From Phycisphaerales bacterium (GTDB lineage: Bacteria; Planctomycetota; Phycisphaerae; SM23-33; FEN-1343), in assembly GCA_003171335.1 (NCBI GenBank), contig PMYD01000055.1, forward strand, positions 1 to 59,210: a DNA stretch of 59,210 bases. The letters are read 5' to 3'. How positions within the stretch are numbered: the first letter of the stretch is position 1; the number at the start of each line of letters is the position of its first letter. Position numbers and translations under genes: made by a program. Shown here piece after piece: positions 1 through 59,210 of the stretch. The notes under the pieces were generated by a model, which saw only the letters and a program-made list of their open reading frames with translations, was not told the origin of the DNA and searched no databases.

Positions 1-99
1 TATGAAGAACGGGCCGAAGCCCGATTGGTACATGCGCTGGCCCGATTTGCGATTCCGGTTCCGAGCCTCGAACGGTTGCCGTTCCGGAGCCTCGAAGAG

Positions 100-320
100 G
101 CGAAATATTGAAGCCCAGGGCAACGCCCTGGGAGGTCGGGACACCCTCCCAACCCCAGCCCTGAAAGGGCGTGATCGCCGTGAATCACGCCCCACGGCGG
201 CCGGCGATGGATATTCCATCACGTATTTCGCCCTTTCAGGGCTCAAGACACGGTGGTGGGACCTCTCACTCACCCGGGGCGTTGCCCCGGGCTATATGAT
301 TGCGCCCCGTTGGGGCTGGG
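100..320. repeat. Cluster of REP-like palindromes
   Basis: Four short dyads lie close together: CCCAGGGC/GCCCTGGG around AAC (114-132), GCCCTGAAAGGGC (158-170) with its exact inverted copy (230-242), CCCGGGGC/GCCCCGGG around GTT (273-291), and GCCCCGTTGGGGC (304-316). The two halves of the cluster are roughly mirror images, so it could form one large branched hairpin. The sequence differs from the REPs at 39.8 and 58.5 kb. No coding frame explains the palindromes. Confidence 0.6.
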
Positions 321-434
321 ACGTTCCAGACCTGGCTCCGCGTGGTTGCAAACAGATGCAACCATGGCACCCTGACAGGAATTGACTCCTTATGTCTGGA
401 ATTGACCCCCCCCGCGGCGCGCTGTAAGTGCTCG

Positions 435-592
435 CGAGGAAAAAAGTGTCTCTCCTTATAAGGACGCACGCGAAAGTGGCACTCCGTATGCGCACTTGTG
501 AAGAAAATCTGCTTTGGGCGCTGGAATTTGCCGTTACAGACGGAACAAATCGGAAAACTCCGGGCGCGAAATGGGAAAAACCCGAGTGACTT
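435..592 (+). repeat. Leader-like intergenic repeat, copy A
   Basis: This stretch aligns with 3441-3640. Shared blocks are GGAAAAA-GTG, CTCC-TATA, CGAAA followed by GGCACTC or CGCCACTC, ACTTGTGAAGAAAATCTGC, and further downstream GAACAAATC-GAAAA. It lies just beyond the 3' end of the minus-strand membrane-protein gene, while the related copies lie just beyond the 5' end of the FkbM gene. The two-gene minus-strand unit is therefore bracketed by direct copies. Confidence 0.55.
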
Positions 593-673
593 TTGGGGTG
601 GTGCGCGCATCGCAAAAATGGCACTTACGACAATTTCAAGTCGGCAGGACAAGTTGAGTGCCGCGCCGCCGAT

Positions 674-2482
674 TCACCCGCCGGGGCTGCCCGCCGCCAC
701 GGCCTCGGCCAGGCTCAGCAGGCTGTAGCGCGCGTTGCTCCAGAGGCTGACGGCCGGGGCGGCCAGGGGCTCGCCGACCGGGTGCGGCTCGTCGATGAGA
801 ATATACTGCGCGCCGAGCTGGCCGGCCCACTGGATGATGGCGCCCAGTCGCGCGGGGCCGGCGGGCATTCGGTTCAACTGGTCGCAGTGCTTTTGCCGTT
901 CATACCAGTCGACCAGCACCTGGCGGCGGGCGAACATCACGTAGCAGCCTTCCTTGTCGCCATGCACGACCGGGCGCAGGGTGGCGTGGCGGATGATCAT
1001 CTCGGGATAATTGAAGGGCAGCACGCACGCCTGGGCCGGCGTGAGTTGGCGCAGCGCCTCGGCCGCCTGGGCCCGTTGCAAGGGCAGCAGGTCGGCGGGC
1101 TGACCCGTGCGGCAGACCTGCAGCGCCGCGGCCGGCTTGGTCACGATGCCCACGCCGCCGTGCCAGGCAAACCAGCCGACGGCGGCCAGCAGGCCCAGCT
1201 TCGACCACGCCGCCGCCCGGCCGCCGCCACGTTCCAGCTCCACCAGGCCCCAGAGGAACAGCACCAGCAGCACCGGCACGAAGAAGCGGACGTTTCGCAC
1301 CCCATCGACCTCCATCATCACCGTGCCCCGCCGCACGGCCAGGGCGTAATCCATCAGGGGTACGGCCGCGGCCCCAACCACGGCCGCCAGCCACAAGAGC
1401 GGCATGCCCAACATCCCCCGCCGCCAGGCGCACGCCAGCCGCAGGCGGCGCAGGAGCCCGGCGGACCGCGGGGCAAGCCCTGCCGCCTCGCGCCGGGCCG
1501 ACCGCAACAGCAGAAGGAGGCCGATGAGCCCCATCGCCGCCGTGCCTTCAACCAGCAGCGCCTTGACCGTCAGCTTCATGGAGTACCACACGTTGAGGAT
1601 TTGCGGGATGAAGCGGTAGCGATAAACCTCCTGCATCAGCGGATCGGCCCCCGACGGGGCAAATTGCCGGAGCGTAACGTACTGCGCCAGGACGGGCACG
1701 GCGGGCAACGCAAAGAGCAGCCCCAGGCCGATCATGCGGGCCAGCCAGCCGGGCGTGCTCCAGTGTGGCGGCCGGTACGCCCACAGGCCCAGCCACAACA
1801 TCAGCCCAAACACCGGCGCGCTGAGCAGATGAATATAGGTTGCGCCACCGGCGGCCAGCATGAGCAGCGGCCAGGCCTTGGGCGTGCACCGCCAGCGGAC
1901 GGCCCCGGCCAGCAGAAAGCCGGTCAGGGCGGAGAACGTCAGCCGAGGCATGGGATCGACAAACAAGCCCCAGCCGTCGTACACGATGCCCGCCGAGACC
2001 GGCGCCAGCGCCAAGAAGGCCATCACCACGGACCAGACGAGCGAGCCGAACAGCGCCAACCCCAGCAGGTAGAAACCCAGCAGATGCGCGAAAACGGTCG
2101 CCCCATACCCCGCCAGATACACGCCGGCATAGCTGCCCACCAGCGGCCGCAGCCAGCGGGCCAGGGGCACGTGAAGCGTGGCATACCAGTTGAAATTCCT
2201 CGAATCGGCCAGGAAGGCGTCGCGCGTAAAGCATTCGGGATGGTCCAGTGCCGCGGCAAACGAGGCGATACTGCCCAGGTCGCCTTCGACGGCGTCGGGG
2301 GCGCCCTTCCAGCCGGCACGCTCCACCTGGAACGAGATGCCCAGGATGGCGAAGACCCCCACCACCAGGGCGTGCTGCCACGTGGGGATGGCCGCACGCA
2401 CCGCGGCCGGCGGTACGGGCAAGGGTCCTTCCCGTAAGCGGGGGGCGGGGAGGGCGGTTTGGAGCGAGGATTGGAGCGGCAT
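674..2482 (-). CDS. Large polytopic membrane protein of unknown function
   Basis: The 602-residue protein has a short N-terminal cytoplasmic arm and then roughly eleven hydrophobic segments up to about residue 480. A soluble C-terminal part of about 130 residues ends the protein. The layout resembles membrane glycosyltransferases or glycan-modifying proteins of polysaccharide loci, but I see no diagnostic motif. I chose the ATG at 2482 because GGGAG sits about 8 nt upstream and because the longer frame would overlap the upstream methyltransferase gene. It follows that gene by 26 bp on the same strand, so the two are probably cotranscribed. A role in surface glycan assembly is inferred from context only. 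Confidence 0.65.
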   Translation of the reverse strand: MPLQSSLQTALPAPRLREGPLPVPPAAVRAAIPTWQHALVVGVFAILGISFQVERAGWKGAPDAVEGDLGSIASFAAALDHPECFTRDAFLADSRNFNWYATLHVPLARWLRPLVGSYAGVYLAGYGATVFAHLLGFYLLGLALFGSLVWSVVMAFLALAPVSAGIVYDGWGLFVDPMPRLTFSALTGFLLAGAVRWRCTPKAWPLLMLAAGGATYIHLLSAPVFGLMLWLGLWAYRPPHWSTPGWLARMIGLGLLFALPAVPVLAQYVTLRQFAPSGADPLMQEVYRYRFIPQILNVWYSMKLTVKALLVEGTAAMGLIGLLLLLRSARREAAGLAPRSAGLLRRLRLACAWRRGMLGMPLLWLAAVVGAAAVPLMDYALAVRRGTVMMEVDGVRNVRFFVPVLLVLFLWGLVELERGGGRAAAWSKLGLLAAVGWFAWHGGVGIVTKPAAALQVCRTGQPADLLPLQRAQAAEALRQLTPAQACVLPFNYPEMIIRHATLRPVVHGDKEGCYVMFARRQVLVDWYERQKHCDQLNRMPAGPARLGAIIQWAGQLGAQYILIDEPHPVGEPLAAPAVSLWSNARYSLLSLAEAVAAGSPGG

Positions 2483-2508
2483 CCGGATGACTCCCAACAA
2501 GGTTCTTT

Positions 2509-3363
2509 TCACTGCTTCCAGCGCGTGTTGGCCCCGTGAACATGGTCGCGAACGAACGCGCGCGGATCGGGGTCCCGCGTGGTGATCTGAAAATCGTGGC
2601 CGCGCAAAAAATCGATCGCCGCCTGCCGCGTGCACATGGCCGCGCCGGCCTCGCCGCGAAAATCATGACAGGCGATGCACGCATAGCGCGTGCGGCGGAT
2701 GATGTGCTGCATGCCGGCGATGGCCCAGCGCTCGGCCCCCTCGATGTTCATCTTCAGCAGGTCGATATGTTCAATCCCGCACTGCCGGCAGATCTCATCC
2801 AGCGTGTCGGCGGCCACGCGCACGCCGCCGGGAGAAGCCACCGCGCCCACGGCGTTGGAAATATCCTGCGGCCCATCCTCGATCACCACCTGGCCGGGGC
2901 GGCCCATCACGGCGCGGTGCACGCAGGTGATGTTGGACAGGCGGTTGTGCTTGCAGGTCAGTTCCAGCCGGGCGAAGGTGACCGGGTGCGCCTCGATCGC
3001 CAGAACGCGGCCCTTGTACCCCACCGCGCGGGAGAAGACCGGCGCATCGGTGCCGCTGCCGGCACCCACATCGACGATCACATCGCCAGATGCCGGCCGG
3101 TACAGGTGGAACCAGAAATCCTCGGTGGCGGCCGCCTGGTCGGCAAGCTGAGCGCCCCAGCCGGCCAGGGAGTTGCCGTAGTACGCAAAATCAGGCGTGT
3201 CAGCGACATACGCACCGCCGATGCGGCGGACCCAGGTGCCATCAAAGAACACCTGGACATCCTGGCCCATCTGGCGGCGAATGTACCAACTGGCCAGCTT
3301 GCCCAGCAGCCCGCGGCCGCCGGGGCGGTCCAGCACGTTAATCAGCGCGCGTTGCAACGTCAT
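2509..3363 (-). CDS. FkbM family SAM-dependent methyltransferase
   Basis: The 284-residue protein has the SAM-binding glycine motif DVGAGSGTD near residue 98, an acidic strand end (AIEAHP) near 125, and the family hallmark LLKMNIEGAE near 210. FkbM enzymes O-methylate sugars or other hydroxyl groups, and in polysaccharide loci they usually cap or decorate a glycan. The ATG at 3363 has no strong ribosome binding site. The gene is the first of a two-gene minus-strand unit facing away from the + strand flippase operon. Family assignment is firm and the substrate is unknown. Confidence 0.85.
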   Translation of the reverse strand: MTLQRALINVLDRPGGRGLLGKLASWYIRRQMGQDVQVFFDGTWVRRIGGAYVADTPDFAYYGNSLAGWGAQLADQAAATEDFWFHLYRPASGDVIVDVGAGSGTDAPVFSRAVGYKGRVLAIEAHPVTFARLELTCKHNRLSNITCVHRAVMGRPGQVVIEDGPQDISNAVGAVASPGGVRVAADTLDEICRQCGIEHIDLLKMNIEGAERWAIAGMQHIIRRTRYACIACHDFRGEAGAAMCTRQAAIDFLRGHDFQITTRDPDPRAFVRDHVHGANTRWKQ

Positions 3364-3795
3364 GCTGTGTGCTGTATCGGCTTGGGGAAAGAGCGGACGT
3401 TAAGGCGGCGGCAGCTCGGCGCACGGTTCGTGCGCGCCCAGGAAAAAGTGCCCCTCCATATATGTTTAACGCCAAACCGCCACTCGGTGTGCATACTTGT
3501 GAAAAAAATCTGCCCCTCCATATATGTTTAACGCGAAACCGCCCTCAATTTTTAAACTTGTAAAGAAAATCTGCTCACTTCAAGAGGTTCGCCCCTAAGG
3601 CCGCGAACAAATCCGAAAAACCCGGCCTGCGGCGGTGGCTAAATTCTGTCGCAATTGCCTGTTTCTTCACCAATTACGCACTTTCTTAGGTATTGGCCCT
3701 ATCTCTGGCCCACCCCAGGTGGCCGATAGAAGTTGGGTGCCGATGAACCGGTCGATGATGCGCGCCGGCCGAGCCGGCTTGCGCGGAGGTTTGAT
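3364..3795. other. Divergent intergenic region carrying leader-like repeats
   Basis: This 432-bp gap separates the minus-strand methyltransferase from the + strand flippase. About half of it is the tandem repeat described separately at 3441-3640. The remainder (3641-3780) shows no gene. Promoters for both directions must lie here, but I cannot pick a confident -35/-10 pair. Confidence 0.5.
3441..3640 (+). repeat. Leader-like intergenic repeat, tandem copies B1 and B2
   Basis: Two near-identical units follow each other. Each has CCCCTCCATATATGTTTAAC (3450-3469 and 3513-3532), then AAACCGCC, then a spacer and ACTTGTGAAAAAAATCTGC or ACTTGTAAAGAAAATCTGC. After the second unit, CGAACAAATCCGAAAAACCCGG matches the end of copy A in spaced blocks. 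Position and orientation (150-350 bp before the flippase start, reading toward it) fit a transcribed leader or promoter duplication. Function is unknown. Confidence 0.6.
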
Positions 3796-5394
3796 GTGAG
3801 CAAGCTGTCGGTCTATTCCCGCAACGCCCTGTATACCTGGGGGGGCTACGGCGCCAATCTGATCGTGCTGATGCTGATGTCGCCCTTCGTGGTGCGCTGC
3901 CTGGGCGACCGGGCGTACGGCGTCTGGACGATGCTCATGGGCCTGGCGGGGTATCTGGGGCTGGCCGAGCTGGGCGTGCGCGTCTCGACGGGGCGATTCA
4001 TCAATTACCACCTGGGCCGCGGCGACAAGGAAGCCTTCAACCGCGTGATCGTCAGCTCGCTGGCGTTTTACCTGGTGGTCGCCGTGGCGGTCCTGGTCAT
4101 TACGGGCCTCTTGGGGTGGCTGGGTCCTGCCCTGCTGGAGGGGTGTTCGCCCTGGCTGGTCCACTGGCTCTCGCCGCGGATGGTGCAGGCCGCGCGCGAC
4201 ATGATGCCCGCGGCGCGGAAGGTGCTGCCGCTGCTGGGTGTGAATATCGCCCTGAGCTTCTTCGCCGCCACTTTCGGCCAGATCCTCCAGGCCGGCGACC
4301 GCTTCGACCTGCTGACGCTGGCGGACCTGGGCACCCTGGCCGTGCGTGCCGGCCTGACCGTGCTGGTGCTGGCGGCCGGCGGCGGCTTTGTGGCCCTGGC
4401 GGCGGTCAACGCGCTGGCGGCGGCGGTGGGCCTGGTGCTGCGGCTGGCGGCGGCGCGCTGGCGCGGGCCGGCGTTCGTGGTCTCGATGCGATACCTGTGC
4501 CGCAAAACGCTGGGCGAGGTGATGCGCTTCGGCGGCTGGTCGTTCTTCTCCAACACGGCCAACCTGCTGATCAACTACACCGACACGATCGTGATCGGCC
4601 TGCTGCTGGGTCCCGAGTGCGTCACGGCGTATGCCATCGGGCTTTTGCTGGCCGAGCACGGCCGCCGGCTGCTGTTTGAAAGCATGAACATCATCAGTCC
4701 GGACATCATGAAGGCCGCCGGCCGCAAGGACCAGGCGGCGATGCACCGGCTGATGATCTCCGGCACGCGGGCGGCCGTGGCGCTGGCGCTGCCGCTGCTG
4801 GCGGGGTTCCTCATCTTCGGCGGCGAATTCATCCACCTGTGGATGGGCCCGAACCGGCAGACGTCCGCGCGCGTGCTGTCGATCTTGACGCTGTCGCTCT
4901 TTGGCGGCATGGCCTCGCGGCCGGCGATTGCCGCCCTGTCGGGCCTGGGCTGCGTGCGTTTCCTGGCCGCCGAAACCATCGCCGAAGGGCTGGCCAACCT
5001 GGCGCTCAGCGTGCTGCTGGTGCAGGCGGTGCACTGGGGCGTCGAGGGCGTGGCCATCGGCACGGTGATCCCGATGATCCTCATCAACAACCTGCTGGTG
5101 CCCGCGGTGGCCTGCCGGCGGATGGGGCTGGGCGTGGGCCGCTACTTTGCGGCCACGGCCGCCCGCTGGCTGCCGGCCGCGGCGGTGACGGTGGGGCTGG
5201 CATTCCTGATTCGCGCCGTGCTACCTGGCGGCTCGTGGGTGGCCTTTGCGGCCAAGGTGGCGATCCTGCTGGCGGCGTACATGCCGCTGGCCCTGGGCGT
5301 GGTGCTGGGCCGGCAAGAGCGGGCCGGGGTTCTGGCGGCCGCGGGGCGCCTGGCGTGGCCGCACCGCCGCGCGTTGCCCCTGGAGGAGGCGTAG
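3796..5394 (+). CDS. Polysaccharide flippase (MATE/Wzx-like)
   Basis: The 532-residue, almost wholly hydrophobic protein has about 14 predicted membrane helices and the N-terminal pattern of the polysaccharide-export branch of the MOP superfamily (NALYTWGGYGANLIV, then RCLGDRAYGVWTML). Such proteins move lipid-linked oligosaccharide units across the inner membrane. I chose GTG 3796 because GGAGG lies 6 nt upstream; an upstream TTG would add 21 poorly conserved residues. It heads a long + strand operon, and its stop is separated by only 1 nt from the next start codon. It supplies the export step for the glycan built by the following glycosyltransferases. Confidence 0.85.
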   Translation: MSKLSVYSRNALYTWGGYGANLIVLMLMSPFVVRCLGDRAYGVWTMLMGLAGYLGLAELGVRVSTGRFINYHLGRGDKEAFNRVIVSSLAFYLVVAVAVLVITGLLGWLGPALLEGCSPWLVHWLSPRMVQAARDMMPAARKVLPLLGVNIALSFFAATFGQILQAGDRFDLLTLADLGTLAVRAGLTVLVLAAGGGFVALAAVNALAAAVGLVLRLAAARWRGPAFVVSMRYLCRKTLGEVMRFGGWSFFSNTANLLINYTDTIVIGLLLGPECVTAYAIGLLLAEHGRRLLFESMNIISPDIMKAAGRKDQAAMHRLMISGTRAAVALALPLLAGFLIFGGEFIHLWMGPNRQTSARVLSILTLSLFGGMASRPAIAALSGLGCVRFLAAETIAEGLANLALSVLLVQAVHWGVEGVAIGTVIPMILINNLLVPAVACRRMGLGVGRYFAATAARWLPAAAVTVGLAFLIRAVLPGGSWVAFAAKVAILLAAYMPLALGVVLGRQERAGVLAAAGRLAWPHRRALPLEEA

Positions 5395-5395
5395 C

Positions 5396-5980
5396 GTGCT
5401 GGGCAGCCTCAAGCAACGCATTCTCCGCCGGCTGGCCGACCGCCTGGATTACCTGGCGGGCGAGGTGGGCGAGCTGCCTTTTGCGCAGCGCGGCCGCGGC
5501 GTGAGGATCGGTCCGCGCTGCCGGTTTGTCTGCCCCGAGGGCATCCGCCTGGGCGACTACATTTACATCGGGCCCAACGGCTTTTTCGGCGGCGAGGGCG
5601 GCTTGCAGATCGCCGATAACGTGGCCATCGGCCCGCACGTGTATATCTACACCACCAATCATCGCTACGACGAGGCGGACTACCTGCCGTTTGATGAGCA
5701 GATCGTGGCCGAGCCGGTGGCAATCGCCTCGCACGTGTGGATCGGCGGCAACGTGGTCATCGTACCGGGCGTGACGATCGGCGAGGGCGCCGTCGTGGCC
5801 GCCGGCGCGGTGGTGACGCAGGCGGTCCAGCGCTGCGCGGTGGTCGGGGGCAACCCGGCGCGGGTGCTGAAGTATCGCGATGTGGCCCGGTTCGAAAAGC
5901 TGGCGGCCGAGGGCCGCTGGTACGAGCGGCTGGAATACGAGCGGCTGGCGCAGAACCCGGAGGTGGCCGCCCGTGGCTGA
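5396..5980 (+). CDS. Hexapeptide-repeat acyltransferase (LbH, Lac/Mal acetyltransferase type)
   Basis: The 194-residue protein is built of hexapeptide repeats from about residue 40 to 160, folding as a left-handed beta-helix. TTNHRYDEADY contains the probable catalytic His, and GNPARV closes the helix as in O-acetyltransferases of polysaccharide loci. The start is GTG 5396 with GGAGGAGG 6 nt upstream, right after the flippase stop. The end overlaps the next gene by 8 nt. It probably acetylates a sugar of the repeat unit using acetyl-CoA. Confidence 0.85.
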   Translation: MLGSLKQRILRRLADRLDYLAGEVGELPFAQRGRGVRIGPRCRFVCPEGIRLGDYIYIGPNGFFGGEGGLQIADNVAIGPHVYIYTTNHRYDEADYLPFDEQIVAEPVAIASHVWIGGNVVIVPGVTIGEGAVVAAGAVVTQAVQRCAVVGGNPARVLKYRDVARFEKLAAEGRWYERLEYERLAQNPEVAARG

Positions 5981-7232
5981 GCCCATGCGCATCCTCTGGC
6001 TGACGCAGCATGTCTGGCCGCGCGAGCTGGGCGGCGTGGAACTGTGCGTGGATATTCTGTCGCGGCGGATGGTGCAGGCCGGCTGCCAGGTGGAAATCTG
6101 GTGCAGCGGCCTGGCCGAGGGCTACGAGCAGCGCACCAGCGATGGCCGGCTGCTGGTGGGCCTGGGCCTGCCGCGCGTGCCCGCTCGGCTCTGGACGCTG
6201 ACGCCGCTGTGGCGAATGGCGCACGCCGCCCGCCGCCTGGCGGGGCGCGGATCGGCGGATATCGTCTTTTGCCCCAGCCCGATCCTGTGCTGCGCCGCCC
6301 TGGCGGCCCGAATCGCGGCGCCGGTGGTGTATTGCCCCGGCGGCACCATTGCCGGCAGTTCTCGCTGGAATTTCCCGACGCTGGAGATCGGCGGCCTGCG
6401 CGGCCGCATTTACTCCGCGCTCTCGCTGGGCCGCCAGCACCGCTTGGCGGAGCGCCGGGCGGTGAGGCGTTCGGCCGGCGTGGTCGTGGTCTCGCGGCGC
6501 GACCGGGACCAATTGGCCAGCGTGTATTCGGTTCCCCCGCGGCACATCCGCGTGATCTACAACGGGGCCGACCACCAGGAATTCAACCCAGCGCCCCTGG
6601 CCGCACCGCCGCCGGACCGCCCGGCGGGCGCGCTGACGGTGCTGACGGTGGCGCGCCTGCACCCGATCAAGAACATCGAGCACCTGCTGCGCGCCTGGGC
6701 GCTGGTGCGCTGGCGGCCGCGGCGGCTGTGGATCGTCGGCGATGGCGTTCAGATGGAGTCCCTGCGGGCGCTGGCCGGCGAGTTGGGGATCGCCGACAGC
6801 GTGGTCTTCTTTGGCGCGCAACTGGATGTCCGCGGGCTGTTGCGTGCGGCCGATGTGTTCGTGCTGCCCTCGCTGTACGAGGCCTGTCCCTTAGCGCTGC
6901 TGGAGGCGATGGCGGTCGGCCTGCCGGGGATCACGCTGGCCAGCGTGCCGGGAATCAGCGACGTGGCGGCCAGCGACGAGATCAATCTCGACGGCCAGAC
7001 GGGCTTTGTGACCGATCCGCGCGACCCGGCGGCCCTGGCCGGCCGGCTGGATCTGCTGGCCGGCGATGAGCCGCTTCGCCAGCGACTGGGCCAGGCGGCC
7101 CTGCGCCGGGTGGCCCAGCATTTCACCTGGGCCCAGGCCACCCAGGACTATTTGCACCTGGCACGCCAGTTGGCCTGCGGCCGCGGCGGCCCGGCGGAAT
7201 GGGACCCGACCTGGAGCGTAGCGCATGCGTGA
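5973..7232 (+). CDS. GT4-type glycosyltransferase, first of a tandem pair
   Basis: The 419-residue GT-B enzyme has an N-terminal acceptor domain starting MRILWLTQHVWPRELGGVE and a C-terminal donor domain with ARLHPIKN and the retaining-GT motif YEACPLALLEAMAVGLP (E-x7-E type). GTG 5973 has GGAGGTGG 7 nt upstream; ATG 5985 is an alternative with poorer spacing. It overlaps the acetyltransferase gene by 8 nt. It is clearly paralogous, over its entire length, to the next gene. Donor and acceptor sugars cannot be told from sequence. Confidence 0.87.
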   Translation: MAEPMRILWLTQHVWPRELGGVELCVDILSRRMVQAGCQVEIWCSGLAEGYEQRTSDGRLLVGLGLPRVPARLWTLTPLWRMAHAARRLAGRGSADIVFCPSPILCCAALAARIAAPVVYCPGGTIAGSSRWNFPTLEIGGLRGRIYSALSLGRQHRLAERRAVRRSAGVVVVSRRDRDQLASVYSVPPRHIRVIYNGADHQEFNPAPLAAPPPDRPAGALTVLTVARLHPIKNIEHLLRAWALVRWRPRRLWIVGDGVQMESLRALAGELGIADSVVFFGAQLDVRGLLRAADVFVLPSLYEACPLALLEAMAVGLPGITLASVPGISDVAASDEINLDGQTGFVTDPRDPAALAGRLDLLAGDEPLRQRLGQAALRRVAQHFTWAQATQDYLHLARQLACGRGGPAEWDPTWSVAHA

Positions 7233-7241
7233 GGTGAGCCA

Positions 7242-8483
7242 ATGAAAGTGGTTTGGCTGACCCAGCACCTCTGGCCGCGGAATGTCGGCGGCGTGGAAGT
7301 GCGCGCGGAGGCCCTGTCGCGCGAGATGGTGCGCCAGGGCTGCCAGGTCGAAATCTGGACCACCGGCCTGGGTGAAGGCCGCGTGGAAATGACGGCCGAC
7401 GGGCGGCGGGTCATTGGCCTGGGCCGGCCGCGCGTGCCCAAGGCGCTCTGGACCTTGGCGCCCCTGTGGCGAGGTGGACACGCCATCCGGCGGCTGTGGT
7501 CCTTAGGCCCGGCCGATGTCGTCTTTTGCCCCGACTGCATCCTGGTGTGCGCGTTTCTGGCGGCCCAGCCGACCGCACCGATCATTTTCTGCCCCGGCGG
7601 CACCATCCACGGCAGCCGGCGCTGGATCTTCCCGCAGGTGTACGGCGAAGGCCTGCTGGGCCGCCTGCGCTCGCTGTACGGGCCGGTTCGCCAGCTCCAG
7701 TTGGCCGAACGCGTGGCGCTGCGGCGGGCGGCCGGCGTCATCGCCGTCTCCGGCCGCGTGCGCGACCAGATGCTGCGCATCCAGCATCAAATTGCACAGA
7801 AAGTCCGCGTGATCTACAGCGGCGGGGATTTCTCGCAGGCCGGTCCGCCCGAGCGCATCCTTCCTGCCGCCCTGCCGGGCGGCCTGACCGCGCTGACCGT
7901 GGCGCGCCTGGATGCCATCAAGAACCTGGCCCACCTGTTGCGGGCCTGGAAGCTGGTTCGCTGGAGCCCGCGGCGGCTGTGGATTGCGGGCAACGGCCCG
8001 CAGATGGAGTCGCTGCAGGAGTTGGCCGGTAGCCTGGGGCTGACCGACAACGTGGTATTCCTGGGCGAGCGGCTGGACATCCGCGGGCTGCTGGAGCGGG
8101 CCGATGTGTTCGTGCTGCCCTCGCTGTATGAAGCCTGCCCCCTGGCGCTGCTGGAGGCGATGACGACGGGCCTGCCCAGCGTCACGCTGGCCAGTGTGCC
8201 AGGAATCAGCAATGTGGCCGCCAGCGGCGAACTGAATGTGGATGGCGTGACCGGTTTCGTGGTCGATCCGACCGATCCGGCCGCAATGGCCGCCCGCCTG
8301 GACATGCTGGCCTCCGATGACCCGCTGCGCCAGCGGATGGGCCAGGCAGCCGCCAGCCGGGCGCAGGAGCATTTCACCTGGTCCCGGGCGGCCAGCGCCT
8401 ACCTGGCGGCGGCCCAGGAGGCCCTGGCCGGCCGGGCCCTGCGGCCCCAGGCTAAGAAGAGCTGGAGGCTGGCTAATGCCTGA
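7242..8483 (+). CDS. GT4-type glycosyltransferase, second of a tandem pair
   Basis: The 413-residue GT-B enzyme has the same order of motifs as its upstream neighbour: VVWLTQHLWPRNVGGVEV at the N-terminus, CPGGTIHGSRRW in the middle, ARLDAIKN, then YEACPLALLEAMTTGLP. By eye more than half the residues match the neighbour, which indicates a local gene duplication. The genes are 9 bp apart. Retention of both copies suggests they add two related sugars or make two similar linkages, though that is inference. Confidence 0.87.
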   Translation: MKVVWLTQHLWPRNVGGVEVRAEALSREMVRQGCQVEIWTTGLGEGRVEMTADGRRVIGLGRPRVPKALWTLAPLWRGGHAIRRLWSLGPADVVFCPDCILVCAFLAAQPTAPIIFCPGGTIHGSRRWIFPQVYGEGLLGRLRSLYGPVRQLQLAERVALRRAAGVIAVSGRVRDQMLRIQHQIAQKVRVIYSGGDFSQAGPPERILPAALPGGLTALTVARLDAIKNLAHLLRAWKLVRWSPRRLWIAGNGPQMESLQELAGSLGLTDNVVFLGERLDIRGLLERADVFVLPSLYEACPLALLEAMTTGLPSVTLASVPGISNVAASGELNVDGVTGFVVDPTDPAAMAARLDMLASDDPLRQRMGQAAASRAQEHFTWSRAASAYLAAAQEALAGRALRPQAKKSWRLANA

Positions 8484-9279
8484 GGCTTCTACGGTGATTT
8501 CGCCGGCCGCATCTTGTGCGCACCACGACCCCTGGCAGCGGCCGCTGGTTCTCAGCGACCTGACGGGCCAGGACATCTGGTGGCTGCGGCGGCGGATGTT
8601 GAAGCGCCTGTGGCCCAGTCCGGGCGGCCTGCACGTGATTGAGGTCGGCAGCGGGCCGGCCCATGATTCGCTCGTTTTCGCCGAGGGCGGCGCCGACGTC
8701 ACGGCCGTGGATTGCTCCGCCGACGGCCTGGCCCTGGGGCGGCGCTTCTACGGCGAGCTGGGCCTGCCGCTGCGGACGGTGCAGGCGGATATTCGCCGCC
8801 TGCCTCTGGAGGATGGAAGTTTCGATGTGGCCTTTAATGCCGGCGTGCTGGAACATTTCGAAGATGCTGACCTCCTGGCGGTCCTGGCCGAAATGGTTCG
8901 CGTGGTTCGGCCCGGCGGGCGCGTGCTGGTGTTCTGCCCCAACCGGTACAACCTGTTCTACCAGACGCACCTGCGTCGCATCCCCCGGCACGATTACGAA
9001 TTCGAGCGGGCACTGACCGCCGATGAGATGCGCAGACATTTCCAGGCGCTAGGGCTGGTGGACATCCAGGTGAACGGGGTGCACGTGCACCCGGCGCCGA
9101 ACTACCTGCTGCCGGCATGGCTGCCCAAGCATCATCGCCTGGAGCCCTGGTGCCGGTGGTGCTTCGCCTGGCTGGAGAACCGGCCGGGCTGGGGCCGGTT
9201 CAAATCGTTGATCGGCCAGGATTTTGTGGTCTGGGCCGCCGTCGGGGCCGAGGCGACGCGGCTGGGGAGGCCGTCATGA
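8476..9279 (+). CDS. Class I SAM-dependent methyltransferase
   Basis: The 267-residue protein has a Methyltransf_11-type core: EVGSGPAHDS (motif I) near residue 56, VDCSADGL (acidic loop) near 78, DGSFDVAFNAGVLEHFED (motif II region) near 115, and RPGGRVLVF near 150. ATG 8476 has GGAGG 7 nt upstream and overlaps the preceding stop by 8 nt. It could methylate a sugar or a lipid-linked intermediate. The substrate is unknown. Confidence 0.82.
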   Translation: MPEASTVISPAASCAHHDPWQRPLVLSDLTGQDIWWLRRRMLKRLWPSPGGLHVIEVGSGPAHDSLVFAEGGADVTAVDCSADGLALGRRFYGELGLPLRTVQADIRRLPLEDGSFDVAFNAGVLEHFEDADLLAVLAEMVRVVRPGGRVLVFCPNRYNLFYQTHLRRIPRHDYEFERALTADEMRRHFQALGLVDIQVNGVHVHPAPNYLLPAWLPKHHRLEPWCRWCFAWLENRPGWGRFKSLIGQDFVVWAAVGAEATRLGRPS

Positions 9280-10448
9280 TCATCGGCGTGGATGCCCGGA
9301 ATATCTACCGCCCGCGGCGGCGCGGCATCGGAAAGACTCTCGTTGACCTGTATCGCCATTTGGCCGCCGTGCGGCCGCTCTGGCAGTTCGTCCTGTTCCA
9401 CCAACAAGCGATAGAGGACGATCCGCTGGAGGGCTTGCCCAACGTTCGCCGCTGCCGGTTCGACATCCCCGGCGACCGCTGGAATCTCTGGCAGCAGTTT
9501 GGCCTGCCCCTGGCGGCCCGAAAGGCGCGCGTTGAACTGCTGCACTGCCCCGCCAACACGGCCCCCCGCTGGCCCGGCGCGCCGCTGCTGGTGACCATCC
9601 ATGATTTGATTCCCCTGGAATTTGCGAATCCCTCGCGCCAGGACTGCCGCTGGGGCAAAAACGTGGCCGCCGCCGCACGCCGGGCCCGGGTCATCACCTG
9701 CCCCAGCCGGTACACGGCTCAACAGGTGCACAGAACCTTCGGCATTCCGGCCGATAAAATCATCATCAACCCGTGGGCGCCGGATACCGCCTGCCAGCCC
9801 ATGCAGGATGAGCGGCGGGACGCGCAGGTCCGGCAGCGGTACGGAATTCCGCCAGCGCGGCCTTTTGTGCTGGCCCTGGGCGGGGCCGACCCGCGGAAGA
9901 ACAGCGCGGGTATTCTGCGCGCCTGGTCGCTGCTGCCGCCGGCAGTGCGGCAGAGCCACATGCTGCTGCTGATCGGCATTGAAGGCGACGCCCTGGCGAG
10001 GCTGGCGGGCCTGGCCCGCAACCTGAAGATCGCCGACGGCTGCCGCCTGCAAGGTTTTGCGAATGAGGCGGACGTGCCGGCGCTGATTTCCGCCGCGACC
10101 GTGCTGTGCTACCCCTCGCTGAGCGAGGGCTTCGGGCTGCCGATCCTGGATGGCTTTGCCTGCCGCACGGCCGTGCTGACGGGCAACACGACCAGTCTGC
10201 CCGAAGTGGCCGGCGATGCGGCCTGGCTGGTGAATGCCGCGCAGCCGCCGGAAATCGCCGCCGGGCTGAACGAATTGCTGACCAACTCCGATGTGCGGGA
10301 AGACCTGATCCGCCGGGGCTGCCGCCGGATCGAGTCGTTCACGTGGCAGGCGTGCGCAGCGCGGGCGGCGCAGGCGATGGAACGCGCCGTGAATTCTTTT
10401 GACCCGAGCGAACTGGGCGAAGTCGTGCCCGCGGTAAGCGAAGAGTGA
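9276..10448 (+). CDS. GT4 family glycosyltransferase (mannosyltransferase-like)
   Basis: The 390-residue GT-B enzyme starts MIIGVDARNIYRPRRRGIG, typical of WbaZ/mannosyltransferase-like GT4 proteins. It contains TIHDLIPLEFANP, the donor-domain segment LALGGADPRKN and the E-x7-E segment SEGFGLPILDGFA. Its ATG overlaps the previous stop by 4 nt (ATGA), with GGGGAGG just upstream. It belongs to the same operon. Confidence 0.87.
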   Translation: MIIGVDARNIYRPRRRGIGKTLVDLYRHLAAVRPLWQFVLFHQQAIEDDPLEGLPNVRRCRFDIPGDRWNLWQQFGLPLAARKARVELLHCPANTAPRWPGAPLLVTIHDLIPLEFANPSRQDCRWGKNVAAAARRARVITCPSRYTAQQVHRTFGIPADKIIINPWAPDTACQPMQDERRDAQVRQRYGIPPARPFVLALGGADPRKNSAGILRAWSLLPPAVRQSHMLLLIGIEGDALARLAGLARNLKIADGCRLQGFANEADVPALISAATVLCYPSLSEGFGLPILDGFACRTAVLTGNTTSLPEVAGDAAWLVNAAQPPEIAAGLNELLTNSDVREDLIRRGCRRIESFTWQACAARAAQAMERAVNSFDPSELGEVVPAVSEE

Positions 10449-10463
10449 GGTGTCGACCGCTGT

Positions 10464-11618
10464 ATGAACTGGCTTTTTGTCACGACGACGTTTCCCTGGC
10501 CGCTGGCGCACGGCACGCACCTGCGGATCTATCACCTGGCGCGCGCCCTGCGGGCGCGCGGCGATAACGTTGCGCTCCTGGCCGGCGGCGACCCAAACGC
10601 CCCGCTGCGCGAAGAAGGCTGGCGGGTGTACACGAGCGCGGGCGTGGCGCTGCCTGATGTGGGCCAATGCGCCGCCGTGAACATGCCAGGCAACCCGTAC
10701 CTGCATGATCCTGCGTTGGCCGCCGCCGTGGCGGTGCACGCCCCCGCCGCCGATGCCACCGTGCTGTTTCGTCCGGCGGCCATGCAATATGCCGCCGCGG
10801 TCGGGCGCGGCCGGGCGTGCGTGGCGGATTTCGTGGATGACCCGCTGGTCGAGGAGTGGCGCATGCTGGGCCAGTCGCGCCAGCCGCTGAACCTGGCCCG
10901 CGGCTTGCTGCGGCTGGGGCGACACTGGGCGTTTGAACGCCGCCACCTGCGGAATATCCAGATGGTCACCTTCGTGAGCCCGCACGATGCCAGCGCGTTT
11001 CGCCGGCGGCACCCGCGGACCCGCGTCCGCGTGGTCACCAACGGCGTGGACGTGGAGCACTTTGCCCCGCCGCCCGAGCGCGGCTGCTCGCCGGATGGAC
11101 GTCCCGAGGCGATGTTCCTGGGCCATTTGTCGCACCCGCCCAATGCGGATGCCGCCTGGTATTTACTCAACCAGGTGGCGCCGCGGATGCGGGAAATCGG
11201 CTGCGCCGCGCGCTGCGTGATCGTCGGCGCCTCGCCGCCGCCCGACATGCTGGCTCGGCGCGGGCCTGATGTGGAAATCACCGGCTGGGTGGATGATGTG
11301 CGGCCCTACCTTTGGCGGTCGGCAGTCGTGCTGTTGCCGATGCGCGTGGGCACGGGAATCAAGAATAAGCTGCTGGAGGCCTGGGCCGCCGGCTGCGCGG
11401 TCGTGGCCACCTCGCGGGCTTGCCAGGGCATTCCGGCCCGCCATGGGGAGAACCTGCTCCAGGTGGACTCCCCTGCCGAACTGGCCGCCGCCGTCCAGCG
11501 ATTACTACGCGACTTTGCGCTGCGCCGCCGGCTGGGGGAAGCCGGCCGCCGGACCGTGTTGACCCACTTCACCTGGCCCGCCGCTGCCGAGACCCTCCGG
11601 GCCGCTTTCACGGCGTAA
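10464..11618 (+). CDS. Glycosyltransferase, TIGR03087-like GT4 protein
   Basis: The 384-residue protein starts NWLFVTTTFPWPLAHGTHLR and carries DFVDDPLVEEW, FVSPHDASAF, VTNGVDVEHFAP and the late segment PMRVGTGIKNKLLEAWAAG. These are the landmarks of the sugar-transferase group that accompanies exosortase systems. It is similar in layout to the minus-strand gene at 17776-19080. It ends the first run of + strand glycan genes; a 670-bp gap follows. Confidence 0.83.
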   Translation: MNWLFVTTTFPWPLAHGTHLRIYHLARALRARGDNVALLAGGDPNAPLREEGWRVYTSAGVALPDVGQCAAVNMPGNPYLHDPALAAAVAVHAPAADATVLFRPAAMQYAAAVGRGRACVADFVDDPLVEEWRMLGQSRQPLNLARGLLRLGRHWAFERRHLRNIQMVTFVSPHDASAFRRRHPRTRVRVVTNGVDVEHFAPPPERGCSPDGRPEAMFLGHLSHPPNADAAWYLLNQVAPRMREIGCAARCVIVGASPPPDMLARRGPDVEITGWVDDVRPYLWRSAVVLLPMRVGTGIKNKLLEAWAAGCAVVATSRACQGIPARHGENLLQVDSPAELAAAVQRLLRDFALRRRLGEAGRRTVLTHFTWPAAAETLRAAFTA

Positions 11619-12288
11619 CCGGAGTTTGTGAAGCTGCGTAATATGCACGATTAGCACAGTTTGCTTAAACCGTCGCGCATTGTAAGTGTTTTGATTGCAA
11701 CTGTTTATTCGACTCTACCTGCGGATCTTAAGCATTATGCATTATTGCATAAGATGCTTATTGCCCATCTTAACAGTTACATAAGCTGTTGTCGCAAAAG
11801 CTCTAACCGCGCAGCCACTAAGAATAGCCCCGTGAGGCCTGCTTAAGGAAAGGCTTGCCCGGTGCTTCTTTGCAACTGGACGTGATTGCCTGAAATCTCT
11901 CTTCAGTTGTCAAGAACTGCCAACGCAGTGCGGCTAGCCCGCACTGGCTCAGACCAGCATCTGAACTGTACCCCGATACACCCAGCTCGTATGCTATGTC
12001 CGTGGCTTGTGATTGTATCCTACTTTGCGACCGTGTCAAGCTTTTTCCGGAATAATCCCACAGGAAAAATTCCTGGTCAAATGTGAAGGTTGCCCGAGCA
12101 GTTTCTCATGGGTTCGTTACAGTTCGCGCACGTTCTAAGCTTCTCCTCTTACGGAAACTGCCTTATCAAGCCCCCTCTCAAGCGCGTCGATGAACCTACC
12201 TGGAAGCTCCGCGCGGCCGGTACTGCGCCCTGCGCGAGAGCAGCGAGCGCGCCGAGCGAGCGCTGCTGGCTGCCGGATGGATCGAGTT
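11619..12288. other. 670-bp intergenic region with an AT-rich hairpin
   Basis: Small open frames here lack ribosome binding sites and recognisable sequence. Base composition is clearly lower in GC than the flanks. A strong hairpin lies at 11729-11760: TAAGCAT and TATGCA pair with TGCATA and ATGCTTA around TTAT with one small bulge. The region separates two operons and is the likely site of a terminator and a promoter, but I cannot assign them exactly. Confidence 0.55.
11729..11760. terminator. AT-rich hairpin, possible terminator
   Basis: Thirteen paired bases in two helices (7 bp and 6 bp) with a 2-nt bulge and a 4-nt loop. There is no clean U-tract afterwards, so it could equally be a protein-binding dyad. 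It lies 110 bp beyond the last gene of the first glycosyltransferase operon. Confidence 0.35.
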
Positions 12289-13593
12289 ATGAAGCATACG
12301 CTGTTCATGTTCCTGGTGCTGGCGATTGGCGTCCCGGCGGCGCTTTTCAATCCGTTCGTGGGCCTGATTATTTATTATGCCTTGGCGACGCTCTACCCCC
12401 ACTACCTGTGGCAGCACGCGCTGCCGGAGGGGGTGCGCTGGAGCTTGATCATCGGCCTGGCGACCCTGGGTGGATACGTCTTTAAAGGACTTTCCACCAG
12501 CCTGGCCGGAAGTCTCTGGCCGATCGAAAAGAAGCTGCTGCTCCTGCTGTCGGGCCTGATCGTGCTGAGCTTTTTTGACTCGGTCGACCCGATCCTGGCC
12601 CGCGAGCAGATGAACGCGTATCTGAAGATTTTCCTCATGTTCTTCGTGGCCTGCGGCCTGCTGGATACGCGCTACCGCCTGCACGTGCTGGCGGTGATGG
12701 TCGTGCTGACGCTGGGCTGGCTGGCGGTGGATTTCAACCAGCGCTATGTGCTGATGAACCAGAAGAACCTGCTGGAGGCCGGTTTCGGCACGCTGGACAA
12801 CAACGGCGTCGCCGCGCTGATGGTGATGGCCTTGCCCTTCTGTCTGTTCCTCTTTACACAGGAGGAGCGCTGGTATCTCAAGTGGCCGCCCCTGGGGGCC
12901 ATGGTGCTCATGGGACACGTGATCATCTTTTCCATGAGCCGCGCGGCTATGCTGGCCAGCCTGCTGGTCGTGCCGATTATGCTCTTGCGGCAGCGCTCCC
13001 GCGCCCTGGGCGCGGCCATGACCGTCGTCATGCTCGGCATCGGCCTGTCCCTGGCCGGCCCGCGCGTGCGCGACCGGTTCCTCTCGATCCGCGAGTACGA
13101 AACCGACGAATCGGCCATGACCCGCCTGGCCGCGTGGGATGCCAGCTTCCAGATGATGCACGACCATCCCCTGCTGGGCGTCGGACCCAACTGCTACCGC
13201 CGCGTGGCCGGCACGTACAACAGCCTGCTGACGGATCGAACGGCACACAACAGCTTCCTGCAGGCCGCCGTGGACATGGGCGTGCCGGCGGGCATCATCA
13301 ACCTGAGCATCCCGCTGGTGGCACTCTACAAGCTCCAGAAACTGCGTCGGCGACGTGCCGGCGATCGCTTCGTCTTCAACCTGGCCGGCTGCCTCCAGGC
13401 CTCGCTATTGGGCTATCTGCTGGTGGGCTCGTTTGCCTCCATCGGCACCATTGAATTGCCGTACATCAGCCTGGTGATGGTGATTGGCCTGGAAAACGTC
13501 ACCGCCGTGGAAGACCCCGTCGCTTCGGGCCTGGTTGGCGACTCGCGACCTTTGTGGAAGTTGCTGGAGGGCCTCAGGCCGGCAATGACGTGA
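12289..13593 (+). CDS. O-antigen ligase/polymerase family membrane protein (exosortase-associated type)
   Basis: The 434-residue protein has about 11 hydrophobic segments, starting with FMFLVLAIGVPAALFNPF. A long soluble loop near residues 270-325 contains the conserved segment HPLLGVGPNCY followed by AHNSFLQAAVDMG. That is the Wzy_C/WaaL pattern with the catalytic-type His. The N-terminus resembles the O-glycosylation ligase group that accompanies exosortase A. I chose ATG 12289; ATG 12277 in frame is possible. It would join polysaccharide to an acceptor or polymerise repeat units at the periplasmic face. It heads the second glycan operon. Confidence 0.82.
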   Translation: MKHTLFMFLVLAIGVPAALFNPFVGLIIYYALATLYPHYLWQHALPEGVRWSLIIGLATLGGYVFKGLSTSLAGSLWPIEKKLLLLLSGLIVLSFFDSVDPILAREQMNAYLKIFLMFFVACGLLDTRYRLHVLAVMVVLTLGWLAVDFNQRYVLMNQKNLLEAGFGTLDNNGVAALMVMALPFCLFLFTQEERWYLKWPPLGAMVLMGHVIIFSMSRAAMLASLLVVPIMLLRQRSRALGAAMTVVMLGIGLSLAGPRVRDRFLSIREYETDESAMTRLAAWDASFQMMHDHPLLGVGPNCYRRVAGTYNSLLTDRTAHNSFLQAAVDMGVPAGIINLSIPLVALYKLQKLRRRRAGDRFVFNLAGCLQASLLGYLLVGSFASIGTIELPYISLVMVIGLENVTAVEDPVASGLVGDSRPLWKLLEGLRPAMT

Positions 13594-14690
13594 GTGTGAT
13601 TGCCTTTACAAAACGGGCCTTGCGCTACTGGCGCCGCAACCGCCGCTACTGGTCCCTGGCCAAGCTGGCCAACGCCGCGGTAGCTCAGGCGGCCATGCAC
13701 CTGCGCATGACCTACAACCCCGCCATGCCCGTTGTGGCCAAGATCGAGGCCACCAATATCTGCAACGGCACCTGCCGGTTATGCCCGGTGGGCCGTCGCC
13801 AGGAGGGCCGCCGGCCGCTGGGCATGATGAACTGGGACGGCTATTGCCGGCTCATCGATCGCGTCGCCCGCTGGGCCCACACGGTCGACCTGACCAACTG
13901 GGGCGAAAGTCTGCTGCATCCGCGCATTGCCGACATGGTGGCCTACGCCCACCGCGCGGGGCTGTACACCTATCTCTCGACCAATCTGCACACGTTGGGC
14001 CCCGGGCAAATCGACGCCCTGATGACCTGCGGCCTGGATGAGCTGACGCTCAGCCTGCACGGCCTGTCCAAGGCGACCTATGCCGCGTATCAGCCCGGGT
14101 TTGACTTTGATGACGCCTGCCGGATGATCGATGCGCTGCTTGATGCTCGCCGCCGCTTGGGCCGCCTGGAGCAACTCAAGATCACGCTGAACTTCGTCGT
14201 TACGGCCATCAACGAGCACGAGGTCGGTCAGGTGGAAAGTTTCGCGCGGCAGCGCGGGCTGGACTGGGCCCTAAGCGAAGCATCGCTCAATCTTCGCTTC
14301 CTGGTAGGCCCGCAGATGGCCCAGGATGAACCCCAGGCGGCGCGCCAGATCGTCGCCGGCCAGGCGGATCAATGGCTACCCAAGGACCCGACCTATGTGC
14401 GGCCGCTCTACGAACGCGCGCGGCGCGAGCCCTCGGTGATCCATTCGGGGCGCAAGCTCGTCTGGTGCGACTGGCCCTGGACGAAGCTGGTGGTCAACTG
14501 GGATGGAGCGCTGTCCGCCTGTTGCGGCAGCTTCGCCCCCGGCGATGATGTCGGCCACGACACCGGCCAGCCGCTGCGGCAACTGTGGAACTCGCCTGGC
14601 CTGCGGGCCTGCCGGGCCAGCTTCCGCCGGCGCCAGCGGCCCAGCCACGCCGACGTGCTGTGCGGCCGCTGCCCGGGAGTTTTGCTGTGA
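13590..14690 (+). CDS. Radical SAM/SPASM domain protein
   Basis: The 366-residue protein has the radical SAM cluster motif C58-x3-C62-x2-C65 (ICNGTCRLCP). A C-terminal Cys-rich SPASM-like region follows (CDWPWTKLVVNWDGALSACC, and CGRCPG at the very end), which normally holds auxiliary iron-sulfur clusters. GTG 13590 overlaps the ligase stop by 4 nt; GTG 13596 is an alternative. Such proteins modify sugars or peptides by radical chemistry, and its place between a ligase and glycosyltransferase genes suggests a carbohydrate or a glycan-linked substrate. The substrate is unknown. Confidence 0.85.
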   Translation: MSVIAFTKRALRYWRRNRRYWSLAKLANAAVAQAAMHLRMTYNPAMPVVAKIEATNICNGTCRLCPVGRRQEGRRPLGMMNWDGYCRLIDRVARWAHTVDLTNWGESLLHPRIADMVAYAHRAGLYTYLSTNLHTLGPGQIDALMTCGLDELTLSLHGLSKATYAAYQPGFDFDDACRMIDALLDARRRLGRLEQLKITLNFVVTAINEHEVGQVESFARQRGLDWALSEASLNLRFLVGPQMAQDEPQAARQIVAGQADQWLPKDPTYVRPLYERARREPSVIHSGRKLVWCDWPWTKLVVNWDGALSACCGSFAPGDDVGHDTGQPLRQLWNSPGLRACRASFRRRQRPSHADVLCGRCPGVLL

Positions 14691-15814
14691 TTGCCGCGCC
14701 GCCGCCGCTGCGGATCGCACACGTCCTGCACAGCCTGGAAGGCGGGGGCGCCGAACGCATCGTGTGCGACCTGGCCCGCCGCCGCGACCTCCAGACCGCC
14801 GTGATTTGCCTGGATTGGCCCGGCAGCCTGCTGGACACCGCGCAGCGCCTGGGCATTCATGTCTGCTGCACGCAACGCCGCGCTGGCACCGATTGGCGGC
14901 AGGTCGGGCGAATCGCCCGCTTCATTCGCGACTGGCGGCCGGACATCATCCACGCGCACCAGTACACGCCGTATTTCTACGCCGCCCTGGCGGCCACGAC
15001 CGCCTCTTTCGGGCCGATCATTTTTACCGAACATGGCCGGCACTGGCCCGATCGTGTTGGACCGCTGCGCCGCGCCGCCAATCAGTTGCTGCGGCTGCGG
15101 CGGGATCCCATCACCGCCGTCTGCCAATTCGTGGCCGAAGCGCTGCGCTGCCGGGAATGTATCGCCGGCCGCAACGTGCGGCTGATTCCCAACGGCATCG
15201 ACTGGCGTCGGTTTGACCGCCCCAGCCGCCGCGCGGCACTCGCGGAGGAACTGGGCGTGCCGCCGGAGGCGCCGCTGCTGATCCAGGTGGCCCGCCTGCG
15301 GCCGGTGAAAGATCACGCCACCTCGCTGCGCGCCTTGGCGCTGCTGCGGCGCCACCATCCCTCGGCCCAGTTGCTCCTGATCGGCGATGGACCGGAAGAG
15401 CCGCGGCTGCGCGAACTGGCCGATCGGCTGGGCATCGCTTCCGCGGTGCACCTGCTGCATCGGCGCGAGGATGTGCCCGAGCTTCTGGCCTCCAGCGACG
15501 TTTTCATGCTTTCGAGCCTCTCGGAAGCCGCCAGCCTGTCCATCATGGAAGCCATGGCCGCCGGCCTGCCGGTCGCCGCCACGGATGTGGGCGGCAACGC
15601 CGAAATCGTCCTGCACGGCCGCACCGGCCTGCTCAGCCCGCGCGGCGATCCCGCGGCCCTGGCGGCCCACCTGTGCACACTGCTGGAGCGGCCGGACCTG
15701 CGCCGGCGCTTCGGTCAGGCCGGCCGGCAGCGCATCCGCCAGCGGTTCGACCAGGACACCATGCACCAGGCCTTTGTCGACCTCTATCACCGGATCTCGG
15801 GAGGTCGCGCATGA
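14687..15814 (+). CDS. GT4 family glycosyltransferase
   Basis: The 375-residue GT-B enzyme starts LRIAHVLHSLEGGGAERIV and has HAHQYTPYFYAAL, IPNGIDWRRFD, VARLRPVKDH and the donor-site segment SEAASLSIMEAMAAGLPVAA with the usual E-x7-E spacing. GTG 14687 overlaps the preceding stop by 4 nt and has GGGAG 7 nt upstream. It is part of the second glycan operon. Confidence 0.87.
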   Translation: MIAAPPPLRIAHVLHSLEGGGAERIVCDLARRRDLQTAVICLDWPGSLLDTAQRLGIHVCCTQRRAGTDWRQVGRIARFIRDWRPDIIHAHQYTPYFYAALAATTASFGPIIFTEHGRHWPDRVGPLRRAANQLLRLRRDPITAVCQFVAEALRCRECIAGRNVRLIPNGIDWRRFDRPSRRAALAEELGVPPEAPLLIQVARLRPVKDHATSLRALALLRRHHPSAQLLLIGDGPEEPRLRELADRLGIASAVHLLHRREDVPELLASSDVFMLSSLSEAASLSIMEAMAAGLPVAATDVGGNAEIVLHGRTGLLSPRGDPAALAAHLCTLLERPDLRRRFGQAGRQRIRQRFDQDTMHQAFVDLYHRISGGRA

Positions 15815-16974
15815 AGCTCGTTTGCCTGAATGACAGCGCCGCGCTGCCCGTGCGGCAAGGCGAGATTCGCGTGCTGCATGTCCGCACCGTGCGCGGCAAC
15901 GGCGGCGGCCCGGAAAAAACCGTCTTTCGCAGCGGCGAGTATTTCCACCGCTTCGGCGTGGCCCCCGAGGCGCTGTATCTGCTGGATGCCCACACGCCCA
16001 GCGACCTGCTCCTCCAGCGGGCCCGGCGAGCGGCGATTCCCGTGCACATTGCCGTGGAGCATTCCGCCGTGGATGTGGCGGGCGCCAGCGCGCTGGCGCG
16101 CCTGGTTCGAAGTGGCCGCTTCGATATCCTGCACGCGCACGACTACAAGGCCAACGCCTTGGCGCGGCTCTTGTGGCCGGCCGGCGGGTACCGAATCATC
16201 GCCACCGCCCACGGGTACAACCGCACCACGCGCCGGGAAGGGTGCTACTACGCCCTGGAGAAGCTGCTGCTGCGATCCGTGGATGCCGTCATCTGTCCTT
16301 CGCGGCACCTGGCCGATCAGCTCGCCCGCAGCGGCGTTTCACGCTCGCGCCTGCATTACGTTCCCAACGCCATCGCGGTGGAGGACTGGCCCTATCATCC
16401 CCGCCACCGTCGCCCCGACGGCCTGAGAGTGCTTTATGCCGGCCGGCTTAGCCCGGAAAAGAATGTGCCGGCCCTGCTGGAGGCGGCGGCGGCACTGCGC
16501 CAACGCGGCCGCAGACTCCAGGTGGAGATCGCCGGCGAGGGGCCGCAGCGTGGGGCGCTGGAGGAGCAGGCGGCCACGCTGGGGCTTTCGGATGCCATCA
16601 GTTTTCTGGGCCTGCGCGATGATGTCGCCGAGCTGATGGCGCGATCGGACGTCTTCGTCAACCCATCGCTGACGGAGGGCATGCCCAACACCGTGCTGGA
16701 GGCCCTGGCCAGCGGGCTGCCGGTGATTGCCACAGATGTGGGCGCCACGCGGGAACTGGTTGTGCACGAACAGACGGGGTTGCTGGTGCCACCCGGCGAT
16801 GCGGGCGCGCTGGCCGATGCCATCGCCCGCCTGGATGACTGTCCCGACATGGCGTGCGGTCTGGCCCTGTGCGGCCGCCGGCACGTGGAAGAGCATTTCA
16901 ACCTGCTGACGCGCACTGCACTGGTCGTGGCTTTGTATCGCGGCGTGCTGATGGCGGCCCGGAGGTCGGCATGA
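15811..16974 (+). CDS. GT4 family glycosyltransferase
   Basis: The 387-residue GT-B enzyme has the N-terminal RVLHVRTVRGNGGGPEKTV glycine loop, HAHDYKANALARL, VPNAIAVEDWPY, YAGRLSPEKNVPALL and LTEGMPNTVLEALASGLPVI. ATG 15811 overlaps the preceding stop (ATGA) with GGGAGG 6 nt upstream. It sits directly downstream of another GT4 gene, from which it differs more than the tandem pair at 5973-8483 differ from each other. Confidence 0.87.
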   Translation: MKLVCLNDSAALPVRQGEIRVLHVRTVRGNGGGPEKTVFRSGEYFHRFGVAPEALYLLDAHTPSDLLLQRARRAAIPVHIAVEHSAVDVAGASALARLVRSGRFDILHAHDYKANALARLLWPAGGYRIIATAHGYNRTTRREGCYYALEKLLLRSVDAVICPSRHLADQLARSGVSRSRLHYVPNAIAVEDWPYHPRHRRPDGLRVLYAGRLSPEKNVPALLEAAAALRQRGRRLQVEIAGEGPQRGALEEQAATLGLSDAISFLGLRDDVAELMARSDVFVNPSLTEGMPNTVLEALASGLPVIATDVGATRELVVHEQTGLLVPPGDAGALADAIARLDDCPDMACGLALCGRRHVEEHFNLLTRTALVVALYRGVLMAARRSA

Positions 16975-17597
16975 GTGCGGCAATAACCATGGCCCCGGCG
17001 GCAACGGCGCAAGGCGCGGCTTGGCGCGACCTGGTTAAGTCCGCGGCCCGCGGCGCCGCGGCCCTGAGCGTTCTTGTTCATGTGCTGGTTTACCGGGCGG
17101 CGATGCGGCTGTTTGGGCCGCGGGCATTTGCCTGGGCCAGCCAGCGTGCCAGTCGATGGACTGGACTGGTCGGGATCTACCGCCGCCGCGCGCTGTTGCG
17201 GCTGCTCGGGGCAGAGATTGCCCAGGACAGCACGATCGAACTGGGCACGATCTTCAGCAAGTCCACGATCGTGATCGGCGCGGGCGCTTACATCGGCGCT
17301 TACTGCTGCCTGGGCGATGTTCGCATCGGCGAAAAAGCCATGCTGGCCGATGGCGTCTGCATTCCCAGCGGCGCTCACCAGCACGGTACGGCAAGGCTGG
17401 ATATCCCCATGGCGGATCAAGCCGGCTGCTACGAGACCGTGCATATCGGCCGCGACTGCTGGATCGGCAGCCGCGCCGTGGTCATGGCGGATGTGGGCGA
17501 CGGCGCCATCGTCGCCGCCGGTGCGGTGGTCGTTCAACGCGTTGAGGCCGCGACAGTCGTCGCCGGCGTGCCGGCCCGACCCGTCAGCCGTCGCTAG
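16971..17597 (+). CDS. Hexapeptide-repeat acetyltransferase (WcaF/serine acetyltransferase type)
   Basis: The 208-residue protein has a helical N-terminal part with hydrophobic character (residues 25-55), then hexapeptide repeats from about 80 to 195. SGAHQHGT is the probable catalytic His region, and VAGVPARPV ends the helix. ATG 16971 overlaps the previous stop (ATGA) with GGAGG upstream. It is the last gene of the second glycan operon, next to a perfect hairpin, and probably O-acetylates the glycan. Confidence 0.82.
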   Translation: MSAAITMAPAATAQGAAWRDLVKSAARGAAALSVLVHVLVYRAAMRLFGPRAFAWASQRASRWTGLVGIYRRRALLRLLGAEIAQDSTIELGTIFSKSTIVIGAGAYIGAYCCLGDVRIGEKAMLADGVCIPSGAHQHGTARLDIPMADQAGCYETVHIGRDCWIGSRAVVMADVGDGAIVAAGAVVVQRVEAATVVAGVPARPVSRR

Positions 17598-17644
17598 TGC
17601 TTGACCGGGGATTTGCCTCAGTTCGCTCTCTTTACCCAGATTAC

Positions 17645-17667
17645 CAGTTCAGGCTTAGCCTGAACTG
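17645..17667. terminator. Perfect 10-bp hairpin between convergent genes
   Basis: CAGTTCAGGC and GCCTGAACTG pair around the 3-nt loop TTA. The hairpin lies between the + strand acetyltransferase and the minus-strand sugar transferase, so it can act for both. There is no U-tract on either side, so it is only a probable terminator. Confidence 0.5.
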
Positions 17668-17775
17668 AATCGGCCAGCAGTTTGGACTTAATCGCAAGTG
17701 GCCTGAAGCTTAACTATTGCCTGCGTATCGCGTTATGAACAGCCTAGACATGTCGGACAATGCGGCCATCCGTCT

Positions 17776-19080
17776 TCACGTGGAAAGAGTCGCCGGCGCG
17801 GGGAACGCCACGTTTACTGATGGGATTCCTCGTAGCGAGCCGGCAGATGCCGCCTCGATGGGCGACAATCGGGCCGGGTCGATGCTTTTTCGCTCCATCA
17901 ACGCTTCCGCCAAGCCCACCAGCGGCGCCAGGCGGCTTGGCCAGCTATAGCGTGTCTCGACACACTTGCGGGCCGCGTGAGCCAGGCTGGTCCGCGCGTT
18001 CTTGTCGGCCAGCAGCCGCCGCAATTGAGCCGTCCATTGCGCGGCGGTATCGGCCCGCAGCACGTCGCCGCCGGCCGTCACCTCCAGGCCCTCCAGGGCC
18101 TGGCCTGAGGCCACGACGGCGACGCCCATGGCCATCGCCTCGAGCACCTTGTTTTGCACGCCCCGGGCGATGTGCAGGGGAGCCACGGCGACGCAGGCTC
18201 TGCCCAGGTACGGCCGCACATCCGCCACCGAGCCGGTCACCTGGACGCCGGGCTCGCGCGAAAGCCGCCGCACCGCCGGCGTCGGATCGCGCCCGACGAT
18301 GACAAACTGGGCATCCGGCCGCACCGCCCGCACGCCCGGCCAGACCGCCTGCACAAACCAGGTCACAGCCTGGATGTTGGGGCGATAATTCATCGTGCCG
18401 GTGAAGACGATCGTCCGGTCGTCGCCGCCGAGAGTTTTGCCCGGGTGAAAGTAGGCCAAATCCACGCCGTTGCCGAGGGGTAAGACCTTTCTGATATCGG
18501 CAGCAGAGTTCTTCAACAAGGCTGCCTCTTGCGGACTGGTGAGCAGCACCGCATCGCAGAATTGCAGGATCCGGCGCTCCAACGCGGCCACGCGCCGGGA
18601 CTCCAGCCGGTAAAGCCACCGGCGAAGGGGGCCGGCGGAGGCGGCATAATCGGCCCACTTGACGCTGTCGACGTCGATCAAATCCATCACGCGCGCCCGT
18701 GCATTGGCCTTCAGGAGCGTGGGGAAGATCCCGGAGGAATAGCCGATGGCCAAATCGAATGGCTTGTGGCCGCCCGCCGCCTCCACCTGTCGCAGCAGGC
18801 AGCGGCTTGCGAAGTACCCTTCCGTTATGGACCGCCCGGCCGCTAGGCTTGCAGCCGCTCGTGCCAGGCCCCATAGGCCGCCTGCCTGCACCACGTGGAC
18901 CTGCCGGACCAGAGCCCGCAGACCCTCGGCGGCGGCGACGTCCTGGCGGTGGCAGGCCAGCGCCGCCACGGTCACATCAAATCGCTGGGCTAACGCCTGG
19001 ATCTGGTGATACGCCCGCAGCCGCTCGCCCTTGTCCGGCGGGAACGGCACACGATGCGCAATATAAAGTATACGCCTCAT
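17776..19080 (-). CDS. TIGR03087-type sugar transferase (PEP-CTERM/XrtA-associated family)
   Basis: The 434-residue GT-B protein starts MRRILYIAHRVPFPPDKGER, the signature of the sugar transferase found with exosortase A systems. It continues with DLIDVDSVKWADYA, LPLGNGVDLAYFHPG, FTGTMNYRPNIQAV and APLHIARGVQNKVLEAMAMG. I chose ATG 19080; the frame continues 31 codons upstream without conserved sequence. It is transcribed away from the GT-FemAB gene and runs convergent to the acetyltransferase gene. Family membership is clear and sugar specificity is unknown. Confidence 0.85.
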   Translation of the reverse strand: MRRILYIAHRVPFPPDKGERLRAYHQIQALAQRFDVTVAALACHRQDVAAAEGLRALVRQVHVVQAGGLWGLARAAASLAAGRSITEGYFASRCLLRQVEAAGGHKPFDLAIGYSSGIFPTLLKANARARVMDLIDVDSVKWADYAASAGPLRRWLYRLESRRVAALERRILQFCDAVLLTSPQEAALLKNSAADIRKVLPLGNGVDLAYFHPGKTLGGDDRTIVFTGTMNYRPNIQAVTWFVQAVWPGVRAVRPDAQFVIVGRDPTPAVRRLSREPGVQVTGSVADVRPYLGRACVAVAPLHIARGVQNKVLEAMAMGVAVVASGQALEGLEVTAGGDVLRADTAAQWTAQLRRLLADKNARTSLAHAARKCVETRYSWPSRLAPLVGLAEALMERKSIDPARLSPIEAASAGSLRGIPSVNVAFPAPATLST

Positions 19081-19162
19081 GCGTCTATCTTCGGCATGAT
19101 GCGCCCCTGCGCTCCACTCTCCAGCCGGCCGCCGCCAAACGCCGATACTAGAGGGAGCGACC

Positions 19163-21385
19163 ATGGCCGACATCCGTTACGACTTTGTTGTCTTCAGCGA
19201 TGACTGGGGAAGGCACCCCTCCAGTTGTCAGCACCTCTTCGGGCACTTGGCCCGGCGGCACCGGGTGCTCTGGGTAAACACCATCGGCCTTCGCGCCCCT
19301 CGGGCCGATCGTTTTACGGTGCAGCGCGGACTGGAGAAGCTCGGCCAGTGGGCCCGGCCGCTGCGGCAGATTGACGAGAACTTCTGGGTGTACAGCCCCT
19401 GGATGCTTCCCGCCGCCGGCGGTTTGGCGGGCGCAGTCAATGCCAGGTTCGTATGCCTGTGTTTACAGCGGGTGCTGGCGCGATGCGGTCTAGAGCGGCC
19501 GGTGCTGTTTGCCTCGGTGCCGACGGCCGCGGATTATGTGGACAAGCTGCATGAGCAGGCGCTGGTGTATTACATTACCGACGACTACCGCCGCTGGCCC
19601 GGTGCTGATGCCCAGCACGTAGCCGCCCAGGATCGACTGTTGAGCGAGCGGGCCGATCTGCTGCTGCCGTGCGGGACGGCGCTGGCCCAGAACCGCCAGG
19701 CGCGCGGGCGTGTGGAACTGCTGCCCCATGCTGTCGACCTGGAGCATTTTGCCGCCGCCGATCTGGCCGCGGATGAGCCGGCGGATCTGGCGGCTATACC
19801 GCATCCGCGGCTGGGCTTTTTTGGCCTGATCTACGAGAAGATCGACCTGGGGCTTTTTGAGAAGCTGGCACGGTCTGATCCTAGGCGGCATTTGGTGCTA
19901 ATCGGGCCAATCAAAACGGATATCTCGGCGCTGGCCGCTCTACCCAACGTGCACGTGCTTGGCGCTAAGCCGTACGCGGAATTGCCGCGCTACCTGCACG
20001 GCCTGGATGTGCTGCTGCTGGCCTACGTGCTGGATGAGCAGACGCTCCGCAACGCGCCGCTGAAGATCCGCGAGTGCCTGGCCGTGGGCAAGCCCATCGT
20101 CGCCAAGGCCATCGCCGATCTGGAGCCGTACCGGGGCCTGATTCACCTGGCCAAAACAGATGAGGAATACCTGGTCGCCTGCGATGCGGCATGCTTGGGG
20201 GAAGAACCTGCCGACGTTGCCGCCATGCGCGCTGCCGTGGCCGGCCAGACCTGGGAAGCGCGGGCCCGCCAGGTGGAAGAGCTGCTCCATCAAGTGATGC
20301 CCCATGTGGCACAGTCGTCCTCGGCTGTGCCGGCCGAAAAAGACCGTCGAACTGTCCACTGCACAGCCGAGGGCGGCTGTGCCACACCCACTGCCGCCGC
20401 GTGGGATGCATATATCGCCGGCCACGCCGACGGCTGCATCTGGCATCGCTTCGCCTGGACGACCATCATGCGCGGCTGTTACGGCATGCGGTGCTGGAAT
20501 CTCACCGTCCAGCGCGGCGGCTGCATCGCGGGTATTTTGCCCCTGGCGCTGCAGAAGAGCCGGCTGTTCGGCCGGCACCTGGTGAGCCTGCCATGGCTGG
20601 ATTATTCCGGCATTCTTGCCGACGACGATGCGGCGGCGGCTGAACTGGTCGAATCCGGCAAGGCGCTGGCTCGTCGTCTGCGAGCCGACCTGACGCTCCG
20701 ACAGCGCGTCCCGTCGAACGCGATGGGCGGATCGATTCGCGCAGACAAGGTGGCGATGGTCCTGGAGCTGCCCCAGACCAGCCAAGATCTGTGGGCACAG
20801 CTTTCGGCCAAGGTTCGCAACCAGATTCGCAAGGCGCAGAAATCGCAGTTGACCGCACAATGGGCCGACACGTCGGCGTTGGGGGAGTTTTTCCACGTCT
20901 ACGCAACGAACATGCGAGATCTGGGTTCGCCGCCGCATTCCCGGGAGTTTTTCGCCGCCGTGCTGTGTGAGCTGGAGGATGTGGGGCGGCTGCTGATCAT
21001 TCGCCACGACGGCCAACCCGCCGCCGCCGCGATCGTGCTGGCAGATTCGCGCGGTTGGCAGGTGCCTTGGGCATCCAGCCTGCGGGCGTTCAACAGCGTG
21101 TGCCCCAACCACCTGATGTACTGGACGATCGTTGCCCAGGCGTGTGGGCGAGCACAACGCTTCTGCTTCGGCCGCAGCACGCGCGACAGCGGTACGTACA
21201 AGTTCAAGGCTCAATGGGGCGCACAGCCGGTGGAACTCACCTGGCAGACCTGGCCGCCGCGGCCGCAGGAAAATGCCAGCGGCCAGGAGGGCACGCTGGT
21301 CCGCGTGGCTCAGAAGGCGTGGCAGCAGTTGCCCGTACCGCTGGCGCGGCTGCTGGGGCCGCCGCTCATTCGGTGCGTGGGGTGA
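19163..21385 (+). CDS. Fusion of a GT-B glycosyltransferase and a FemAB-like acyltransferase
   Basis: Residues 1-380 form a glycosyltransferase-like part (WGRHPSSCQHLFGHLARRH at the start, YYITDDYRRWPG, LPHAVDLEHFAAAD, FFGLIYEKIDL, RECLAVGKPIVA). Residues 409-740 form a FemAB/GNAT domain of the XrtA-associated type (WLDYSGILADDDAAA, LSAKVRNQIRKAQKS, NMRDLGSPPHSREFF, FCFGRSTRDSGTYKFKAQWG). The two are normally separate proteins. The linker, residues 381-408, is encoded by an 82-bp palindromic repeat. The start is ATG 19163 with AGGGAG nearby. FemAB-type enzymes transfer aminoacyl or acyl groups, and the actual substrates here are unknown. Confidence 0.82.
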   Translation: MADIRYDFVVFSDDWGRHPSSCQHLFGHLARRHRVLWVNTIGLRAPRADRFTVQRGLEKLGQWARPLRQIDENFWVYSPWMLPAAGGLAGAVNARFVCLCLQRVLARCGLERPVLFASVPTAADYVDKLHEQALVYYITDDYRRWPGADAQHVAAQDRLLSERADLLLPCGTALAQNRQARGRVELLPHAVDLEHFAAADLAADEPADLAAIPHPRLGFFGLIYEKIDLGLFEKLARSDPRRHLVLIGPIKTDISALAALPNVHVLGAKPYAELPRYLHGLDVLLLAYVLDEQTLRNAPLKIRECLAVGKPIVAKAIADLEPYRGLIHLAKTDEEYLVACDAACLGEEPADVAAMRAAVAGQTWEARARQVEELLHQVMPHVAQSSSAVPAEKDRRTVHCTAEGGCATPTAAAWDAYIAGHADGCIWHRFAWTTIMRGCYGMRCWNLTVQRGGCIAGILPLALQKSRLFGRHLVSLPWLDYSGILADDDAAAAELVESGKALARRLRADLTLRQRVPSNAMGGSIRADKVAMVLELPQTSQDLWAQLSAKVRNQIRKAQKSQLTAQWADTSALGEFFHVYATNMRDLGSPPHSREFFAAVLCELEDVGRLLIIRHDGQPAAAAIVLADSRGWQVPWASSLRAFNSVCPNHLMYWTIVAQACGRAQRFCFGRSTRDSGTYKFKAQWGAQPVELTWQTWPPRPQENASGQEGTLVRVAQKAWQQLPVPLARLLGPPLIRCVG
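20305..20386. repeat. 82-bp palindromic element, copy 1 (inside the GT-FemAB gene)
   Basis: The ends are 10-bp inverted repeats (TGTGGCACAG and CTGTGCCACA). Internal inverted words CCTCGGCTGTGC and GCACAGCCGAGG strengthen the hairpin. A copy of exactly the same length lies at 36832-36913. Here it is read through as residues 381-408, in a different reading frame from the other copy, so it is a DNA element and not a protein domain. Confidence 0.8.
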
Positions 21386-21387
21386 GC

Positions 21388-22326
21388 ATGCACGAGCAGG
21401 TCCATTCCGAGCCCCGGCCGCCGGCCCGATCCGGCATCTGCCACATGCTCAGCTTCGACGTGGAGGAATACTTCCATGCCGAGGCCTTCCGCGATGTGAT
21501 CGGCCCGACGCGCTGGTCCGCCTGGCCCAGCCGGATCGAAGCCCAGATGGACGGCCTGCTGAGCCTGTTGAGCGAGGCGAACATCCGCGCGACGTTCTTC
21601 GTTCTGGGCGCCCTGGCCCGGCATCACGGCCGGCTGGTGCAGCGGATTGCGGCCGGCGGCCACGAAATCGCCTGCCACGGCGACAGTCACGAGATGATAG
21701 CCCGGCTGGGCGTTTCCGGTTTTCGCGACGACACGGCCGCGGCCAAGGCGCGCCTGGAGGACCTGGTGGGCCAGCGTGTCCTGGGGTACCGCGCCGCCAC
21801 CTTCGGATTGGTTCGTGCAACCGCCTGGGCCATCGATGTGCTGACCGAACTGGGATTCTGCTATGACTCGAGCATTCAACCGGTTTACCACGACCGCTAC
21901 GGGGTTCCCGACGCCCCCCCACACGCCCATTGGGCCATAGGGCCGGGCGGCTCACGAATCCTGGAGCTGCCGCCAATGACGCGCCGGCTGGCCGGTCGAA
22001 ACATCCCGCTGGGAGGTGGAGGGTACTTCCGCCTGCTGCCGGCCGTGTTTTTTGATCGGGCCTTGCGGGCCTTAGCCCGCCGCGGCCAAAGCGCCATGCT
22101 TTACTTGCACCCTTGGGAGTTCGACCCCGATCAGCCCGTCGTCCCCGCAGGCCGCCTTCGAAATTTCCGCCACCGCGTCAACCTGCGCCGCACCCCGGGC
22201 AAGCTTCGCGCGCTCCTGGCGGCGCATCAGTTTGGTCGCACATGCGACGTGGCGGCGGAATTGACCGCGCAGAATCTGCCCAGCTTCCAATATCTGGCCG
22301 TCGACGAGGTGGCAGCAGTCAGATAG
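21388..22326 (+). CDS. Polysaccharide deacetylase (NodB, XrtA-associated DUF3473 type)
   Basis: The 312-residue protein shows the NodB homology motifs: LSFDVEEYFHAEAF (first acidic motif), ATFFVLG, HEIACHGDSHE (metal-binding histidines), GYRAATFGL, and the late LHPWEFDPDQP. The DVEEYFH and HPWEFDP signatures mark the group linked with exosortase systems. ATG 21388 follows the fusion-gene stop by 2 nt; GTG 21382 is a possible overlapping start. It would remove N-acetyl groups from a hexosamine-containing glycan. It ends 8 bp from a convergent gene. Confidence 0.85.
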   Translation: MHEQVHSEPRPPARSGICHMLSFDVEEYFHAEAFRDVIGPTRWSAWPSRIEAQMDGLLSLLSEANIRATFFVLGALARHHGRLVQRIAAGGHEIACHGDSHEMIARLGVSGFRDDTAAAKARLEDLVGQRVLGYRAATFGLVRATAWAIDVLTELGFCYDSSIQPVYHDRYGVPDAPPHAHWAIGPGGSRILELPPMTRRLAGRNIPLGGGGYFRLLPAVFFDRALRALARRGQSAMLYLHPWEFDPDQPVVPAGRLRNFRHRVNLRRTPGKLRALLAAHQFGRTCDVAAELTAQNLPSFQYLAVDEVAAVR

Positions 22327-22334
22327 AGGTTCCT

Positions 22335-23186
22335 TTACGGCCGCTGCTGCTGGTTCACGGCTAGATCTCGGGCCAAGTCACGCAGAAAGAGCCGGCCGCG
22401 GCTGGCGCGCTTGAGCAGGGCGGCCTTGTCGGGTGAGCCGGCCACCTCGAGAATCATGCCGCCTGTAAAGGGAATGCGCGACAGCCGGGCCACCAGGTCG
22501 CGCCAATCGATCAGCCCTTCGCCGGGCAACAGGTGCTCATCGGATTGCCCGTGGTTGTCATTGATGTGCATCATCCACAGGTGACCCGAGAGCTTGTCGA
22601 CGACGGCGGGCAGGTCACCGGCCAGGTGCGCGTGGCCGGTGTCCAGGCAGATGCCCACGCCGCCCCAGGTCATCGCCCCCACCACCCACAACAGGTCGCG
22701 GATGGGCCCGGTGAACAGGTGCGGCAGCATGTTTTCCAGGGCCAGGCCCACGCCCAGTTGCCGGCATCGCTCCGACACCTCGTTGAGAACCTCCACCGCG
22801 CGGTGCCGCCGGGCGGACTCATCGGGCTCCTGAAAGTGGCGGTGCTCAGGCCCGGGGTGCAGCACGATGTAGCGCGCGTGGATCTGTGCGGCCGCCTGCA
22901 CGGCGACCATGAGCTGCTCGCGCGAGCGGCGGCGTACCTCGGCGTCGGGACTGGTGATGTCAATCCAATCGGCGAAAGGCGCGTGGAAAGAGTACGCCTC
23001 CATGCTCAGCTCGCGGATGCGCCGCCGCACGTGCTCGACGGCCTGCATGTCGTGGTAGTCCAGATGCAGGCGACTGGAGCACACTTCAACCATGTCGAAA
23101 CCGGCGTGCAGGATGGGCTCGAGGCACTCGCAAATCGGGACATCATAAAAAGCCCCGGTCGACATTCCGATGGGCCAGTCATACAT
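22335..23186 (-). CDS. Sugar phosphate isomerase/epimerase-like TIM barrel (AP_endonuc_2 fold)
   Basis: The 283-residue protein has the metal-site pattern of the xylose-isomerase-like/endonuclease IV superfamily: SFHAPF, VLHPGPEH, LENM, CLDTGHAHL, MMHINDNHGQSDEHLLPGEG (H, D, H residues) and ILEVAGS. The fold and divalent-metal site are clear. Whether it acts on sugars or DNA is not. ATG 23186 overlaps the stop of the upstream gene by 8 nt (ATGTATGA), so the two are translationally coupled. Confidence 0.8.
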   Translation of the reverse strand: MYDWPIGMSTGAFYDVPICECLEPILHAGFDMVEVCSSRLHLDYHDMQAVEHVRRRIRELSMEAYSFHAPFADWIDITSPDAEVRRRSREQLMVAVQAAAQIHARYIVLHPGPEHRHFQEPDESARRHRAVEVLNEVSERCRQLGVGLALENMLPHLFTGPIRDLLWVVGAMTWGGVGICLDTGHAHLAGDLPAVVDKLSGHLWMMHINDNHGQSDEHLLPGEGLIDWRDLVARLSRIPFTGGMILEVAGSPDKAALLKRASRGRLFLRDLARDLAVNQQQRP

Positions 23187-24546
23187 GGCTGGCCCTCCAC
23201 TCGCCCAGGCGGCGCCGCGCGGCCGCCAGGTGAGCCACGGCAGGGGGCGAGAAGCAGGCCAGCGTGCCCGGGTCATCGACCCCGAGCAGAAAGAGCCCGG
23301 CGAACAGCCGCGTGTAGAAGTCCGCGCGCGAGGTAGCATCGTGCTGGTACCAATATTCCAGCCAGCCGTGGTCGCGCTCGTACTTGGAGCGCAGGAGCCC
23401 GGCGATGTGTCGCGGGTGCCAGCCGGCCGTCAGCAGGTGGCCCACGACGTGGCGCATATAGCCCGGCTTGACCAGGGCATCGTTGGGGTGGCGCAGCGCG
23501 TTCGCTGCGCATGGGGGCAGCTCATCGAGTGCCACGACATCGTACGTGATGGGCCACTGGTCCGGCGGGTGCTGCGACTGCGAGTAAAACCAGGCGTGGA
23601 AATCCGCCAGCGGCGAACTGCGATAGGCCTCCGTCAGCGCTGCGGTGCCGGCGGCGCATTCGGGAATCGCCACGCTGGACCAGCGGGCAACTTCGGCCAT
23701 CAACGCCGGGTCCTGCATGGCAGTCAGGGCATCGGTTTCCGTCAGCCCGGCCGCCGGCACGGAGAAAGAGGGTATGGCCGATGGACCTTCCGCGGCCCAG
23801 CCGCGCTGCCGACCTTTGAGGTAGACACTGTAGGGCATGCGCACGGCGCGCGATATCAGAGCATCCCCATATTCGGAGATGTCGATGGCCACGATCTCGG
23901 GCGCGGTCTCCTCCACCGGTTCGACCGCAGTGGCGCGAATGGGCACGTCGCACGCGCCGGCGGCGTCGGCCATGAGGCGGTGCGTGATGAACTCCATCAC
24001 CATGCCCAGGCCGGAAAACGCCCGGCCCAACTCAAGGCCGACCCGCTCCTCGCACGGAGGCTGACGCCGGGAGTAGCGCGACACCAGCGATGAGGGCAGA
24101 CGGCCCAGTTCCGCCAGGCGGTCAAAGGCCGCACTGGCCCGTGCTACCTGCCACAGGAAATGGTGGCCCATGCCGCTATAGAGATGCAGCGGACGGATAC
24201 CGAAGCTCCGCAGCAACTGCACCGCCGCGCGCGCCACGGGGCGCTGCACCCCGTAGCCACGGTCGCGGTCGTGATAGCCGCGCGCGGGCTGGTTGAAGTT
24301 CACGTAGTCCAGGTCGAGGTGGGCAATGAGGCCGGCGCGGTCCCAGAGCGAGCGGCCGACATCCATGCCTTCCTCCAGGCAGCGCCACAGCTCGCCCACC
24401 GGCAGCGGATCAAACCGCGGCCCGGCCGCAGCGCCGGCCGTGATGAACATGGCCGTGGCCTCGGACAATTCGTGGCGGGCGCCCAGGAATTCGAGCATCC
24501 GCCGGCGCACCGCGATATCCCGGTAGTAATCGACAATGGGGTCCAT
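23179..24546 (-). CDS. Protein with archaeo-eukaryotic-primase-like motifs
   Basis: The 455-residue protein carries three motifs in the order seen in AEP primases and PrimPols: HLDLDYV (hDhD, Asp78 and Asp80), LYSGMGHHFLW (S-G-x-G-x-H, residues 123-133), and AIDISEYGD followed by RMPYSVYLK (residues 221-244). The last resembles the AEP acidic residue plus the R-x-P-x-S-x-H/Y-x-K nucleotide-binding segment. The C-terminal 150 residues are helical with a GWHPRHIAGLL segment, and I see no helicase or zinc finger. ATG 24546 follows GGGGGAAG by about 4 nt; GTG 24558 is the alternative. Assignment rests on motifs read by eye. Confidence 0.5.
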   Translation of the reverse strand: MDPIVDYYRDIAVRRRMLEFLGARHELSEATAMFITAGAAAGPRFDPLPVGELWRCLEEGMDVGRSLWDRAGLIAHLDLDYVNFNQPARGYHDRDRGYGVQRPVARAAVQLLRSFGIRPLHLYSGMGHHFLWQVARASAAFDRLAELGRLPSSLVSRYSRRQPPCEERVGLELGRAFSGLGMVMEFITHRLMADAAGACDVPIRATAVEPVEETAPEIVAIDISEYGDALISRAVRMPYSVYLKGRQRGWAAEGPSAIPSFSVPAAGLTETDALTAMQDPALMAEVARWSSVAIPECAAGTAALTEAYRSSPLADFHAWFYSQSQHPPDQWPITYDVVALDELPPCAANALRHPNDALVKPGYMRHVVGHLLTAGWHPRHIAGLLRSKYERDHGWLEYWYQHDATSRADFYTRLFAGLFLLGVDDPGTLACFSPPAVAHLAAARRRLGEWRASHV

Positions 24547-24597
24547 CGCTTCCCCCACACCATTGTAGCGCGTGGCAGCAAGCTCGATGAACGCTTC

Positions 24598-26598
24598 TTA
24601 TCGTGCCCCGCCCGCCGGCGGCGCGGGGGGCGCAGGGGGGCGCAGGTCGGTGAGGCGCTGGCGGGCCAGTTGCTCGATGTCGCGCTGGCCGGTCTGGCGT
24701 GCCAATTCGGCGGCCAGGGCCAGTTCGCCCGCGCCGGCGTCGGCCTGGCCGGCCCCGACCAACGCGGCCCCCAGGCCCAGGTGGCCCAGGGCGTAGTCGG
24801 GATAAAGCTGCACGGCGCGCCGACAGGCGGCAATCGCCTCCTCCCAGCGGCGCTGGTCGATCAGCGCCAAACCGAGATTGCAGTGCGCCTCGTACCACTC
24901 GCCGTTGAGTGCGATGGATCGGTTGAATTCGACAATGGCCTCGTCCAGCCGGTTCTGCCGCCGCAGCAGCGAGCCCAGACCCGAATGCCAGCGGGCATTT
25001 TCGGGATTCTGCTGGACGGCCCGCCGGGCGTGCTCGATGGCGGCATCAATGTCGCCCGGCTTATCGCGGAAGGAGAGAGTCAGGGCGAGGTTGTAGTTGA
25101 GGCGGCTTTGACTGCGATGAGTCGGCTCGCGCTCCTGGACGGCGGCGCGGTAGCACTCGATGGCCTCATCGTATTTGCCTGCCCGCGACAGCGCGTTGGC
25201 CAGGTCCTCGCGGACGTAGGTGGCGTGCGGCGCCAAGGACAGCATGTGCCGGTAGAGCGTCTCGGTGTCGCGCCACCAGGAGAGATATTGGCGAGTCACG
25301 GCCATTTCTCCGGCAGCCAGGCCGGCGACCACGGCGATTATCGCCAGGCGCCCAGGCCAGGGCCGCTGCCCGCCGCGGCGCCACAGCCAGGCGGCCAGGG
25401 CCGCCAGCGGGGCCAGGAAGCCGATCAGCGGCAGGTACGCGAACTTGTTGCAGGCCGGCACGTTATTAAAACCCACGATGCCCATGGTGGGCGACAAGAG
25501 CACGAAGAAGATGCCAAAGCCGACGGCCGCCGCGCGCGTCCGACGCCACGAGAACCACAACGCCAGCGCCAAGATCAACGTGCCCAGGATGCCCGCCAGC
25601 ACGATCGGGTTGGTCAGGTCCATGGGATCGGGGAACGGGTAGTGGGCCGTCAAGCCCGCCGGATAGAGGATCTTCAGCGGGTAGAACACCACATTGTAAA
25701 ACACCGTCAACACCTTGGCGGCGGTATTCTGATCGGGCGTGAAAAGGTTGGCGGTGTTCTTCTGCGAGAAAAAGGTGACGTAACATGAGATGAGAACGAT
25801 GGGGACAAGGGGAATCTTCTCCACCGCCGCGCGGGCCGAAAAACGCCGCAAGGGCCAGATATCCAGCAGCAGCATCGCCGCCGGCAGCATCACCGCCGTG
25901 GGCTTGGCCAGCAGCGCCACGAGGTACAGGACCAGCGAAGCCAGCAGCCAGGGGGAGAAAACCGGACCAGGCAACGGCCTTTGGGCCGAAGCGGCAGAAA
26001 CGGAAGACTTGGTGGCCGTGGCCTGGCCGTGGCGCACATAGCATACCAGCGATGCCAGCGCGAAAAACGTTGCCAACGGCGTCTTGCGCTCACTGATCCA
26101 GGCGACCACATCGACTGACATCGGATGTACGGCAAACAGCAGGCCCACAAGCCCTGCAGCCGGCGCGCTACCGAAGAGCACGTACAACAACAGGACCACC
26201 AGCGCCGAATTGGCGGCGTGGAGGCCCATGCTGACGGCATGGAAGATGCGCGGGTCGTTCTCACGGCCACCCATGCGGTAGTCCAGCATCAGCGAGACCA
26301 TCGAAAGCGGCTGGTAGTAGCCGCGCACTGTGCTGGGACGCATCACCTCGGCGAAGAATCGTTCCGCGGCCTCCAGGCTGGGGTTCTTCACCAGCATGTT
26401 GTCGCCCAGATACTGATTGTCGTCGAAGCACAGCGCCTTGGCCTTATAGGCTGGCTGGTGCGCCACCATGGCCGCCACCGCGACCAGCATAGCCGCCAGG
26501 GTGGCCGGCCAGATGCGGTGACGCGGGCCCTGAGTCAAGGCGGCGGTCGTGCGATCCTTGTGCGGCTTGGGATGACTCTGGCGACGCACGCGTTTCAT
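24598..26598 (-). CDS. Polytopic membrane protein with C-terminal TPR repeats
   Basis: The 666-residue protein has about 12 membrane segments in residues 30-430. One conserved part (YYQPLSMVSLMLDYRMGG, HAANSALVVLLLYVLFG, FAVHPMSVDVVAWISERK) resembles the TMTC/DUF1736-type membrane mannosyltransferase-like family. Residues 450-640 form about five tetratricopeptide repeats (for example YDEAIECYRAAVQ and LDEAIVEFNRSIALNG). The tail is Pro/Ala-rich. Proteins of this plan are common in planctomycetes and may glycosylate exported proteins, but the activity here is inferred. ATG 26598 begins with a basic stretch. Confidence 0.78.
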   Translation of the reverse strand: MKRVRRQSHPKPHKDRTTAALTQGPRHRIWPATLAAMLVAVAAMVAHQPAYKAKALCFDDNQYLGDNMLVKNPSLEAAERFFAEVMRPSTVRGYYQPLSMVSLMLDYRMGGRENDPRIFHAVSMGLHAANSALVVLLLYVLFGSAPAAGLVGLLFAVHPMSVDVVAWISERKTPLATFFALASLVCYVRHGQATATKSSVSAASAQRPLPGPVFSPWLLASLVLYLVALLAKPTAVMLPAAMLLLDIWPLRRFSARAAVEKIPLVPIVLISCYVTFFSQKNTANLFTPDQNTAAKVLTVFYNVVFYPLKILYPAGLTAHYPFPDPMDLTNPIVLAGILGTLILALALWFSWRRTRAAAVGFGIFFVLLSPTMGIVGFNNVPACNKFAYLPLIGFLAPLAALAAWLWRRGGQRPWPGRLAIIAVVAGLAAGEMAVTRQYLSWWRDTETLYRHMLSLAPHATYVREDLANALSRAGKYDEAIECYRAAVQEREPTHRSQSRLNYNLALTLSFRDKPGDIDAAIEHARRAVQQNPENARWHSGLGSLLRRQNRLDEAIVEFNRSIALNGEWYEAHCNLGLALIDQRRWEEAIAACRRAVQLYPDYALGHLGLGAALVGAGQADAGAGELALAAELARQTGQRDIEQLARQRLTDLRPPAPPAPPAGGAR

Positions 26599-26692
26599 GC
26601 TCCGGAATCTATCGAGTTGGGCCGGGGTCAGACAAGAGCGAAGAAACAGCCGAGATACATGGGATGCAACGGATCAGGAAAGGAAGAAACTG

Positions 26693-26723
26693 GGCCGGCG
26701 CGGCGACTCGCCGCACCGGCCCG
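26693..26723 (-). terminator. Probable terminator of the HU gene
   Basis: GGGCCGG, GCGGCG and their complements form a GC-rich stem (GGGCCGGC-GCGGCG / CGCCGC-CCGGCCC) with a 3-nt loop. Read on the minus strand it lies 25 bp after the HU stop and is followed by a pyrimidine-rich run (AGTTTCTTCCTTTCC). That fits intrinsic termination moderately well. Confidence 0.5.
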
Positions 26724-26747
26724 GGAAAATAGCGCATGGCGAACAGC

Positions 26748-27026
26748 TTAGCTCAGCACCGCATCCTTGCAGGCCTTGGCGACGCGGAACTTCACCACCT
26801 TCTTGGCCGGGATCTTGATCTGCTCGCCCGTGGCCGGGTTGCGGCCGATGCGGGCCTTTCTCTTGACCAGCACCAGCTTGCCCATGCCCGGCAAAGTGAA
26901 GCCGTTCTTGGCCTCTTTGTAGGCCAGGCAGGTCAGCTCTTCCAGGAGCTGGACGACTTTCTTCTTGGGCAGTTCGGTCTTCTCGGCCAGGGCTTTCATA
27001 ATCTGCGACTTCGTCATAGCGGCCAT
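26748..27026 (-). CDS. hup: HU/IHF-family DNA-binding protein
   Basis: The 92-residue protein has the HU fold markers: MTKSQIMKALAEKTELPKK at the N-terminus, then GFTLPGMGKLVLVKRKAR and the beta-arm motif GRNPATGEQIKIPAKKVVKFR. It bends and compacts DNA as a dimer. ATG 27026 has AAGGAG 7 nt upstream; an internal ATG 27017 is also possible. It is a single gene with its own leader and terminator. Confidence 0.93.
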   Translation of the reverse strand: MAAMTKSQIMKALAEKTELPKKKVVQLLEELTCLAYKEAKNGFTLPGMGKLVLVKRKARIGRNPATGEQIKIPAKKVVKFRVAKACKDAVLS

Positions 27027-27402
27027 TCCTTCGCTCCTTCTGTAAGGTCCTCCGAAGGGAGGACGACTTGGCAATGGCGACAGGGCATCCGTTGCCCTGC
27101 CGTACGCGTACGACCCCAAAAACAAGGCCTTCCATTGGCCTTGGTGGTAGTTTTACCCTGCGCCGCAGGCCAGTCAAGAGCGCTGCGCCCAAAAACATCA
27201 ATATTTTCAAGATTTTTTTCGCACCCCCGCGCGATTCGCCCCGTCGTCAGCGGCCCAAATGCTCGGCAAGGGCACAAAAGGCAGTAGATACGGAGTCCAA
27301 AAGCGGGGCCACAAGGGCGGCCGGAGGCCGGGGATGCTTCCAAAAGAACAGGGCCGCCGCACGGCGGCGACGGACCTGAGAGAGATTTGGAAGTTATAAA
27401 AT
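27027..27402. other. 376-bp gap upstream of the HU gene
   Basis: No gene is seen. It holds the HU leader, a possible sigma-70 promoter (27150-27177, minus strand) and an AT-rich stretch near 27200-27226. The distal 150 bp show nothing I can name. Confidence 0.5.
27150..27177 (-). promoter_or_regulatory. Possible sigma-70 promoter of the HU gene
   Basis: On the minus strand TTGACT (27177-27172) and TAAAAC (27155-27150) are 16 bp apart and 120 bp before the HU start. The -35 box matches five of six consensus bases and the -10 box four of six. Confidence 0.35.
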
Positions 27403-27903
27403 CTACTTCTTTTTCTTCTTGTCGCTTTCCTGCGGCCGGGCGATGGGCTCGTCCTCCTCGTCATCATCGCCCATGACAAGCTGGGCGAAAGCGTCCTCGT
27501 CGTCGGGCTCCAGTTCGACGTCAACTTCGTTCTCGGCCGCGGCCGCACCAGCGGCGGCGGGACGCAGCACGCTATCTTCACGCGAGGGCGGGGCGACCTC
27601 CGAAGGCTTGCCATCAACCTGCACCGTAAACAAAACCAACCCCACCTGCAGCCGGTCGCCCGGTGCAAGCTCCTGCGACTGCTGCACGCGCTTGCCATTG
27701 ACGAACGTGCCGTTGGAAGAGCCCAGATCCTTCACGAAGATCTTCGCCCCTTTGACCGACAGCTCGCAATGCTGGCGCGAAATGCCCATCAAGGGGATTT
27801 GGAGGTCGCAGTCCTGGCGCCGACCAAGCACGCAGACCGATTTGTCCATTTGGAAATCTCTGCGTTCGCCGTCACGCCGGAAATACACCAGATTGACTTG
27901 CAT
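27403..27903 (-). CDS. FHA domain protein
   Basis: The 166-residue protein has an N-terminal forkhead-associated domain: VLGRRQDCDLQI near residue 25, ISRQHCEL near 41, DLGSSNGTFVNGKRV near 59. These carry the conserved G-R, S-x-x-H and N-G residues that bind phosphothreonine. After residue 100 it becomes an Ala-rich linker and a strongly acidic segment, and it ends in a run of lysines. It is probably an adaptor for Ser/Thr kinase signalling. It is divergent from hemW with an 83-bp gap. Confidence 0.9.
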   Translation of the reverse strand: MQVNLVYFRRDGERRDFQMDKSVCVLGRRQDCDLQIPLMGISRQHCELSVKGAKIFVKDLGSSNGTFVNGKRVQQSQELAPGDRLQVGLVLFTVQVDGKPSEVAPPSREDSVLRPAAAGAAAAENEVDVELEPDDEDAFAQLVMGDDDEEDEPIARPQESDKKKKK

Positions 27904-27986
27904 GAGAACCTCGCTGTTGCGGGCAATCGCCGGCCAAGCCTGCGGTTGCCCGATGTTTTGGCAGCAATACTGACTATTCTATAGGC

Positions 27987-29201
27987 ATGGCCCCCAGCCG
28001 CAAGCCATTTTCGCCCGCGCCGGCGCAGACGGATCGCCAGGTTCTGCTGCCGCCGAGGAGTTTGTACGTGCACGTGCCCTTCTGCCGGCGGCGCTGCCGG
28101 TACTGCGATTTCACCTCCGCCGACTTCGACAGCGACCTGGCCCGCCAGGTCGTGGCTGCGTTGGTGGCAGAACTGGACCGCCGCGCACCGGCTCGTGCGC
28201 GGCCGATGCGGACCATCTTCATCGGCGGCGGTACGCCATCAATCCTGCCGGTGCGGCTGCTGGAGACACTGTTGGAAAACGTGGCGCGCCGCCGCAGCCG
28301 GCAGACGGAGTTCTCTGTGGAGGCCAATCCGGACAGCCTGTCGAAGGAAACGCTGGCGATGTTCCGTACATTTGGCGTCAACCGCCTGAGCATCGGTGTG
28401 CAGAGCTTTGTGGATAAGGAACTTCGAGTGCTGGGCCGGCCGCATTCGGCCAGACAGGCGCGGGAGGCACTGGCGCGATCGCGAGCGGCAGGGCTGGAGA
28501 ACGTGTCCGCGGACCTTATTTACGGAATTCCCGGCCAGACGCTCGAATCCTGGCGATTCTCGCTGCAGCAAGCGGTAGATGCCGACGTAAAGCACGTAAG
28601 CTGCTATTGCTTAAGTTATCCAGAGGGCACCCCCTTGGCGAATGATCTTGCCGCCGGGCGGGTGAAGGAAATGGAGGAGGATGTCCAGCGTGAATCTTAT
28701 GAACTGGCGATCGAGGTGCTTCGCGATGTGGGGTTGCGACAGTATGAAATCTCGAACTTCGCCCGAGCAGGCTGCATGTGCAGGCACAATATAACCTATT
28801 GGAAAAATGAGGCTTACATAGGAATCGGGCCTGGAGCCGCCAGCTATGTTGGCGGCTGCAGGTTCACAAATGTGCCGGAAATCGCTCGCTACGTCGCCAA
28901 GATTGGCTTTGGCCCCGACGCAATCGCATCCAGCGAAGAACTCGTCGGCTGGCAGCACATGGCCGAAACGCTCATGCTCATGCTGCGCATGCGGCGGGGC
29001 GTCCTTCGCCAACCATTCCGGCGAAGATTCGGTGTGGATCCGCTAGAAGCTTTCGAAAATGTCTTTCAAAAACACCGGCAATATGGCTTGGTGAACATCT
29101 CGCCGCGATCTATTCGCTTAACTCCCCAAGGCCTATTTGTTTGCGACTCGCTCTTTTCTGAGCTGGTCACACAAAAGGACCCTTCCACGCGGCTGTCCTA
29201 G
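27987..29201 (+). CDS. hemW: HemW-type radical SAM heme chaperone
   Basis: The 404-residue protein has the radical SAM cluster motif C33-x3-C37-x2-C40 within PFCRRRCRYCDF. It continues with FIGGGTPS, EANPDS, GVNRLSIGVQSF, DLIYGIPGQTLESW, YEISNFARAG and the C-terminal HemN_C region. It lacks the N-terminal extension of true coproporphyrinogen dehydrogenase HemN and keeps the CxYCDF form typical of HemW, which binds and transfers heme. Its family members are often misannotated as HemN. It is a stand-alone gene with 262 bp before the pilus operon. Confidence 0.85.
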   Translation: MAPSRKPFSPAPAQTDRQVLLPPRSLYVHVPFCRRRCRYCDFTSADFDSDLARQVVAALVAELDRRAPARARPMRTIFIGGGTPSILPVRLLETLLENVARRRSRQTEFSVEANPDSLSKETLAMFRTFGVNRLSIGVQSFVDKELRVLGRPHSARQAREALARSRAAGLENVSADLIYGIPGQTLESWRFSLQQAVDADVKHVSCYCLSYPEGTPLANDLAAGRVKEMEEDVQRESYELAIEVLRDVGLRQYEISNFARAGCMCRHNITYWKNEAYIGIGPGAASYVGGCRFTNVPEIARYVAKIGFGPDAIASSEELVGWQHMAETLMLMLRMRRGVLRQPFRRRFGVDPLEAFENVFQKHRQYGLVNISPRSIRLTPQGLFVCDSLFSELVTQKDPSTRLS

Positions 29202-29463
29202 TGAAGTCATCCGCAAACCCTTCCGATAGACCCAAGGCAAAAGGCTTTGCGGCCCACGCGCGCTTTTGCCACTCGCGGGTCGGGAACGTATGTTGCAATC
29301 TGAGCAATTTGGGTAACTTGCATAAACCAGAACGCATGCTGCGTTGTTGGTTTAAGTATTGATAATAAAGAGGCTTATGACAGAATTTCGCAATCGCAAC
29401 TGAGGGTCTTGCGGGCAGTTGTCAAAGCCTCCAAGGGTGAAGGGCTCAGGCCGGGAGCGCTCA

Positions 29464-30588
29464 ATGGTAGTGAATCTGAAAAAAGGTAAAGTCCTGCCGA
29501 TTGGCATCGACCTGGGCACCAGCAAGGTCAAGATGGCCCAATTGCGTGCGCTGCGCAAAGGCTTCTCGCTGATTGATGTGGGTTCAACCGAAGTCCCCCC
29601 CGAGGCGCGGCGTGAGCCTTCAGTGCGGCTCAGATTTCTGCATGATGCGCTCCGCAGCATTATGCGCCAGGCTCACTTCAAAGGGACGCAGTGTGTGCTG
29701 TCACTGCCGGCCGAGATCACCTTCGTTCAGCATCTGAAGGTGCCCAAGATGCCCGCCGAGCAGTTGGCCGCCGCCCTGCACTGGGAACTCCAGGGCAAGC
29801 TGCCATACGACCCGTCACGGGCGGTCATCCGCCACATGGTGGCTGGAGAGATTCTTGCTGACAACGAGGTCAAGCAGGAAGTGATCGTCATGGCGGCCAA
29901 CCGTGAAACCGTTGAGACGCACATCGACCTGCTGCGGCGCGCGAAGTTGGATCCGATAGGCGTGAACATCGAATGCTGCGCAATTGTCGACTGTTTCGCC
30001 CGGTTGTTCCGGCGGACCAGCGACTCGATACGGACGACGCTGTTCATCGACATCGGGGCCGCCAGCACACAGGTAGTCATCAGCCACGGCGCCAAGACTG
30101 CCTTTGCCCGCAACCTTTTCCTGGCAGGCAATCATTTCGACCAGGTCGTGGCCGACGCGATGAAGGTTTCCCTGGATGAGGCCCGCCGCTTGCGCTGCAC
30201 GGCAGCCGCGAGCCAGGATCAGGCCGATCCTGCTATCGCCAATGTGCAAGCGGCACAGGCACCCATGGTTGAGTCGCTGGGGGAGCAGTTGACAAGTTGT
30301 CTGCGTTATTACGAATCCGTCTTTCCAAATCGTCCGCTGGAGCGGGCGGTCTTCCTGGGTGGACAGGCATATGACAAGCGGTTGTGCCAGTCGCTGGCGC
30401 GTCAGTTGGCGCTGCCGGCGCAGATTGGTGACCCTTTAGCAGGCATTGCCCGCGATGGTGAAGAATCACCGGCCGCCGTCAGCGCTGAAGCCAACATGCC
30501 CGAGTGGGCGGTGGCGGTGGGGCTGAGCCTCGGTTCGGCCATGGCGGACCAGCATGCAGAACGCGATGAGGAGGTCGTTCACGCATGA
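29464..30588 (+). CDS. pilM: Type IV pilus inner-membrane platform protein PilM
   Basis: The 374-residue actin-like protein has the ATP-binding signatures GIDLGTSKVKMAQL near residue 12 and TLFIDIGAASTQVV near 197. PilM is cytoplasmic and binds the N-terminus of PilN to link the motor with the periplasmic alignment complex. ATG 29464 has GGGAG about 5 nt upstream; an earlier TTG is less likely. It is the first gene of the pilus operon and overlaps pilN by 4 nt. Confidence 0.9.
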   Translation: MVVNLKKGKVLPIGIDLGTSKVKMAQLRALRKGFSLIDVGSTEVPPEARREPSVRLRFLHDALRSIMRQAHFKGTQCVLSLPAEITFVQHLKVPKMPAEQLAAALHWELQGKLPYDPSRAVIRHMVAGEILADNEVKQEVIVMAANRETVETHIDLLRRAKLDPIGVNIECCAIVDCFARLFRRTSDSIRTTLFIDIGAASTQVVISHGAKTAFARNLFLAGNHFDQVVADAMKVSLDEARRLRCTAAASQDQADPAIANVQAAQAPMVESLGEQLTSCLRYYESVFPNRPLERAVFLGGQAYDKRLCQSLARQLALPAQIGDPLAGIARDGEESPAAVSAEANMPEWAVAVGLSLGSAMADQHAERDEEVVHA

Positions 30589-31322
30589 GCACAATTAACT
30601 TACTGCCCGAGGACTATCTCAAGCGACGCGATCAGCAGCGGGCCAATGTACTGTGCTTGATCTTGTTCGGGATTGTGATGATCTGCGTGGTCATCGCCGC
30701 CGTGTTTTCGGAGCGCAAAGCCGCGCGCGTCCGTACCGAATACCAGCAGGTGAGCCAGGAATACCGGCGGGCCGGCGAACTGATCGTCCAGATGCAGCAA
30801 CTGGAAGCCAAGAAGAACCAGGTCATCGCCAAGGCGCAGACGGCCGCCGAACTGCTGGAACGGGTGCCGCGAAGTTATCTACTGGCCTGCCTGACCAACG
30901 CCCTGCCGCCGGGCGCCAGCCTGACAGATGTCAAGCTCACCACGAACCAGGCGCAGCCGGCGGGGCAGCAGGTGACTTCCGCGCGCAACAAGTTCAGGTC
31001 GCGCGAGGCGGCCAGGGCCGCGCAGGCCGGCGAGGGAACTGCCGAGAAGGTCAAGCTGCCGCCGCCCCAGGTGACCCTGGAGGTCAGTGGCCTGGCCGAG
31101 ACGGACGTGCAGGTCGCCGAATTCATCTACAACATGCGGGCCAACCCGCTCATGAAGTCGGTGGAACTGGTGTTCAGCGAGCAGCGCGAAATGGAAACGG
31201 TGGCGGCCCGGAAATTCCAGGTGACCCTGGAGCTGCGCAGCGACGCCCAGGTGGACGTCCAGACAGATGAGTCGACCCATCCCTCCTCCCTGGCGGTCGG
31301 TTCGATGGAAAGGGCACACTGA
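30585..31322 (+). CDS. pilN: Type IV pilus assembly protein PilN
   Basis: The 245-residue protein starts with the conserved PilM-binding segment INLLPEDY, then one membrane helix (about residues 22-42). A periplasmic coiled-coil (YQQVSQEYRRAGELIVQMQQLEAKK) and a ferredoxin-like domain follow. An Ala/Arg-rich insert lies around residues 130-155. The start overlaps the pilM stop (ATGA). It pairs with PilO. Confidence 0.87.
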   Translation: MSTINLLPEDYLKRRDQQRANVLCLILFGIVMICVVIAAVFSERKAARVRTEYQQVSQEYRRAGELIVQMQQLEAKKNQVIAKAQTAAELLERVPRSYLLACLTNALPPGASLTDVKLTTNQAQPAGQQVTSARNKFRSREAARAAQAGEGTAEKVKLPPPQVTLEVSGLAETDVQVAEFIYNMRANPLMKSVELVFSEQREMETVAARKFQVTLELRSDAQVDVQTDESTHPSSLAVGSMERAH

Positions 31323-31912
31323 TGAAATTCGGGACACGAGAAATCCTGTTTCTGCTCTTGTTGGTGGCCATTCCCGTCGGCTCGTGGGTGCTGGTATTTC
31401 GTCCGCGCGATCAGCGCATTGAGGAAGCGCGCGAGGAAATCACGGCCAAGCGCGCCAAGCTCAACTCGTTGAACCGGGCCACGGCCACGATCAAGGACCT
31501 GGAAAACGAAATCAAACAATATAACCAGGCCATCGAATTCTTCCGCAGCAAGCTGCCGCAGGAGAAGGAAATGGACCAGGTGCTGGGCGAGGTGTGGACG
31601 CTGGCCCAGACCTGCAACCTGAACGTGACCGGCGTGCGCACGATCAGCCGTGTCGGCGCCGTCTCCCTGATCGATCCGGAGGGCCCGTACTCGGAGCAGC
31701 CCGTGCGCCTGCAACTGGAGGGTGACTTCAACCAGGCGCTCTACAGTTTCCTGCTGGCGCTGGAGAAGCGGCCGCGCATCACCCGCATCATCAAGATGCA
31801 GGTGGCCAAACTGGCCGACCCGGTCTCCAAGGACCAGCCCAAAACCGAAGGTAAGGTCAAGGCCGACATTGAGATGTCTGTGTTCTTTGAGCGCTCGGCG
31901 AAAGAGGAATAA
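31322..31912 (+). CDS. pilO: Type IV pilus assembly protein PilO
   Basis: The 196-residue protein has an N-terminal membrane helix (ILFLLLLVAIPVGSWVLVF), a coiled-coil region (residues 35-80) and a PilO-like ferredoxin fold. It shares 1 nt with the pilN stop (TGATG), so translation is coupled. It forms the periplasmic heterodimer with PilN that aligns the pilus platform. Confidence 0.87.
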   Translation: MKFGTREILFLLLLVAIPVGSWVLVFRPRDQRIEEAREEITAKRAKLNSLNRATATIKDLENEIKQYNQAIEFFRSKLPQEKEMDQVLGEVWTLAQTCNLNVTGVRTISRVGAVSLIDPEGPYSEQPVRLQLEGDFNQALYSFLLALEKRPRITRIIKMQVAKLADPVSKDQPKTEGKVKADIEMSVFFERSAKEE

Positions 31913-31915
31913 CCC

Positions 31916-32569
31916 ATGTTTGACGACCTGAACAAACCGGTCAATGAAGAGTTCACCGATCCCGGCAATCGCGTGGGCCTGGGGGGCGCAGAAGCACCCG
32001 AGGCGCTCGAGCCGGCGCAGCCGGCATCCAAATGGAACTCCTCCATGAGCAGGTCCACCTGGGCGATGATCGGAGTGTTCATCGCCGGAGTGGCGCTCGT
32101 GGGCCTGTTCAGCCTGCGCGGCGGCCCGGCCCGGGCCAACGCCACGGACCGGGACACCGAGCAGAAGGTCGAGCAGTTCATCGCCCAGACCAAGCAGCAG
32201 GCCGCCACGGTGCAGAATTTCCAGGACACGAAGAAGGTGGTCGACGATTTCTACAACTATGCCTCGCGCCACCAGGTGCCCGTGGACGACCTGAAAAGCA
32301 ACCCGTTCGTTTTCGGCAAGCCCACGGTCGCCGCGGCGGGATCCAGCGAGGGCATGACGCCGCGCCGGATGGCCGAATTGCAGCGGGTGTGCGCATCGTA
32401 CCGGCTGCAAAGCATATTGATGGGTGCGCGCGGTGGCACCGCCATTATCGACAACAACTTCGTGGCCGTCGGCCATCATATCGGCCCCTTCACGGTCAAG
32501 GCGATTTACCCCAAGAGCGTCGACTTGGCCAGCGAAGGCACGATCTTCACGCTGCGTTTGCAGGAGTAA
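31916..32569 (+). CDS. Single-pass pilus protein, PilP/GspC-like by position
   Basis: The 217-residue protein has an acidic cytoplasmic N-terminus (about 45 residues), one membrane helix (WAMIGVFIAGVALVGLFSL) and a periplasmic part. That part ends in a small beta-domain (AIIDNNFVAVGHHIGPFTVK, then DLASEGTIFTLRL) reminiscent of the PilP/GspC homology region. It lies 3 bp after pilO and before pilB, where pilP is usual. Sequence similarity to PilP is weak, and the extra cytoplasmic tail is not typical of a PilP lipoprotein. Confidence 0.6.
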   Translation: MFDDLNKPVNEEFTDPGNRVGLGGAEAPEALEPAQPASKWNSSMSRSTWAMIGVFIAGVALVGLFSLRGGPARANATDRDTEQKVEQFIAQTKQQAATVQNFQDTKKVVDDFYNYASRHQVPVDDLKSNPFVFGKPTVAAAGSSEGMTPRRMAELQRVCASYRLQSILMGARGGTAIIDNNFVAVGHHIGPFTVKAIYPKSVDLASEGTIFTLRLQE

Positions 32570-32599
32570 TCCCCGGCCGCCGACGGCTATTGGGAGGGC

Positions 32600-34444
32600 A
32601 TGGTGAAACCCGTGGGCGTGGACAGACTGGACTTGCGGCCGACGGCGCCGTCCGGCCAGGGCATCGAGAATGCAGGCGTCAGCCTGCAGTTCGATGAACT
32701 GTGGCGGCCGGACGTGCCCAGCCAGGTGCCGCGCGGTCCGGAGGCCATTTTGCTGGCCCAGGGCGTCATCAACGCCCGCCAGCTCGAGGCCGCCAAGACG
32801 GTCCAGAAGGAGCGCCCGCAGCTGACCATCATGCAGGCGCTGCGCCAGGCGGGCGCCATCACCGAACCGCAGGCCCTGCGCGCCACCGCCGAGTACTTCA
32901 AGCTGCCGTTCTGTGATGTCAAGAGCGACCAGGTAGACCGCCAGCTCTTCGCGCTGCTGCCCTTGGAGTTCATCAAGGCCAAGAACGTCATGCCCCTCCG
33001 CCAGGAGGACGGCTTCGTGATGGTGGGCATCAGCGACCCGGCCAACATCTTCCTGATCGACGAAGTGAAGCGCCGCATCCGCCGGCCGATCCGCCTGGCC
33101 GTGGTGGCCCCGGCCGACATTCAGCGCGTGGCCGAGGACTGCGATGCCAGCCAGGCGCCGCCGATCGAGGAAATCATCAAGGAAATCGACGAGGAAGACA
33201 CCCTCGAAGTGGTGGCTTCGGAGGTCGAGGACGTCACCAACCTGGCCAAGCAGGCCGGGGAAAGCCCCGTCATCCGCTACGTCAACTACGTCATCACCAA
33301 CGCCGTCCGGGAAGGCGCCAGCGATATTCACATCGAGCCGGGCGACCGCCTGCTCAAGACGCGCTACCGCATCGACGGCATCCTGTTCGAGCAGACCAGC
33401 CCGCCGTTCCAGATGCATGCGGCCATCATCTCGCGCTTGAAGATCATGTCCAACCTGGACATCGCCGAACGCCGGCTGCCCCAGGATGGGCGCATCCGCG
33501 CCATGGTGCACGGCCGCAACATCGACCTGCGCATCAGCATCCTGCCCACCACGCACGGCGAGAAGTGCGTCATCCGTATCCTGGACAACCGCTCCATCAT
33601 GGTGGGCCTGGAGGAGCTGGGCATGGGTCCCGACACGCTGGCGGTTATCCGCCAGCAGATCGAGGAACCGCACGGAGTGGTGATCGTCACCGGACCCACC
33701 GGCTCCGGCAAGACCACCACGCTGTACTCGGCCTTGCGCTGCCTGGATGGCAGCAAGCTGAACGTGTCCACCGTCGAGGACCCGGTCGAGTACGAGCTGG
33801 ACTTCGCCAACCAGGTGAACGTGCATGACCGCATCGGCCTGTCGTTCGCCGCCGCCCTGCGCAGCCTGCTGCGGCAGGACCCCGACGTGATCATGGTGGG
33901 CGAGATCCGCGATGAGGAGACCGCGCGTATCGCCATCCAGGCCTCGCTGACGGGCCACCTGGTGCTCACCACGCTGCACACCAACGATGCGCCCAGCTCC
34001 ATCACGCGCATGATCAATATCGGCATTGAGCCCTACCTGATCTCCGCCTCCGTCAACGCCGTGCTGGCGCAGCGCCTGGTGCGGCGCATCTGCTCGCATT
34101 GTAAGAAGCCCGCCAGCGGCATCCTGCCGGTGGAGCTGCTGCGGCGCTATGGCGTGGATCCCAAGTGCGTGATGATCGGCGAAGGCTGCCCCGCCTGCCG
34201 CAACAGCGGCTACCAGGGGCGAATGGGCATTTATGAGTTGCTGAAGCTGGATGATGATATGCGCGACCTGATAACGCGCAGCCCCAGCCTGGTGGAGCTG
34301 CGTCGCTATTGCCATCAGCAGGGCATGCACTCGCTGCGCCAGGACGGCTTTCGCAAGGTGAGCGAAGGCATCACCACGGTGGAGGAAGTTCTCCGCGTGA
34401 CCGAAACGGAAACCACCCGGCCGGCAGAGGGCCGGCAACCCTGA
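32600..34444 (+). CDS. pilB: Type IV pilus extension ATPase PilB (GspE family)
   Basis: The 614-residue protein has an N-terminal GspE_N-type domain (ILLAQGVINARQLEAAKTVQ) and then the secretion ATPase core. Walker A is GPTGSGKTTT near residue 366, the Asp/Glu box is VSTVEDPVEYEL, Walker B is DPDVIMVGEIRD near 430, and the His box is LTTLHTNDAPSS. A C4 zinc site (CSHC near 498 and CPAC near 530) is typical of the PilB/GspE extension motor. It powers pilin polymerisation at the cytoplasmic face. Confidence 0.93.
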   Translation: MVKPVGVDRLDLRPTAPSGQGIENAGVSLQFDELWRPDVPSQVPRGPEAILLAQGVINARQLEAAKTVQKERPQLTIMQALRQAGAITEPQALRATAEYFKLPFCDVKSDQVDRQLFALLPLEFIKAKNVMPLRQEDGFVMVGISDPANIFLIDEVKRRIRRPIRLAVVAPADIQRVAEDCDASQAPPIEEIIKEIDEEDTLEVVASEVEDVTNLAKQAGESPVIRYVNYVITNAVREGASDIHIEPGDRLLKTRYRIDGILFEQTSPPFQMHAAIISRLKIMSNLDIAERRLPQDGRIRAMVHGRNIDLRISILPTTHGEKCVIRILDNRSIMVGLEELGMGPDTLAVIRQQIEEPHGVVIVTGPTGSGKTTTLYSALRCLDGSKLNVSTVEDPVEYELDFANQVNVHDRIGLSFAAALRSLLRQDPDVIMVGEIRDEETARIAIQASLTGHLVLTTLHTNDAPSSITRMINIGIEPYLISASVNAVLAQRLVRRICSHCKKPASGILPVELLRRYGVDPKCVMIGEGCPACRNSGYQGRMGIYELLKLDDDMRDLITRSPSLVELRRYCHQQGMHSLRQDGFRKVSEGITTVEEVLRVTETETTRPAEGRQP

Positions 34445-34454
34445 GGAGCTAACC

Positions 34455-35513
34455 GTGTCCTTCCTGCAAGACCTGTTGAAAACGGCCCTGGGCAGCGAAG
34501 CCAGCGATGTGCACGTGCTGGTGGGCATGCCCCCGCTATTGCGCATTCACACCCAATTGACCGCCACGGACTATCCCATTGTCACCCCCGAGGGGTCGGT
34601 GCGGATGGTCAAGGAGATGATCGGGGAGGAGCGCTTCAAGGAGCTGGAGCAGCGGCGCGACCTGGACTTCTCGACGGAGGTCCCGGGCCTGGGCCGCTTC
34701 CGCGTCAACGCGCACTACCAGCGCGAGACCATCGGCATCGCCTTCCGCGCCATTCCCGACAACGTGCCGCCCTTAGCCTCGCTGAACCTGCCCGAGGTGG
34801 TCCGGAAGTTCCCCCACCTGCCGCGCGGGCTGGTGCTGGTGACCGGCGAGACCGGCTCGGGCAAGTCCACGACGCTGGCCTCCATGATCAACGAGGTGAA
34901 CCAGACCTCCTCCCGGCACGTGATCACGCTGGAAGACCCGGTGGAGTACGAGCTGCGCAGCAACAAGTGCGTGATCGAGCAGCGCGAGCTGGGCTCGGAT
35001 GTGCCGACGTTCGCTTCCGGGTTGAGGCACGTGCTGCGGCAGGACCCGGACATCATCATGGTGGGCGAAATGCGCGACCTGGAGACCACCTCGGCCGCCA
35101 TCACCGCCGCCGAGACGGGCCACCTGGTGTTCTCCACGCTGCACACCAATTCGGCGGCCCAGACCATCGAGCGCATCATCGACATCTACCCGGGCGGGCA
35201 GCAGAACCAGATCCGGGCCATGCTGGCCAACACGCTGGAGGCGGTGGTCACGCAGGTGCTCTTCAAACGCTGCGACCAGCCGGGCATGATCCCAGGTGTC
35301 GAAGTCATGATCTGCAACTCGGCCATCCGCAACTGCATCCGCGAGGCCCGCGTGTTCGAGATTCCCAACATCATCGAGACCAACCGCGGGTTGGGCATGA
35401 ACACGTTGGATAACTGCATCAAGATGCTGTACTTCAACGGGCACATTTCGCGCGAGGAGGCGCTGGCCGGGGCGAACCGGCCGGACCAGTTGGAGAAGGC
35501 CCTGTCGGCGTAA
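34455..35513 (+). CDS. pilT: Type IV pilus retraction ATPase PilT
   Basis: The 352-residue protein lacks the GspE_N domain and the C4 zinc site. It has SEASDVHVLVGMPP at the N-terminus, Walker A GETGSGKSTT near residue 131, Walker B DPDIIMVGEMRD, and HTNSAAQTIERIIDIYP. These are the hallmarks of PilT, the retraction motor used for twitching and DNA uptake. GTG 34455 has GAGGAG 6 nt upstream and follows pilB by 10 bp. Confidence 0.92.
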   Translation: MSFLQDLLKTALGSEASDVHVLVGMPPLLRIHTQLTATDYPIVTPEGSVRMVKEMIGEERFKELEQRRDLDFSTEVPGLGRFRVNAHYQRETIGIAFRAIPDNVPPLASLNLPEVVRKFPHLPRGLVLVTGETGSGKSTTLASMINEVNQTSSRHVITLEDPVEYELRSNKCVIEQRELGSDVPTFASGLRHVLRQDPDIIMVGEMRDLETTSAAITAAETGHLVFSTLHTNSAAQTIERIIDIYPGGQQNQIRAMLANTLEAVVTQVLFKRCDQPGMIPGVEVMICNSAIRNCIREARVFEIPNIIETNRGLGMNTLDNCIKMLYFNGHISREEALAGANRPDQLEKALSA

Positions 35514-35546
35514 GGCCGGCTGTACTCACGAAACGGGTGATGAGGC

Positions 35547-36773
35547 ATGCCGCACTATAAATATGAAATCCGGCAGTCCAACGGCGCCCTGGCCACGGGC
35601 ATGATCGAGGCGGCCAGTCTGCCGGCCGCCAGCACCATGCTGCGGACGGCGGGGCATTACGTCCTGAACCTGTCGCCCATGGGCGTACTGGGCGGGCGCA
35701 ACCTGGCGCAGAAGATCGCCACGTTGTCCTTCCAGTTCGGCCCGGGCCTGCGCGATGTGCAGGGGTTCACCAGCCAGCTCTCGATCATGATCAAGGCGGG
35801 CATCAACATCCGCAGCGCCATCGAGGGCATCGGCGACCAGGTGGAGAACCGCAAATTCCGCGCCATGATCACGCAGATCCGGCACGACGTGGAAGCCGGC
35901 AAGCCGTTCTCCGACGCCCTGGCGCGCTTCCCCCGCACCTTCGGCTCGATGTACGTGAACATGGTGCGGGCCTCCGAGATGTCGGGCAACTTCGGCGAAA
36001 TGCTCGAGCGCATCGCCGATTACCAGACCCAGCAGATGGAAACCCGGTCCATGGTGCGCGGGGCCATGATCTACCCGTGCGTCATCGCCTTCATGGCGGT
36101 TTCCGTCACCATCTTCCTGCTGACCTTCGTGCTGCCCAAGTTCGTCACCCTGTTCTCCGGCAAGGAGCACCTGCTGCCGCGGCCCACCAAGATGCTGCTG
36201 GCCATGAGCAGCTTCATGCGCGCGTACTGGTACCTGTGCATCGCCGGGGCCTCGGGCGCCATCTGGGGCTTCCTGTACTTCATCCGCACCGACAGCGGCA
36301 AGGTGTGGTGGGATACGACCAAGCTGCGGATTCCCATCTTCAAGCGCATGTTCCGCGCCCTGTACATCACGCGCAGCCTGCACACCATGGGCGAACTGGT
36401 CAACGCCGGCGTGCCCATGCTGGACACGATTTCCATCACCGCCGACGTCTCGGGCAACATTCTGTACGCCAACATGTGGCGCACGGTGTACCGCGCCGTC
36501 AAACAGGGCAAGAAGATCAGCCACCCGCTCACCCGCGAGCGGCTGCTGCCGCGCAACGTCGTGCAGATGATTTCCGCCGGCGAGGAATCGGGCCAATTGG
36601 CGCAGGTGCTGCGCGATGTAAGTGTTCACTACTCCAAGGAGTTGCGCAATATCATCAAGGGCGTCACCGCCTTAATCGAGCCGCTGATGATCGTCCTGAT
36701 GGGTTTTATTGTAGGCTTCATAGCGATGAGCATCATCCTGCCGATCTTTAAGATGTCCAGCTTGGTGAAGTAG
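35547..36773 (+). CDS. pilC: Type IV pilus inner-membrane platform protein PilC (GspF family)
   Basis: The 408-residue protein has two T2SSF domains (FTSQLSIMIKAGINIRSAIE and LHTMGELVNAGVPMLDTISI). Three membrane helices lie near residues 170-195, 225-248 and 375-402, the last being IEPLMIVLMGFIVGFIAMSI. It is the membrane rotor on which PilB and PilT act. It is 33 bp downstream of pilT. Confidence 0.92.
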   Translation: MPHYKYEIRQSNGALATGMIEAASLPAASTMLRTAGHYVLNLSPMGVLGGRNLAQKIATLSFQFGPGLRDVQGFTSQLSIMIKAGINIRSAIEGIGDQVENRKFRAMITQIRHDVEAGKPFSDALARFPRTFGSMYVNMVRASEMSGNFGEMLERIADYQTQQMETRSMVRGAMIYPCVIAFMAVSVTIFLLTFVLPKFVTLFSGKEHLLPRPTKMLLAMSSFMRAYWYLCIAGASGAIWGFLYFIRTDSGKVWWDTTKLRIPIFKRMFRALYITRSLHTMGELVNAGVPMLDTISITADVSGNILYANMWRTVYRAVKQGKKISHPLTRERLLPRNVVQMISAGEESGQLAQVLRDVSVHYSKELRNIIKGVTALIEPLMIVLMGFIVGFIAMSIILPIFKMSSLVK

Positions 36774-36792
36774 CCGTCGGCCGGAGGAGCCC

Positions 36793-37413
36793 ATGGAGGA
36801 GGAACAGGCGATGATTGCGCAGCGCGCACGATGTGGCACGGCCGCCCTCGGCTGTGCCGGCCGGAGGCGGTTCTCAACTTGGGAAAAGCACAGCCGTGGG
36901 CGGCTGTGCCACACGGGCGGTTTCACGCTGATCGAATCGGCCGTCGCCGTGGTCGTGGTGGGCGTGGGCATCGTGGCCATGCTCGGGGCCATGGCCTCGG
37001 GCAGCCGCATCAACGCCCAGGCGCAGGATATCACCCAGGGCGTCTTCCTCGCCCAGGAAATCCGCGAATGGACCTTGCGGGTGCCCTTCCGCGACCCGAG
37101 TGACCCCAATTCCACCTCGTATCCCTACACCACCGGCCTGAAAACCGGCGAAAACCCGCAGGACGCAAATATCCCCCTGACGCACCTGGATGAACTCATG
37201 AACGTCACTTTCAGCCCGCCGCGCGATGGCGAAGGCGTGGCCATCACCGGCCTGACTGCCTGGAACCAGGCCATCACCATGGTGTGGCGCGATCCCGACT
37301 TGCTCACGAACACGATGCCAAATGGCACCACCCCGGTCATCTGTGTCACGGTCAATATCTCACACAACAACCAGTTCGTGACCAGCGCCTCCTGGATTGT
37401 CACGAACAAGTGA
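36793..37413 (+). CDS. Prepilin-like protein (PilV type) with a repeat-encoded leader
   Basis: The 206-residue protein has a type III prepilin peptidase site G43|FTLIE followed by a hydrophobic helix (VAVVVVGVGIVAMLGAMASG). The leader is 43 residues long because residues 14-41 are encoded by the 82-bp palindromic element. Without it the leader would be 15 residues, the usual length. ATG 36793 has GGAGGAG upstream. The mature part contains a DPSDPN segment. It is likely a minor pilin; whether the long leader is processed is unknown. Confidence 0.82.
   Translation: MEEEQAMIAQRARCGTAALGCAGRRRFSTWEKHSRGRLCHTGGFTLIESAVAVVVVGVGIVAMLGAMASGSRINAQAQDITQGVFLAQEIREWTLRVPFRDPSDPNSTSYPYTTGLKTGENPQDANIPLTHLDELMNVTFSPPRDGEGVAITGLTAWNQAITMVWRDPDLLTNTMPNGTTPVICVTVNISHNNQFVTSASWIVTNK
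36832..36913. repeat. 82-bp palindromic element, copy 2 (inside a prepilin leader)
   Basis: The element has the same ends (TGTGGCAC, GTGCCACA) and length as the copy at 20305-20386, with shared internal blocks CCTCGGCTGTGCCGGCCG and GCACAGCCG-GGGCGGCTG. The central 20 bases differ. It is read through without a stop and in another phase than copy 1. Confidence 0.8.
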
Positions 37414-37432
37414 TACGAACAAGTGAAGCGTT

Positions 37433-38866
37433 ATGAATACCGCCAAAACAATCTGTTGGACCCGCCCTGCCCCGCGCGGCTCCGTGGCGCTGCTGACGCT
37501 CATTTTTCTGGCCCTGTTCGCCTCGCTGGCGCTGGCCTTCTTCGCCGCCAGCGACCTGAGCCTGTGCGAGGCGCATAACGGGTCCATCGTCCAATCCGCC
37601 CAGACGGTCGCCGAAAGCGGCCTGTCATACCTGGCCACGGAGCTGGGCGAGCAGTCGATCCCCGTGGCCGACGCCAACACCGATCTGCTGCTGGCCACCT
37701 TCAACGCCACGAAAGCGGCCCTGGATTACACCAACGGCATGGGCGCCAACGGCGTCACCCTCAACGGCAACACCATCACCATCCCATCGATCACCACCGC
37801 CAATGGCGGCACGTTCAGCGCCACGATCATCGACCCGAACGTGCCCATCGACCCCAACGACCCCAACGGTCCGAAAAAGCCTCTGCTCAAGCTGTCCGTG
37901 ACCGCATCCAGCCAGGGTCTGGTCCGCCGAGTCTCCATGGATCTTCAGAAAGTGCCCGGCAGCCGCGGCGTCTTCGACTATGGCATCGCCTCCAAAGGCT
38001 CGATCGTCATCGGCGGCAACGGCAAGGTGCTGGGTGTGAACAACCCGCATGAGGCCGATATCATGTCGGCCACCTTCGACATCCCGACCGCCGTGTCCAT
38101 CACCGGTTCCGCCCAGCTCGACGGCGACATCGCCACCGCCAATCCCAAAGCCGTCGTATACATCTCGGGCAGCCCCACGATTGCCGGCTCGAGCAACCCG
38201 GCCACCTTCCCCAACCACATTCGTCTGGGCGCAGGCACGACGGATTTCCCCGCCATCGACACGAATATTTATACGCCGTTCATACAGAACAAGCTGCCCG
38301 CGAATACCAAGCTCAAGTCGGGCATGACGCTGGACAACACCGAAATCCCCGCCGGCATGAACCCCACGTTCAACAACGTGACCATCCGCGGCGTGCTGTA
38401 CATCGATCAGCCCAACCAGGTCACCTTCGCCGGCGGCGCCAATATTCAGGGGGTCATCGTCACGCAAAACCCCAACATAGTCGGCAGCTACGCCACCGAC
38501 ACGATCAGCTTCAGCGGTAACGTCACCAGCCAGGGCGTGGAAACCCTGCCCGACACCTCGGGCGCGTCCGTCTTCACCGGCGTCAAGGCCCTGCCCGGCT
38601 CCATGCTGCTGGCCCCAGGCTTCGGCGTCTTGTTCTCGGGCAGTTTCACCGCGATCAACGGCGCCATCGCCTGCGACGATTTCACCATGACCGGCGACGC
38701 CGGCGGCACCATCTACGGCCCGATCATCTGCTACGGCGACACCCAATTGAAACTGTGGGGTTCGGCCCTGGCCAAGATCGACCGCAGCAAATACACGGGT
38801 GTGCTGCCCGGCTTTGACATGCCCGTCAGACTGGCCCCCGTGGGCAGTTCCTATATTGAAGGCTGA
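37433..38866 (+). CDS. PilX-like pilus-associated protein
   Basis: The 477-residue protein has a basic N-terminus and one hydrophobic helix (ALLTLIFLALFASLALAFFAA) followed by the PilX-like segment QSAQTVAESGLSYLATEL. It lacks the G-F-T-x-I-E cleavage site. The C-terminal 300 residues are rich in Gly, Asn and Thr with beta-solenoid-like repetition (GSIVIGGNGKVLG, GNVTSQGVETLP, TGDAGGTIYGPI), suggesting an adhesin-like or filament-tip surface domain. It contains IDPNDPNGP near residue 140. It follows the prepilin gene by 19 bp. Confidence 0.7.
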   Translation: MNTAKTICWTRPAPRGSVALLTLIFLALFASLALAFFAASDLSLCEAHNGSIVQSAQTVAESGLSYLATELGEQSIPVADANTDLLLATFNATKAALDYTNGMGANGVTLNGNTITIPSITTANGGTFSATIIDPNVPIDPNDPNGPKKPLLKLSVTASSQGLVRRVSMDLQKVPGSRGVFDYGIASKGSIVIGGNGKVLGVNNPHEADIMSATFDIPTAVSITGSAQLDGDIATANPKAVVYISGSPTIAGSSNPATFPNHIRLGAGTTDFPAIDTNIYTPFIQNKLPANTKLKSGMTLDNTEIPAGMNPTFNNVTIRGVLYIDQPNQVTFAGGANIQGVIVTQNPNIVGSYATDTISFSGNVTSQGVETLPDTSGASVFTGVKALPGSMLLAPGFGVLFSGSFTAINGAIACDDFTMTGDAGGTIYGPIICYGDTQLKLWGSALAKIDRSKYTGVLPGFDMPVRLAPVGSSYIEG

Positions 38867-38869
38867 CAG

Positions 38870-38892
38870 GTGGCACAGGCTTTGGGCCTGTG
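38870..38892 (+). repeat. 23-bp palindromic repeat, exact copy of 42105-42127 inverted
   Basis: CACAGGC and GCCTGTG pair around TTTGG, preceded by GTGG. The reverse complement of 42105-42127 is identical over all 23 bases. It lies between the PilX-like gene stop and the start of the next pilin gene. Confidence 0.7.
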
Positions 38893-38914
38893 TTCCTGCA
38901 GCCTGCCTAGGAGT

Positions 38915-39604
38915 ATGGACTTGAGAACCACACTCGACACCGTGAGCACCCGCGGCGGCCCCCGCCGCCAGCCACGCCCCATCCGCCGGGGCCTGGGCAT
39001 GGTTGAAATGCTCCTGGCCCTGGCTATCTGCGCCATGGTACTGACCAGCGTGGCGGTGGCCTTTCGCGCCTCGCTGCAGACGGCCGAGGAAAACCAGAAG
39101 ATCAGCACCATCACCCAGTTGGCCCGCGTCATCCTCAACCGCATGATGACCGAGTGCCGCGAGGCGGATGATGTGGAGGAGCTCAACGGCACCGTCATCA
39201 GAATCCCCCTTTCACACACTGATCCCAATGATCCCAATGACCCCAATAACCCCAACAATTACAACGAACGCTGGTTGCAATGCTCTGATGTTGGCATTAC
39301 GCTGCCGAGTGGCCAGACAGTCGAATATCAATTGGCGAACGGCAGCCTGAAATACATTCAGAACTACCTCCGGCCAGGCTACGTCTTGATAGGTCCCGGA
39401 GACGGTTGGATTGCAGGTTTGCCAGTGACCATCAACCAGTTCAACGTCATCACGCATGAGATCGACACCAACAAGGCGGATCCCAATTTCATTACAACTG
39501 CCGTCTCCACGGAAGAAATCATCGCCCAGATGACCCTCCAGGTCGGTGCCAACACCTTCGCCGTCACCGCCTCGACCAACCCCCGGCGAAAGCTGGCTTG
39601 GTGA
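38915..39604 (+). CDS. Prepilin-like protein (PilW type)
   Basis: The 229-residue protein has a prepilin site RRGLG|MVEMLLALAIC with the conserved Glu at +5 relative to the short G-x-x-x-x-E spacing variant. A hydrophobic helix and TAEENQKISTITQLARVILNRMM follow, as in PilW/GspJ pseudopilins. A run of Asp-Pro-Asn units lies near residues 95-107. ATG 38915 has AGGAG only 1 nt away; TTG 38921 with 7-nt spacing may be the true start. It is the last gene of the pilus operon. Confidence 0.75.
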   Translation: MDLRTTLDTVSTRGGPRRQPRPIRRGLGMVEMLLALAICAMVLTSVAVAFRASLQTAEENQKISTITQLARVILNRMMTECREADDVEELNGTVIRIPLSHTDPNDPNDPNNPNNYNERWLQCSDVGITLPSGQTVEYQLANGSLKYIQNYLRPGYVLIGPGDGWIAGLPVTINQFNVITHEIDTNKADPNFITTAVSTEEIIAQMTLQVGANTFAVTASTNPRRKLAW

Positions 39605-40041
39605 AAGAGAAAGCAATGTCGAATATCGAACAAGCAATAACGAATATCGAAGTGAAGATTCTTTGTCGATCCGCTCTTTGCTAGAGCACCGAACGATTGA
39701 GATATCATATTCAGCGTGGGCAGCCAATCCAGAGGCGCTGCCGGCAAAACTTCGCCGGCCGCGTCGGCGCGAGGGGCTTGCGGCAGCGTTCGCGAATCAA
39801 CCATCATCGTTTGCTCCGCAGCCCGCAGGGCGTATGACCATTAGCCACGGGCGCAAGCCCGTGGACACGAGGGGCCCTCGCGCAAGAGCCCGAAGGGCGA
39901 TTGAAGGCTTGGGCGGCTCGCATGCATCGTTGCCGAATGCACAAATATGGCGCCATCGAGAATTCTGGCGCTCAATCGCCCTAAAGGGCTCCAGAAAAGA
40001 TCCGGGCCTCCTCTCCACGGGCTTGCGCCCGTGGCTAATGG
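39605..40041. other. Intergenic region after the pilus operon, dominated by REPs
   Basis: The first 200 bp show no gene and no clear terminator. From 39818 onward the region is REP sequence in inverted orientation, listed separately. No coding frame is convincing. Confidence 0.55.
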
Positions 40042-40070
40042 TCAATCGCCCTTCGGGCTCCAAGACCTCT
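39818..40070. repeat. Inverted pair of REP units without a transposase
   Basis: The left part reads GCCCGCAGGGCG, then CCACGGGC-GCAA-GCCCGTGG, then GCCCGAAGGGCGATTGA. The right part is the mirror image: TCAATCGCCCTAAAGGGC, CCACGGGC-TTGC-GCCCGTGG, TCAATCGCCCTTCGGGC. The same words frame the transposase gene at 58.6 kb. The pair encloses about 50 bp of unique sequence and overlaps the last codons of the thioesterase gene. Confidence 0.8.
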
Positions 40071-40488
40071 CCCGCGCGTTGTCCGTTCCTCCAGCCTCCA
40101 GCCCCAGGCCTTCCGGAATGGCAATGACTTTGCCCTGCCGATCCACGCACGCCAGCGTGGTCTGGCCCTCGGCCACGAGCTGGCCGGTCAACTTGTTCGT
40201 GAGCCGATAGGAATGATCGATCCGGGCCGTCGTCATCCGGTCGATCTGCGTCATCAGCACCAGTTCCTCGTCGTACCGGGCCGGGGCGCGAAACTGGACC
40301 GCCATCTTGGCCACGACGAAAAACACACCCGCCGCCTCCAGGTCGCGATACGCCACGCCTTGCCGCCGCAACAGCTCCATCCGCCCCATCTCGAAATACA
40401 CCGCGTAGCGGCTGTGGTGCACCACGCCCATGCTGTCCGTCTCGGCGTAGCGAACGCGGATATCGATTTCGCAACTTCTTGCATCCAT
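40042..40488 (-). CDS. Acyl-CoA thioesterase (YbgC/FadM-like hotdog fold)
   Basis: The 148-residue protein starts with the 4HBT signature RVRYAETDSMGVVHHSRY, with catalytic Asp18 in the YbgC position. VYFEMGRMELLRRQGV and FRAPARYDEELVL follow. It hydrolyses acyl-CoA thioesters. ATG 40488 has GGGGAAG 4 nt upstream. The final residues (SWSPKGD) and the stop codon are encoded by a REP unit, so the native C-terminus appears to have been replaced or extended. Confidence 0.87.
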   Translation of the reverse strand: MDARSCEIDIRVRYAETDSMGVVHHSRYAVYFEMGRMELLRRQGVAYRDLEAAGVFFVVAKMAVQFRAPARYDEELVLMTQIDRMTTARIDHSYRLTNKLTGQLVAEGQTTLACVDRQGKVIAIPEGLGLEAGGTDNARERSWSPKGD

Positions 40489-40800
40489 AGGCTTCCCCAA
40501 AAACCGGATTCAGCGGCCGCACCGTCTGGCCAATCGGCCCAAGCATCATTCGAGGCATTGTAATCATGCCCCGAGAATCGGCAAGTCCAGTACAGCCAAG
40601 AAGGGTCCACGCCGACCATAAGTGTTACGTTCATCGCAAGATGCTGTATAGTGAATACTTACATAACAAATGCTACCCGGCAAAGTGAAGAGGCTGCTAC
40701 TTACCCCGCTAAAGCAGCGAAGCGGAACCCGCAATAGCTAGTACCGTAGCTCTTCTTCTTCAGGAACCGCCAAAAAAAATTATATTTACACTAACTATCC

Positions 40801-40829
40801 TTGACAAGATGCGTCTGTACCGGTAGAGT
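40801..40829 (+). promoter_or_regulatory. Sigma-70-type promoter upstream of the dyad array
   Basis: Perfect TTGACA (40801-40806), 17-bp spacer, then TAGAGT (40824-40829). Transcription would start near 40836 and run through the palindrome and dyad array toward rpsU. No open frame lies just downstream, so it would drive a noncoding RNA or a very long rpsU leader. Confidence 0.5.
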
Positions 40830-40913
40830 AAAAGCGATGGACCTAACCAAAACGGCTTGCCAGAGATTTGAAAATCGTATAAGTATCGAAAATACAAAGT
40901 CTTACACGTAAAT

Positions 40914-40935
40914 CTGGCGCACATATGTGCGCCAG
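40914..40935. promoter_or_regulatory. Perfect 22-bp palindrome
   Basis: CTGGCGCACAT and ATGTGCGCCAG abut without a loop. It lies about 78 bp after the predicted start at 40836. It may be a dimeric-repressor operator or a hairpin in the transcript. Confidence 0.5.
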
Positions 40936-41027
40936 CGGCGGTCGATGAGGATCGCTGGCCCCACATTGACAAACGAATAGGGTGTGATTTGCCGCACCGG
41001 CGCGGCTCGTACCTCAAGAGCCCGATT

Positions 41028-41271
41028 CAACTGAGGAATTTCCTCAGTTGCGCCGGCAAGCATTCCCTTACCACCGTAACGGATAATGGAACTGCGGAAT
41101 TTCCGCAGTTGCCTGCCGCGGCGAGGAGCCTTGTCTTAACTCCTGCCTTCCGTAACGGATAAGGGAACTGGAGAATTTCTCCAGTTGCTTGGCACCGCGA
41201 GGACCTTTCTTGACCCACCGCCTTCAGCATTTCTCCGTAACGGATAGTGGAACTGGAGAATTTCTCCAGTT
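41028..41271. repeat. Array of four dyads with compensating arm changes
   Basis: Units lie at 41028-41050, 41090-41110, 41166-41186 and 41251-41271. Each has 10-bp or longer arms around a central T. The left arms read AACTGAGGAA, AACTGCGGAA, AACTGGAGAA and AACTGGAGAA, and each right arm is the exact complement. The last three are each preceded, exactly 16 bp earlier, by CCGTAACGGATA (41074, 41150, 41235). Spacings between units are 61, 76 and 85 bp. Confidence 0.8.
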
Positions 41272-41364
41272 GCACCTGGATGGGGCGAGGATGTGATGCC
41301 ATACACTTATGGAGCGCCAATTGAACGTTTTTGCCCTGGCGGCCGGATGGCTGGCGGAAATGGC

Positions 41365-41392
41365 TTGAATTCCCGGGCCGAATGGGTATCAT
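41365..41392 (+). promoter_or_regulatory. Probable rpsU promoter
   Basis: TTGAAT (41365-41370), 16-bp spacer, TATCAT (41387-41392), about 70 bp before the rpsU start. A 6-bp GC hairpin (GGGGCC/GGCCCC, 41409-41424) lies in the resulting leader. Confidence 0.45.
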
Positions 41393-41464
41393 CGACTATT
41401 CTTTTGGGGGGGCCGCGTGGCCCCTCGTGGACGAGTACAGAAAAGAAGGATCAGTGAGCTCAGC

Positions 41465-41656
41465 ATGATAAAGGTGAAGGCGCGCGGCAATGAATCGGTG
41501 GAGCAGATGCTTCGCCGGTTCAAAAAGATGTGTGAGAAGGAAGGTCTGACCAAGGACATCAAGCGTAACAGCTACTACGAGAAACCTTCCGAGCGCCGCC
41601 GCCGCCGCATGCGCAAGAGCGCCAAGCGCGCCATCATGGAACGCACCGGCCTGTGA
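41465..41656 (+). CDS. rpsU: 30S ribosomal protein S21
   Basis: The 63-residue basic protein matches bS21: IKVKARGNESVEQMLRRFKK at the N-terminus, then CEKEGLTKDIKRNSYYEKPSERRRRR. It binds the 30S platform and influences initiation at the anti-Shine-Dalgarno end of 16S rRNA. ATG 41465 gives the canonical start. It is followed immediately by rsfS. Confidence 0.93.
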   Translation: MIKVKARGNESVEQMLRRFKKMCEKEGLTKDIKRNSYYEKPSERRRRRMRKSAKRAIMERTGL

Positions 41657-41685
41657 TGCTGGGGCTTCACGGAGTTTCATCCCGG

Positions 41686-42096
41686 ATGACAGCACGAGCC
41701 GGTGGGACGAAAAAGCCCGACACCGCCCGGCAGTTGGCCATCGCCGCCGCCCGGATGGCCCATGAATCCCATTGCGAAGAAGTGCTCGTGCTGGATGTGC
41801 GGCGGCAAAGTCCTGTCACCGATTTCTACGTGATCGCCACGGGCACCTCCGACCGGCAGATCCGCTCCGTCGCCGACGAGATCGCCGACTACGGCCGCCA
41901 GCACGGCTACCCCCCCTGGCACATGGCCGGCGAGACGTCGGCCCAGTGGCTCGTGCTGGATTTCGTCGATGTGGTCGTGCACCTGTTCGACGATGAGCAT
42001 CGTCACTATTACGACCTGGAGCTGCTCTGGGGCGACGCCACGCGGGTCTCCTGGCGCCGCCGCACGAAAAAAACCGCGGTGCCGCCGGAAGAATAG
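41686..42096 (+). CDS. rsfS: Ribosome silencing factor RsfS
   Basis: The 136-residue protein has the Iojap/RsfS core: VLVLDVRRQSPVTDFYVIATGTS, then RQIRSVADEI, WLVLDFVDVVVHLFDDEHRHYYDLELLWGDA in pieces. It binds uL14 and blocks 30S-50S joining in stationary phase. I chose ATG 41686, which lies 12 nt after GGAG; ATG 41656, overlapping the rpsU stop, is possible. Pairing with rpsU gives a two-gene ribosome unit. Confidence 0.9.
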   Translation: MTARAGGTKKPDTARQLAIAAARMAHESHCEEVLVLDVRRQSPVTDFYVIATGTSDRQIRSVADEIADYGRQHGYPPWHMAGETSAQWLVLDFVDVVVHLFDDEHRHYYDLELLWGDATRVSWRRRTKKTAVPPEE

Positions 42097-42104
42097 GCTT
42101 CGGA

Positions 42105-42127
42105 CACAGGCCCAAAGCCTGTGCCAC
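42105..42127 (-). repeat. 23-bp palindromic repeat, inverted copy of 38870-38892
   Basis: Identical in reverse complement to the copy in the pilus operon. It lies between the convergent rsfS and glutamyl-Q tRNA(Asp) synthetase genes, where the CACAGGC/GCCTGTG stem could also help termination. Confidence 0.7.
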
Positions 42128-42132
42128 CCCGC

Positions 42133-43092
42133 TTACCCCTTATGGCCCGCCGTGAGGTAGGCCTCGTCTTCCGCGCTGTAAACGATCGGTTTGACGGGGA
42201 TGCAGCCGATGTCGAACCGCTCCAGTAGTTCGGCCATGTCCGTCGGCTGTCGCTCCTCTAACAGGCCCGACCAGTAGCCCAGCAGTCCCAGCAGGCGATG
42301 GGCGGAGACGTCGTGGGCGCGATAGTGGCTGAGGCGCGAGTCGCCGTGGCGCTTGGCCAGCCGCCGTCCATCGGGCCCGACCACCAACGGCAAGTGCCAG
42401 TAGCGCGGGCGCGGCGTCAGGCTCAGCAGCTCCTGGAGCAGGATTTGCCGCGGGGTGGAGGGCAGCAGGTCATCCGCGCGAACGACATCCGTGATGCCGC
42501 TGGAGGCATCATCAATCACGACGGCGAGTTGGTAGCTGGCCTCCAGGTTGGCCTTGTAGATGACAAAATCGCCGATATCGCGTGCCGGCTCGAAATGCTG
42601 CGGCCCGGCGAACATGTCCTCGAATTCCACCTGGGTCTCTTGCACGAGCAGGCGGAACGCCGGCGCCTGGCGCTTGCCCGCCAGCGCGGACTCGAGGCTC
42701 CCCCAGCGGCGGCGGCATGTGCCGGGATACACCACGTGATGCTCATCGGCGTGTGGCGCGCTGGCGGCCCGCTCCACATCCGACCGGCTGCACGTGCAGG
42801 GATAGGCCCGGCCGATGGCCACCAGGTGCTCCAGCGCGGCCTGGTAAATGACCCCGCGCTGGGACTGGTCCATGGCCCGATCATCCCACTCCAGGCCCAG
42901 CCACTCCAGGTCCGTCAGCACCTCCGTGGCCGCCCCGGGCTTAATGCGTGGGCCGTCCAGGTCCTCCATGCGCAGGATGATGCGCCAGCCGCGCGTGCGG
43001 GCCAGCAGATAGTTCAGCAGGAACGTGCGGGCATTGCCCAGGTGCAATGCCCCGGTCGGAGAAGGAGCCAGGCGTGTCGCGTGACGGATCAT
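42133..43092 (-). CDS. gluQ: Glutamyl-Q tRNA(Asp) synthetase
   Basis: The 319-residue protein is a truncated glutamyl-tRNA synthetase without the anticodon-binding domain. It has RLAPSPTGALHLGNART (HIGH region), a zinc site CTCS...YPGTCR, DDLLPSTPRQ and RLAKRHGD (KMSKS-like). The zinc pattern and the length mark GluQRS, which attaches Glu to queuosine in tRNA(Asp). ATG 43092 is preceded by a repeat-rich gap. Confidence 0.88.
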   Translation of the reverse strand: MIRHATRLAPSPTGALHLGNARTFLLNYLLARTRGWRIILRMEDLDGPRIKPGAATEVLTDLEWLGLEWDDRAMDQSQRGVIYQAALEHLVAIGRAYPCTCSRSDVERAASAPHADEHHVVYPGTCRRRWGSLESALAGKRQAPAFRLLVQETQVEFEDMFAGPQHFEPARDIGDFVIYKANLEASYQLAVVIDDASSGITDVVRADDLLPSTPRQILLQELLSLTPRPRYWHLPLVVGPDGRRLAKRHGDSRLSHYRAHDVSAHRLLGLLGYWSGLLEERQPTDMAELLERFDIGCIPVKPIVYSAEDEAYLTAGHKG

Positions 43093-43167
43093 TGTTTCTT
43101 ACTGCGGCCTTAGCCGAAGTGTCAAGTTTACCAGATTCCAAGCGTTCGCGCACCGGTGGAGCCAGAA

Positions 43168-43318
43168 GCACCAAATCCCAAATCCCAAATTCCAAACAAA
43201 TCCCAAGCGCCAAATCCCAAACGGGAGCAAGCTTCCATTGGAGAAGCGATTTTTGTTCCCTGTTTGGTGCTTGGGATTTGGAGCTTGTTTGGGATTTGGG
43301 ATTTGGAATTTGGGATTT
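43168..43318. repeat. Long inverted repeat of CCAAATCC words, left of dapL
   Basis: The left arm (about 43168-43229) is made of repeats of CCAAATCCCAAA and CCAAATTCCAAA. The right arm (about 43260-43318) carries the complementary TTTGGGATTTGG words. A 30-bp loop separates them. It fills most of the gap between the divergent gluQ and dapL genes. Confidence 0.75.
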
Positions 43319-43384
43319 TCGCTGTCTGTTGCCGCAAACGGGGCTCCGTTAGAATGCTGCCCCGAAAGGTAGAGTGAATTAACC

Positions 43385-44563
43385 ATGGACTTTCAAATTG
43401 CCAGCCGGCTGGAGAAGCTGCCGCCGTACCTGTTTGCCGATCTTCGCCGCAAGATGGCCGATGCCCGCGCCCGCGGCATCAAGGTCATTCGCATCGATAT
43501 CGGCGATCCCGACATGCCGACGCCCGACCCGGTCGTCGCCGAGCTGTGCCGCTCGGTCACCGATGCGGCCGACCCCGACCGCCACCGCTACGGCTGCGAT
43601 CGGCCGGTCGAGGCGCTGCCCAAGGCGGCGATCGATTTCTACGGCCGCCGCTGGGGCGTGAACCTGCGCGAGGATCAGCTCGTCATCACGATGGGTTCCA
43701 AGGACGCCATCGCCAAGTTCGCCTTCGGAATTCTGAACCCCGGCGACCTGGCCATCGCCCCCGCGCCGGGCTACCCCACCTACAACATCGGCCACGTCTT
43801 TGCCGGGGCCATCACGTACCAGGTGGGTTTGCAGGCGCAGGATGGCTTCCTCATGGATTTCGAGTCCATCCCGCTGGAGGTCCGCCGGCTGGCCAAGGTG
43901 CTGTGGCTGAATTATCCCAATAACCCCACCACCGCCGTGGCGCCGCTGGAATTCTTCGAGCGGGCCGTGGAGTTTGGCCGCCAGCACAACATTCTCATCG
44001 CGCACGACAGCGCCTACAGCGAGAACACGTACGACGGCTACAAGTCCCCCAGCATTCTGCAGGTGCCGGGCGCGGCGGATGTGGCCGTGGAGTTCTTCTC
44101 GCTTTCCAAGGCCTTCAACATGACCGGCTGGCGGGTCGGCTGCGTTGCGGGCAATCCATCGGCGGTGAAGGCCTTGGCACGCGTACAGGAGAACGTCGAT
44201 AACGGGCAGCTTCGCTCCATCCAGTTTGCGGCCGTGCAGGCGCTGAACCACGCCGAGGAACTGATGGGTCCGATCAACGCGGTGTATCAGCGCCGGCGGG
44301 ACCTGGTGATCAGCACGCTGAACGCCAAGGGCTGGTCGCTGGCCAAGCCCAAGGCGACCATCTACATCTGGGCGCCTGTGCCGGCCCGCTACAAGAGCGA
44401 CAGCACCGCTTTCACCACCGATCTGCTGGAAAAGACCGGCGTGATGGTCACGCCCGGCCGCGGCTACGGGCAATGGGGCGAAGGCTACTTCCGTATTTCG
44501 CTGACGTACCCGGATGTTGTGCTGAAAGAGGCGATGGAGCGAATTGCGGCGATGAGCCTGTAG
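43385..44563 (+). CDS. dapL: LL-diaminopimelate aminotransferase
   Basis: The 392-residue fold-type I aminotransferase has GDPDMPTP near residue 42, YPNNPT near 178, AHDSAYSE near 206 and the PLP lysine K242 in SLSKAFNMTGWR. This set and length match DapL, which converts tetrahydrodipicolinate directly to LL-diaminopimelate for lysine and cell-wall synthesis, as in Planctomycetes and Chlamydiae. A general aspartate-family aminotransferase is the alternative. It is bracketed by two CCAAATCC inverted repeats. Confidence 0.78.
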   Translation: MDFQIASRLEKLPPYLFADLRRKMADARARGIKVIRIDIGDPDMPTPDPVVAELCRSVTDAADPDRHRYGCDRPVEALPKAAIDFYGRRWGVNLREDQLVITMGSKDAIAKFAFGILNPGDLAIAPAPGYPTYNIGHVFAGAITYQVGLQAQDGFLMDFESIPLEVRRLAKVLWLNYPNNPTTAVAPLEFFERAVEFGRQHNILIAHDSAYSENTYDGYKSPSILQVPGAADVAVEFFSLSKAFNMTGWRVGCVAGNPSAVKALARVQENVDNGQLRSIQFAAVQALNHAEELMGPINAVYQRRRDLVISTLNAKGWSLAKPKATIYIWAPVPARYKSDSTAFTTDLLEKTGVMVTPGRGYGQWGEGYFRISLTYPDVVLKEAMERIAAMSL

Positions 44564-44569
44564 GATAAA

Positions 44570-44716
44570 GAAATCCCAAGCACCAAATCCCAAATTCCAA
44601 ACAAATTCCAATCTCGCCGACCTCCAGCTCATAAAGGGCAGGCGCGCGGGCAAGGTTTGGAGCTTGGGATTTGGAGCTTGTTTGGGATTTGGAATTTGGA
44701 ATTTGGAATTTTGGCC
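44570..44716. repeat. Long inverted repeat of CCAAATCC words, right of dapL
   Basis: The left arm (about 44570-44612) has CCCAAGCACCAAATCC and CCAAATTCC. The right arm (about 44654-44716) has GGAGCTTGGGATTTGG and several GGAATTTGG words. It is related to the copy at 43168-43318, and only 35 bp separate it from the folK start. Confidence 0.75.
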
Positions 44717-44751
44717 GCAGTTGGACTTGCCATAAAGAAGTGCTAAAGAAG

Positions 44752-45225
44752 ATGGAGCATATCGCCTATATCGGCCTGGGCTCGAACGTCGGCGACCGGC
44801 TGGGCACGCTGCGCCGGGCGCTGGAGTTGCTGGCCTCCCGTCGCGATATCCACATCCGCCGGCTCAGCCGGTTCATCGCCACCGAGCCCGTCGGGCCGCC
44901 GCAGGCGCGGTTTCTCAACGCCGTGGCCCGCGTGGACACCGCGCTAGAACCGCAGGCACTGCTGGACCGCATGCACGAGGCGGAGACAGCGCTGGGTCGC
45001 GACCGCACGAAAGAGATTCATCATGGCCCGCGAACCTGCGATCTGGACCTGCTGCTGATGAACGCGATCGTTTTGGATACCCCCACGCTGACGCTGCCGC
45101 ACCCGCGGATGCACGAGCGATATTTCGTCCTGGGCCCACTGGCGCAGATTGCCGCCCAGGTGATTCACCCGGTCCTGGGCAAGACGATTCAACAACTTCT
45201 GGATGAGCTGGAGCAGCGGCCGTGA
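44752..45225 (+). CDS. folK: 2-amino-4-hydroxy-6-hydroxymethyldihydropteridine pyrophosphokinase
   Basis: The 157-residue protein has the HPPK motifs: YIGLGSNVGDR at the N-terminus, EPVGPPQARFLNAV near residue 45, and GPRTCDLDLLLMN near 92, with the metal-binding Asp pair. It makes the pyrophosphate intermediate of folate synthesis. The ATG at 44752 lies just beyond the repeat; an upstream open frame runs through repeat sequence and is not real. It overlaps the kinase gene by 4 nt. Confidence 0.92.
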   Translation: MEHIAYIGLGSNVGDRLGTLRRALELLASRRDIHIRRLSRFIATEPVGPPQARFLNAVARVDTALEPQALLDRMHEAETALGRDRTKEIHHGPRTCDLDLLLMNAIVLDTPTLTLPHPRMHERYFVLGPLAQIAAQVIHPVLGKTIQQLLDELEQRP

Positions 45226-45812
45226 GCGCTCGGCTAATCAGCCTGGCGGGTCTGCCTGGTTCCGGTAAGACCACCGCGGCCACCTGGCTGGCGGCGGAAA
45301 TGGCGGGGCAGCTTGTCCTGGAGGACTACGCCGGCAACCCTTTCCTGGCGGAGTCCTACGCGGGCAAAAACGAGCTGCGCCTGGCCGGGCAGAGCTGGTT
45401 TCTGCTTAGCCGGGTAAACCAACTGGCCCAGGCCCGCTGGAAGGCCGATGGTTTAGTAGTGACAGATTACTCCTTCCTCCAGGATGCCGTGTACGCCCAT
45501 ATCTGGCTTGCCGGCCGCGACCTGGCCGCATACGACGCCTTGGCGGCCCAGGTTGCCCCGCGGGTGCACGCGCCGGATGTGCTGATCTGGCTGGAGGGAC
45601 CGCTGGACCTGCTGAAGGCCCGCATTGCCGGCCGCGGCCGTGACTACGAGCGTTACTTCACGGACGACTTCCTGCTTCGCCTTGGGGCCGACTATGCGAC
45701 AGCGCTGGCGCGGCCGGCCTGCCCGCTGCTTCGCGTCGATATCGCTCAGCGCGACCTGAAGCTGCCCCCGCACCGGCGCTGGCTGATCGAGCAAATCCGT
45801 GAAGTTCTCTAG
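45222..45812 (+). CDS. Deoxynucleoside kinase family protein
   Basis: The 196-residue protein has a P-loop GLPGSGKTT near residue 9, LEDYAGNPF near 33, GQSWFLLSR near 57, VVTDYSFLQD (DRS-like motif) near 79, and a lid RIAGRGRDYER near 131. These match dGK/dCK-type deoxynucleoside kinases, which phosphorylate salvaged deoxynucleosides. Coupling to folK is a known arrangement in several phyla. GTG 45222 overlaps the folK stop (GTGA). Confidence 0.83.
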   Translation: MSARLISLAGLPGSGKTTAATWLAAEMAGQLVLEDYAGNPFLAESYAGKNELRLAGQSWFLLSRVNQLAQARWKADGLVVTDYSFLQDAVYAHIWLAGRDLAAYDALAAQVAPRVHAPDVLIWLEGPLDLLKARIAGRGRDYERYFTDDFLLRLGADYATALARPACPLLRVDIAQRDLKLPPHRRWLIEQIREVL

Positions 45813-46855
45813 CCCAATTGTCCGGTCAGGAAGTCATACGCCTTGGCGCCGCTGATGCGGTGTCGGCCCTCGAAGTAGTCTGTCTGGAGCGCCCCAGGCG
45901 CCCCCAGCACTTCCCATGCACGGCCGGCCTGGCGAACCGCCTCCTTCACACCCGGCAGCGGGAAGATTTCATCATGTGTCCCCGCTTCGACCAGCACGGG
46001 GCGCGGGGCCAGCAGACCCGCCAAGTCTGATAGTTCGCCCAGCTTCATCAGGCCCGGCACGAACATGCACGGGCAGTGATGGATCGCCAGCAGGCTGCTC
46101 TGCCACTGGCAGAAATAGCCGCTGATGACCCCGGCGGCGATGCGCGTATCCAGGGCCATGGAGAAAAACGCATGCATACCCCCGCCGCTGATGCCCATCA
46201 CCCCTAGCCGCCCCAGGTCCACCTCGGCGCACGTGTCCAGGTAATCCACCGCCCGCATGGCATCCCAGAGGCGCAGGCCCAGCGCCGAGTGGCCCAGCAT
46301 GCTGGCCATATGGGCGACACTATAACACGTCGACGGCGGCCGCGGCGATGGGCCCAGGTTGCTGTAGTCCGCCTGGCGCTCACCAAAGCAACTGATCTCC
46401 GGCGCGAGCACCACGAACCCGCGCTGGGCCAGGGCGCAGCCGAAATCCTGGTGATACCCATCGGCTCCCCGCCGCTCGGAGCCATCCTCCCACAGGCCCA
46501 CGATGTCCTTCACGCCGTACCCATGCCCGGCCAGCGCCAGCACGCACGGCCGCGGCGTGCTGTGGCCCTTGGGCGTCAGCAGGTACATCGGCATGATGGA
46601 CCACGGCGTGGTGCGAATGATGACCTTGCGGCGGATATAGCTGCCGCGATCCACCGTCTGCACCACTTTGGGCGCCGGCGGCACGACCTCCTGGTCGAGA
46701 AAGCCAACGAGTTTGGCCACCGCGGCCCTTGTGCGTTTCTGCCACGTCACGGCCGCACGGCGATCTTTCGCGCCAAAGGCGCACGTTCGCGACTGGCGAT
46801 CGTACAGGGCCTCTATCATGGCCAGGGGATCCAGCGCACTGCGTTTACTGGGCAT
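45809..46855 (-). CDS. Alpha/beta hydrolase (acetyl-xylan-esterase/dienelactone-hydrolase-like)
   Basis: The 348-residue protein has LALAGHGYGVKD near residue 110, the nucleophile elbow GISGGGMHA (Ser) near 210, LAPRPVLVEAGTHDEIFP with the acid Asp, and a late His in FEGRHRISG. That gives a full Ser-Asp-His triad. No signal peptide is seen, so it is probably cytoplasmic. ATG 46855 has AAGGAG about 8 nt upstream. It overlaps the convergent kinase gene by 4 nt. The substrate is unknown. Confidence 0.8.
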   Translation of the reverse strand: MPSKRSALDPLAMIEALYDRQSRTCAFGAKDRRAAVTWQKRTRAAVAKLVGFLDQEVVPPAPKVVQTVDRGSYIRRKVIIRTTPWSIMPMYLLTPKGHSTPRPCVLALAGHGYGVKDIVGLWEDGSERRGADGYHQDFGCALAQRGFVVLAPEISCFGERQADYSNLGPSPRPPSTCYSVAHMASMLGHSALGLRLWDAMRAVDYLDTCAEVDLGRLGVMGISGGGMHAFFSMALDTRIAAGVISGYFCQWQSSLLAIHHCPCMFVPGLMKLGELSDLAGLLAPRPVLVEAGTHDEIFPLPGVKEAVRQAGRAWEVLGAPGALQTDYFEGRHRISGAKAYDFLTGQLG

Positions 46856-46868
46856 GAAAGCTCCTTTT

Positions 46869-47441
46869 TCAATCCCCCGCCGCCAAAGGCACGCGGGCCA
46901 TGGCGGCGTAGATGGGGCCCTCCGGCGTGAGCGAGCTGGAGTAGACGACCAGCTCATCCGCCCCCTGCGTGCCGAAGGAGGTCTCGGCGACGGCGGCGAC
47001 CGCGTGCCGCAGTTCGGGCACGCGCTGGCCGGATTTGACGCGGCCCAAGGTGAGGTGCGGATGAAAGCGGCGGATCTCGCGCTTGAAGCCGAGAATCTCG
47101 GCCGCCTCTTCCAGGCGGGCGTTTAGTTCGGCCATCCGGCCTGTGGGGTCTTCGATACCCACCCACACCATGCGCATGTGGCCGGTGGGCGGGCTGCTGG
47201 TAAGGCCGGTGACCTGGAAGTCGAACGCCTCGACGCCGGCGGCCATCTCGCGGGCCATCTCGCAGACGGCCGGCAGGTCCGCATCGGGCACATCGCCCAG
47301 GAACTTCACCGTCACGTGAAGCTGCTCGAGGCCCGTCCAACGCACCACCGCCCCGGCGCGGTCCAGTTCCTGCTGCGTCCGCACAAGGTGGCGGCGAATG
47401 ACTTCGTCAAGGTCGAGAGCCAGAAAGGTTCTAAGCGGCAT
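46869..47441 (-). CDS. thpR: RNA 2',3'-cyclic phosphodiesterase (LigT/ThpR family)
   Basis: The 190-residue 2H phosphoesterase has two H-x-T-x motifs: HVTVKFLGD near residue 42 and HPHLTLGRVK near 128, plus MPLRTFLALDLD at the start. Family members open 2',3'-cyclic phosphate RNA ends. It lies 13 bp upstream of the hydrolase gene on the same strand. Confidence 0.9.
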   Translation of the reverse strand: MPLRTFLALDLDEVIRRHLVRTQQELDRAGAVVRWTGLEQLHVTVKFLGDVPDADLPAVCEMAREMAAGVEAFDFQVTGLTSSPPTGHMRMVWVGIEDPTGRMAELNARLEEAAEILGFKREIRRFHPHLTLGRVKSGQRVPELRHAVAAVAETSFGTQGADELVVYSSSLTPEGPIYAAMARVPLAAGD

Positions 47442-47483
47442 CTTGGGCTACCCCAAAAATGAAGGCCACACTCAGCAAAAAGG

Positions 47484-47604
47484 CGAACACACAAAGATCA
47501 CGAAGACCACGAAGAACACAAAGGAAAACAGTGCCTTATCTTATTCTCGCCCTTCGTTGTCTTTCTTCGTGTTCTTTGTGATCTTTGTGGTCTTCGTGTT
47601 CTCT
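47484..47604. repeat. Long inverted repeat with CACAAAGATCACGAAG words
   Basis: The left arm (47484-47524) contains ACACAAAGATCACGAAGACC and GAAGAACACAAAGG. The right arm (47563-47604) carries CTTCGTGTTCTTTGTGATC and TTTGTGGTCTTCGTGTTCTC. It lies between the nspC stop and the thpR start on the same strand, where it may separate transcription units. Confidence 0.75.
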
Positions 47605-47611
47605 TTGAATT

Positions 47612-48747
47612 TCAAGACAACCTTCCCGCATAGTCCTCGTACCCGAACTTCTTCACGATGCGGATCTCCCCGTTTTCCTGGCGAACCGCGATCGTGGGCA
47701 GGCGAATGCCGTTGAAGGTGGTGCTCTTGACCATCGTGTAGTGGGCCATGTCCTGGAAGATGACCTTTGAGCCCACTTCCAGCGGCTGGGGGAAGGAATA
47801 GTCGCCGATCACATCGCCCGCCAGGCAGGTTTGTCCGCCCAGGCGGTACGTGTGGGCCAGTTCGCCGGGCTTGCCGGCCCCAATGATCTGGGGACGGTAC
47901 GGCATCTCCAGCACATCGGGCATGTGGGCCGTGGCGGACGTGTCGAGAATGGCGATGTCGCAGCCGGTCTTGATCACATCGAGCACCGTGGCCACCAGCA
48001 CGCCGGTGTTGAGGGCGATGGCCTCGCCGGGCTCCAGGATGACGTCAAGGCCGAAGCGCCGGCGGAAGTCGCGAATCAGTTCGATCAGCCCGGCCACGTC
48101 GTAGCCGGGGCGGGTGATGTGGTGGCCGCCGCCGAAATTCACCCACGCGATGTGCTCGAAGAACATGCTGAACTTGTCGACGAACACCTTGAGCGTGCGT
48201 TCCAGCGTATCGGCCCCCTGCTCGCACAGGCAGTGGAAGTGCAAGCCGCGGATGCCGGAGAGGTCCTGGCCGTCGAACTGCTCGCGCGGAATCCCCAGCC
48301 GGCTATTGGGGGCGCACGGGTTATAGAGCGCCACCTCCACTTCCGAGTAGCCGGGGTTGACGCGCAGGCCGCACTCGATAGGCCGGCCGGCCACCTGCTG
48401 AAGCCGCTCCCCCAGCCGCCGCCACTGGGAAAACGAGTTGAAGATCACGTGGTCGGCGTAGCGGGCGACCTCGTCGATGTCGCTTTCGCTATAGGCCGGG
48501 GAGTACACGTGCACCTGCTTACCAAAATGTTCCGCGCCCAATCGAGCTTCATCCGCACCCGAGGCGCAGATACCGTCGAGGTACTGTTTCACCAGGTCGA
48601 AAACGCTGAACATGGCGAAGCCCTTCAGCGCCAGCAGAATGGTGCATTGGGCTTCGCGGCGGACGCGCGCCAGGATTTCGAGGTTGGCCCGCAGGGCCGA
48701 GCGATCGACCACGATGATGGGCGTGGGCAGGTTGTTGTAGTCGTCGT

Positions 48748-48751
<4 letters not shown>
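47612..48751 (-). CDS. nspC: Carboxynorspermidine/carboxyspermidine decarboxylase
   Basis: The 379-residue fold-type III PLP enzyme starts LPTPIIVVDRSALRANLEIL and has PLP lysine K43 in ALKGFAMFSVF. It continues with SGADEARLG, RVNPGYSEVEVALYNPC, CLCEQGADTL, VNFGGGHHI, LEPGEAI and DTSATAHMPDVLEMPY. That pattern separates NspC from diaminopimelate decarboxylase. It decarboxylates carboxyspermidine or carboxynorspermidine to the polyamine. Its ATG overlaps the stop of the dehydrogenase gene (ATGA). Confidence 0.92.
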
Positions 48752-49959
<1,208 letters not shown>

Positions 49960-49977
49960 GTCCGCTCCCGGAATTTA

Positions 49978-50094
49978 GCCACAGAGGACACAGAGATCAC
50001 CGAGACGACAAAGAAGGGCAAGCGGCACGTCTGTCCCGCTGTTACACTCTCTTCTCTTGCCGTTCTCCGTGCCCTCTGTGTCCTCTGTGGTTTC
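49978..50094. repeat. Long inverted repeat with CACAGAGGACACAGAG words
   Basis: The left arm (49978-50023) reads GCCACAGAGGACACAGAG and ends AAGAAGGGCAAG. The right arm (50047-50094) reads CTTCTCTTGCCG and CCCTCTGTGTCCTCTGTGG. It lies between the pdaD stop and the dehydrogenase start on the same strand. Its words differ from the other long repeats, but the architecture is the same. Confidence 0.75.
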
Positions 50095-50109
50095 TCTCTC
50101 TTTATTCTC

Positions 50110-50679
50110 TTACATGATGAACACGGCCGAGGACACCACCGTGGTCCACAGACCATTCTTGTCGCCTTCGGCCGTCTGCACCGAGGCGCGGGAATCGACG
50201 ATCTTGCCGGACATGCGGTAGATCTCCTTCCGCTTGTCGTAGGCGGTGTCGGGGTCGAACTCGATGCCCAGCGTGGTGGCCAGCATGGTGGCGGCCATGT
50301 CTTCCACGTAGTCGGCCAGCAGGTTGGAACGCATGCCAAAGCCGTGGTGCTCGCTGATGTACCCGTACTGGTTGCGGTCGGCCGGCTGCGCCAGCCCGAC
50401 GCCCGCGCCCACCAGCCGGTTGGGCTCATCCGTGGAGACCTCGGCCATCACCACGAAGGTGATCTGGCCGGGCTGAAGCATCTTGAGCCCGCGATCGCCG
50501 GAAATGATCTTGCACTGCGGCGGCAGAATGCTGGAGACGCGCACCAAGTTGCAGCGCTCGATGCCCGCCATGCGCAGCGCCAACTCGAAGCTCTGGAGCC
50601 GGTTGCGGTGCTTGCCCACTCCCCGGGTGAAGAACACAAATCTGGGGGTCAAACCCTGGCCCCGAGGCAGTCCTTCCAT
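50110..50679 (-). CDS. pdaD: Pyruvoyl-dependent arginine decarboxylase
   Basis: The 189-residue protein matches PvlArgDC: RFVFFTRGVGKHRNRLQSFE, the self-cleavage region VRVSSILPP with cleavage expected between Ser49 and Ser50, and ADRNQYGYISEHHGFG near residue 107. Cleavage makes a pyruvoyl cofactor on the new N-terminus, and the enzyme turns arginine into agmatine. I chose ATG 50679 with GAGGAG 6 nt upstream. It is divergent from the agmatinase gene. Confidence 0.9.
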   Translation of the reverse strand: MEGLPRGQGLTPRFVFFTRGVGKHRNRLQSFELALRMAGIERCNLVRVSSILPPQCKIISGDRGLKMLQPGQITFVVMAEVSTDEPNRLVGAGVGLAQPADRNQYGYISEHHGFGMRSNLLADYVEDMAATMLATTLGIEFDPDTAYDKRKEIYRMSGKIVDSRASVQTAEGDKNGLWTTVVSSAVFIM

Positions 50680-51045
50680 CTCCGCTCCTCTCCCGCCGCG
50701 GCCGGGCACGCAGAAGGGACCTAGAGGCCTGCAGCCGACCCGGCGCCGGTGCATCCGTCGGCACGACGGGACATCGACTTGATGTCCAAATCGCCCGCGC
50801 CGATTGGGAAAGAATATTACGATTGGCCGCAAACGCCAAATCCCAAATTTCAAATATGATGAGCCACATTTGCCTCCGACCTCTTCGGAGGTGGTTTTTG
50901 GGCACGCCGAAAGCTGAGCAGATACGGGGCAACTGCGGATTCTCGAAGCGGGCTCGCCGAGGAATTGGGGGAATTTCCCCCGTCATTGCCTGATTGCAAA
51001 ACTTCCTTGGGCCGCTTAAACCATGCTCCAGTGACACACACGTTC
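50680..51045. other. Divergent pdaD-speB regulatory gap
   Basis: 366 bp without a gene. It contains a hairpin followed by a T-run (50873-50898) and a 15-bp dyad of the nnGAA-T-TTCnn type (50967-50981) related in layout to the array near 41.1 kb. Promoters for both polyamine genes should be here. Confidence 0.5.
50873..50898 (+). terminator. Hairpin plus T-run upstream of speB
   Basis: CCTCCGA and TCGGAGG pair around CCTCT and are followed by TGGTTTTT. On the + strand this looks like an intrinsic terminator, although no + strand gene ends here. It could be an attenuator in the speB leader. Confidence 0.45.
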
Positions 51046-51888
51046 ATGGACCTGGATAGTCCGTATCGCGATGCCGCCACGGCCCGATATGCCGTGCTGA
51101 GCGTGCCGTATGAGGGCACGGTGTGCTACAAGCCGGGCACGGCGGCCGGCCCGCAGGCCATTCTGGAAGCCTCGCCGCAGTTGGAGTTTTACGATGAGGA
51201 GCTGGGCGGGGAATTCTTCGCCGCCGGCATCCTCACGCTGCCGGCGGTCCAGCCGGCCGAAACGCCCGAGGCCATGATGGCGCGAATTCGTGCGGCGGCC
51301 GAGCCGGTGATCCGGGCCGGCAAGTTCCTGCTGACCCTGGGCGGCGAGCACAGCATCACCGCGCCCCTGGTGGCGGCGGCGCAGGCGCACCATGGGCCGC
51401 TCTCCGTGCTGCACATCGACGCCCACGCCGACCTGCGCGACACCTGGGAAGGCACGCCGCTTTCCCACGCGTGCGCCATGCGGCGGGTGCTGGAGCTGAC
51501 GGAGAAAATCTGCCAGGTGGGCATTCGCAACGTTTCGCTCGATGAGGTTCGCGCCTGCCCGCCTCAGGTGGCGAATTTCATCACCCCGGCCATCATCCGC
51601 GAGGACCCCGCCTGGATCGATCGCGCCTTGGGCCTGCTGACGGACCGCGTGTACATCACCATCGACATGGACGGCCTGGACCCGGCCCTGGCGCCCGGCG
51701 TGGGCACGCCCGAGCCCGATGGGCTCACCTGGCCGCAGATCACGCGGCTGCTGCGCCGCCTCTGCACGGAGCGCCGCGTCGTCGCCGCGGATATCGTCGA
51801 AACGCGGCCGATCCCTCCAAACCACCTCACGGAATTCATCGCCGCCAAGCTGGCGTATAAGATCATCGCGTATACCCAGCTTGGATAA
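51046..51888 (+). CDS. speB: Agmatinase (ureohydrolase family)
   Basis: The 280-residue protein has the dinuclear manganese motifs GGEHSI (His102), HIDAHADLRD (Asp125, His127, Asp129) and DMDGLDP (Asp207, Asp209). The segment VPYEGTVCYKPGTAAGP is typical of agmatinase. It hydrolyses agmatine to putrescine and urea. I chose ATG 51046; GTG 51031 in frame is possible and neither has a clear ribosome binding site. Its place opposite pdaD supports agmatine over arginine as substrate. Confidence 0.88.
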   Translation: MDLDSPYRDAATARYAVLSVPYEGTVCYKPGTAAGPQAILEASPQLEFYDEELGGEFFAAGILTLPAVQPAETPEAMMARIRAAAEPVIRAGKFLLTLGGEHSITAPLVAAAQAHHGPLSVLHIDAHADLRDTWEGTPLSHACAMRRVLELTEKICQVGIRNVSLDEVRACPPQVANFITPAIIREDPAWIDRALGLLTDRVYITIDMDGLDPALAPGVGTPEPDGLTWPQITRLLRRLCTERRVVAADIVETRPIPPNHLTEFIAAKLAYKIIAYTQLG

Positions 51889-51909
51889 GCAAGTCTCTGA
51901 TGTTGTCGG

Positions 51910-52040
51910 AAGAAAAGAAATTGGCAGGGATGCAGGGGATGCAGGGGATAAAGGCAAAAAAGAGTCTTTGCAAAAGCTTAGCCTTTACTCTTTCTTGTTC
52001 TTATCCCCTGCATCCCCTGCATCCCTGCTATTTTTCTTCC
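51910..52040. repeat. Long inverted repeat with GATGCAGGG words between convergent genes
   Basis: The left arm (51910-51965) contains GGCAGGGATGCAGGGGATGC. The right arm (51987-52040) contains CCCCTGCATCCCCTGCATCC and ends in TTTTTCTTCC. The right end supplies the last codons and stop of the FAD dehydrogenase gene. It probably terminates both convergent transcripts. Confidence 0.75.
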
Positions 52041-53635
52041 CCCGGCAGCGAGAAACGGCTCACTACCGCCTCCGCGGATCGCAAGCCGTCGACGGCGGCC
52101 GAGACGATCCCGCCGGCGTAACCGGCGCCCTCGCCGACCGGATAGAGATTCGTCGCCGAGACGCTTACCCGGCTGTCGCGATCGCGGTCGATCCGCACGG
52201 GGCAACTGGCGCGCGTTTCGGGCCCCAGCAGAACGGCCTGGCCACCGGCAAAGCCGGCGATCTGTTCGGCAAACATGGGCAGCGCCCGCTGGAACGCCAC
52301 AGCCACGTAGGCCGGCAGCAGCGTGTTGAAATCGCACGGCCGCGCGCCGATGAGGCTGGAGGTTGGCGGTGCCTCGGCCGTCGGCCGGCACGCCAGGAAA
52401 TCCTCCACGCGCTGGCAGGTGAGCGAGTAATCGGCCCCCGCGGCCGCGAAGCAGGCCCGCTCGATTCGCTCCTGAAGGGCCAGGCCTTCGAAAGGATCGC
52501 CGGCGAAACGCTCGGGAGCCACGGTAACGACCAGGGCCGCGTTGGCCCAGCCGCTGTCGCGGGCGCGAACCGAGCCGCCGTTGGTGCAGATCGTCTCGTG
52601 CTGGTGGTTGGTCGGCAGCACGCGCCCGCCGGGACACATGCAGAAGGAGTAGACATCGCGGCCCTCGCCCGCGGCGCCCTTGGCCACGAGATGGTAGTCG
52701 GCCCGAGGCAGGTCCGGTCGATCGGCCAACGCGCCATACCGGGCGCGATCGATCAGAGGCTGGGGGTGCTCGATCCGCAGGCCCATCTGGAACGGCCGGC
52801 CGGAGAGCTGGATCCCGCGCCGCCGCAGCAGGGCATACGTGTCGCGGGCGCTGTGGCCGACGGCCAATAGCACGCAGCCGGCGGCGATCCGCTGCCCGCT
52901 GGACAAGACCAGCGCGCGAACGTTTCCCCCGTCGATTTCCAGATCATCCACGCGGCAGGCGAACTCGACGCGGCCGCCCAGCTCGATAATCCGCCGCCGC
53001 ATGGCCTGCGCCACCGCGGGCAGCCGATCGGAACCGACGTGCGGCTTGCCGCTGATGGCGATGTCCGGATCGGCGCCGAATTCCACGAATCGTTCCAGCA
53101 CCCATGAGCTCAAGGGATCATGGGTGCGGGTATAAAGCTTGCCGTCGCTGTACGTGCCCGCCCCGCCCTCGCCGAAGAGGAAGTTGCTTTCGGTATTCAG
53201 CCGGCGCTCGGCCAGATACGTGCGCACATCCTCGGAGCGGCGGTCAATATCCTGTCCCCTTTCCAGGACCACCGGCCGATACCCTGCCTCGGCGAGCAGC
53301 AGCGCGCCAAAAAGTCCCGCCGGCCCGGCGCCGACGATGACCGGTGCAGCCGCCAACGGCTCGCCGCCGGGGGAGATTTGGGGTCGAGGGGGCGGCGCAA
53401 GAAGCTGGACGTCGCTGCCGGCGCGGCGGAGCACCTGCCGCTGCCCGGCATCCAGCTCGACGACCACGCTGTACACCCACCGGACGTGTCGCGGCCGCGC
53501 ATCAAGGCTCTTGCGAACGATGCGCAGGCTGCGAATGGCCGCAGGGTTCAGGCGAAGCTTCCTGGCCGCCAGCGCGGCCAGCAGCGATTCATCCTCGTCC
53601 AGCCCGAGCGCCAGGTTATGCACCAGCAGTGCCAC
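52028..53635 (-). CDS. Uncharacterised FAD-dependent dehydrogenase (COG2509 type)
   Basis: The 535-residue protein has an N-terminal region of about 95 residues, then a dinucleotide-binding motif VIVGAGPAGLFGALLLAEAG and LERGQDIDRRSEDV. NFLFGEGGAGTYSDGKLYTR and the late NLYPVGEGAGYAGGIVSAAVDG follow. These are constant in a broad, poorly characterised flavoprotein family. The start is GTG 53635 with no strong ribosome binding site. The substrate is unknown. Confidence 0.85.
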   Translation of the reverse strand: MALLVHNLALGLDEDESLLAALAARKLRLNPAAIRSLRIVRKSLDARPRHVRWVYSVVVELDAGQRQVLRRAGSDVQLLAPPPRPQISPGGEPLAAAPVIVGAGPAGLFGALLLAEAGYRPVVLERGQDIDRRSEDVRTYLAERRLNTESNFLFGEGGAGTYSDGKLYTRTHDPLSSWVLERFVEFGADPDIAISGKPHVGSDRLPAVAQAMRRRIIELGGRVEFACRVDDLEIDGGNVRALVLSSGQRIAAGCVLLAVGHSARDTYALLRRRGIQLSGRPFQMGLRIEHPQPLIDRARYGALADRPDLPRADYHLVAKGAAGEGRDVYSFCMCPGGRVLPTNHQHETICTNGGSVRARDSGWANAALVVTVAPERFAGDPFEGLALQERIERACFAAAGADYSLTCQRVEDFLACRPTAEAPPTSSLIGARPCDFNTLLPAYVAVAFQRALPMFAEQIAGFAGGQAVLLGPETRASCPVRIDRDRDSRVSVSATNLYPVGEGAGYAGGIVSAAVDGLRSAEAVVSRFSLPGEEK

Positions 53636-53681
53636 GGTGAGATTATGCCACGACAGCTTTATAAAGGACTACAAGATAGCC

Positions 53682-55145
53682 CTAGTACTGTCTTCGCTGC
53701 CGTGCCGGCGGGATTTTAAGCAGGCTGCGATACTTGGCCACGGTCCGGCGGGCGATCTGGATGCCCGCCTGGGTGAGGGCCTCGACCAGTTCATCATCGC
53801 CGAGGGGATTGGCCTTGTCTTCGTTGTCGATGATTTCGCGGAGCTTGTCTCGAACGGCGTCCCAGGCCAGGTTTTCGCCATCCTGCGTGGTTGTACCACC
53901 GGAGAAGAACATCCGCAGCGGGAAGATGCCCCGCGGCGTCTGGACATACTTGCCGGCCACGGCCCGGCTGATCGTGGCCACGTGCACGCCCACTTTCTTG
54001 GCCACGGTCGCCATGGGCAGCGGGCGCAGGGCCGCCTGGCCCAGCGTGAAGAAATCCTTCTGGGCGGCGAAAACTTCCTGGGCCACGTGCAGCATGGTCG
54101 CACGCCGCTGGTAAATGGCGCCGATAAGCCATTGGGCCGATCGGATATTGTCTTGCAGGAACTGCCGCGCGCCCTTGTCCAAGTCGCGTTTGCGGGCCAT
54201 GCGCTGATACATGCGGTTGATGTGCAGCGGCGGCACGCTGTCATTGGCCAGACGGACGACAGGATTGCCGGCCTCATCCAGCTCCACCACCAGGTCCGGC
54301 AGGATGACGGGCGCGCCGCGCTCGCCGATCAGGCTGCCCGGCCGCGGGTTCAGGTGACTGAGCCGCTCGATGGCCGCCTTGACATCCTCCACCGTGTTGG
54401 AGGTCTTGCGGGCGATGAGCGGCAGGCGGTTAGCCTCGATGTCGTGCGTGAAGCTGCGCACCAGCTCGCGTTCCAGCGACACGTTCTGGCCCGCGGCGTC
54501 CATGGCCGCCAACTGGATCAGCAGGCATTCCCTCAGATCGCGCGCGCCCACGCCGGCAGGCTCAAGCTGCTGCACCAGGGGCAGCGCCGCCTGCAGGTCA
54601 GCCAGCGTGACCGCCCCGGCGGCCTTGGCGACAATGTCGTCGAGCTTCTGGCGAAGGTAGCCATCCTCGTCCAATTGCACCAGGATCAGTTCGCCGGCCT
54701 TGCGGACGGCCGCATCGGCCTCGACAAAAGCCCACTGGTCTATCAGGTATTCGTACAGCGATTCGGCGGGGGCGGGCGTATTGGCCATGGCGTCGAGCTT
54801 GGCGTCGCGCTCGCCGAAAGAGGCGCGCGCGGGCCGGTAATCGTCGCCCTCCCACACAGCCATCTCGTTCTCATCCCGGAACGTCTCGGAGCGCTGAAAA
54901 TCCTCCGGCTGGTCGTTGTCATCGCGGATGACCAGGTCGCGCTCATCGGGAAGAGCGGGCGCCTCGGCGGGCGCTTCATCGGCCGCTTCGCGCAGCTCCA
55001 GCACCGGATTGCTGGCCAGCTCCGCGTCGATCCGCTCCTGAAGAGCCATCAGAGGCAACTGGAGGATCTCCATTGCCTGGATCATCCGCGGCGCGAGCTT
55101 CATCCGCTGTTCGAGCCGCATTTGTTGAGACGTGTCCAGCCTCAT
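53682..55145 (-). CDS. rpoN: RNA polymerase sigma-54 factor
   Basis: The 487-residue protein has region I with RMIQAMEILQLPLMALQERI at residues 20-39, an acidic region II (residues 54-110), the core-binding domain, and the DNA-binding domain. The DNA-binding domain contains ATVAKK-type helices and the RpoN box ARRTVAKYR at 465-473. The usual Glu after the box is Ser here. It directs RNA polymerase to -24/-12 promoters that need an enhancer-binding ATPase. The downstream gene on the minus strand starts 46 bp later. Confidence 0.95.
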   Translation of the reverse strand: MRLDTSQQMRLEQRMKLAPRMIQAMEILQLPLMALQERIDAELASNPVLELREAADEAPAEAPALPDERDLVIRDDNDQPEDFQRSETFRDENEMAVWEGDDYRPARASFGERDAKLDAMANTPAPAESLYEYLIDQWAFVEADAAVRKAGELILVQLDEDGYLRQKLDDIVAKAAGAVTLADLQAALPLVQQLEPAGVGARDLRECLLIQLAAMDAAGQNVSLERELVRSFTHDIEANRLPLIARKTSNTVEDVKAAIERLSHLNPRPGSLIGERGAPVILPDLVVELDEAGNPVVRLANDSVPPLHINRMYQRMARKRDLDKGARQFLQDNIRSAQWLIGAIYQRRATMLHVAQEVFAAQKDFFTLGQAALRPLPMATVAKKVGVHVATISRAVAGKYVQTPRGIFPLRMFFSGGTTTQDGENLAWDAVRDKLREIIDNEDKANPLGDDELVEALTQAGIQIARRTVAKYRSLLKIPPARQRRQY

Positions 55146-55188
55146 CTCAAGTGCATTCTAACCTATTTGCCGTAGAAGGCAACCGTTC

Positions 55189-55204
55189 TGGCACGGATGT
55201 TGCA
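55189..55204 (+). promoter_or_regulatory. Consensus sigma-54 (-24/-12) promoter next to rpoN
   Basis: TGGCAC, 5 bp, TTGCA: the GG and GC dinucleotides are exactly 12 bp apart, as required. It lies on the + strand, 43 bp from the rpoN start and pointing away from it toward the 3' end of the PfkB gene. A transcript from here would start near 55216. Confidence 0.6.
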
Positions 55205-55294
55205 TTGTCCGCTTCGACATACGCCAGAATGATCGGCCAGATTCGGGCGGCGATTTATAAGAATTGCGAAATTAGATGCTTACGACAGGCACAC

Positions 55295-56227
55295 TCAGAG
55301 CTTTTCCGCCTGAACCGACGGGCAAATCCGCGTCATGGCCACGAATTCCGCGAAGCGATCCTCGATATCGCCCCGACGGATGACTTGGAGATGTTCCAGG
55401 GAAAATCCCTCCAGTTCCAGACTGGCGACGATCGTGCCATAGGCCATGCCTGCCAGGAGCGATTGCGCATCGTACGTGCCCGCGGCCGCCAGATAGCCCA
55501 TCATCGCGCCGGCGAAGCAATCGCCCGCCCCGGTCGGATCAACCACGTTCACGGCCGGATAGGCCGGCAGCGCGCACACTTTGCCATCCACAAACAGCAG
55601 GCTGCCGTGCTCGCCCTTCTTCACGACCACAAACCGCCGCACCAGGCCGGCCACCGCCTTGCCGGCGGCCACCGTGTTGGTCAGGCCGGTGAGCAGCCGG
55701 GCCTCGCTGTCGTTGAGCACCAGGCCGTCGATGCTGCCCATGAGGCGCAGCAGCGCCTGCCGCTCGTTCTCAATCCACAGGTTCATGGTGTCTGCGACGA
55801 CCAGGCGCGGGCCGCGAAGCTGCGACAGCAGCTCCGCCTGGAGGTCCGGGTGCGTGTTGGCCAAAAAGACGTGCCGGCTGTCGCGAAAGGCCGCCGGAAT
55901 GCTCGGACCCGCCTCGGCCAGCACGTTCAGTTGCGTATCGAGCGTATCGCGAACGTTCACGTCGGCGTGGTAGCGGCCGGCCCAGCGGAAGGTCTTGGAA
56001 CCCTTGCGGATCTCCAGGCCGCTCAGGTCGATGTTGCCCAGCCGTTCCAGCGGCGACAGGAATTTCGGCGGCATATCCTCACCCGCCACGGCCACGAACC
56101 GCACGGGCGTAAAGAAGCTGGCCGCCGCGGCGAAATACACCGCCGAGCCGCCCAGCACGCCCTCCACCTTGCCGGAGGGCGTCTCCACGGTATCGATGCC
56201 GATGCTGCCGGTCACGAGCAGGGACAT
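55295..56227 (-). CDS. PfkB family carbohydrate kinase
   Basis: The 310-residue protein has LLVTGSIGIDTVE at the start, GGSAVYFAAAASFF (PfkB signature 1 region), LNDSEARLLTG and the catalytic VDPTGAGDCFAGAMMG near residue 230 with the base Asp. It phosphorylates a sugar or nucleoside, and the exact substrate is not evident. The gene lies upstream of rpoN on the same strand with a 149-bp gap. Confidence 0.87.
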   Translation of the reverse strand: MSLLVTGSIGIDTVETPSGKVEGVLGGSAVYFAAAASFFTPVRFVAVAGEDMPPKFLSPLERLGNIDLSGLEIRKGSKTFRWAGRYHADVNVRDTLDTQLNVLAEAGPSIPAAFRDSRHVFLANTHPDLQAELLSQLRGPRLVVADTMNLWIENERQALLRLMGSIDGLVLNDSEARLLTGLTNTVAAGKAVAGLVRRFVVVKKGEHGSLLFVDGKVCALPAYPAVNVVDPTGAGDCFAGAMMGYLAAAGTYDAQSLLAGMAYGTIVASLELEGFSLEHLQVIRRGDIEDRFAEFVAMTRICPSVQAEKL

Positions 56228-56313
56228 AATTCTCGCCTTCCATTCCAGTCGCGCAGGAAAACCAAGCCAAACGGTAGCGAATTCCGAAAGAACGAAAAAG
56301 CGAATTCTCCTCG

Positions 56314-56566
56314 AACGTTACGGATAACGGACCTGGCAAGGTGAACCCCTCCCCCTCTTATGGGGGAGGGCCTGTCCGGCGTAGCTTTAGCGAAGCCGGA
56401 TGGCCCGAAGGGCCGGGTGAGGGTTCCGCGCTAATGGGTGACATGTAATTGCGCGACACCCTCACCCGGCTTCGCTGAAGCTACGCCGGGCAAGCCGGGC
56501 CTGAAGGCCCACCTCTCCCGTCAAGGGAGAGGGGTTTGGCTTGTCATGTCCATTATCCGTAACGCC
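56314..56566. repeat. Composite inverted repeat element with CGTTACGGATAA ends
   Basis: The outer ends are inverted: CGTTACGGATAACGGAC on the left, GTCCATTATCCGTAACG on the right (with a few extra bases). Inside are inverted pairs ACCCCTCCCCCTC/GAGAGGGG, CCGGCGTAGCTT/AAGCTACGCCGG and GGGTGAGGGT/ACCCTCACCC. The end sequence is the same word that precedes each dyad in the array at 41.1 kb. Confidence 0.75.
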
Positions 56567-56640
56567 GGGCCCCGACGTGCGATTGAATCAGGCGCATGCG
56601 GGCGATAGAGTAAGATTCTTGCACCTACTTAAACTCTTTT

Positions 56641-56660
56641 GCCGGTCACCCGTGACCGGC
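56641..56660. promoter_or_regulatory. Perfect 9-bp hairpin before glnS
   Basis: GCCGGTCAC and GTGACCGGC flank a 2-nt centre. The 3' arm ends 17 nt before the glnS start codon and just before its ribosome binding site, so it could be an operator or a translation-control hairpin. Confidence 0.5.
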
Positions 56661-56677
56661 CTGACAGGACGGCGGAT

Positions 56678-58408
56678 ATGGCTGCCCAAAACGATGCCAA
56701 GCGCGATGAAGGCCCTGAATGGCGCACCGACTTCATCCGCCAGGCGGTCATCGAGGACAACAAGACCGGCCGCTGGGGCGGCAAGGTCATCACGCGTTTT
56801 CCCCCCGAGCCCAACGGCTACCTGCACATCGGTCACGCCAAGGCGCTGTGGATCGACTACGGCATCGCCGCGGAGTTCGGCGGCGAGTTCCACCTCCGCT
56901 TCGACGACACCAACCCGACGGTGGAAGAGCAGGAATTCATCGACGCCATCGCCGAGGATGTCCGCTGGCTGGGCTGCGACTTCGGGTCGCATTTGTACTT
57001 CGCCAGCGATTACTTCGAAAAGATGCACGAGTACGCCGTCGACCTGATCCAGAAGGGCCTGGCCTACGTGGATGACCTCTCGGCCGAGCAGGTCCGCCAG
57101 TACCGCGGCTCGCTGACGGCCCCCGGCAAGGAGAGCCCCTACCGCAACCGCAGCAGGGAGGAGAACCTCGACCTCTTCGAGCGGATGCGGCAGGGCGAAT
57201 TCCCCGATGGCAGCCGCGTGCTGCGGGCCAAGATCGACATGGCCCACCCCAACATGAACCTGCGCGACCCGGTGATGTACCGCATCCTGCACGCGGTTCA
57301 CCCGCACCGCGGCGACACGTGGTGCATCTACCCGATGTACGACTGGGCGCACGGCATTGAAGACTCCATCGAGGGCGTCACGCACAGCCTGTGCGACATC
57401 GACTACGAGAACCACCGCCCGCTGTACGACTGGTTCATCGACGCCATCAACCAGGGCCGCGCCAAACCCATTCACCACCCGCAGCAGCTCGAGTTCGCCC
57501 GCTTCAACCTCACCTACACGGTGATGAGCAAACGCCGGCTGCGGCGCATGGTGGAAGAGAAGCTCGTCAGCGGCTGGGACGACCCGCGGCTGCCCACGCT
57601 GCGCGGGCTGCGCCGCCGCGGCGTCACGCCCACGGCCATCCGCGATTTTCTGGCGCAGGTGGGCGTGAGCAAATACGTCGGCACGATCGAGGTGGAGCTG
57701 CTGGACCACTTCCTGCGCGCTGAACTCAACCGCACCTCGCCGCGTGTCATGGGCGTGCTGCGGCCGCTCAAGGTCGTGATCACAAATTACCCCGAGGGCA
57801 AGAGCGAGATGCTCGAGGCCGTGAACAATCCGGAGGATGCCGCCGCCGGCACGCGGCAGGCGCCCTTTAGCCGCGAGCTTTATATCGAGCAGGACGACTT
57901 CCTGGAGAACCCGCCGAAGAAATTCTTCCGGCTCTCGCCGGGGCGGGAGGTTCGCCTGCGCTACGCGTACTTCATCACCTGCCAGGAGGTCATCAAGGAT
58001 GCCGCCGGCCGCGTGACCGAGCTGCGCTGCACGTATGACCCCGCCACGCGCGGCGGCGATGCCCCCGACGGCCGCAAGGTCAAGGCCACGCTGCACTGGG
58101 TCTCGGCCCGAGATGGCGTGGACGCGGAAATCCGGCTGTACGACCGGCTGTTCACCAAGGAAGCCCCGGAAGATCTGCCCGAAGGCCAGGATTTCCTGGC
58201 CAATTTGAACCCCAAATCTCTGGAAGTGCTGACCGGCTGCAAGGTCGAGCCCGCCGCCGCGGCCAAAACACCCGGCCAGCGCATCCAGTTCGAGCGCATC
58301 GGTTATTTCTGCCTCGACCCCGACAGCCAACCCGGCCGGCCGGTGTTTAACCGCACCACGACGCTCAAGGACACGTGGGCGAAGATACAGCAGAGAGAAG
58401 AAGCGTAG
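56678..58408 (+). CDS. glnS: Glutaminyl-tRNA synthetase
   Basis: The 576-residue class I synthetase has [15 protein letters not shown] (HIGH) near residue 42, [30 protein letters not shown], the KMSKS-equivalent VMSKRRL, and the two-barrel GlnRS anticodon-binding domain at the C-terminus. Its presence implies direct charging of tRNA(Gln), without obligatory amidation. I chose ATG 56678 with AGGACGG upstream; the longer frame begins within the hairpin. Confidence 0.95.
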
Positions 58409-58449
58409 CGCCGCCGAATAACAGGTTCTCGAGAGATGCGTTGCGATGC

Positions 58450-58612
58450 CGTGTTCCAGAGCCCGGAGGGCGATTGACCAATAGCCACGGGCGCAAGCCC
58501 GTGGACCCGGTGGTCCCGTTTCTCAGAGCCCGCAGGGCGATTGATCATTAGCCACGGGCGCAAGCCCGTGGACCGGGTGGCCCCCGTTTCTCAGAGCCCG
58601 AAGGGCGATTGA
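58450..58612 (+). repeat. Two tandem REP units left of the transposase gene
   Basis: Each unit has GCCCGnAGGGCGATTGA followed by a CCACGGGC/GCCCGTGG hairpin closed by GCAA, then GGTGG and CCCGTTTCTCAGA. A third GCCCGAAGGGCGATTGA ends the group next to the transposase stop. The orientation is opposite to the unit at 59146-59210. Confidence 0.85.
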
Positions 58613-58617
58613 ATCCT

Positions 58618-59070
58618 TCAATCCCAGACGGTCGTCGGATCGTATTCGATCCCATGCCGCTGAAGGAACGCCAGGAATTCCTCCTCGAACGTCATCGTCC
58701 GATGATGTTCGACCTGCCTGGCGATGTAGGTGTGCACTTTGGGGCAGATCGAATGGCTCACGCTAAAGGCGGCATAGCCGTTTTGCCACCGAAATGGCGA
58801 GACCGGACGAATCGTCTTGTTCACCCAGCCAGAAGAAAGGGCCTTGAGCTTCCCAACGGCCGAAGAAATCGCGATCATCGGGCGGATCGTCATGAGAGCA
58901 TGGACGTGGTTTTCCGTGCCGCCCAGGACCATCATCTGGCCAAATTCGGTTCTCGCCACGCCGGTCATGTATTCATGAAGGCGCTGGCGGAAATCGGCCG
59001 CGATGAGGTCCTTCCGGTCTTTAGTGCCGAACACCACGTGATAAGCCACATTGATGAACGTATGCCCCAT
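58618..59070 (-). CDS. REP-associated tyrosine transposase (IS200/IS605 Y1 family)
   Basis: The 150-residue single-domain HUH protein has the metal-binding pair His55-x-His57 in ENHVHALM, catalytic Tyr115 in HTYIARQ, and the family ending EHHRTMTFEEEFLAFL. Such RAYT proteins nick single-stranded REP hairpins and are thought to spread them. ATG 59070 has GGGAGG about 7 nt upstream. It is intact and framed by inverted REPs, so it may still be active. Confidence 0.9.
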   Translation of the reverse strand: MGHTFINVAYHVVFGTKDRKDLIAADFRQRLHEYMTGVARTEFGQMMVLGGTENHVHALMTIRPMIAISSAVGKLKALSSGWVNKTIRPVSPFRWQNGYAAFSVSHSICPKVHTYIARQVEHHRTMTFEEEFLAFLQRHGIEYDPTTVWD

Positions 59071-59145
59071 TGCCGCCTCCCACGGAGTTGCAGGTTATTG
59101 GGAGCATATTATTCCCGCCGCATGTGTCGGTCCAGCGGGAATGTG

Positions 59146-59210
59146 GCGCTCAATCGCCCTGCCGGGCTCTGAGATACGGTACGCACCGGGTCCACGGGCT
59201 TGCGCCCGTG
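59146..59210 (-). repeat. REP unit right of the transposase gene, cut by the window end
   Basis: TCAATCGCCCTGCCGGGCTC is followed by CCACGGGC-TTGC-GCCCGTG, the inverse of the units left of the gene. The sequence TGGCGCTCAATCGCCCT at its inner end also occurs at the right half of the REP pair near 39.97 kb. Confidence 0.8.

Follow-up and report, generated by a model that had tools for sequence, protein, structure and literature searches.

Bacteria prime with DnaG (PMC5862659), and a chromosomal bacterial gene, not visibly mobile, for an archaeal-primase-like enzyme with a large-subunit domain is unexpected. Such a gene lies in the window, by which we mean the whole 59,210-nucleotide stretch of Phycisphaerales DNA analyzed here, where it overlaps a gene for a barrel protein with the metal-ligand positions of endonuclease IV. 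What does the enzyme do, and is its neighbor part of the answer? The upstream frame (gene A) starts with the ATG at 24546 and the downstream frame (gene B) with the ATG at 23186, their stops ending at 23179 and 22335, respectively (Table 1). A first-pass annotation of this DNA had placed the two genes in exactly this range, 22335-24546, and the overlap of 8 nt that it described was borne out. A and B are probably made together through coupled translation.

Table 1. Features of the gene A-gene B locus, with positions in the window
Feature	Position	Strand	Basis
Gene A, AEP primase-polymerase (predicted), single chain with PriL-like C-terminal region, 455 aa	23179..24546	-	ORF, AEP fold, motif conservation, profile match to fused archaeal primases
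Catalytic AEP part of A, roughly residues 1-300 (boundary not exact)	23647..24546	-	Structure-alignment rows spanning model residues 1-310
Motif I codons, D78-L-D80 (D-x-E in most relatives)	24307..24315	-	Alignment
Motif II codons, S124-G-M-G-H-H129	24160..24177	-	Alignment
Motif III and following R/K stretch, I221-D222 ... R233, R236-MPYSVYL-K244	23815..23886	-	Alignment
PriL-CTD-like region of A, about residues 301-455, two family cysteines left (C346, C431)	23182..23646	-	hhalign of C-termini, weak PF04104 match, cysteines
Overlap of A stop and B start, 8 nt	23179..23186	-	ORF coordinates
Gene B, AP_endonuc_2 (xylose-isomerase-like) TIM barrel, 283 aa	22335..23186	-	PF01261, model, ligand alignment

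Gene A had been read as an AEP primase-polymerase from the motifs DLD, SGMGHH, ID and RMPYSVYLK, and all of these were present, as D78/D80, S124 to H129, D222 and R236 to K244. In the alignment of 32 A proteins, among them the window copy, D78, G127, D222, R233 and K244 were invariant, H129 was conserved in 31, and position 80 was Glu in 29 and Asp in three, a conservation far beyond chance. Motif I (D-x-D/E), motif II (sGxGxH) and the acidic residue of motif III were thus all found in the family. The structural model (pLDDT 89.4, pTM 0.92) supported the reading, as it contained the RRM-like AEP catalytic fold; a structure lacking this core, which the first-pass annotation had named as a refutation, was thus not what was found. 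The best fold matches were Prim-PolC, LigD polymerase domains, eukaryotic and archaeal primase catalytic subunits and CRISPR Prim-Pol, with Z scores of 17.6 for mycobacterial Prim-PolC (252 residues, 3.2 A), 16-17 for the LigD domains and about 12.5 for PriS. The motif residues sat on predicted strands 72-83, 127-135 and 217-222, as an AEP core would have. Gene A is therefore predicted to encode an AEP primase-polymerase.

Single-sequence searches with A detected no family in Pfam or NCBIfam up to E 1 and none in PHROGs or PADLOC up to E 5, so that these libraries alone would miss it. The LigD_Prim-Pol family of Pfam was matched by one of the 32 members (E 0.25). The 32-row profile had no match in the PDB, and five PDB matches obtained by sequence, the best being a designed ankyrin (E 0.0054), were taken as chance. 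In a viral fold search, A gave weak matches to phage replication proteins, which were left aside.

The first-pass annotation had kept as a fallback that A and B are incidental neighbors with unrelated roles, and compact genomes can indeed give overlaps. The survey of relatives contradicted this explanation, to which we give almost no credence. Of the 38 distinct loci, 35 had A and B side by side, and these came from one archaeon and at least five bacterial phyla, with the named strains Roseiconus nitratireducens JC645 and Verrucomicrobium sp. BvORR106 among the carriers; the two frames overlapped in 26 of the 31 loci measured, and the gene order was swapped in two loci. The trees of A and B, built from the 31 loci with both genes whole and excluding two tandem archaeal loci, were congruent, sharing 12 of 28 splits (at most 3 in 1000 relabelings). 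The co-occurrence survey that the annotation had proposed agreed with these results. Gene A was present in five of 397 genomes of the class, a patchy distribution that leaves aside a weak match in G321 (E 1.2e-4), rejected because inspection by eye suggested histidinol dehydrogenase for its frame. Gene B scored above 200 bits in exactly these five genomes, the next genome reaching 148 bits, a threshold that is no clean orthology test because the B alignment itself includes the five and a genuine though divergent archaeal partner, that of L095, scored only 91.5 bits. Most likely, A and B form one functional unit. No description of the pair was found in open-licence papers, a coverage outside which the 2005 AEP survey falls.

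The loci came from a scan of genome contigs, in which one A sequence retrieved no loci and a three-row alignment retrieved 34. Loci L001, L002 and L004-L010 were repeats of others (some presumed identical), L011/L097 was a false match, and L045 was cut by a contig end. Gene A was broken or shortened in L040, L041 and L044, each with an intact B. L040, L041, L042, L044 and L045, with A broken or incomplete, were excluded from alignment A3, L040 from A4, and L063 (wrong frame) and L070 from A5. L041, L043 and L045 did not enter the overlap count, nor did the archaeal or swapped-order loci; for L040 and L044 the count relied on the final piece of A alone.

The window neighbors of A and B were genes related to polysaccharides, pili and radical-SAM enzymes; a part in exosortase or polysaccharide functions was rejected, as no such gene was among the families recurring in relatives. 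One member of the window's family, G002, has a family-4 uracil-DNA glycosylase gene next to A and divergent from it, a neighbor found in this genome only. By raw count, Hsp20, CBS or Usp genes lay near 15 of the 35 sources examined, and seven of the nine Hsp20 loci were from Verrucomicrobia. These clusters were named by eye, and Pfam confirmed Usp in five and Hsp20 in five scanned proteins. The neighbor scan chose long ORFs greedily, which misses genes under long spurious ORFs such as the glycosylase beside A in G002, and 141 of the 220 chosen ORFs were scanned; the families listed were the 25 + 25 commonest of 97 and 73 found. Among these commonest families there was no ATP-dependent ligase, and one neighbor was an NAD-ligase.

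The pair might also belong to a mobile element or to defense, with the AEP serving as the replication primase of an integrated element or as part of an anti-phage system. Bacterial PrimPol-PV1 AEPs are, as described in PMC5862659, almost always located in mobile elements, many of them with helicases, and the occurrence of the pair in five of 397 genomes is patchy. The kinds of neighbors in the window argue against such an origin, as do the 25 + 25 commonest neighbor families, which included no integrase or phage family. A had no match in phage or plasmid records, in IMG/VR with a single-sequence query, or in PHROGs; a defense system was rejected as PADLOC gave no match. We regard either explanation as very unlikely.

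A PriL-like C-terminal domain, archaeal relatives and the swapped gene order all lay beyond the view of the first-pass annotation. The full A profile matched the fused PriS-PriL primases of nanoarchaea (hhalign; prob 93.2, E 3e-7, 331 columns), and the similarity spanned both domains: the N-terminal parts alone gave E 2.1e-4 and the C-terminal parts alone E 1.4e-4, the best of 20 column shuffles of the C-termini giving 0.017. When the archaeal side was limited to 10 rows, E ranged from 8e-8 to 0.0017 over five draws. The match of LigD-pol profiles to the A profile was confined to around motif II, with E values of 0.0044 to 0.0081 for ten domains; as LigD-pol also matched the archaeal primase profile (E 2.1e-6), an N-terminal match of A alone would not single out PriS. 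The PriL-like assignment rests on this profile comparison and not on PF04104 (PriL), which was weakly matched by two of the 32 A members (best E 0.01; relative L033 has such a weak match) and by none of ten A C-terminal fragments searched alone.

Like the fused PriS-PriL of cluster-2 DPANN archaea, A is a single chain of similar length (archaeal frames mostly 420-590 aa) with the same domain order, FPPC/LPPC and C-terminal cysteines. It is nevertheless a distinct gene, as G397 carries both kinds, a PriL-type primase on contig C1 and, on C10, two genes of A type, and bacterial A differs in being patchy and paired with B. PolpTN2 and PrimPol-PV1 likewise combine an AEP with a PriL-related C-terminal domain, with four cysteines conserved in PolpTN2 (PMC3973330), whereas A is paired with a TIM barrel and was seen, as far as tested, with no mobile element.

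The PriL-like region could mean that A is a true primase restarting synthesis past lesions, with B trimming or removing the primer or the lesion end. The A profile fitted fused PriS-PriL better than the ten LigD-pol domains. The window copy has two of the four family cysteines, and the set of four for a 4Fe-4S cluster was not found in it. According to PMC5700102, primases can begin strands with the help of PriL-CTD or of PriX, which takes its place, and the Fe-S cluster is dispensable for this in Sulfolobus, so that an Fe-S-less A such as the window copy could still prime. Conversely, the structure put gap-filling AEPs above PriS, no helicase or replication family recurred among the 25 + 25 commonest neighbor families, and repriming would leave the need for an endonuclease-IV-like partner unexplained. 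We consider such a role rather unlikely.

Gene B matched PF01261 (E 1.3e-39) and its model was of high confidence (pLDDT 93.7). The metal site of the endonuclease IV/xylose isomerase superfamily that had been ascribed to it was borne out at the level of ligand positions, since H68, H110, E151, D182, H185, H207, D216, H218 and E247 aligned with all nine metal ligands of the genome's own Nfo, which we take to be those of the three-metal site of E. coli endonuclease IV. All nine positions were retained in 32 of the 33 aligned B proteins, and the swapped-order B proteins lacked two of them. The overall fold of B, in contrast, was nearer to epimerases. Its closest PDB relative was MJ1311 (3wqo), a D-tagatose 3-epimerase-like protein, both by fold (Z 33.4, 1.8 A over 265 residues) and by profile (E 3.2e-32), with 25% identity to B; tagatose/psicose (sugar 3-) epimerases followed at Z 29-31, and endonuclease IV was absent among the 50 fold matches listed. 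The MJ1311 structure paper reportedly describes nine ligands and no DNA groove, and we know of neither a function nor an AEP partner for this protein. Tagatose/psicose epimerases use one metal with four ligands. The NCBIfam scores of B were all below their cut-offs, at 37.5 bits for the endonuclease IV family TIGR00587 (nfo; cut-off 129.65), 30.7 for PsicseEpim (300) and, as the two best NCBIfam scores, 56.2 for fructoselysine 3-epimerase (305) and 49.3 for CbiR (105). The genome also encodes a LigD polymerase domain and, apart from B, a canonical endonuclease IV (269.9 bits). An abasic-site nuclease, as the annotation had suggested, is a candidate reading of B.

CbiR, a member of the superfamily of B, is a metal-dependent cobamide phosphodiesterase, and the superfamily can thus cut a small-molecule phosphodiester (PMC7733943). 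B might accordingly be an epimerase or phosphodiesterase acting on a sugar or nucleotide, with A making or using an unusual nucleotide or nucleic acid and DNA repair playing no part. Besides the fold of B and its leading sub-cut-off scores, the two swapped-order B proteins favor this possibility, as their sole match at E up to 0.001 was CbiR, again below its cut-off. We consider it unlikely, since B retains five endonuclease-IV ligand positions beyond the four of the epimerases in 32 of 33 proteins, and no sugar-metabolism family among the commonest listed exceeded two of the 141 scanned neighbors (transketolase, 2).

For the A-B pair we tentatively favor a DNA end-processing and gap-filling module, with repriming as an alternative to the filling step. 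B would act as a metal-dependent phosphodiesterase of endonuclease IV type, opening or cleaning damaged DNA ends such as abasic sites and blocked 3' ends. The polymerase of A would bind the resulting short gap and fill it, as mycobacterial Prim-PolC does, and a host ligase would seal the strand. Either the template or the product's 5' end would be held by the PriL-like region, which may in addition enable A to begin strands unaided. We infer the action of B on DNA, the A-B contact, the order of the steps and the setting in stress repair.

Mycobacteria offer a close parallel. BER enzymes are found there in association with the LigC/Prim-PolC complex, and when the excision-repair pathway was rebuilt, no other end-processing enzyme helped as much as endonuclease IV (PMC5663958), a combination resembling that of A with its endonuclease-IV-like barrel. 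As described there, Prim-PolC itself bound LigC1 and the contacts of EndoIV were reported for LigC, so that a direct AEP-EndoIV contact is without precedent in that system. Prim-PolC and LigD-pol are also the top structural matches of A (Z 16-17.6); A differs from both in the extra PriL-like region and in a partner gene that encodes a barrel and not a ligase. It differs from LigD further in the Arg of 'RxPxSxYxK', which we place at the flange Arg described as absent from LigD (PMC5862659).

For the end-processing and gap-filling reading we counted the top folds of A, which are gap-filling repair AEPs, the endonuclease-IV-using Prim-PolC pathway, the conserved ligands of B, the adjacency, overlap, co-occurrence and congruent trees of the two genes, the uracil-DNA glycosylase in G002, and the Hsp20, CBS and Usp neighbors. 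Against it we counted the fold of B nearest MJ1311 and sugar 3-epimerases, the CbiR precedent, the missing precedent for AEP-EndoIV contact, the two ligands lost in swapped-order B, the restriction of the glycosylase to one genome, the canonical endonuclease IV and LigD polymerase domain already encoded in the genome, the Verrucomicrobia-heavy Hsp20 loci, the unclean 200-bit threshold, and the broken A genes of L040, L041 and L044.

The pair points to an undescribed two-part tool of DNA upkeep with a predicted chemistry. It is possible, though doubtful, that it represents a third cellular AEP repair machine beside LigD-Ku and Prim-PolC-LigC. Such a machine would descend from PriS/PriL-CTD, would almost always have an endonuclease-IV-like end-processing partner, and would be found in Planctomycetota, Verrucomicrobiota, Fibrobacterota and relatives, Desulfobacterota, Chloroflexota and nanoarchaea, with the Fe-S cluster lost whole several times. 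The fixed partner B gives A a testable function, and repair of abasic sites or gaps by the pair, if true, would make it a compact two-gene route of excision repair. Among the 32 aligned A proteins, 18, such as that of L024, had all four C-terminal cysteines, two had three and 11, such as that of L028, had none; with this mostly all-or-none pattern, the role of the primase Fe-S cluster is testable on natural enzymes with and without it.

The primase-polymerase-like gene A and its TIM-barrel (PF01261) partner B overlap by 8 nt in the window, in agreement with the first-pass annotation. The window lies within contig C162 of a 4.2-Mb assembly (90.9% complete), and the genome also encodes a LigD polymerase domain. 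The neighbours of the pair code for glycosyltransferases, an XrtA-type polysaccharide deacetylase, a TPR protein, a radical-SAM/HemN-type protein and PilM. The TPR gene and A may be on a common transcript.

Coordinates of the gene pair and its flanking genes in the window
Feature	Position	Strand	Size	Remark
Gene A	24546-23179	-	455 aa ORF	ATG at 24546, stop ending at 23179
Gene B	23186-22335	-	283 aa ORF	ATG at 23186, stop ending at 22335
TPR protein	24598-26598	-	666 aa	end 51 nt upstream of A, same strand
XrtA/PEP-CTERM-type polysaccharide deacetylase	21055-22326	+		TIGR03006 above cut-off; convergent with the pair

When window A was searched against 60 nearby genomes, it matched, besides its own copy, two relatives, with 50% identity in G002 and 26% in G053. 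A barrel homologous to B adjoined A in both, located in G053 upstream of A, opposite to the downstream B of the window. The search of genome contigs with a three-row A profile provided 34 loci, named as Planctomycetota (the named loci closest to the window copy), Verrucomicrobia, Fibrobacter, Chitinivibrionales/Chitinispirillaceae, Desulfobacterales/Desulfobulbaceae, Chloroflexi, Hydrogenedentota and one Pacearchaeota archaeon. B adjoined A in 32 of them; the exceptions were L045, cut by its contig end, and the archaeal L043, in which two tandem A-type genes were accompanied by no match to B. In the archaeal phylum of L043, which we take to be the nanoarchaea, A was present in 3 of 194 genomes: L043 itself, L096, again with tandem A-type genes and no B match, and L095, with A and B paired in swapped order (B profile E 1.1e-26). 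The tandem genes (L043:4238-7062 and L096:4686-7520) displayed AEP-like motifs by eye, and could represent a two-subunit form. When the window and G053 were included, adjacency was found in 35 of 38 distinct loci.

Overlap of the two genes was found in 26 of 31 measured loci, and in 25 of these 26 its length was 4, 8 or 59 nt. Where it is 59 nt, the start of B encodes the tail of A in another frame (checked in L018); this overlap, approximately the last 18-19 codons of A, was observed in L014, L015, L016, L017, L018, L020, L021, L025, L037 and L042, from several phyla. The barrel-first pairs of a bacterium (G053, L003:578-2745) and an archaeon (G466, L095:8266-10343) overlap by 4 nt. L040, L041 and L044 had an intact B with a frame-broken or shortened A, which may reflect decay or assembly error.

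The A and B trees of 31 loci had 12 of 28 splits in common, compared with a maximum of 3 in 1000 relabelings, and the patristic distances correlated at 0.97. The swapped-order pairs, bacterial G053 and archaeal L095, clustered together in both trees. The co-occurrence survey that had been proposed covered 397 genomes of the class, and A passed the threshold (E 0.001) in six. One match was false, as the sequence reads as hisD, and the other five genomes (G000, G002, G053, G195 and G345) fall into four families. The B profile exceeded 200 bits in exactly these five, the next genome reaching 148 bits; as the B alignment includes rows from the same five genomes, six candidates were scored per genome and the archaeal partner in L095 reached 91.5 bits, diverged B genes could escape. 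The adjacency, the swapped order, the congruent trees and the co-occurrence argue against the incidental pairing that the first-pass annotation had allowed for.

The AEP assignment of A was borne out by structure prediction. The AlphaFold2 model built from 32 sequences (pLDDT 89.4, pTM 0.92) gave the gap-filling repair AEPs LigD-pol (E 5.7e-4) and Prim-PolC (8.8e-4) as top Foldseek matches, and VIA-align Z scores were 17.6 for Prim-PolC, 16-17 for LigD-pol, and approximately 12-12.7 for PriS, Pri1 and CRISPR Prim-Pol. D78, G127, D222, R233 and K244 were invariant in the 32 aligned sequences, and H129 and R236 were each kept in 31. Judged from the modelled fold, A is an AEP. Its stretch R-x-P-x-S-x-Y-x-K resembles R-x-P-Y-S-x-H-E-K of archaeal primases. 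Motif IV is described in PMC5862659 as an Arg plus a partner position six residues on, His in archaeal PriS; by this spacing, R236 and residue 242, mostly Tyr, would be assigned to it.

Profile comparison indicated that A carries a PriL-like C-terminal end. The profile of A aligned with that of 29 fused PriS-PriL primases from the phylum of L043 over 331 columns (probability 93.2, E 3e-7). The N-terminal parts gave E 2.1e-4 and the C-terminal parts 1.4e-4 (best of 20 column shuffles, 0.017), compared with 0.028 and 0.47 for crossed halves and 0.15 for the B profile as controls. With the archaeal set reduced to 10 rows, five draws ranged from 8e-8 to 0.0017, so alignment depth matters. Ten LigD-pol domains matched A at E 0.0044 to 0.0081 and the archaeal primases at 2.1e-6. 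PF04104 (PriL) matched 2 of the 32 A members (best E 0.01; residues 304-404 in L033) and none of ten isolated A C-termini. Known examples of fused primases are those of cluster-2 DPANN archaea (PMC7414124) and PolpTN2 (PMC3973330).

A has four cysteine positions, LPPC and three close to the C-terminus. Four cysteines were present in 18 of 32 proteins, three in 2, two in the window copy and none in 11, and no protein kept any of the others without the first. This mostly all-or-none pattern would fit loss of an entire bound cluster; with proteins that have fewer than four cysteines scored as lost, the 31-row tree requires at least 7 changes of the four-cysteine state. As Sulfolobus primers were made without the Fe-S domain (PMC5700102), window A, by analogy, need not be dead.

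For B (model pLDDT 93.7), MJ1311 was the best match in both profile (E 3.2e-32; best endonuclease IV, 5.7e-14) and fold searches (Z 33.4), followed in the latter by tagatose and psicose epimerases. The annotated endonuclease IV/xylose isomerase metal site was recovered: in alignment with the genome's own endonuclease IV, Nfo (269.9 bits to TIGR00587), all nine ligand positions were present, and 32 of 33 aligned B proteins kept them all. L003 B, and L095 B outside this set, lacked two of the ligands, Asp at 216 and His at 218. B is thus predicted to hold an endonuclease-IV-type metal site in an epimerase-like shell, compatible with more than one substrate. A small-molecule role of B would agree with the epimerase matches, and the Nfo ligand positions may point to DNA.

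We found no description of the A-B pair in open-licence literature, and the first-pass annotation knew of none; the 2005 AEP survey is outside that scope, so an earlier mention is possible. The parts are of known kinds; what looks new is that they are combined and that the combination is conserved. LigC and Prim-PolC of mycobacteria associate with BER enzymes, and of the end-processing enzymes in the rebuilt reaction, endonuclease IV helped most. Prim-PolC was seen to bind LigC1, with EndoIV binding by Prim-PolC not among the contacts reported in the excerpted text (PMC5663958). By analogy, we infer that B would open or clean a DNA end and A would fill the resulting gap. One rival, repriming by the pair, would suit the PriL-like end of A, and the closest fold matches of A are the gap-filling enzymes; the other rival is the small-molecule role of B.

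A family-4 uracil-DNA glycosylase gene (L002:2919-3479; 167.7 bits, cut-off 125.3) is divergent from A in G002, the window's nearest relative in the class search; none was found among ORFs in the flanking sequence of the other loci. Hsp20 genes were near 9 of 35 sources: in seven Verrucomicrobia they lay upstream of A, and in two Planctomycetota downstream of B. Genes for CBS proteins were near 4 sources and those for universal stress proteins near 3; in all, such genes were near 15 of 35, as raw counts. Among the commonest Pfam families listed for 141 neighbours were Usp (5), Hsp20 (5), Lon C-terminal (2), CBS (2) and cold-shock (2).

Follow-up and report, generated by a model that had tools for sequence, protein, structure and literature searches.

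Arrays of covarying palindromes in a Phycisphaerales genome are probable recognition sites of ParB/Noc-like paralogs of differing specificity

The genome of a Phycisphaerales bacterium contains arrays of short palindromes (dyads) in which the two arms change together. Based on sequence comparison and structure modeling, we consider it very likely that the dyads are recognition sites of dimeric ParB/Noc-like proteins that differ in specificity, and that the arrays are most likely their loading sites. This assignment draws on five properties computed here: the linkage of sites to genes, a rule that relates residues to bases, the repertoire of paralogs, their ParB/Noc/KorB fold and the spacing of arrays from promoters.

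The palindrome array upstream of rpsU

One array lies upstream of rpsU in the window, the whole stretch of 59,210 nucleotides that was analyzed. It occupies a gap bordered on the other side by a thioesterase-like gene on the minus strand that ends at 40500 (Table 1). A preliminary description of this DNA gave the gap as 975 bp; from the end of that gene to the rpsU start at 41465 it measures 964 bp. The four palindromes, previously taken to be near-perfect and 21–23 bp long, are each exactly 21 bp and perfect, and all follow an odd 10+1+10 plan, AACTG-NN-GAA-T-TTC-NN-CAGTT. As had been reported, their inner bases (AGG, CGG, GAG and GAG) are altered on both arms together, and a CCGTAACGGATA box precedes three of the units at a distance of 16 bp. 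This box is not general, with nine exact copies in the genome. A dyad search of the window allowing up to three mismatches returned eight matches (the four sites on both strands) vs. 0.04 expected from shuffled sequence.

The good promoter noted at the upstream end of the gap corresponds to a promoter-like TTGACA-17-TAGAGT, and a further, proximal rpsU promoter is situated 3' of the array. The proximal promoter is present in relatives that have a locatable rpsU start and is kept in the window, and no array was found upstream of rpsU in the approximately 20 relatives examined. Since these relatives are without the array, and their proximal promoter is retained downstream of it, the array has no part in the rpsU leader shared by the group.

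Table 1. Features of the rpsU array region (window coordinates) and ParB-like paralogs encoded in the genome (contigs).
Feature	Location	Strand	Remark
CTAACTATCC box	40791..40800	+	Also in promoter regions of 12 or more other arrays
Sigma-70-like promoter TTGACA-17-TAGAGT	40801..40829	+	228 bp 5' of first dyad
Leader block GCGGCGGTCGATGAGGATCGC	40935..40955	+	Conserved; also in arrays L156, L175 and L138
Dyad 1, 21 bp, class AGG	41029..41049		Predicted site of SNK-type ParB-like paralog (contig C45)
CCGTAACGGATA box before dyad 2	41074..41085	+	16 bp start to start
Dyad 2, 21 bp, class CGG	41090..41110		Predicted site of SDK-type paralog (contig C113)
CCGTAACGGATA box before dyad 3	41150..41161	+	16 bp start to start
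Dyad 3, 21 bp, class GAG	41166..41186		Predicted site of NHR-type paralog (contig C25)
CCGTAACGGATA box before dyad 4	41235..41246	+	16 bp start to start
Dyad 4, 21 bp, class GAG	41251..41271		Predicted site of NHR-type paralog
Proximal rpsU promoter TTGAAT-16-TATCAT	41365..41392	+	3' of array; same position as in relatives
rpsU (bS21)	41465..41656	+	First gene 3' of array
Paralog SNK	C45		Dyad AGG
Paralog SDK	C113		Dyad CGG
Paralog NHR	C25		Dyad GAG
Paralog DHN, four copies	C150, C37, C148, C82		Dyad GTG
Paralog DEK	C44		Dyad ACGTCCGG
Paralog SHM (helix SHMMV)	L281/L373, C159		Different dyad ACTTTAAACcGTTTAAAGT, three times in same place
Paralog VDS	C168

Dyads and arrays across the genome

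Further copies had been anticipated, and they are abundant in the genome itself: the 4.2-Mb assembly (169 contigs) has 165 exact copies of the pattern (84 forward, 81 reverse), mostly in arrays. A covariance-model search, proposed earlier for planctomycete genomes, detected none in the 59 relative genomes, in agreement with the pattern search of the same 59. Array statistics were obtained from approximately 1.04 Mb of fetched regions, chosen around known copies, which hold 186 copies in 70 mainly intergenic clusters of one to nine. Dispersed arrays usually have two to five sites of mixed class, frequently at a constant spacing (57, 63, or 75 bp) and with diverged spacers, and further dyad families of the same plan (ACGTCCGG, GACTCCAT, and GACTCCGAC) are interleaved with the 21-bp dyads. 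Among 66 distinct members all ten pairs are intact in 92.6% of cells, and the covariation score is 0.385, vs. 0.115 in shuffles.

The paired changes were initially read as a sign of RNA hairpins or cruciform-type targets. The symmetric pairing itself is upheld by these data, but the step from pairing to RNA or a cruciform is not, as mispairs counted by array are equally divided (25 G.T vs. 24 A.C), favoring neither strand, and as the bases are predicted by a DNA-binding helix (see below). The arrays have no match in Rfam, and the search for intrinsic terminators 3' of them gave no clear signal. Elsewhere in the window, two inverted matches to Acido-Lenti-1 RNA (RF01687; 88–132 on the minus and 273–317 on the plus strand) score just above threshold and could be two copies of a hairpin repeat instead of an RNA gene.

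Two other candidate identities were considered for the arrays and rejected. A CRISPR array does not fit, since the repeats of one array belong to different classes and the spacers are diverged copies of one another. Coding repeats would account for the many unit lengths divisible by three and for the frequently open frame ACT GNN GAA TTT CNN CAG; in the 75-bp array family, variation is flat across codon positions in leader and spacers, and the arrays look non-coding. A separate 51-bp palindrome on contig C88 (L186, 281–332) carries a CGTTACGGATA box, which also adjoins dyads, and may be a site of another regulator.

Being high-copy, intergenic, clustered and in mosaic with other dyad families, the dyads resemble the REP/BIME elements associated with RAYTs, which are short dispersed palindromes in mosaic clusters with covarying stems (PMC3733652), and the covarying arms are a further likeness. 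Selfish palindromes of this type would be spread by a RAYT (Y1) transposase, and the genome has 13 Y1_Tnp matches, with inverted GC-rich REPs flanking most of the RAYT loci examined. One of these matches is in the window (58618–59070, minus strand), where a RAYT-type Y1 transposase gene between inverted CCACGGGC hairpins forms a canonical REP/RAYT unit. However, the 21-bp dyad flanks none of the examined Y1 loci, which have other REPs or none, and it has no cognate RAYT and no conserved GTAG/CGTC tag, its flanks showing only a preceding C and a following G. The dyad is instead tied to ParB-like genes and follows their recognition helix, and we regard an origin as REP/BIME-type elements as highly improbable.

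Palindromes carried within ParB-like genes

A scan of bacterial genomes with the palindrome pattern, in which bases 6 and 7 were left open, gave matches in several phyla. Genes with ParB_N and helix-turn-helix regions from several phyla, phages and Leptospira plasmids contain the same palindrome, in many cases directly 3' of the codons for the recognition helix, where it encodes T-x-E-I-P-Q-L. To these palindrome-found genes we added helix-turn-helix relatives from viral contigs (found by a protein pattern), plasmids and phages. One full-length protein as query found no relatives in the viral contigs, but an alignment of the helix-turn-helix segment did. Of the 66 pooled helix-turn-helix genes, 59 have a palindrome nearby (at least 8/10 in the arms, an AA.TT centre and a distance of at most 160 nt), and in 52 of these 59 its distance from the preceding reference codon is exactly 41 nt. 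The other seven have a similar helix-turn-helix motif with no such palindrome within 160 nt.

The two open bases follow the residues at positions 1 and 2 of the recognition helix. Base 6 agrees with the first residue (His with G in 35/35 genes, Asp with C in 18/19, Asn with A in 3/3 and Glu with C in 2/2) and base 7 with the second (Lys with G in 52/52, Asn with T in 3/4 and Arg with A in 1/1). The majority rule for base 6 is obeyed by 58 of the 59 genes, while the maximum in 20,000 shuffles, which ignore gene relatedness, was 45. The cases are not all independent since many are related phage and plasmid homologs; the Asp-Lys and His-Lys cases each come from several phyla, and the Asn-to-T and Arg-to-A pairings at base 7 are known from the paralogs of this genome only. 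One gene, L372, is a misfit to the rule as parsed.

In its usual frame, the palindrome has GAA as the Glu codon in 55/55 genes and ATT as the Ile codon in 54/55. It occurs in all three reading frames, however, and the rule still holds in the four genes where the frame is not the usual one (L059, L301, L066, and L363), so that conservation acts on the DNA sequence rather than on the encoded peptide.

In Prevotella (L087, L110, and L116), similar palindromes encoding T-D-E-I-Q-Q-L are repeated inside a different protein (LPGLRGFSATSMRNMRTFYEEW), which we take to be YhcG-like, hinting that self-carried sites are not restricted to ParB-like genes. In five phage and bacterial loci (L053, L111, L123, L307, and L308) a methyltransferase domain, MT-A70 or another, is either fused to the ParB-like helix-turn-helix or located next to it.

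ParB-like paralogs and their dyad classes

The genome encodes approximately ten ParB-like paralogs (Table 1). PF02195 (ParB_N) matches exceed the cut-off for those on contigs C45 and C159 and fall slightly short of it for those on C37, C148, C150, and C25; there is also a ParB-like match to phrog_1033 (5.8e-16) and a sequence match to Noc (3.4e-5). The top Foldseek matches of a structure model were Noc, ParB, KorB, and Spo0J. The mean pLDDT of the model is moderate (64), with the N-terminal 150 residues being better, and the modeled recognition helix (135–148) starts with the reading residues N135-K136. With ParB_N and a predicted palindrome-reading helix-turn-helix, the paralogs are assigned to the ParB/Noc superfamily. 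They also have a G-x-H-R-x-x-A-A motif at what we take to be the position of the ParB CTP motif. A link to partition is seen in Leptospira plasmids, in which one dyad precedes a ParA-like ATPase gene by about 97 bp and the dyad recurs within the adjacent ParB gene, and an IMG/VR contig has the same ParA-ParB-dyad arrangement with five dyads.

In the sampled regions the perfect symmetric classes are AG (41 copies), CG (34), GA (15), GT (15), and GG (1). The four abundant classes are exactly those for which the genome has a paralog, and GG, the His-Lys class that is common elsewhere, has its single copy. The SDK paralog, corresponding to CGG, was sought after the rule had emerged in other genomes, and was found. 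The dyad families beginning with GACTCCGAC and GACTCCAT are without a matching protein among the identified paralogs.

Caulobacter ParB binds parS as a symmetric dimer whose recognition helix reads the site (PMC7383237). We propose that each half-site here has the form NNNNN-XY-GAA around the central base, with X and Y being read by the first two recognition-helix residues: His would specify G, Asp or Glu C and Asn A at base 6, and Lys would specify G, Asn T and Arg A at base 7. Since the two subunits of a homodimer recognize identical half-sites, a change in one arm would be matched in the other. Given the residue-base rule and the presence of a paralog for every common class, the paired changes are thus best explained as half-sites of dimers with different specificities.

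Symmetry could also arise by mutation, with template switching homogenizing the arms and inverting the centre in the absence of any functional need, as has been documented for palindrome arms and their spacers (PMC8604942, PMC8794818). The centre bases of the arrays (T 152, A 6, C 0, and G 0) fit such a process. One strictly 63-bp array (L139, 994–1267) has its centre changed from T to A in two units with the spacers not inverted, as expected from template switching. This process leaves unexplained, though, why the arm class of a self-carried site agrees with the recognition helix encoded by the same gene, and why the classes of the genome match its paralogs. We therefore consider it very improbable as the whole explanation, although it may contribute to how arm classes arise.

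Promoters and genes around the arrays

Of the arrays that comprise three or more units, about half are preceded, 230–300 bp upstream, by a strong consensus promoter directed toward them. A strict form of the promoter box (TTGAC...TANAAT...CTAAC) has 14 copies in the genome, and in 14/14 cases an array follows 231–298 bp on; in most palindromes of these arrays the centre reads AATTT on the sense strand. The promoter box showed no enrichment in the 59 relatives. Two boxes near the array promoters, CTAACTATCC and GTGTCT, remain conserved in cases where the promoter itself has moved (in the window and in L156). The gene 3' of an array is usually in the same direction and often a housekeeping gene; by our own reading of the sequences these include rpsU, tig, ilvB, carB, serA, mnmE, mnmA, and an hppA-like gene.

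The promoters, the sense orientation of the centre and the strong arm covariation are all compatible with arrays that are transcribed, either into noncoding RNAs or as part of long 5' leaders, with selection for RNA pairing. Against this stand the lack of a transcribed-strand bias among mispairs, the lack of an Rfam match, the missing array at rpsU of relatives and the conservation of the palindrome within protein-coding genes from other phyla, where it falls in three frames and a DNA-binding helix predicts its bases. On balance we find RNA hairpins very unlikely, and return to sites for ParB/Noc-like dimers.

Comparison with known ParB-family systems

The nearest solved structure to the paralogs, by both sequence and fold, is Noc, a ParB-family protein whose palindromic sites in Bacillus subtilis number about 70 and are dispersed over the chromosome (PMC4331003). 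Unlike those of Noc, the sites described here are 21 bp in length, are arranged in arrays with at least 165 copies, belong to several paralogs of differing predicted specificity and also occur within the gene of the protein itself. ParABS systems share ParB_N and the helix-turn-helix with the paralogs, and the Leptospira plasmid dyads, before a ParA-like gene and inside a ParB gene, are a further likeness. A B. subtilis parS site within spo0J is comparable to the self-carried sites. However, the sequence of parS is unlike the dyad, and the sites in this genome are dispersed before genes. KorB of plasmid RK2, also a ParB-family protein and among the fold matches, silences promoters from operators that are 45 to >1,000 bp distant (PMC11790492), while the arrays here number dozens and are located approximately 230–300 bp downstream of promoters.

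Proposed roles and implications

Dimers of each paralog are expected to bind dyads of their own class, and such class-specific binding would bring several paralogs together at mixed arrays. Judging from ParB, Noc, and KorB, CTP-dependent clamps may load at these sites and from there spread along adjacent DNA, where the loaded proteins could act on promoters, as KorB does, or organize the chromosome, as Noc does. The binding itself, the clamp behavior and the physiological role are what we infer from the computed properties.

Of the possible roles for the arrays, we favor long-range transcription control, which we consider plausible if short of probable, because many arrays are situated about 270 bp from strong promoters and before housekeeping genes. 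Segregation or a nucleoid-occlusion-type organization of the chromosome appears rather unlikely, and a selfish or residual status more unlikely still. More tentatively, the paralogs, with specificity set by two residues, may load at mixed arrays some 270 bp past dedicated promoters and control housekeeping genes at a distance by sliding, in a combinatorial and dispersed form of ParB-like regulation; the family would then represent a readable code in which the target lies beside the recognition helix.

Work on specificity in the ParB family has centered on the ParB/Noc pair. Here, many natural protein-site pairs are available because each gene carries its own target; that the recognition code is novel is our own judgement, from the open-library literature. 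The self-carried targets make the recognition code of the ParB-like family directly testable and targets predictable from protein sequence, and our findings suggest that, in one bacterial lineage, ParB-like proteins have become a genome-wide set of site-specific factors positioned before housekeeping genes.
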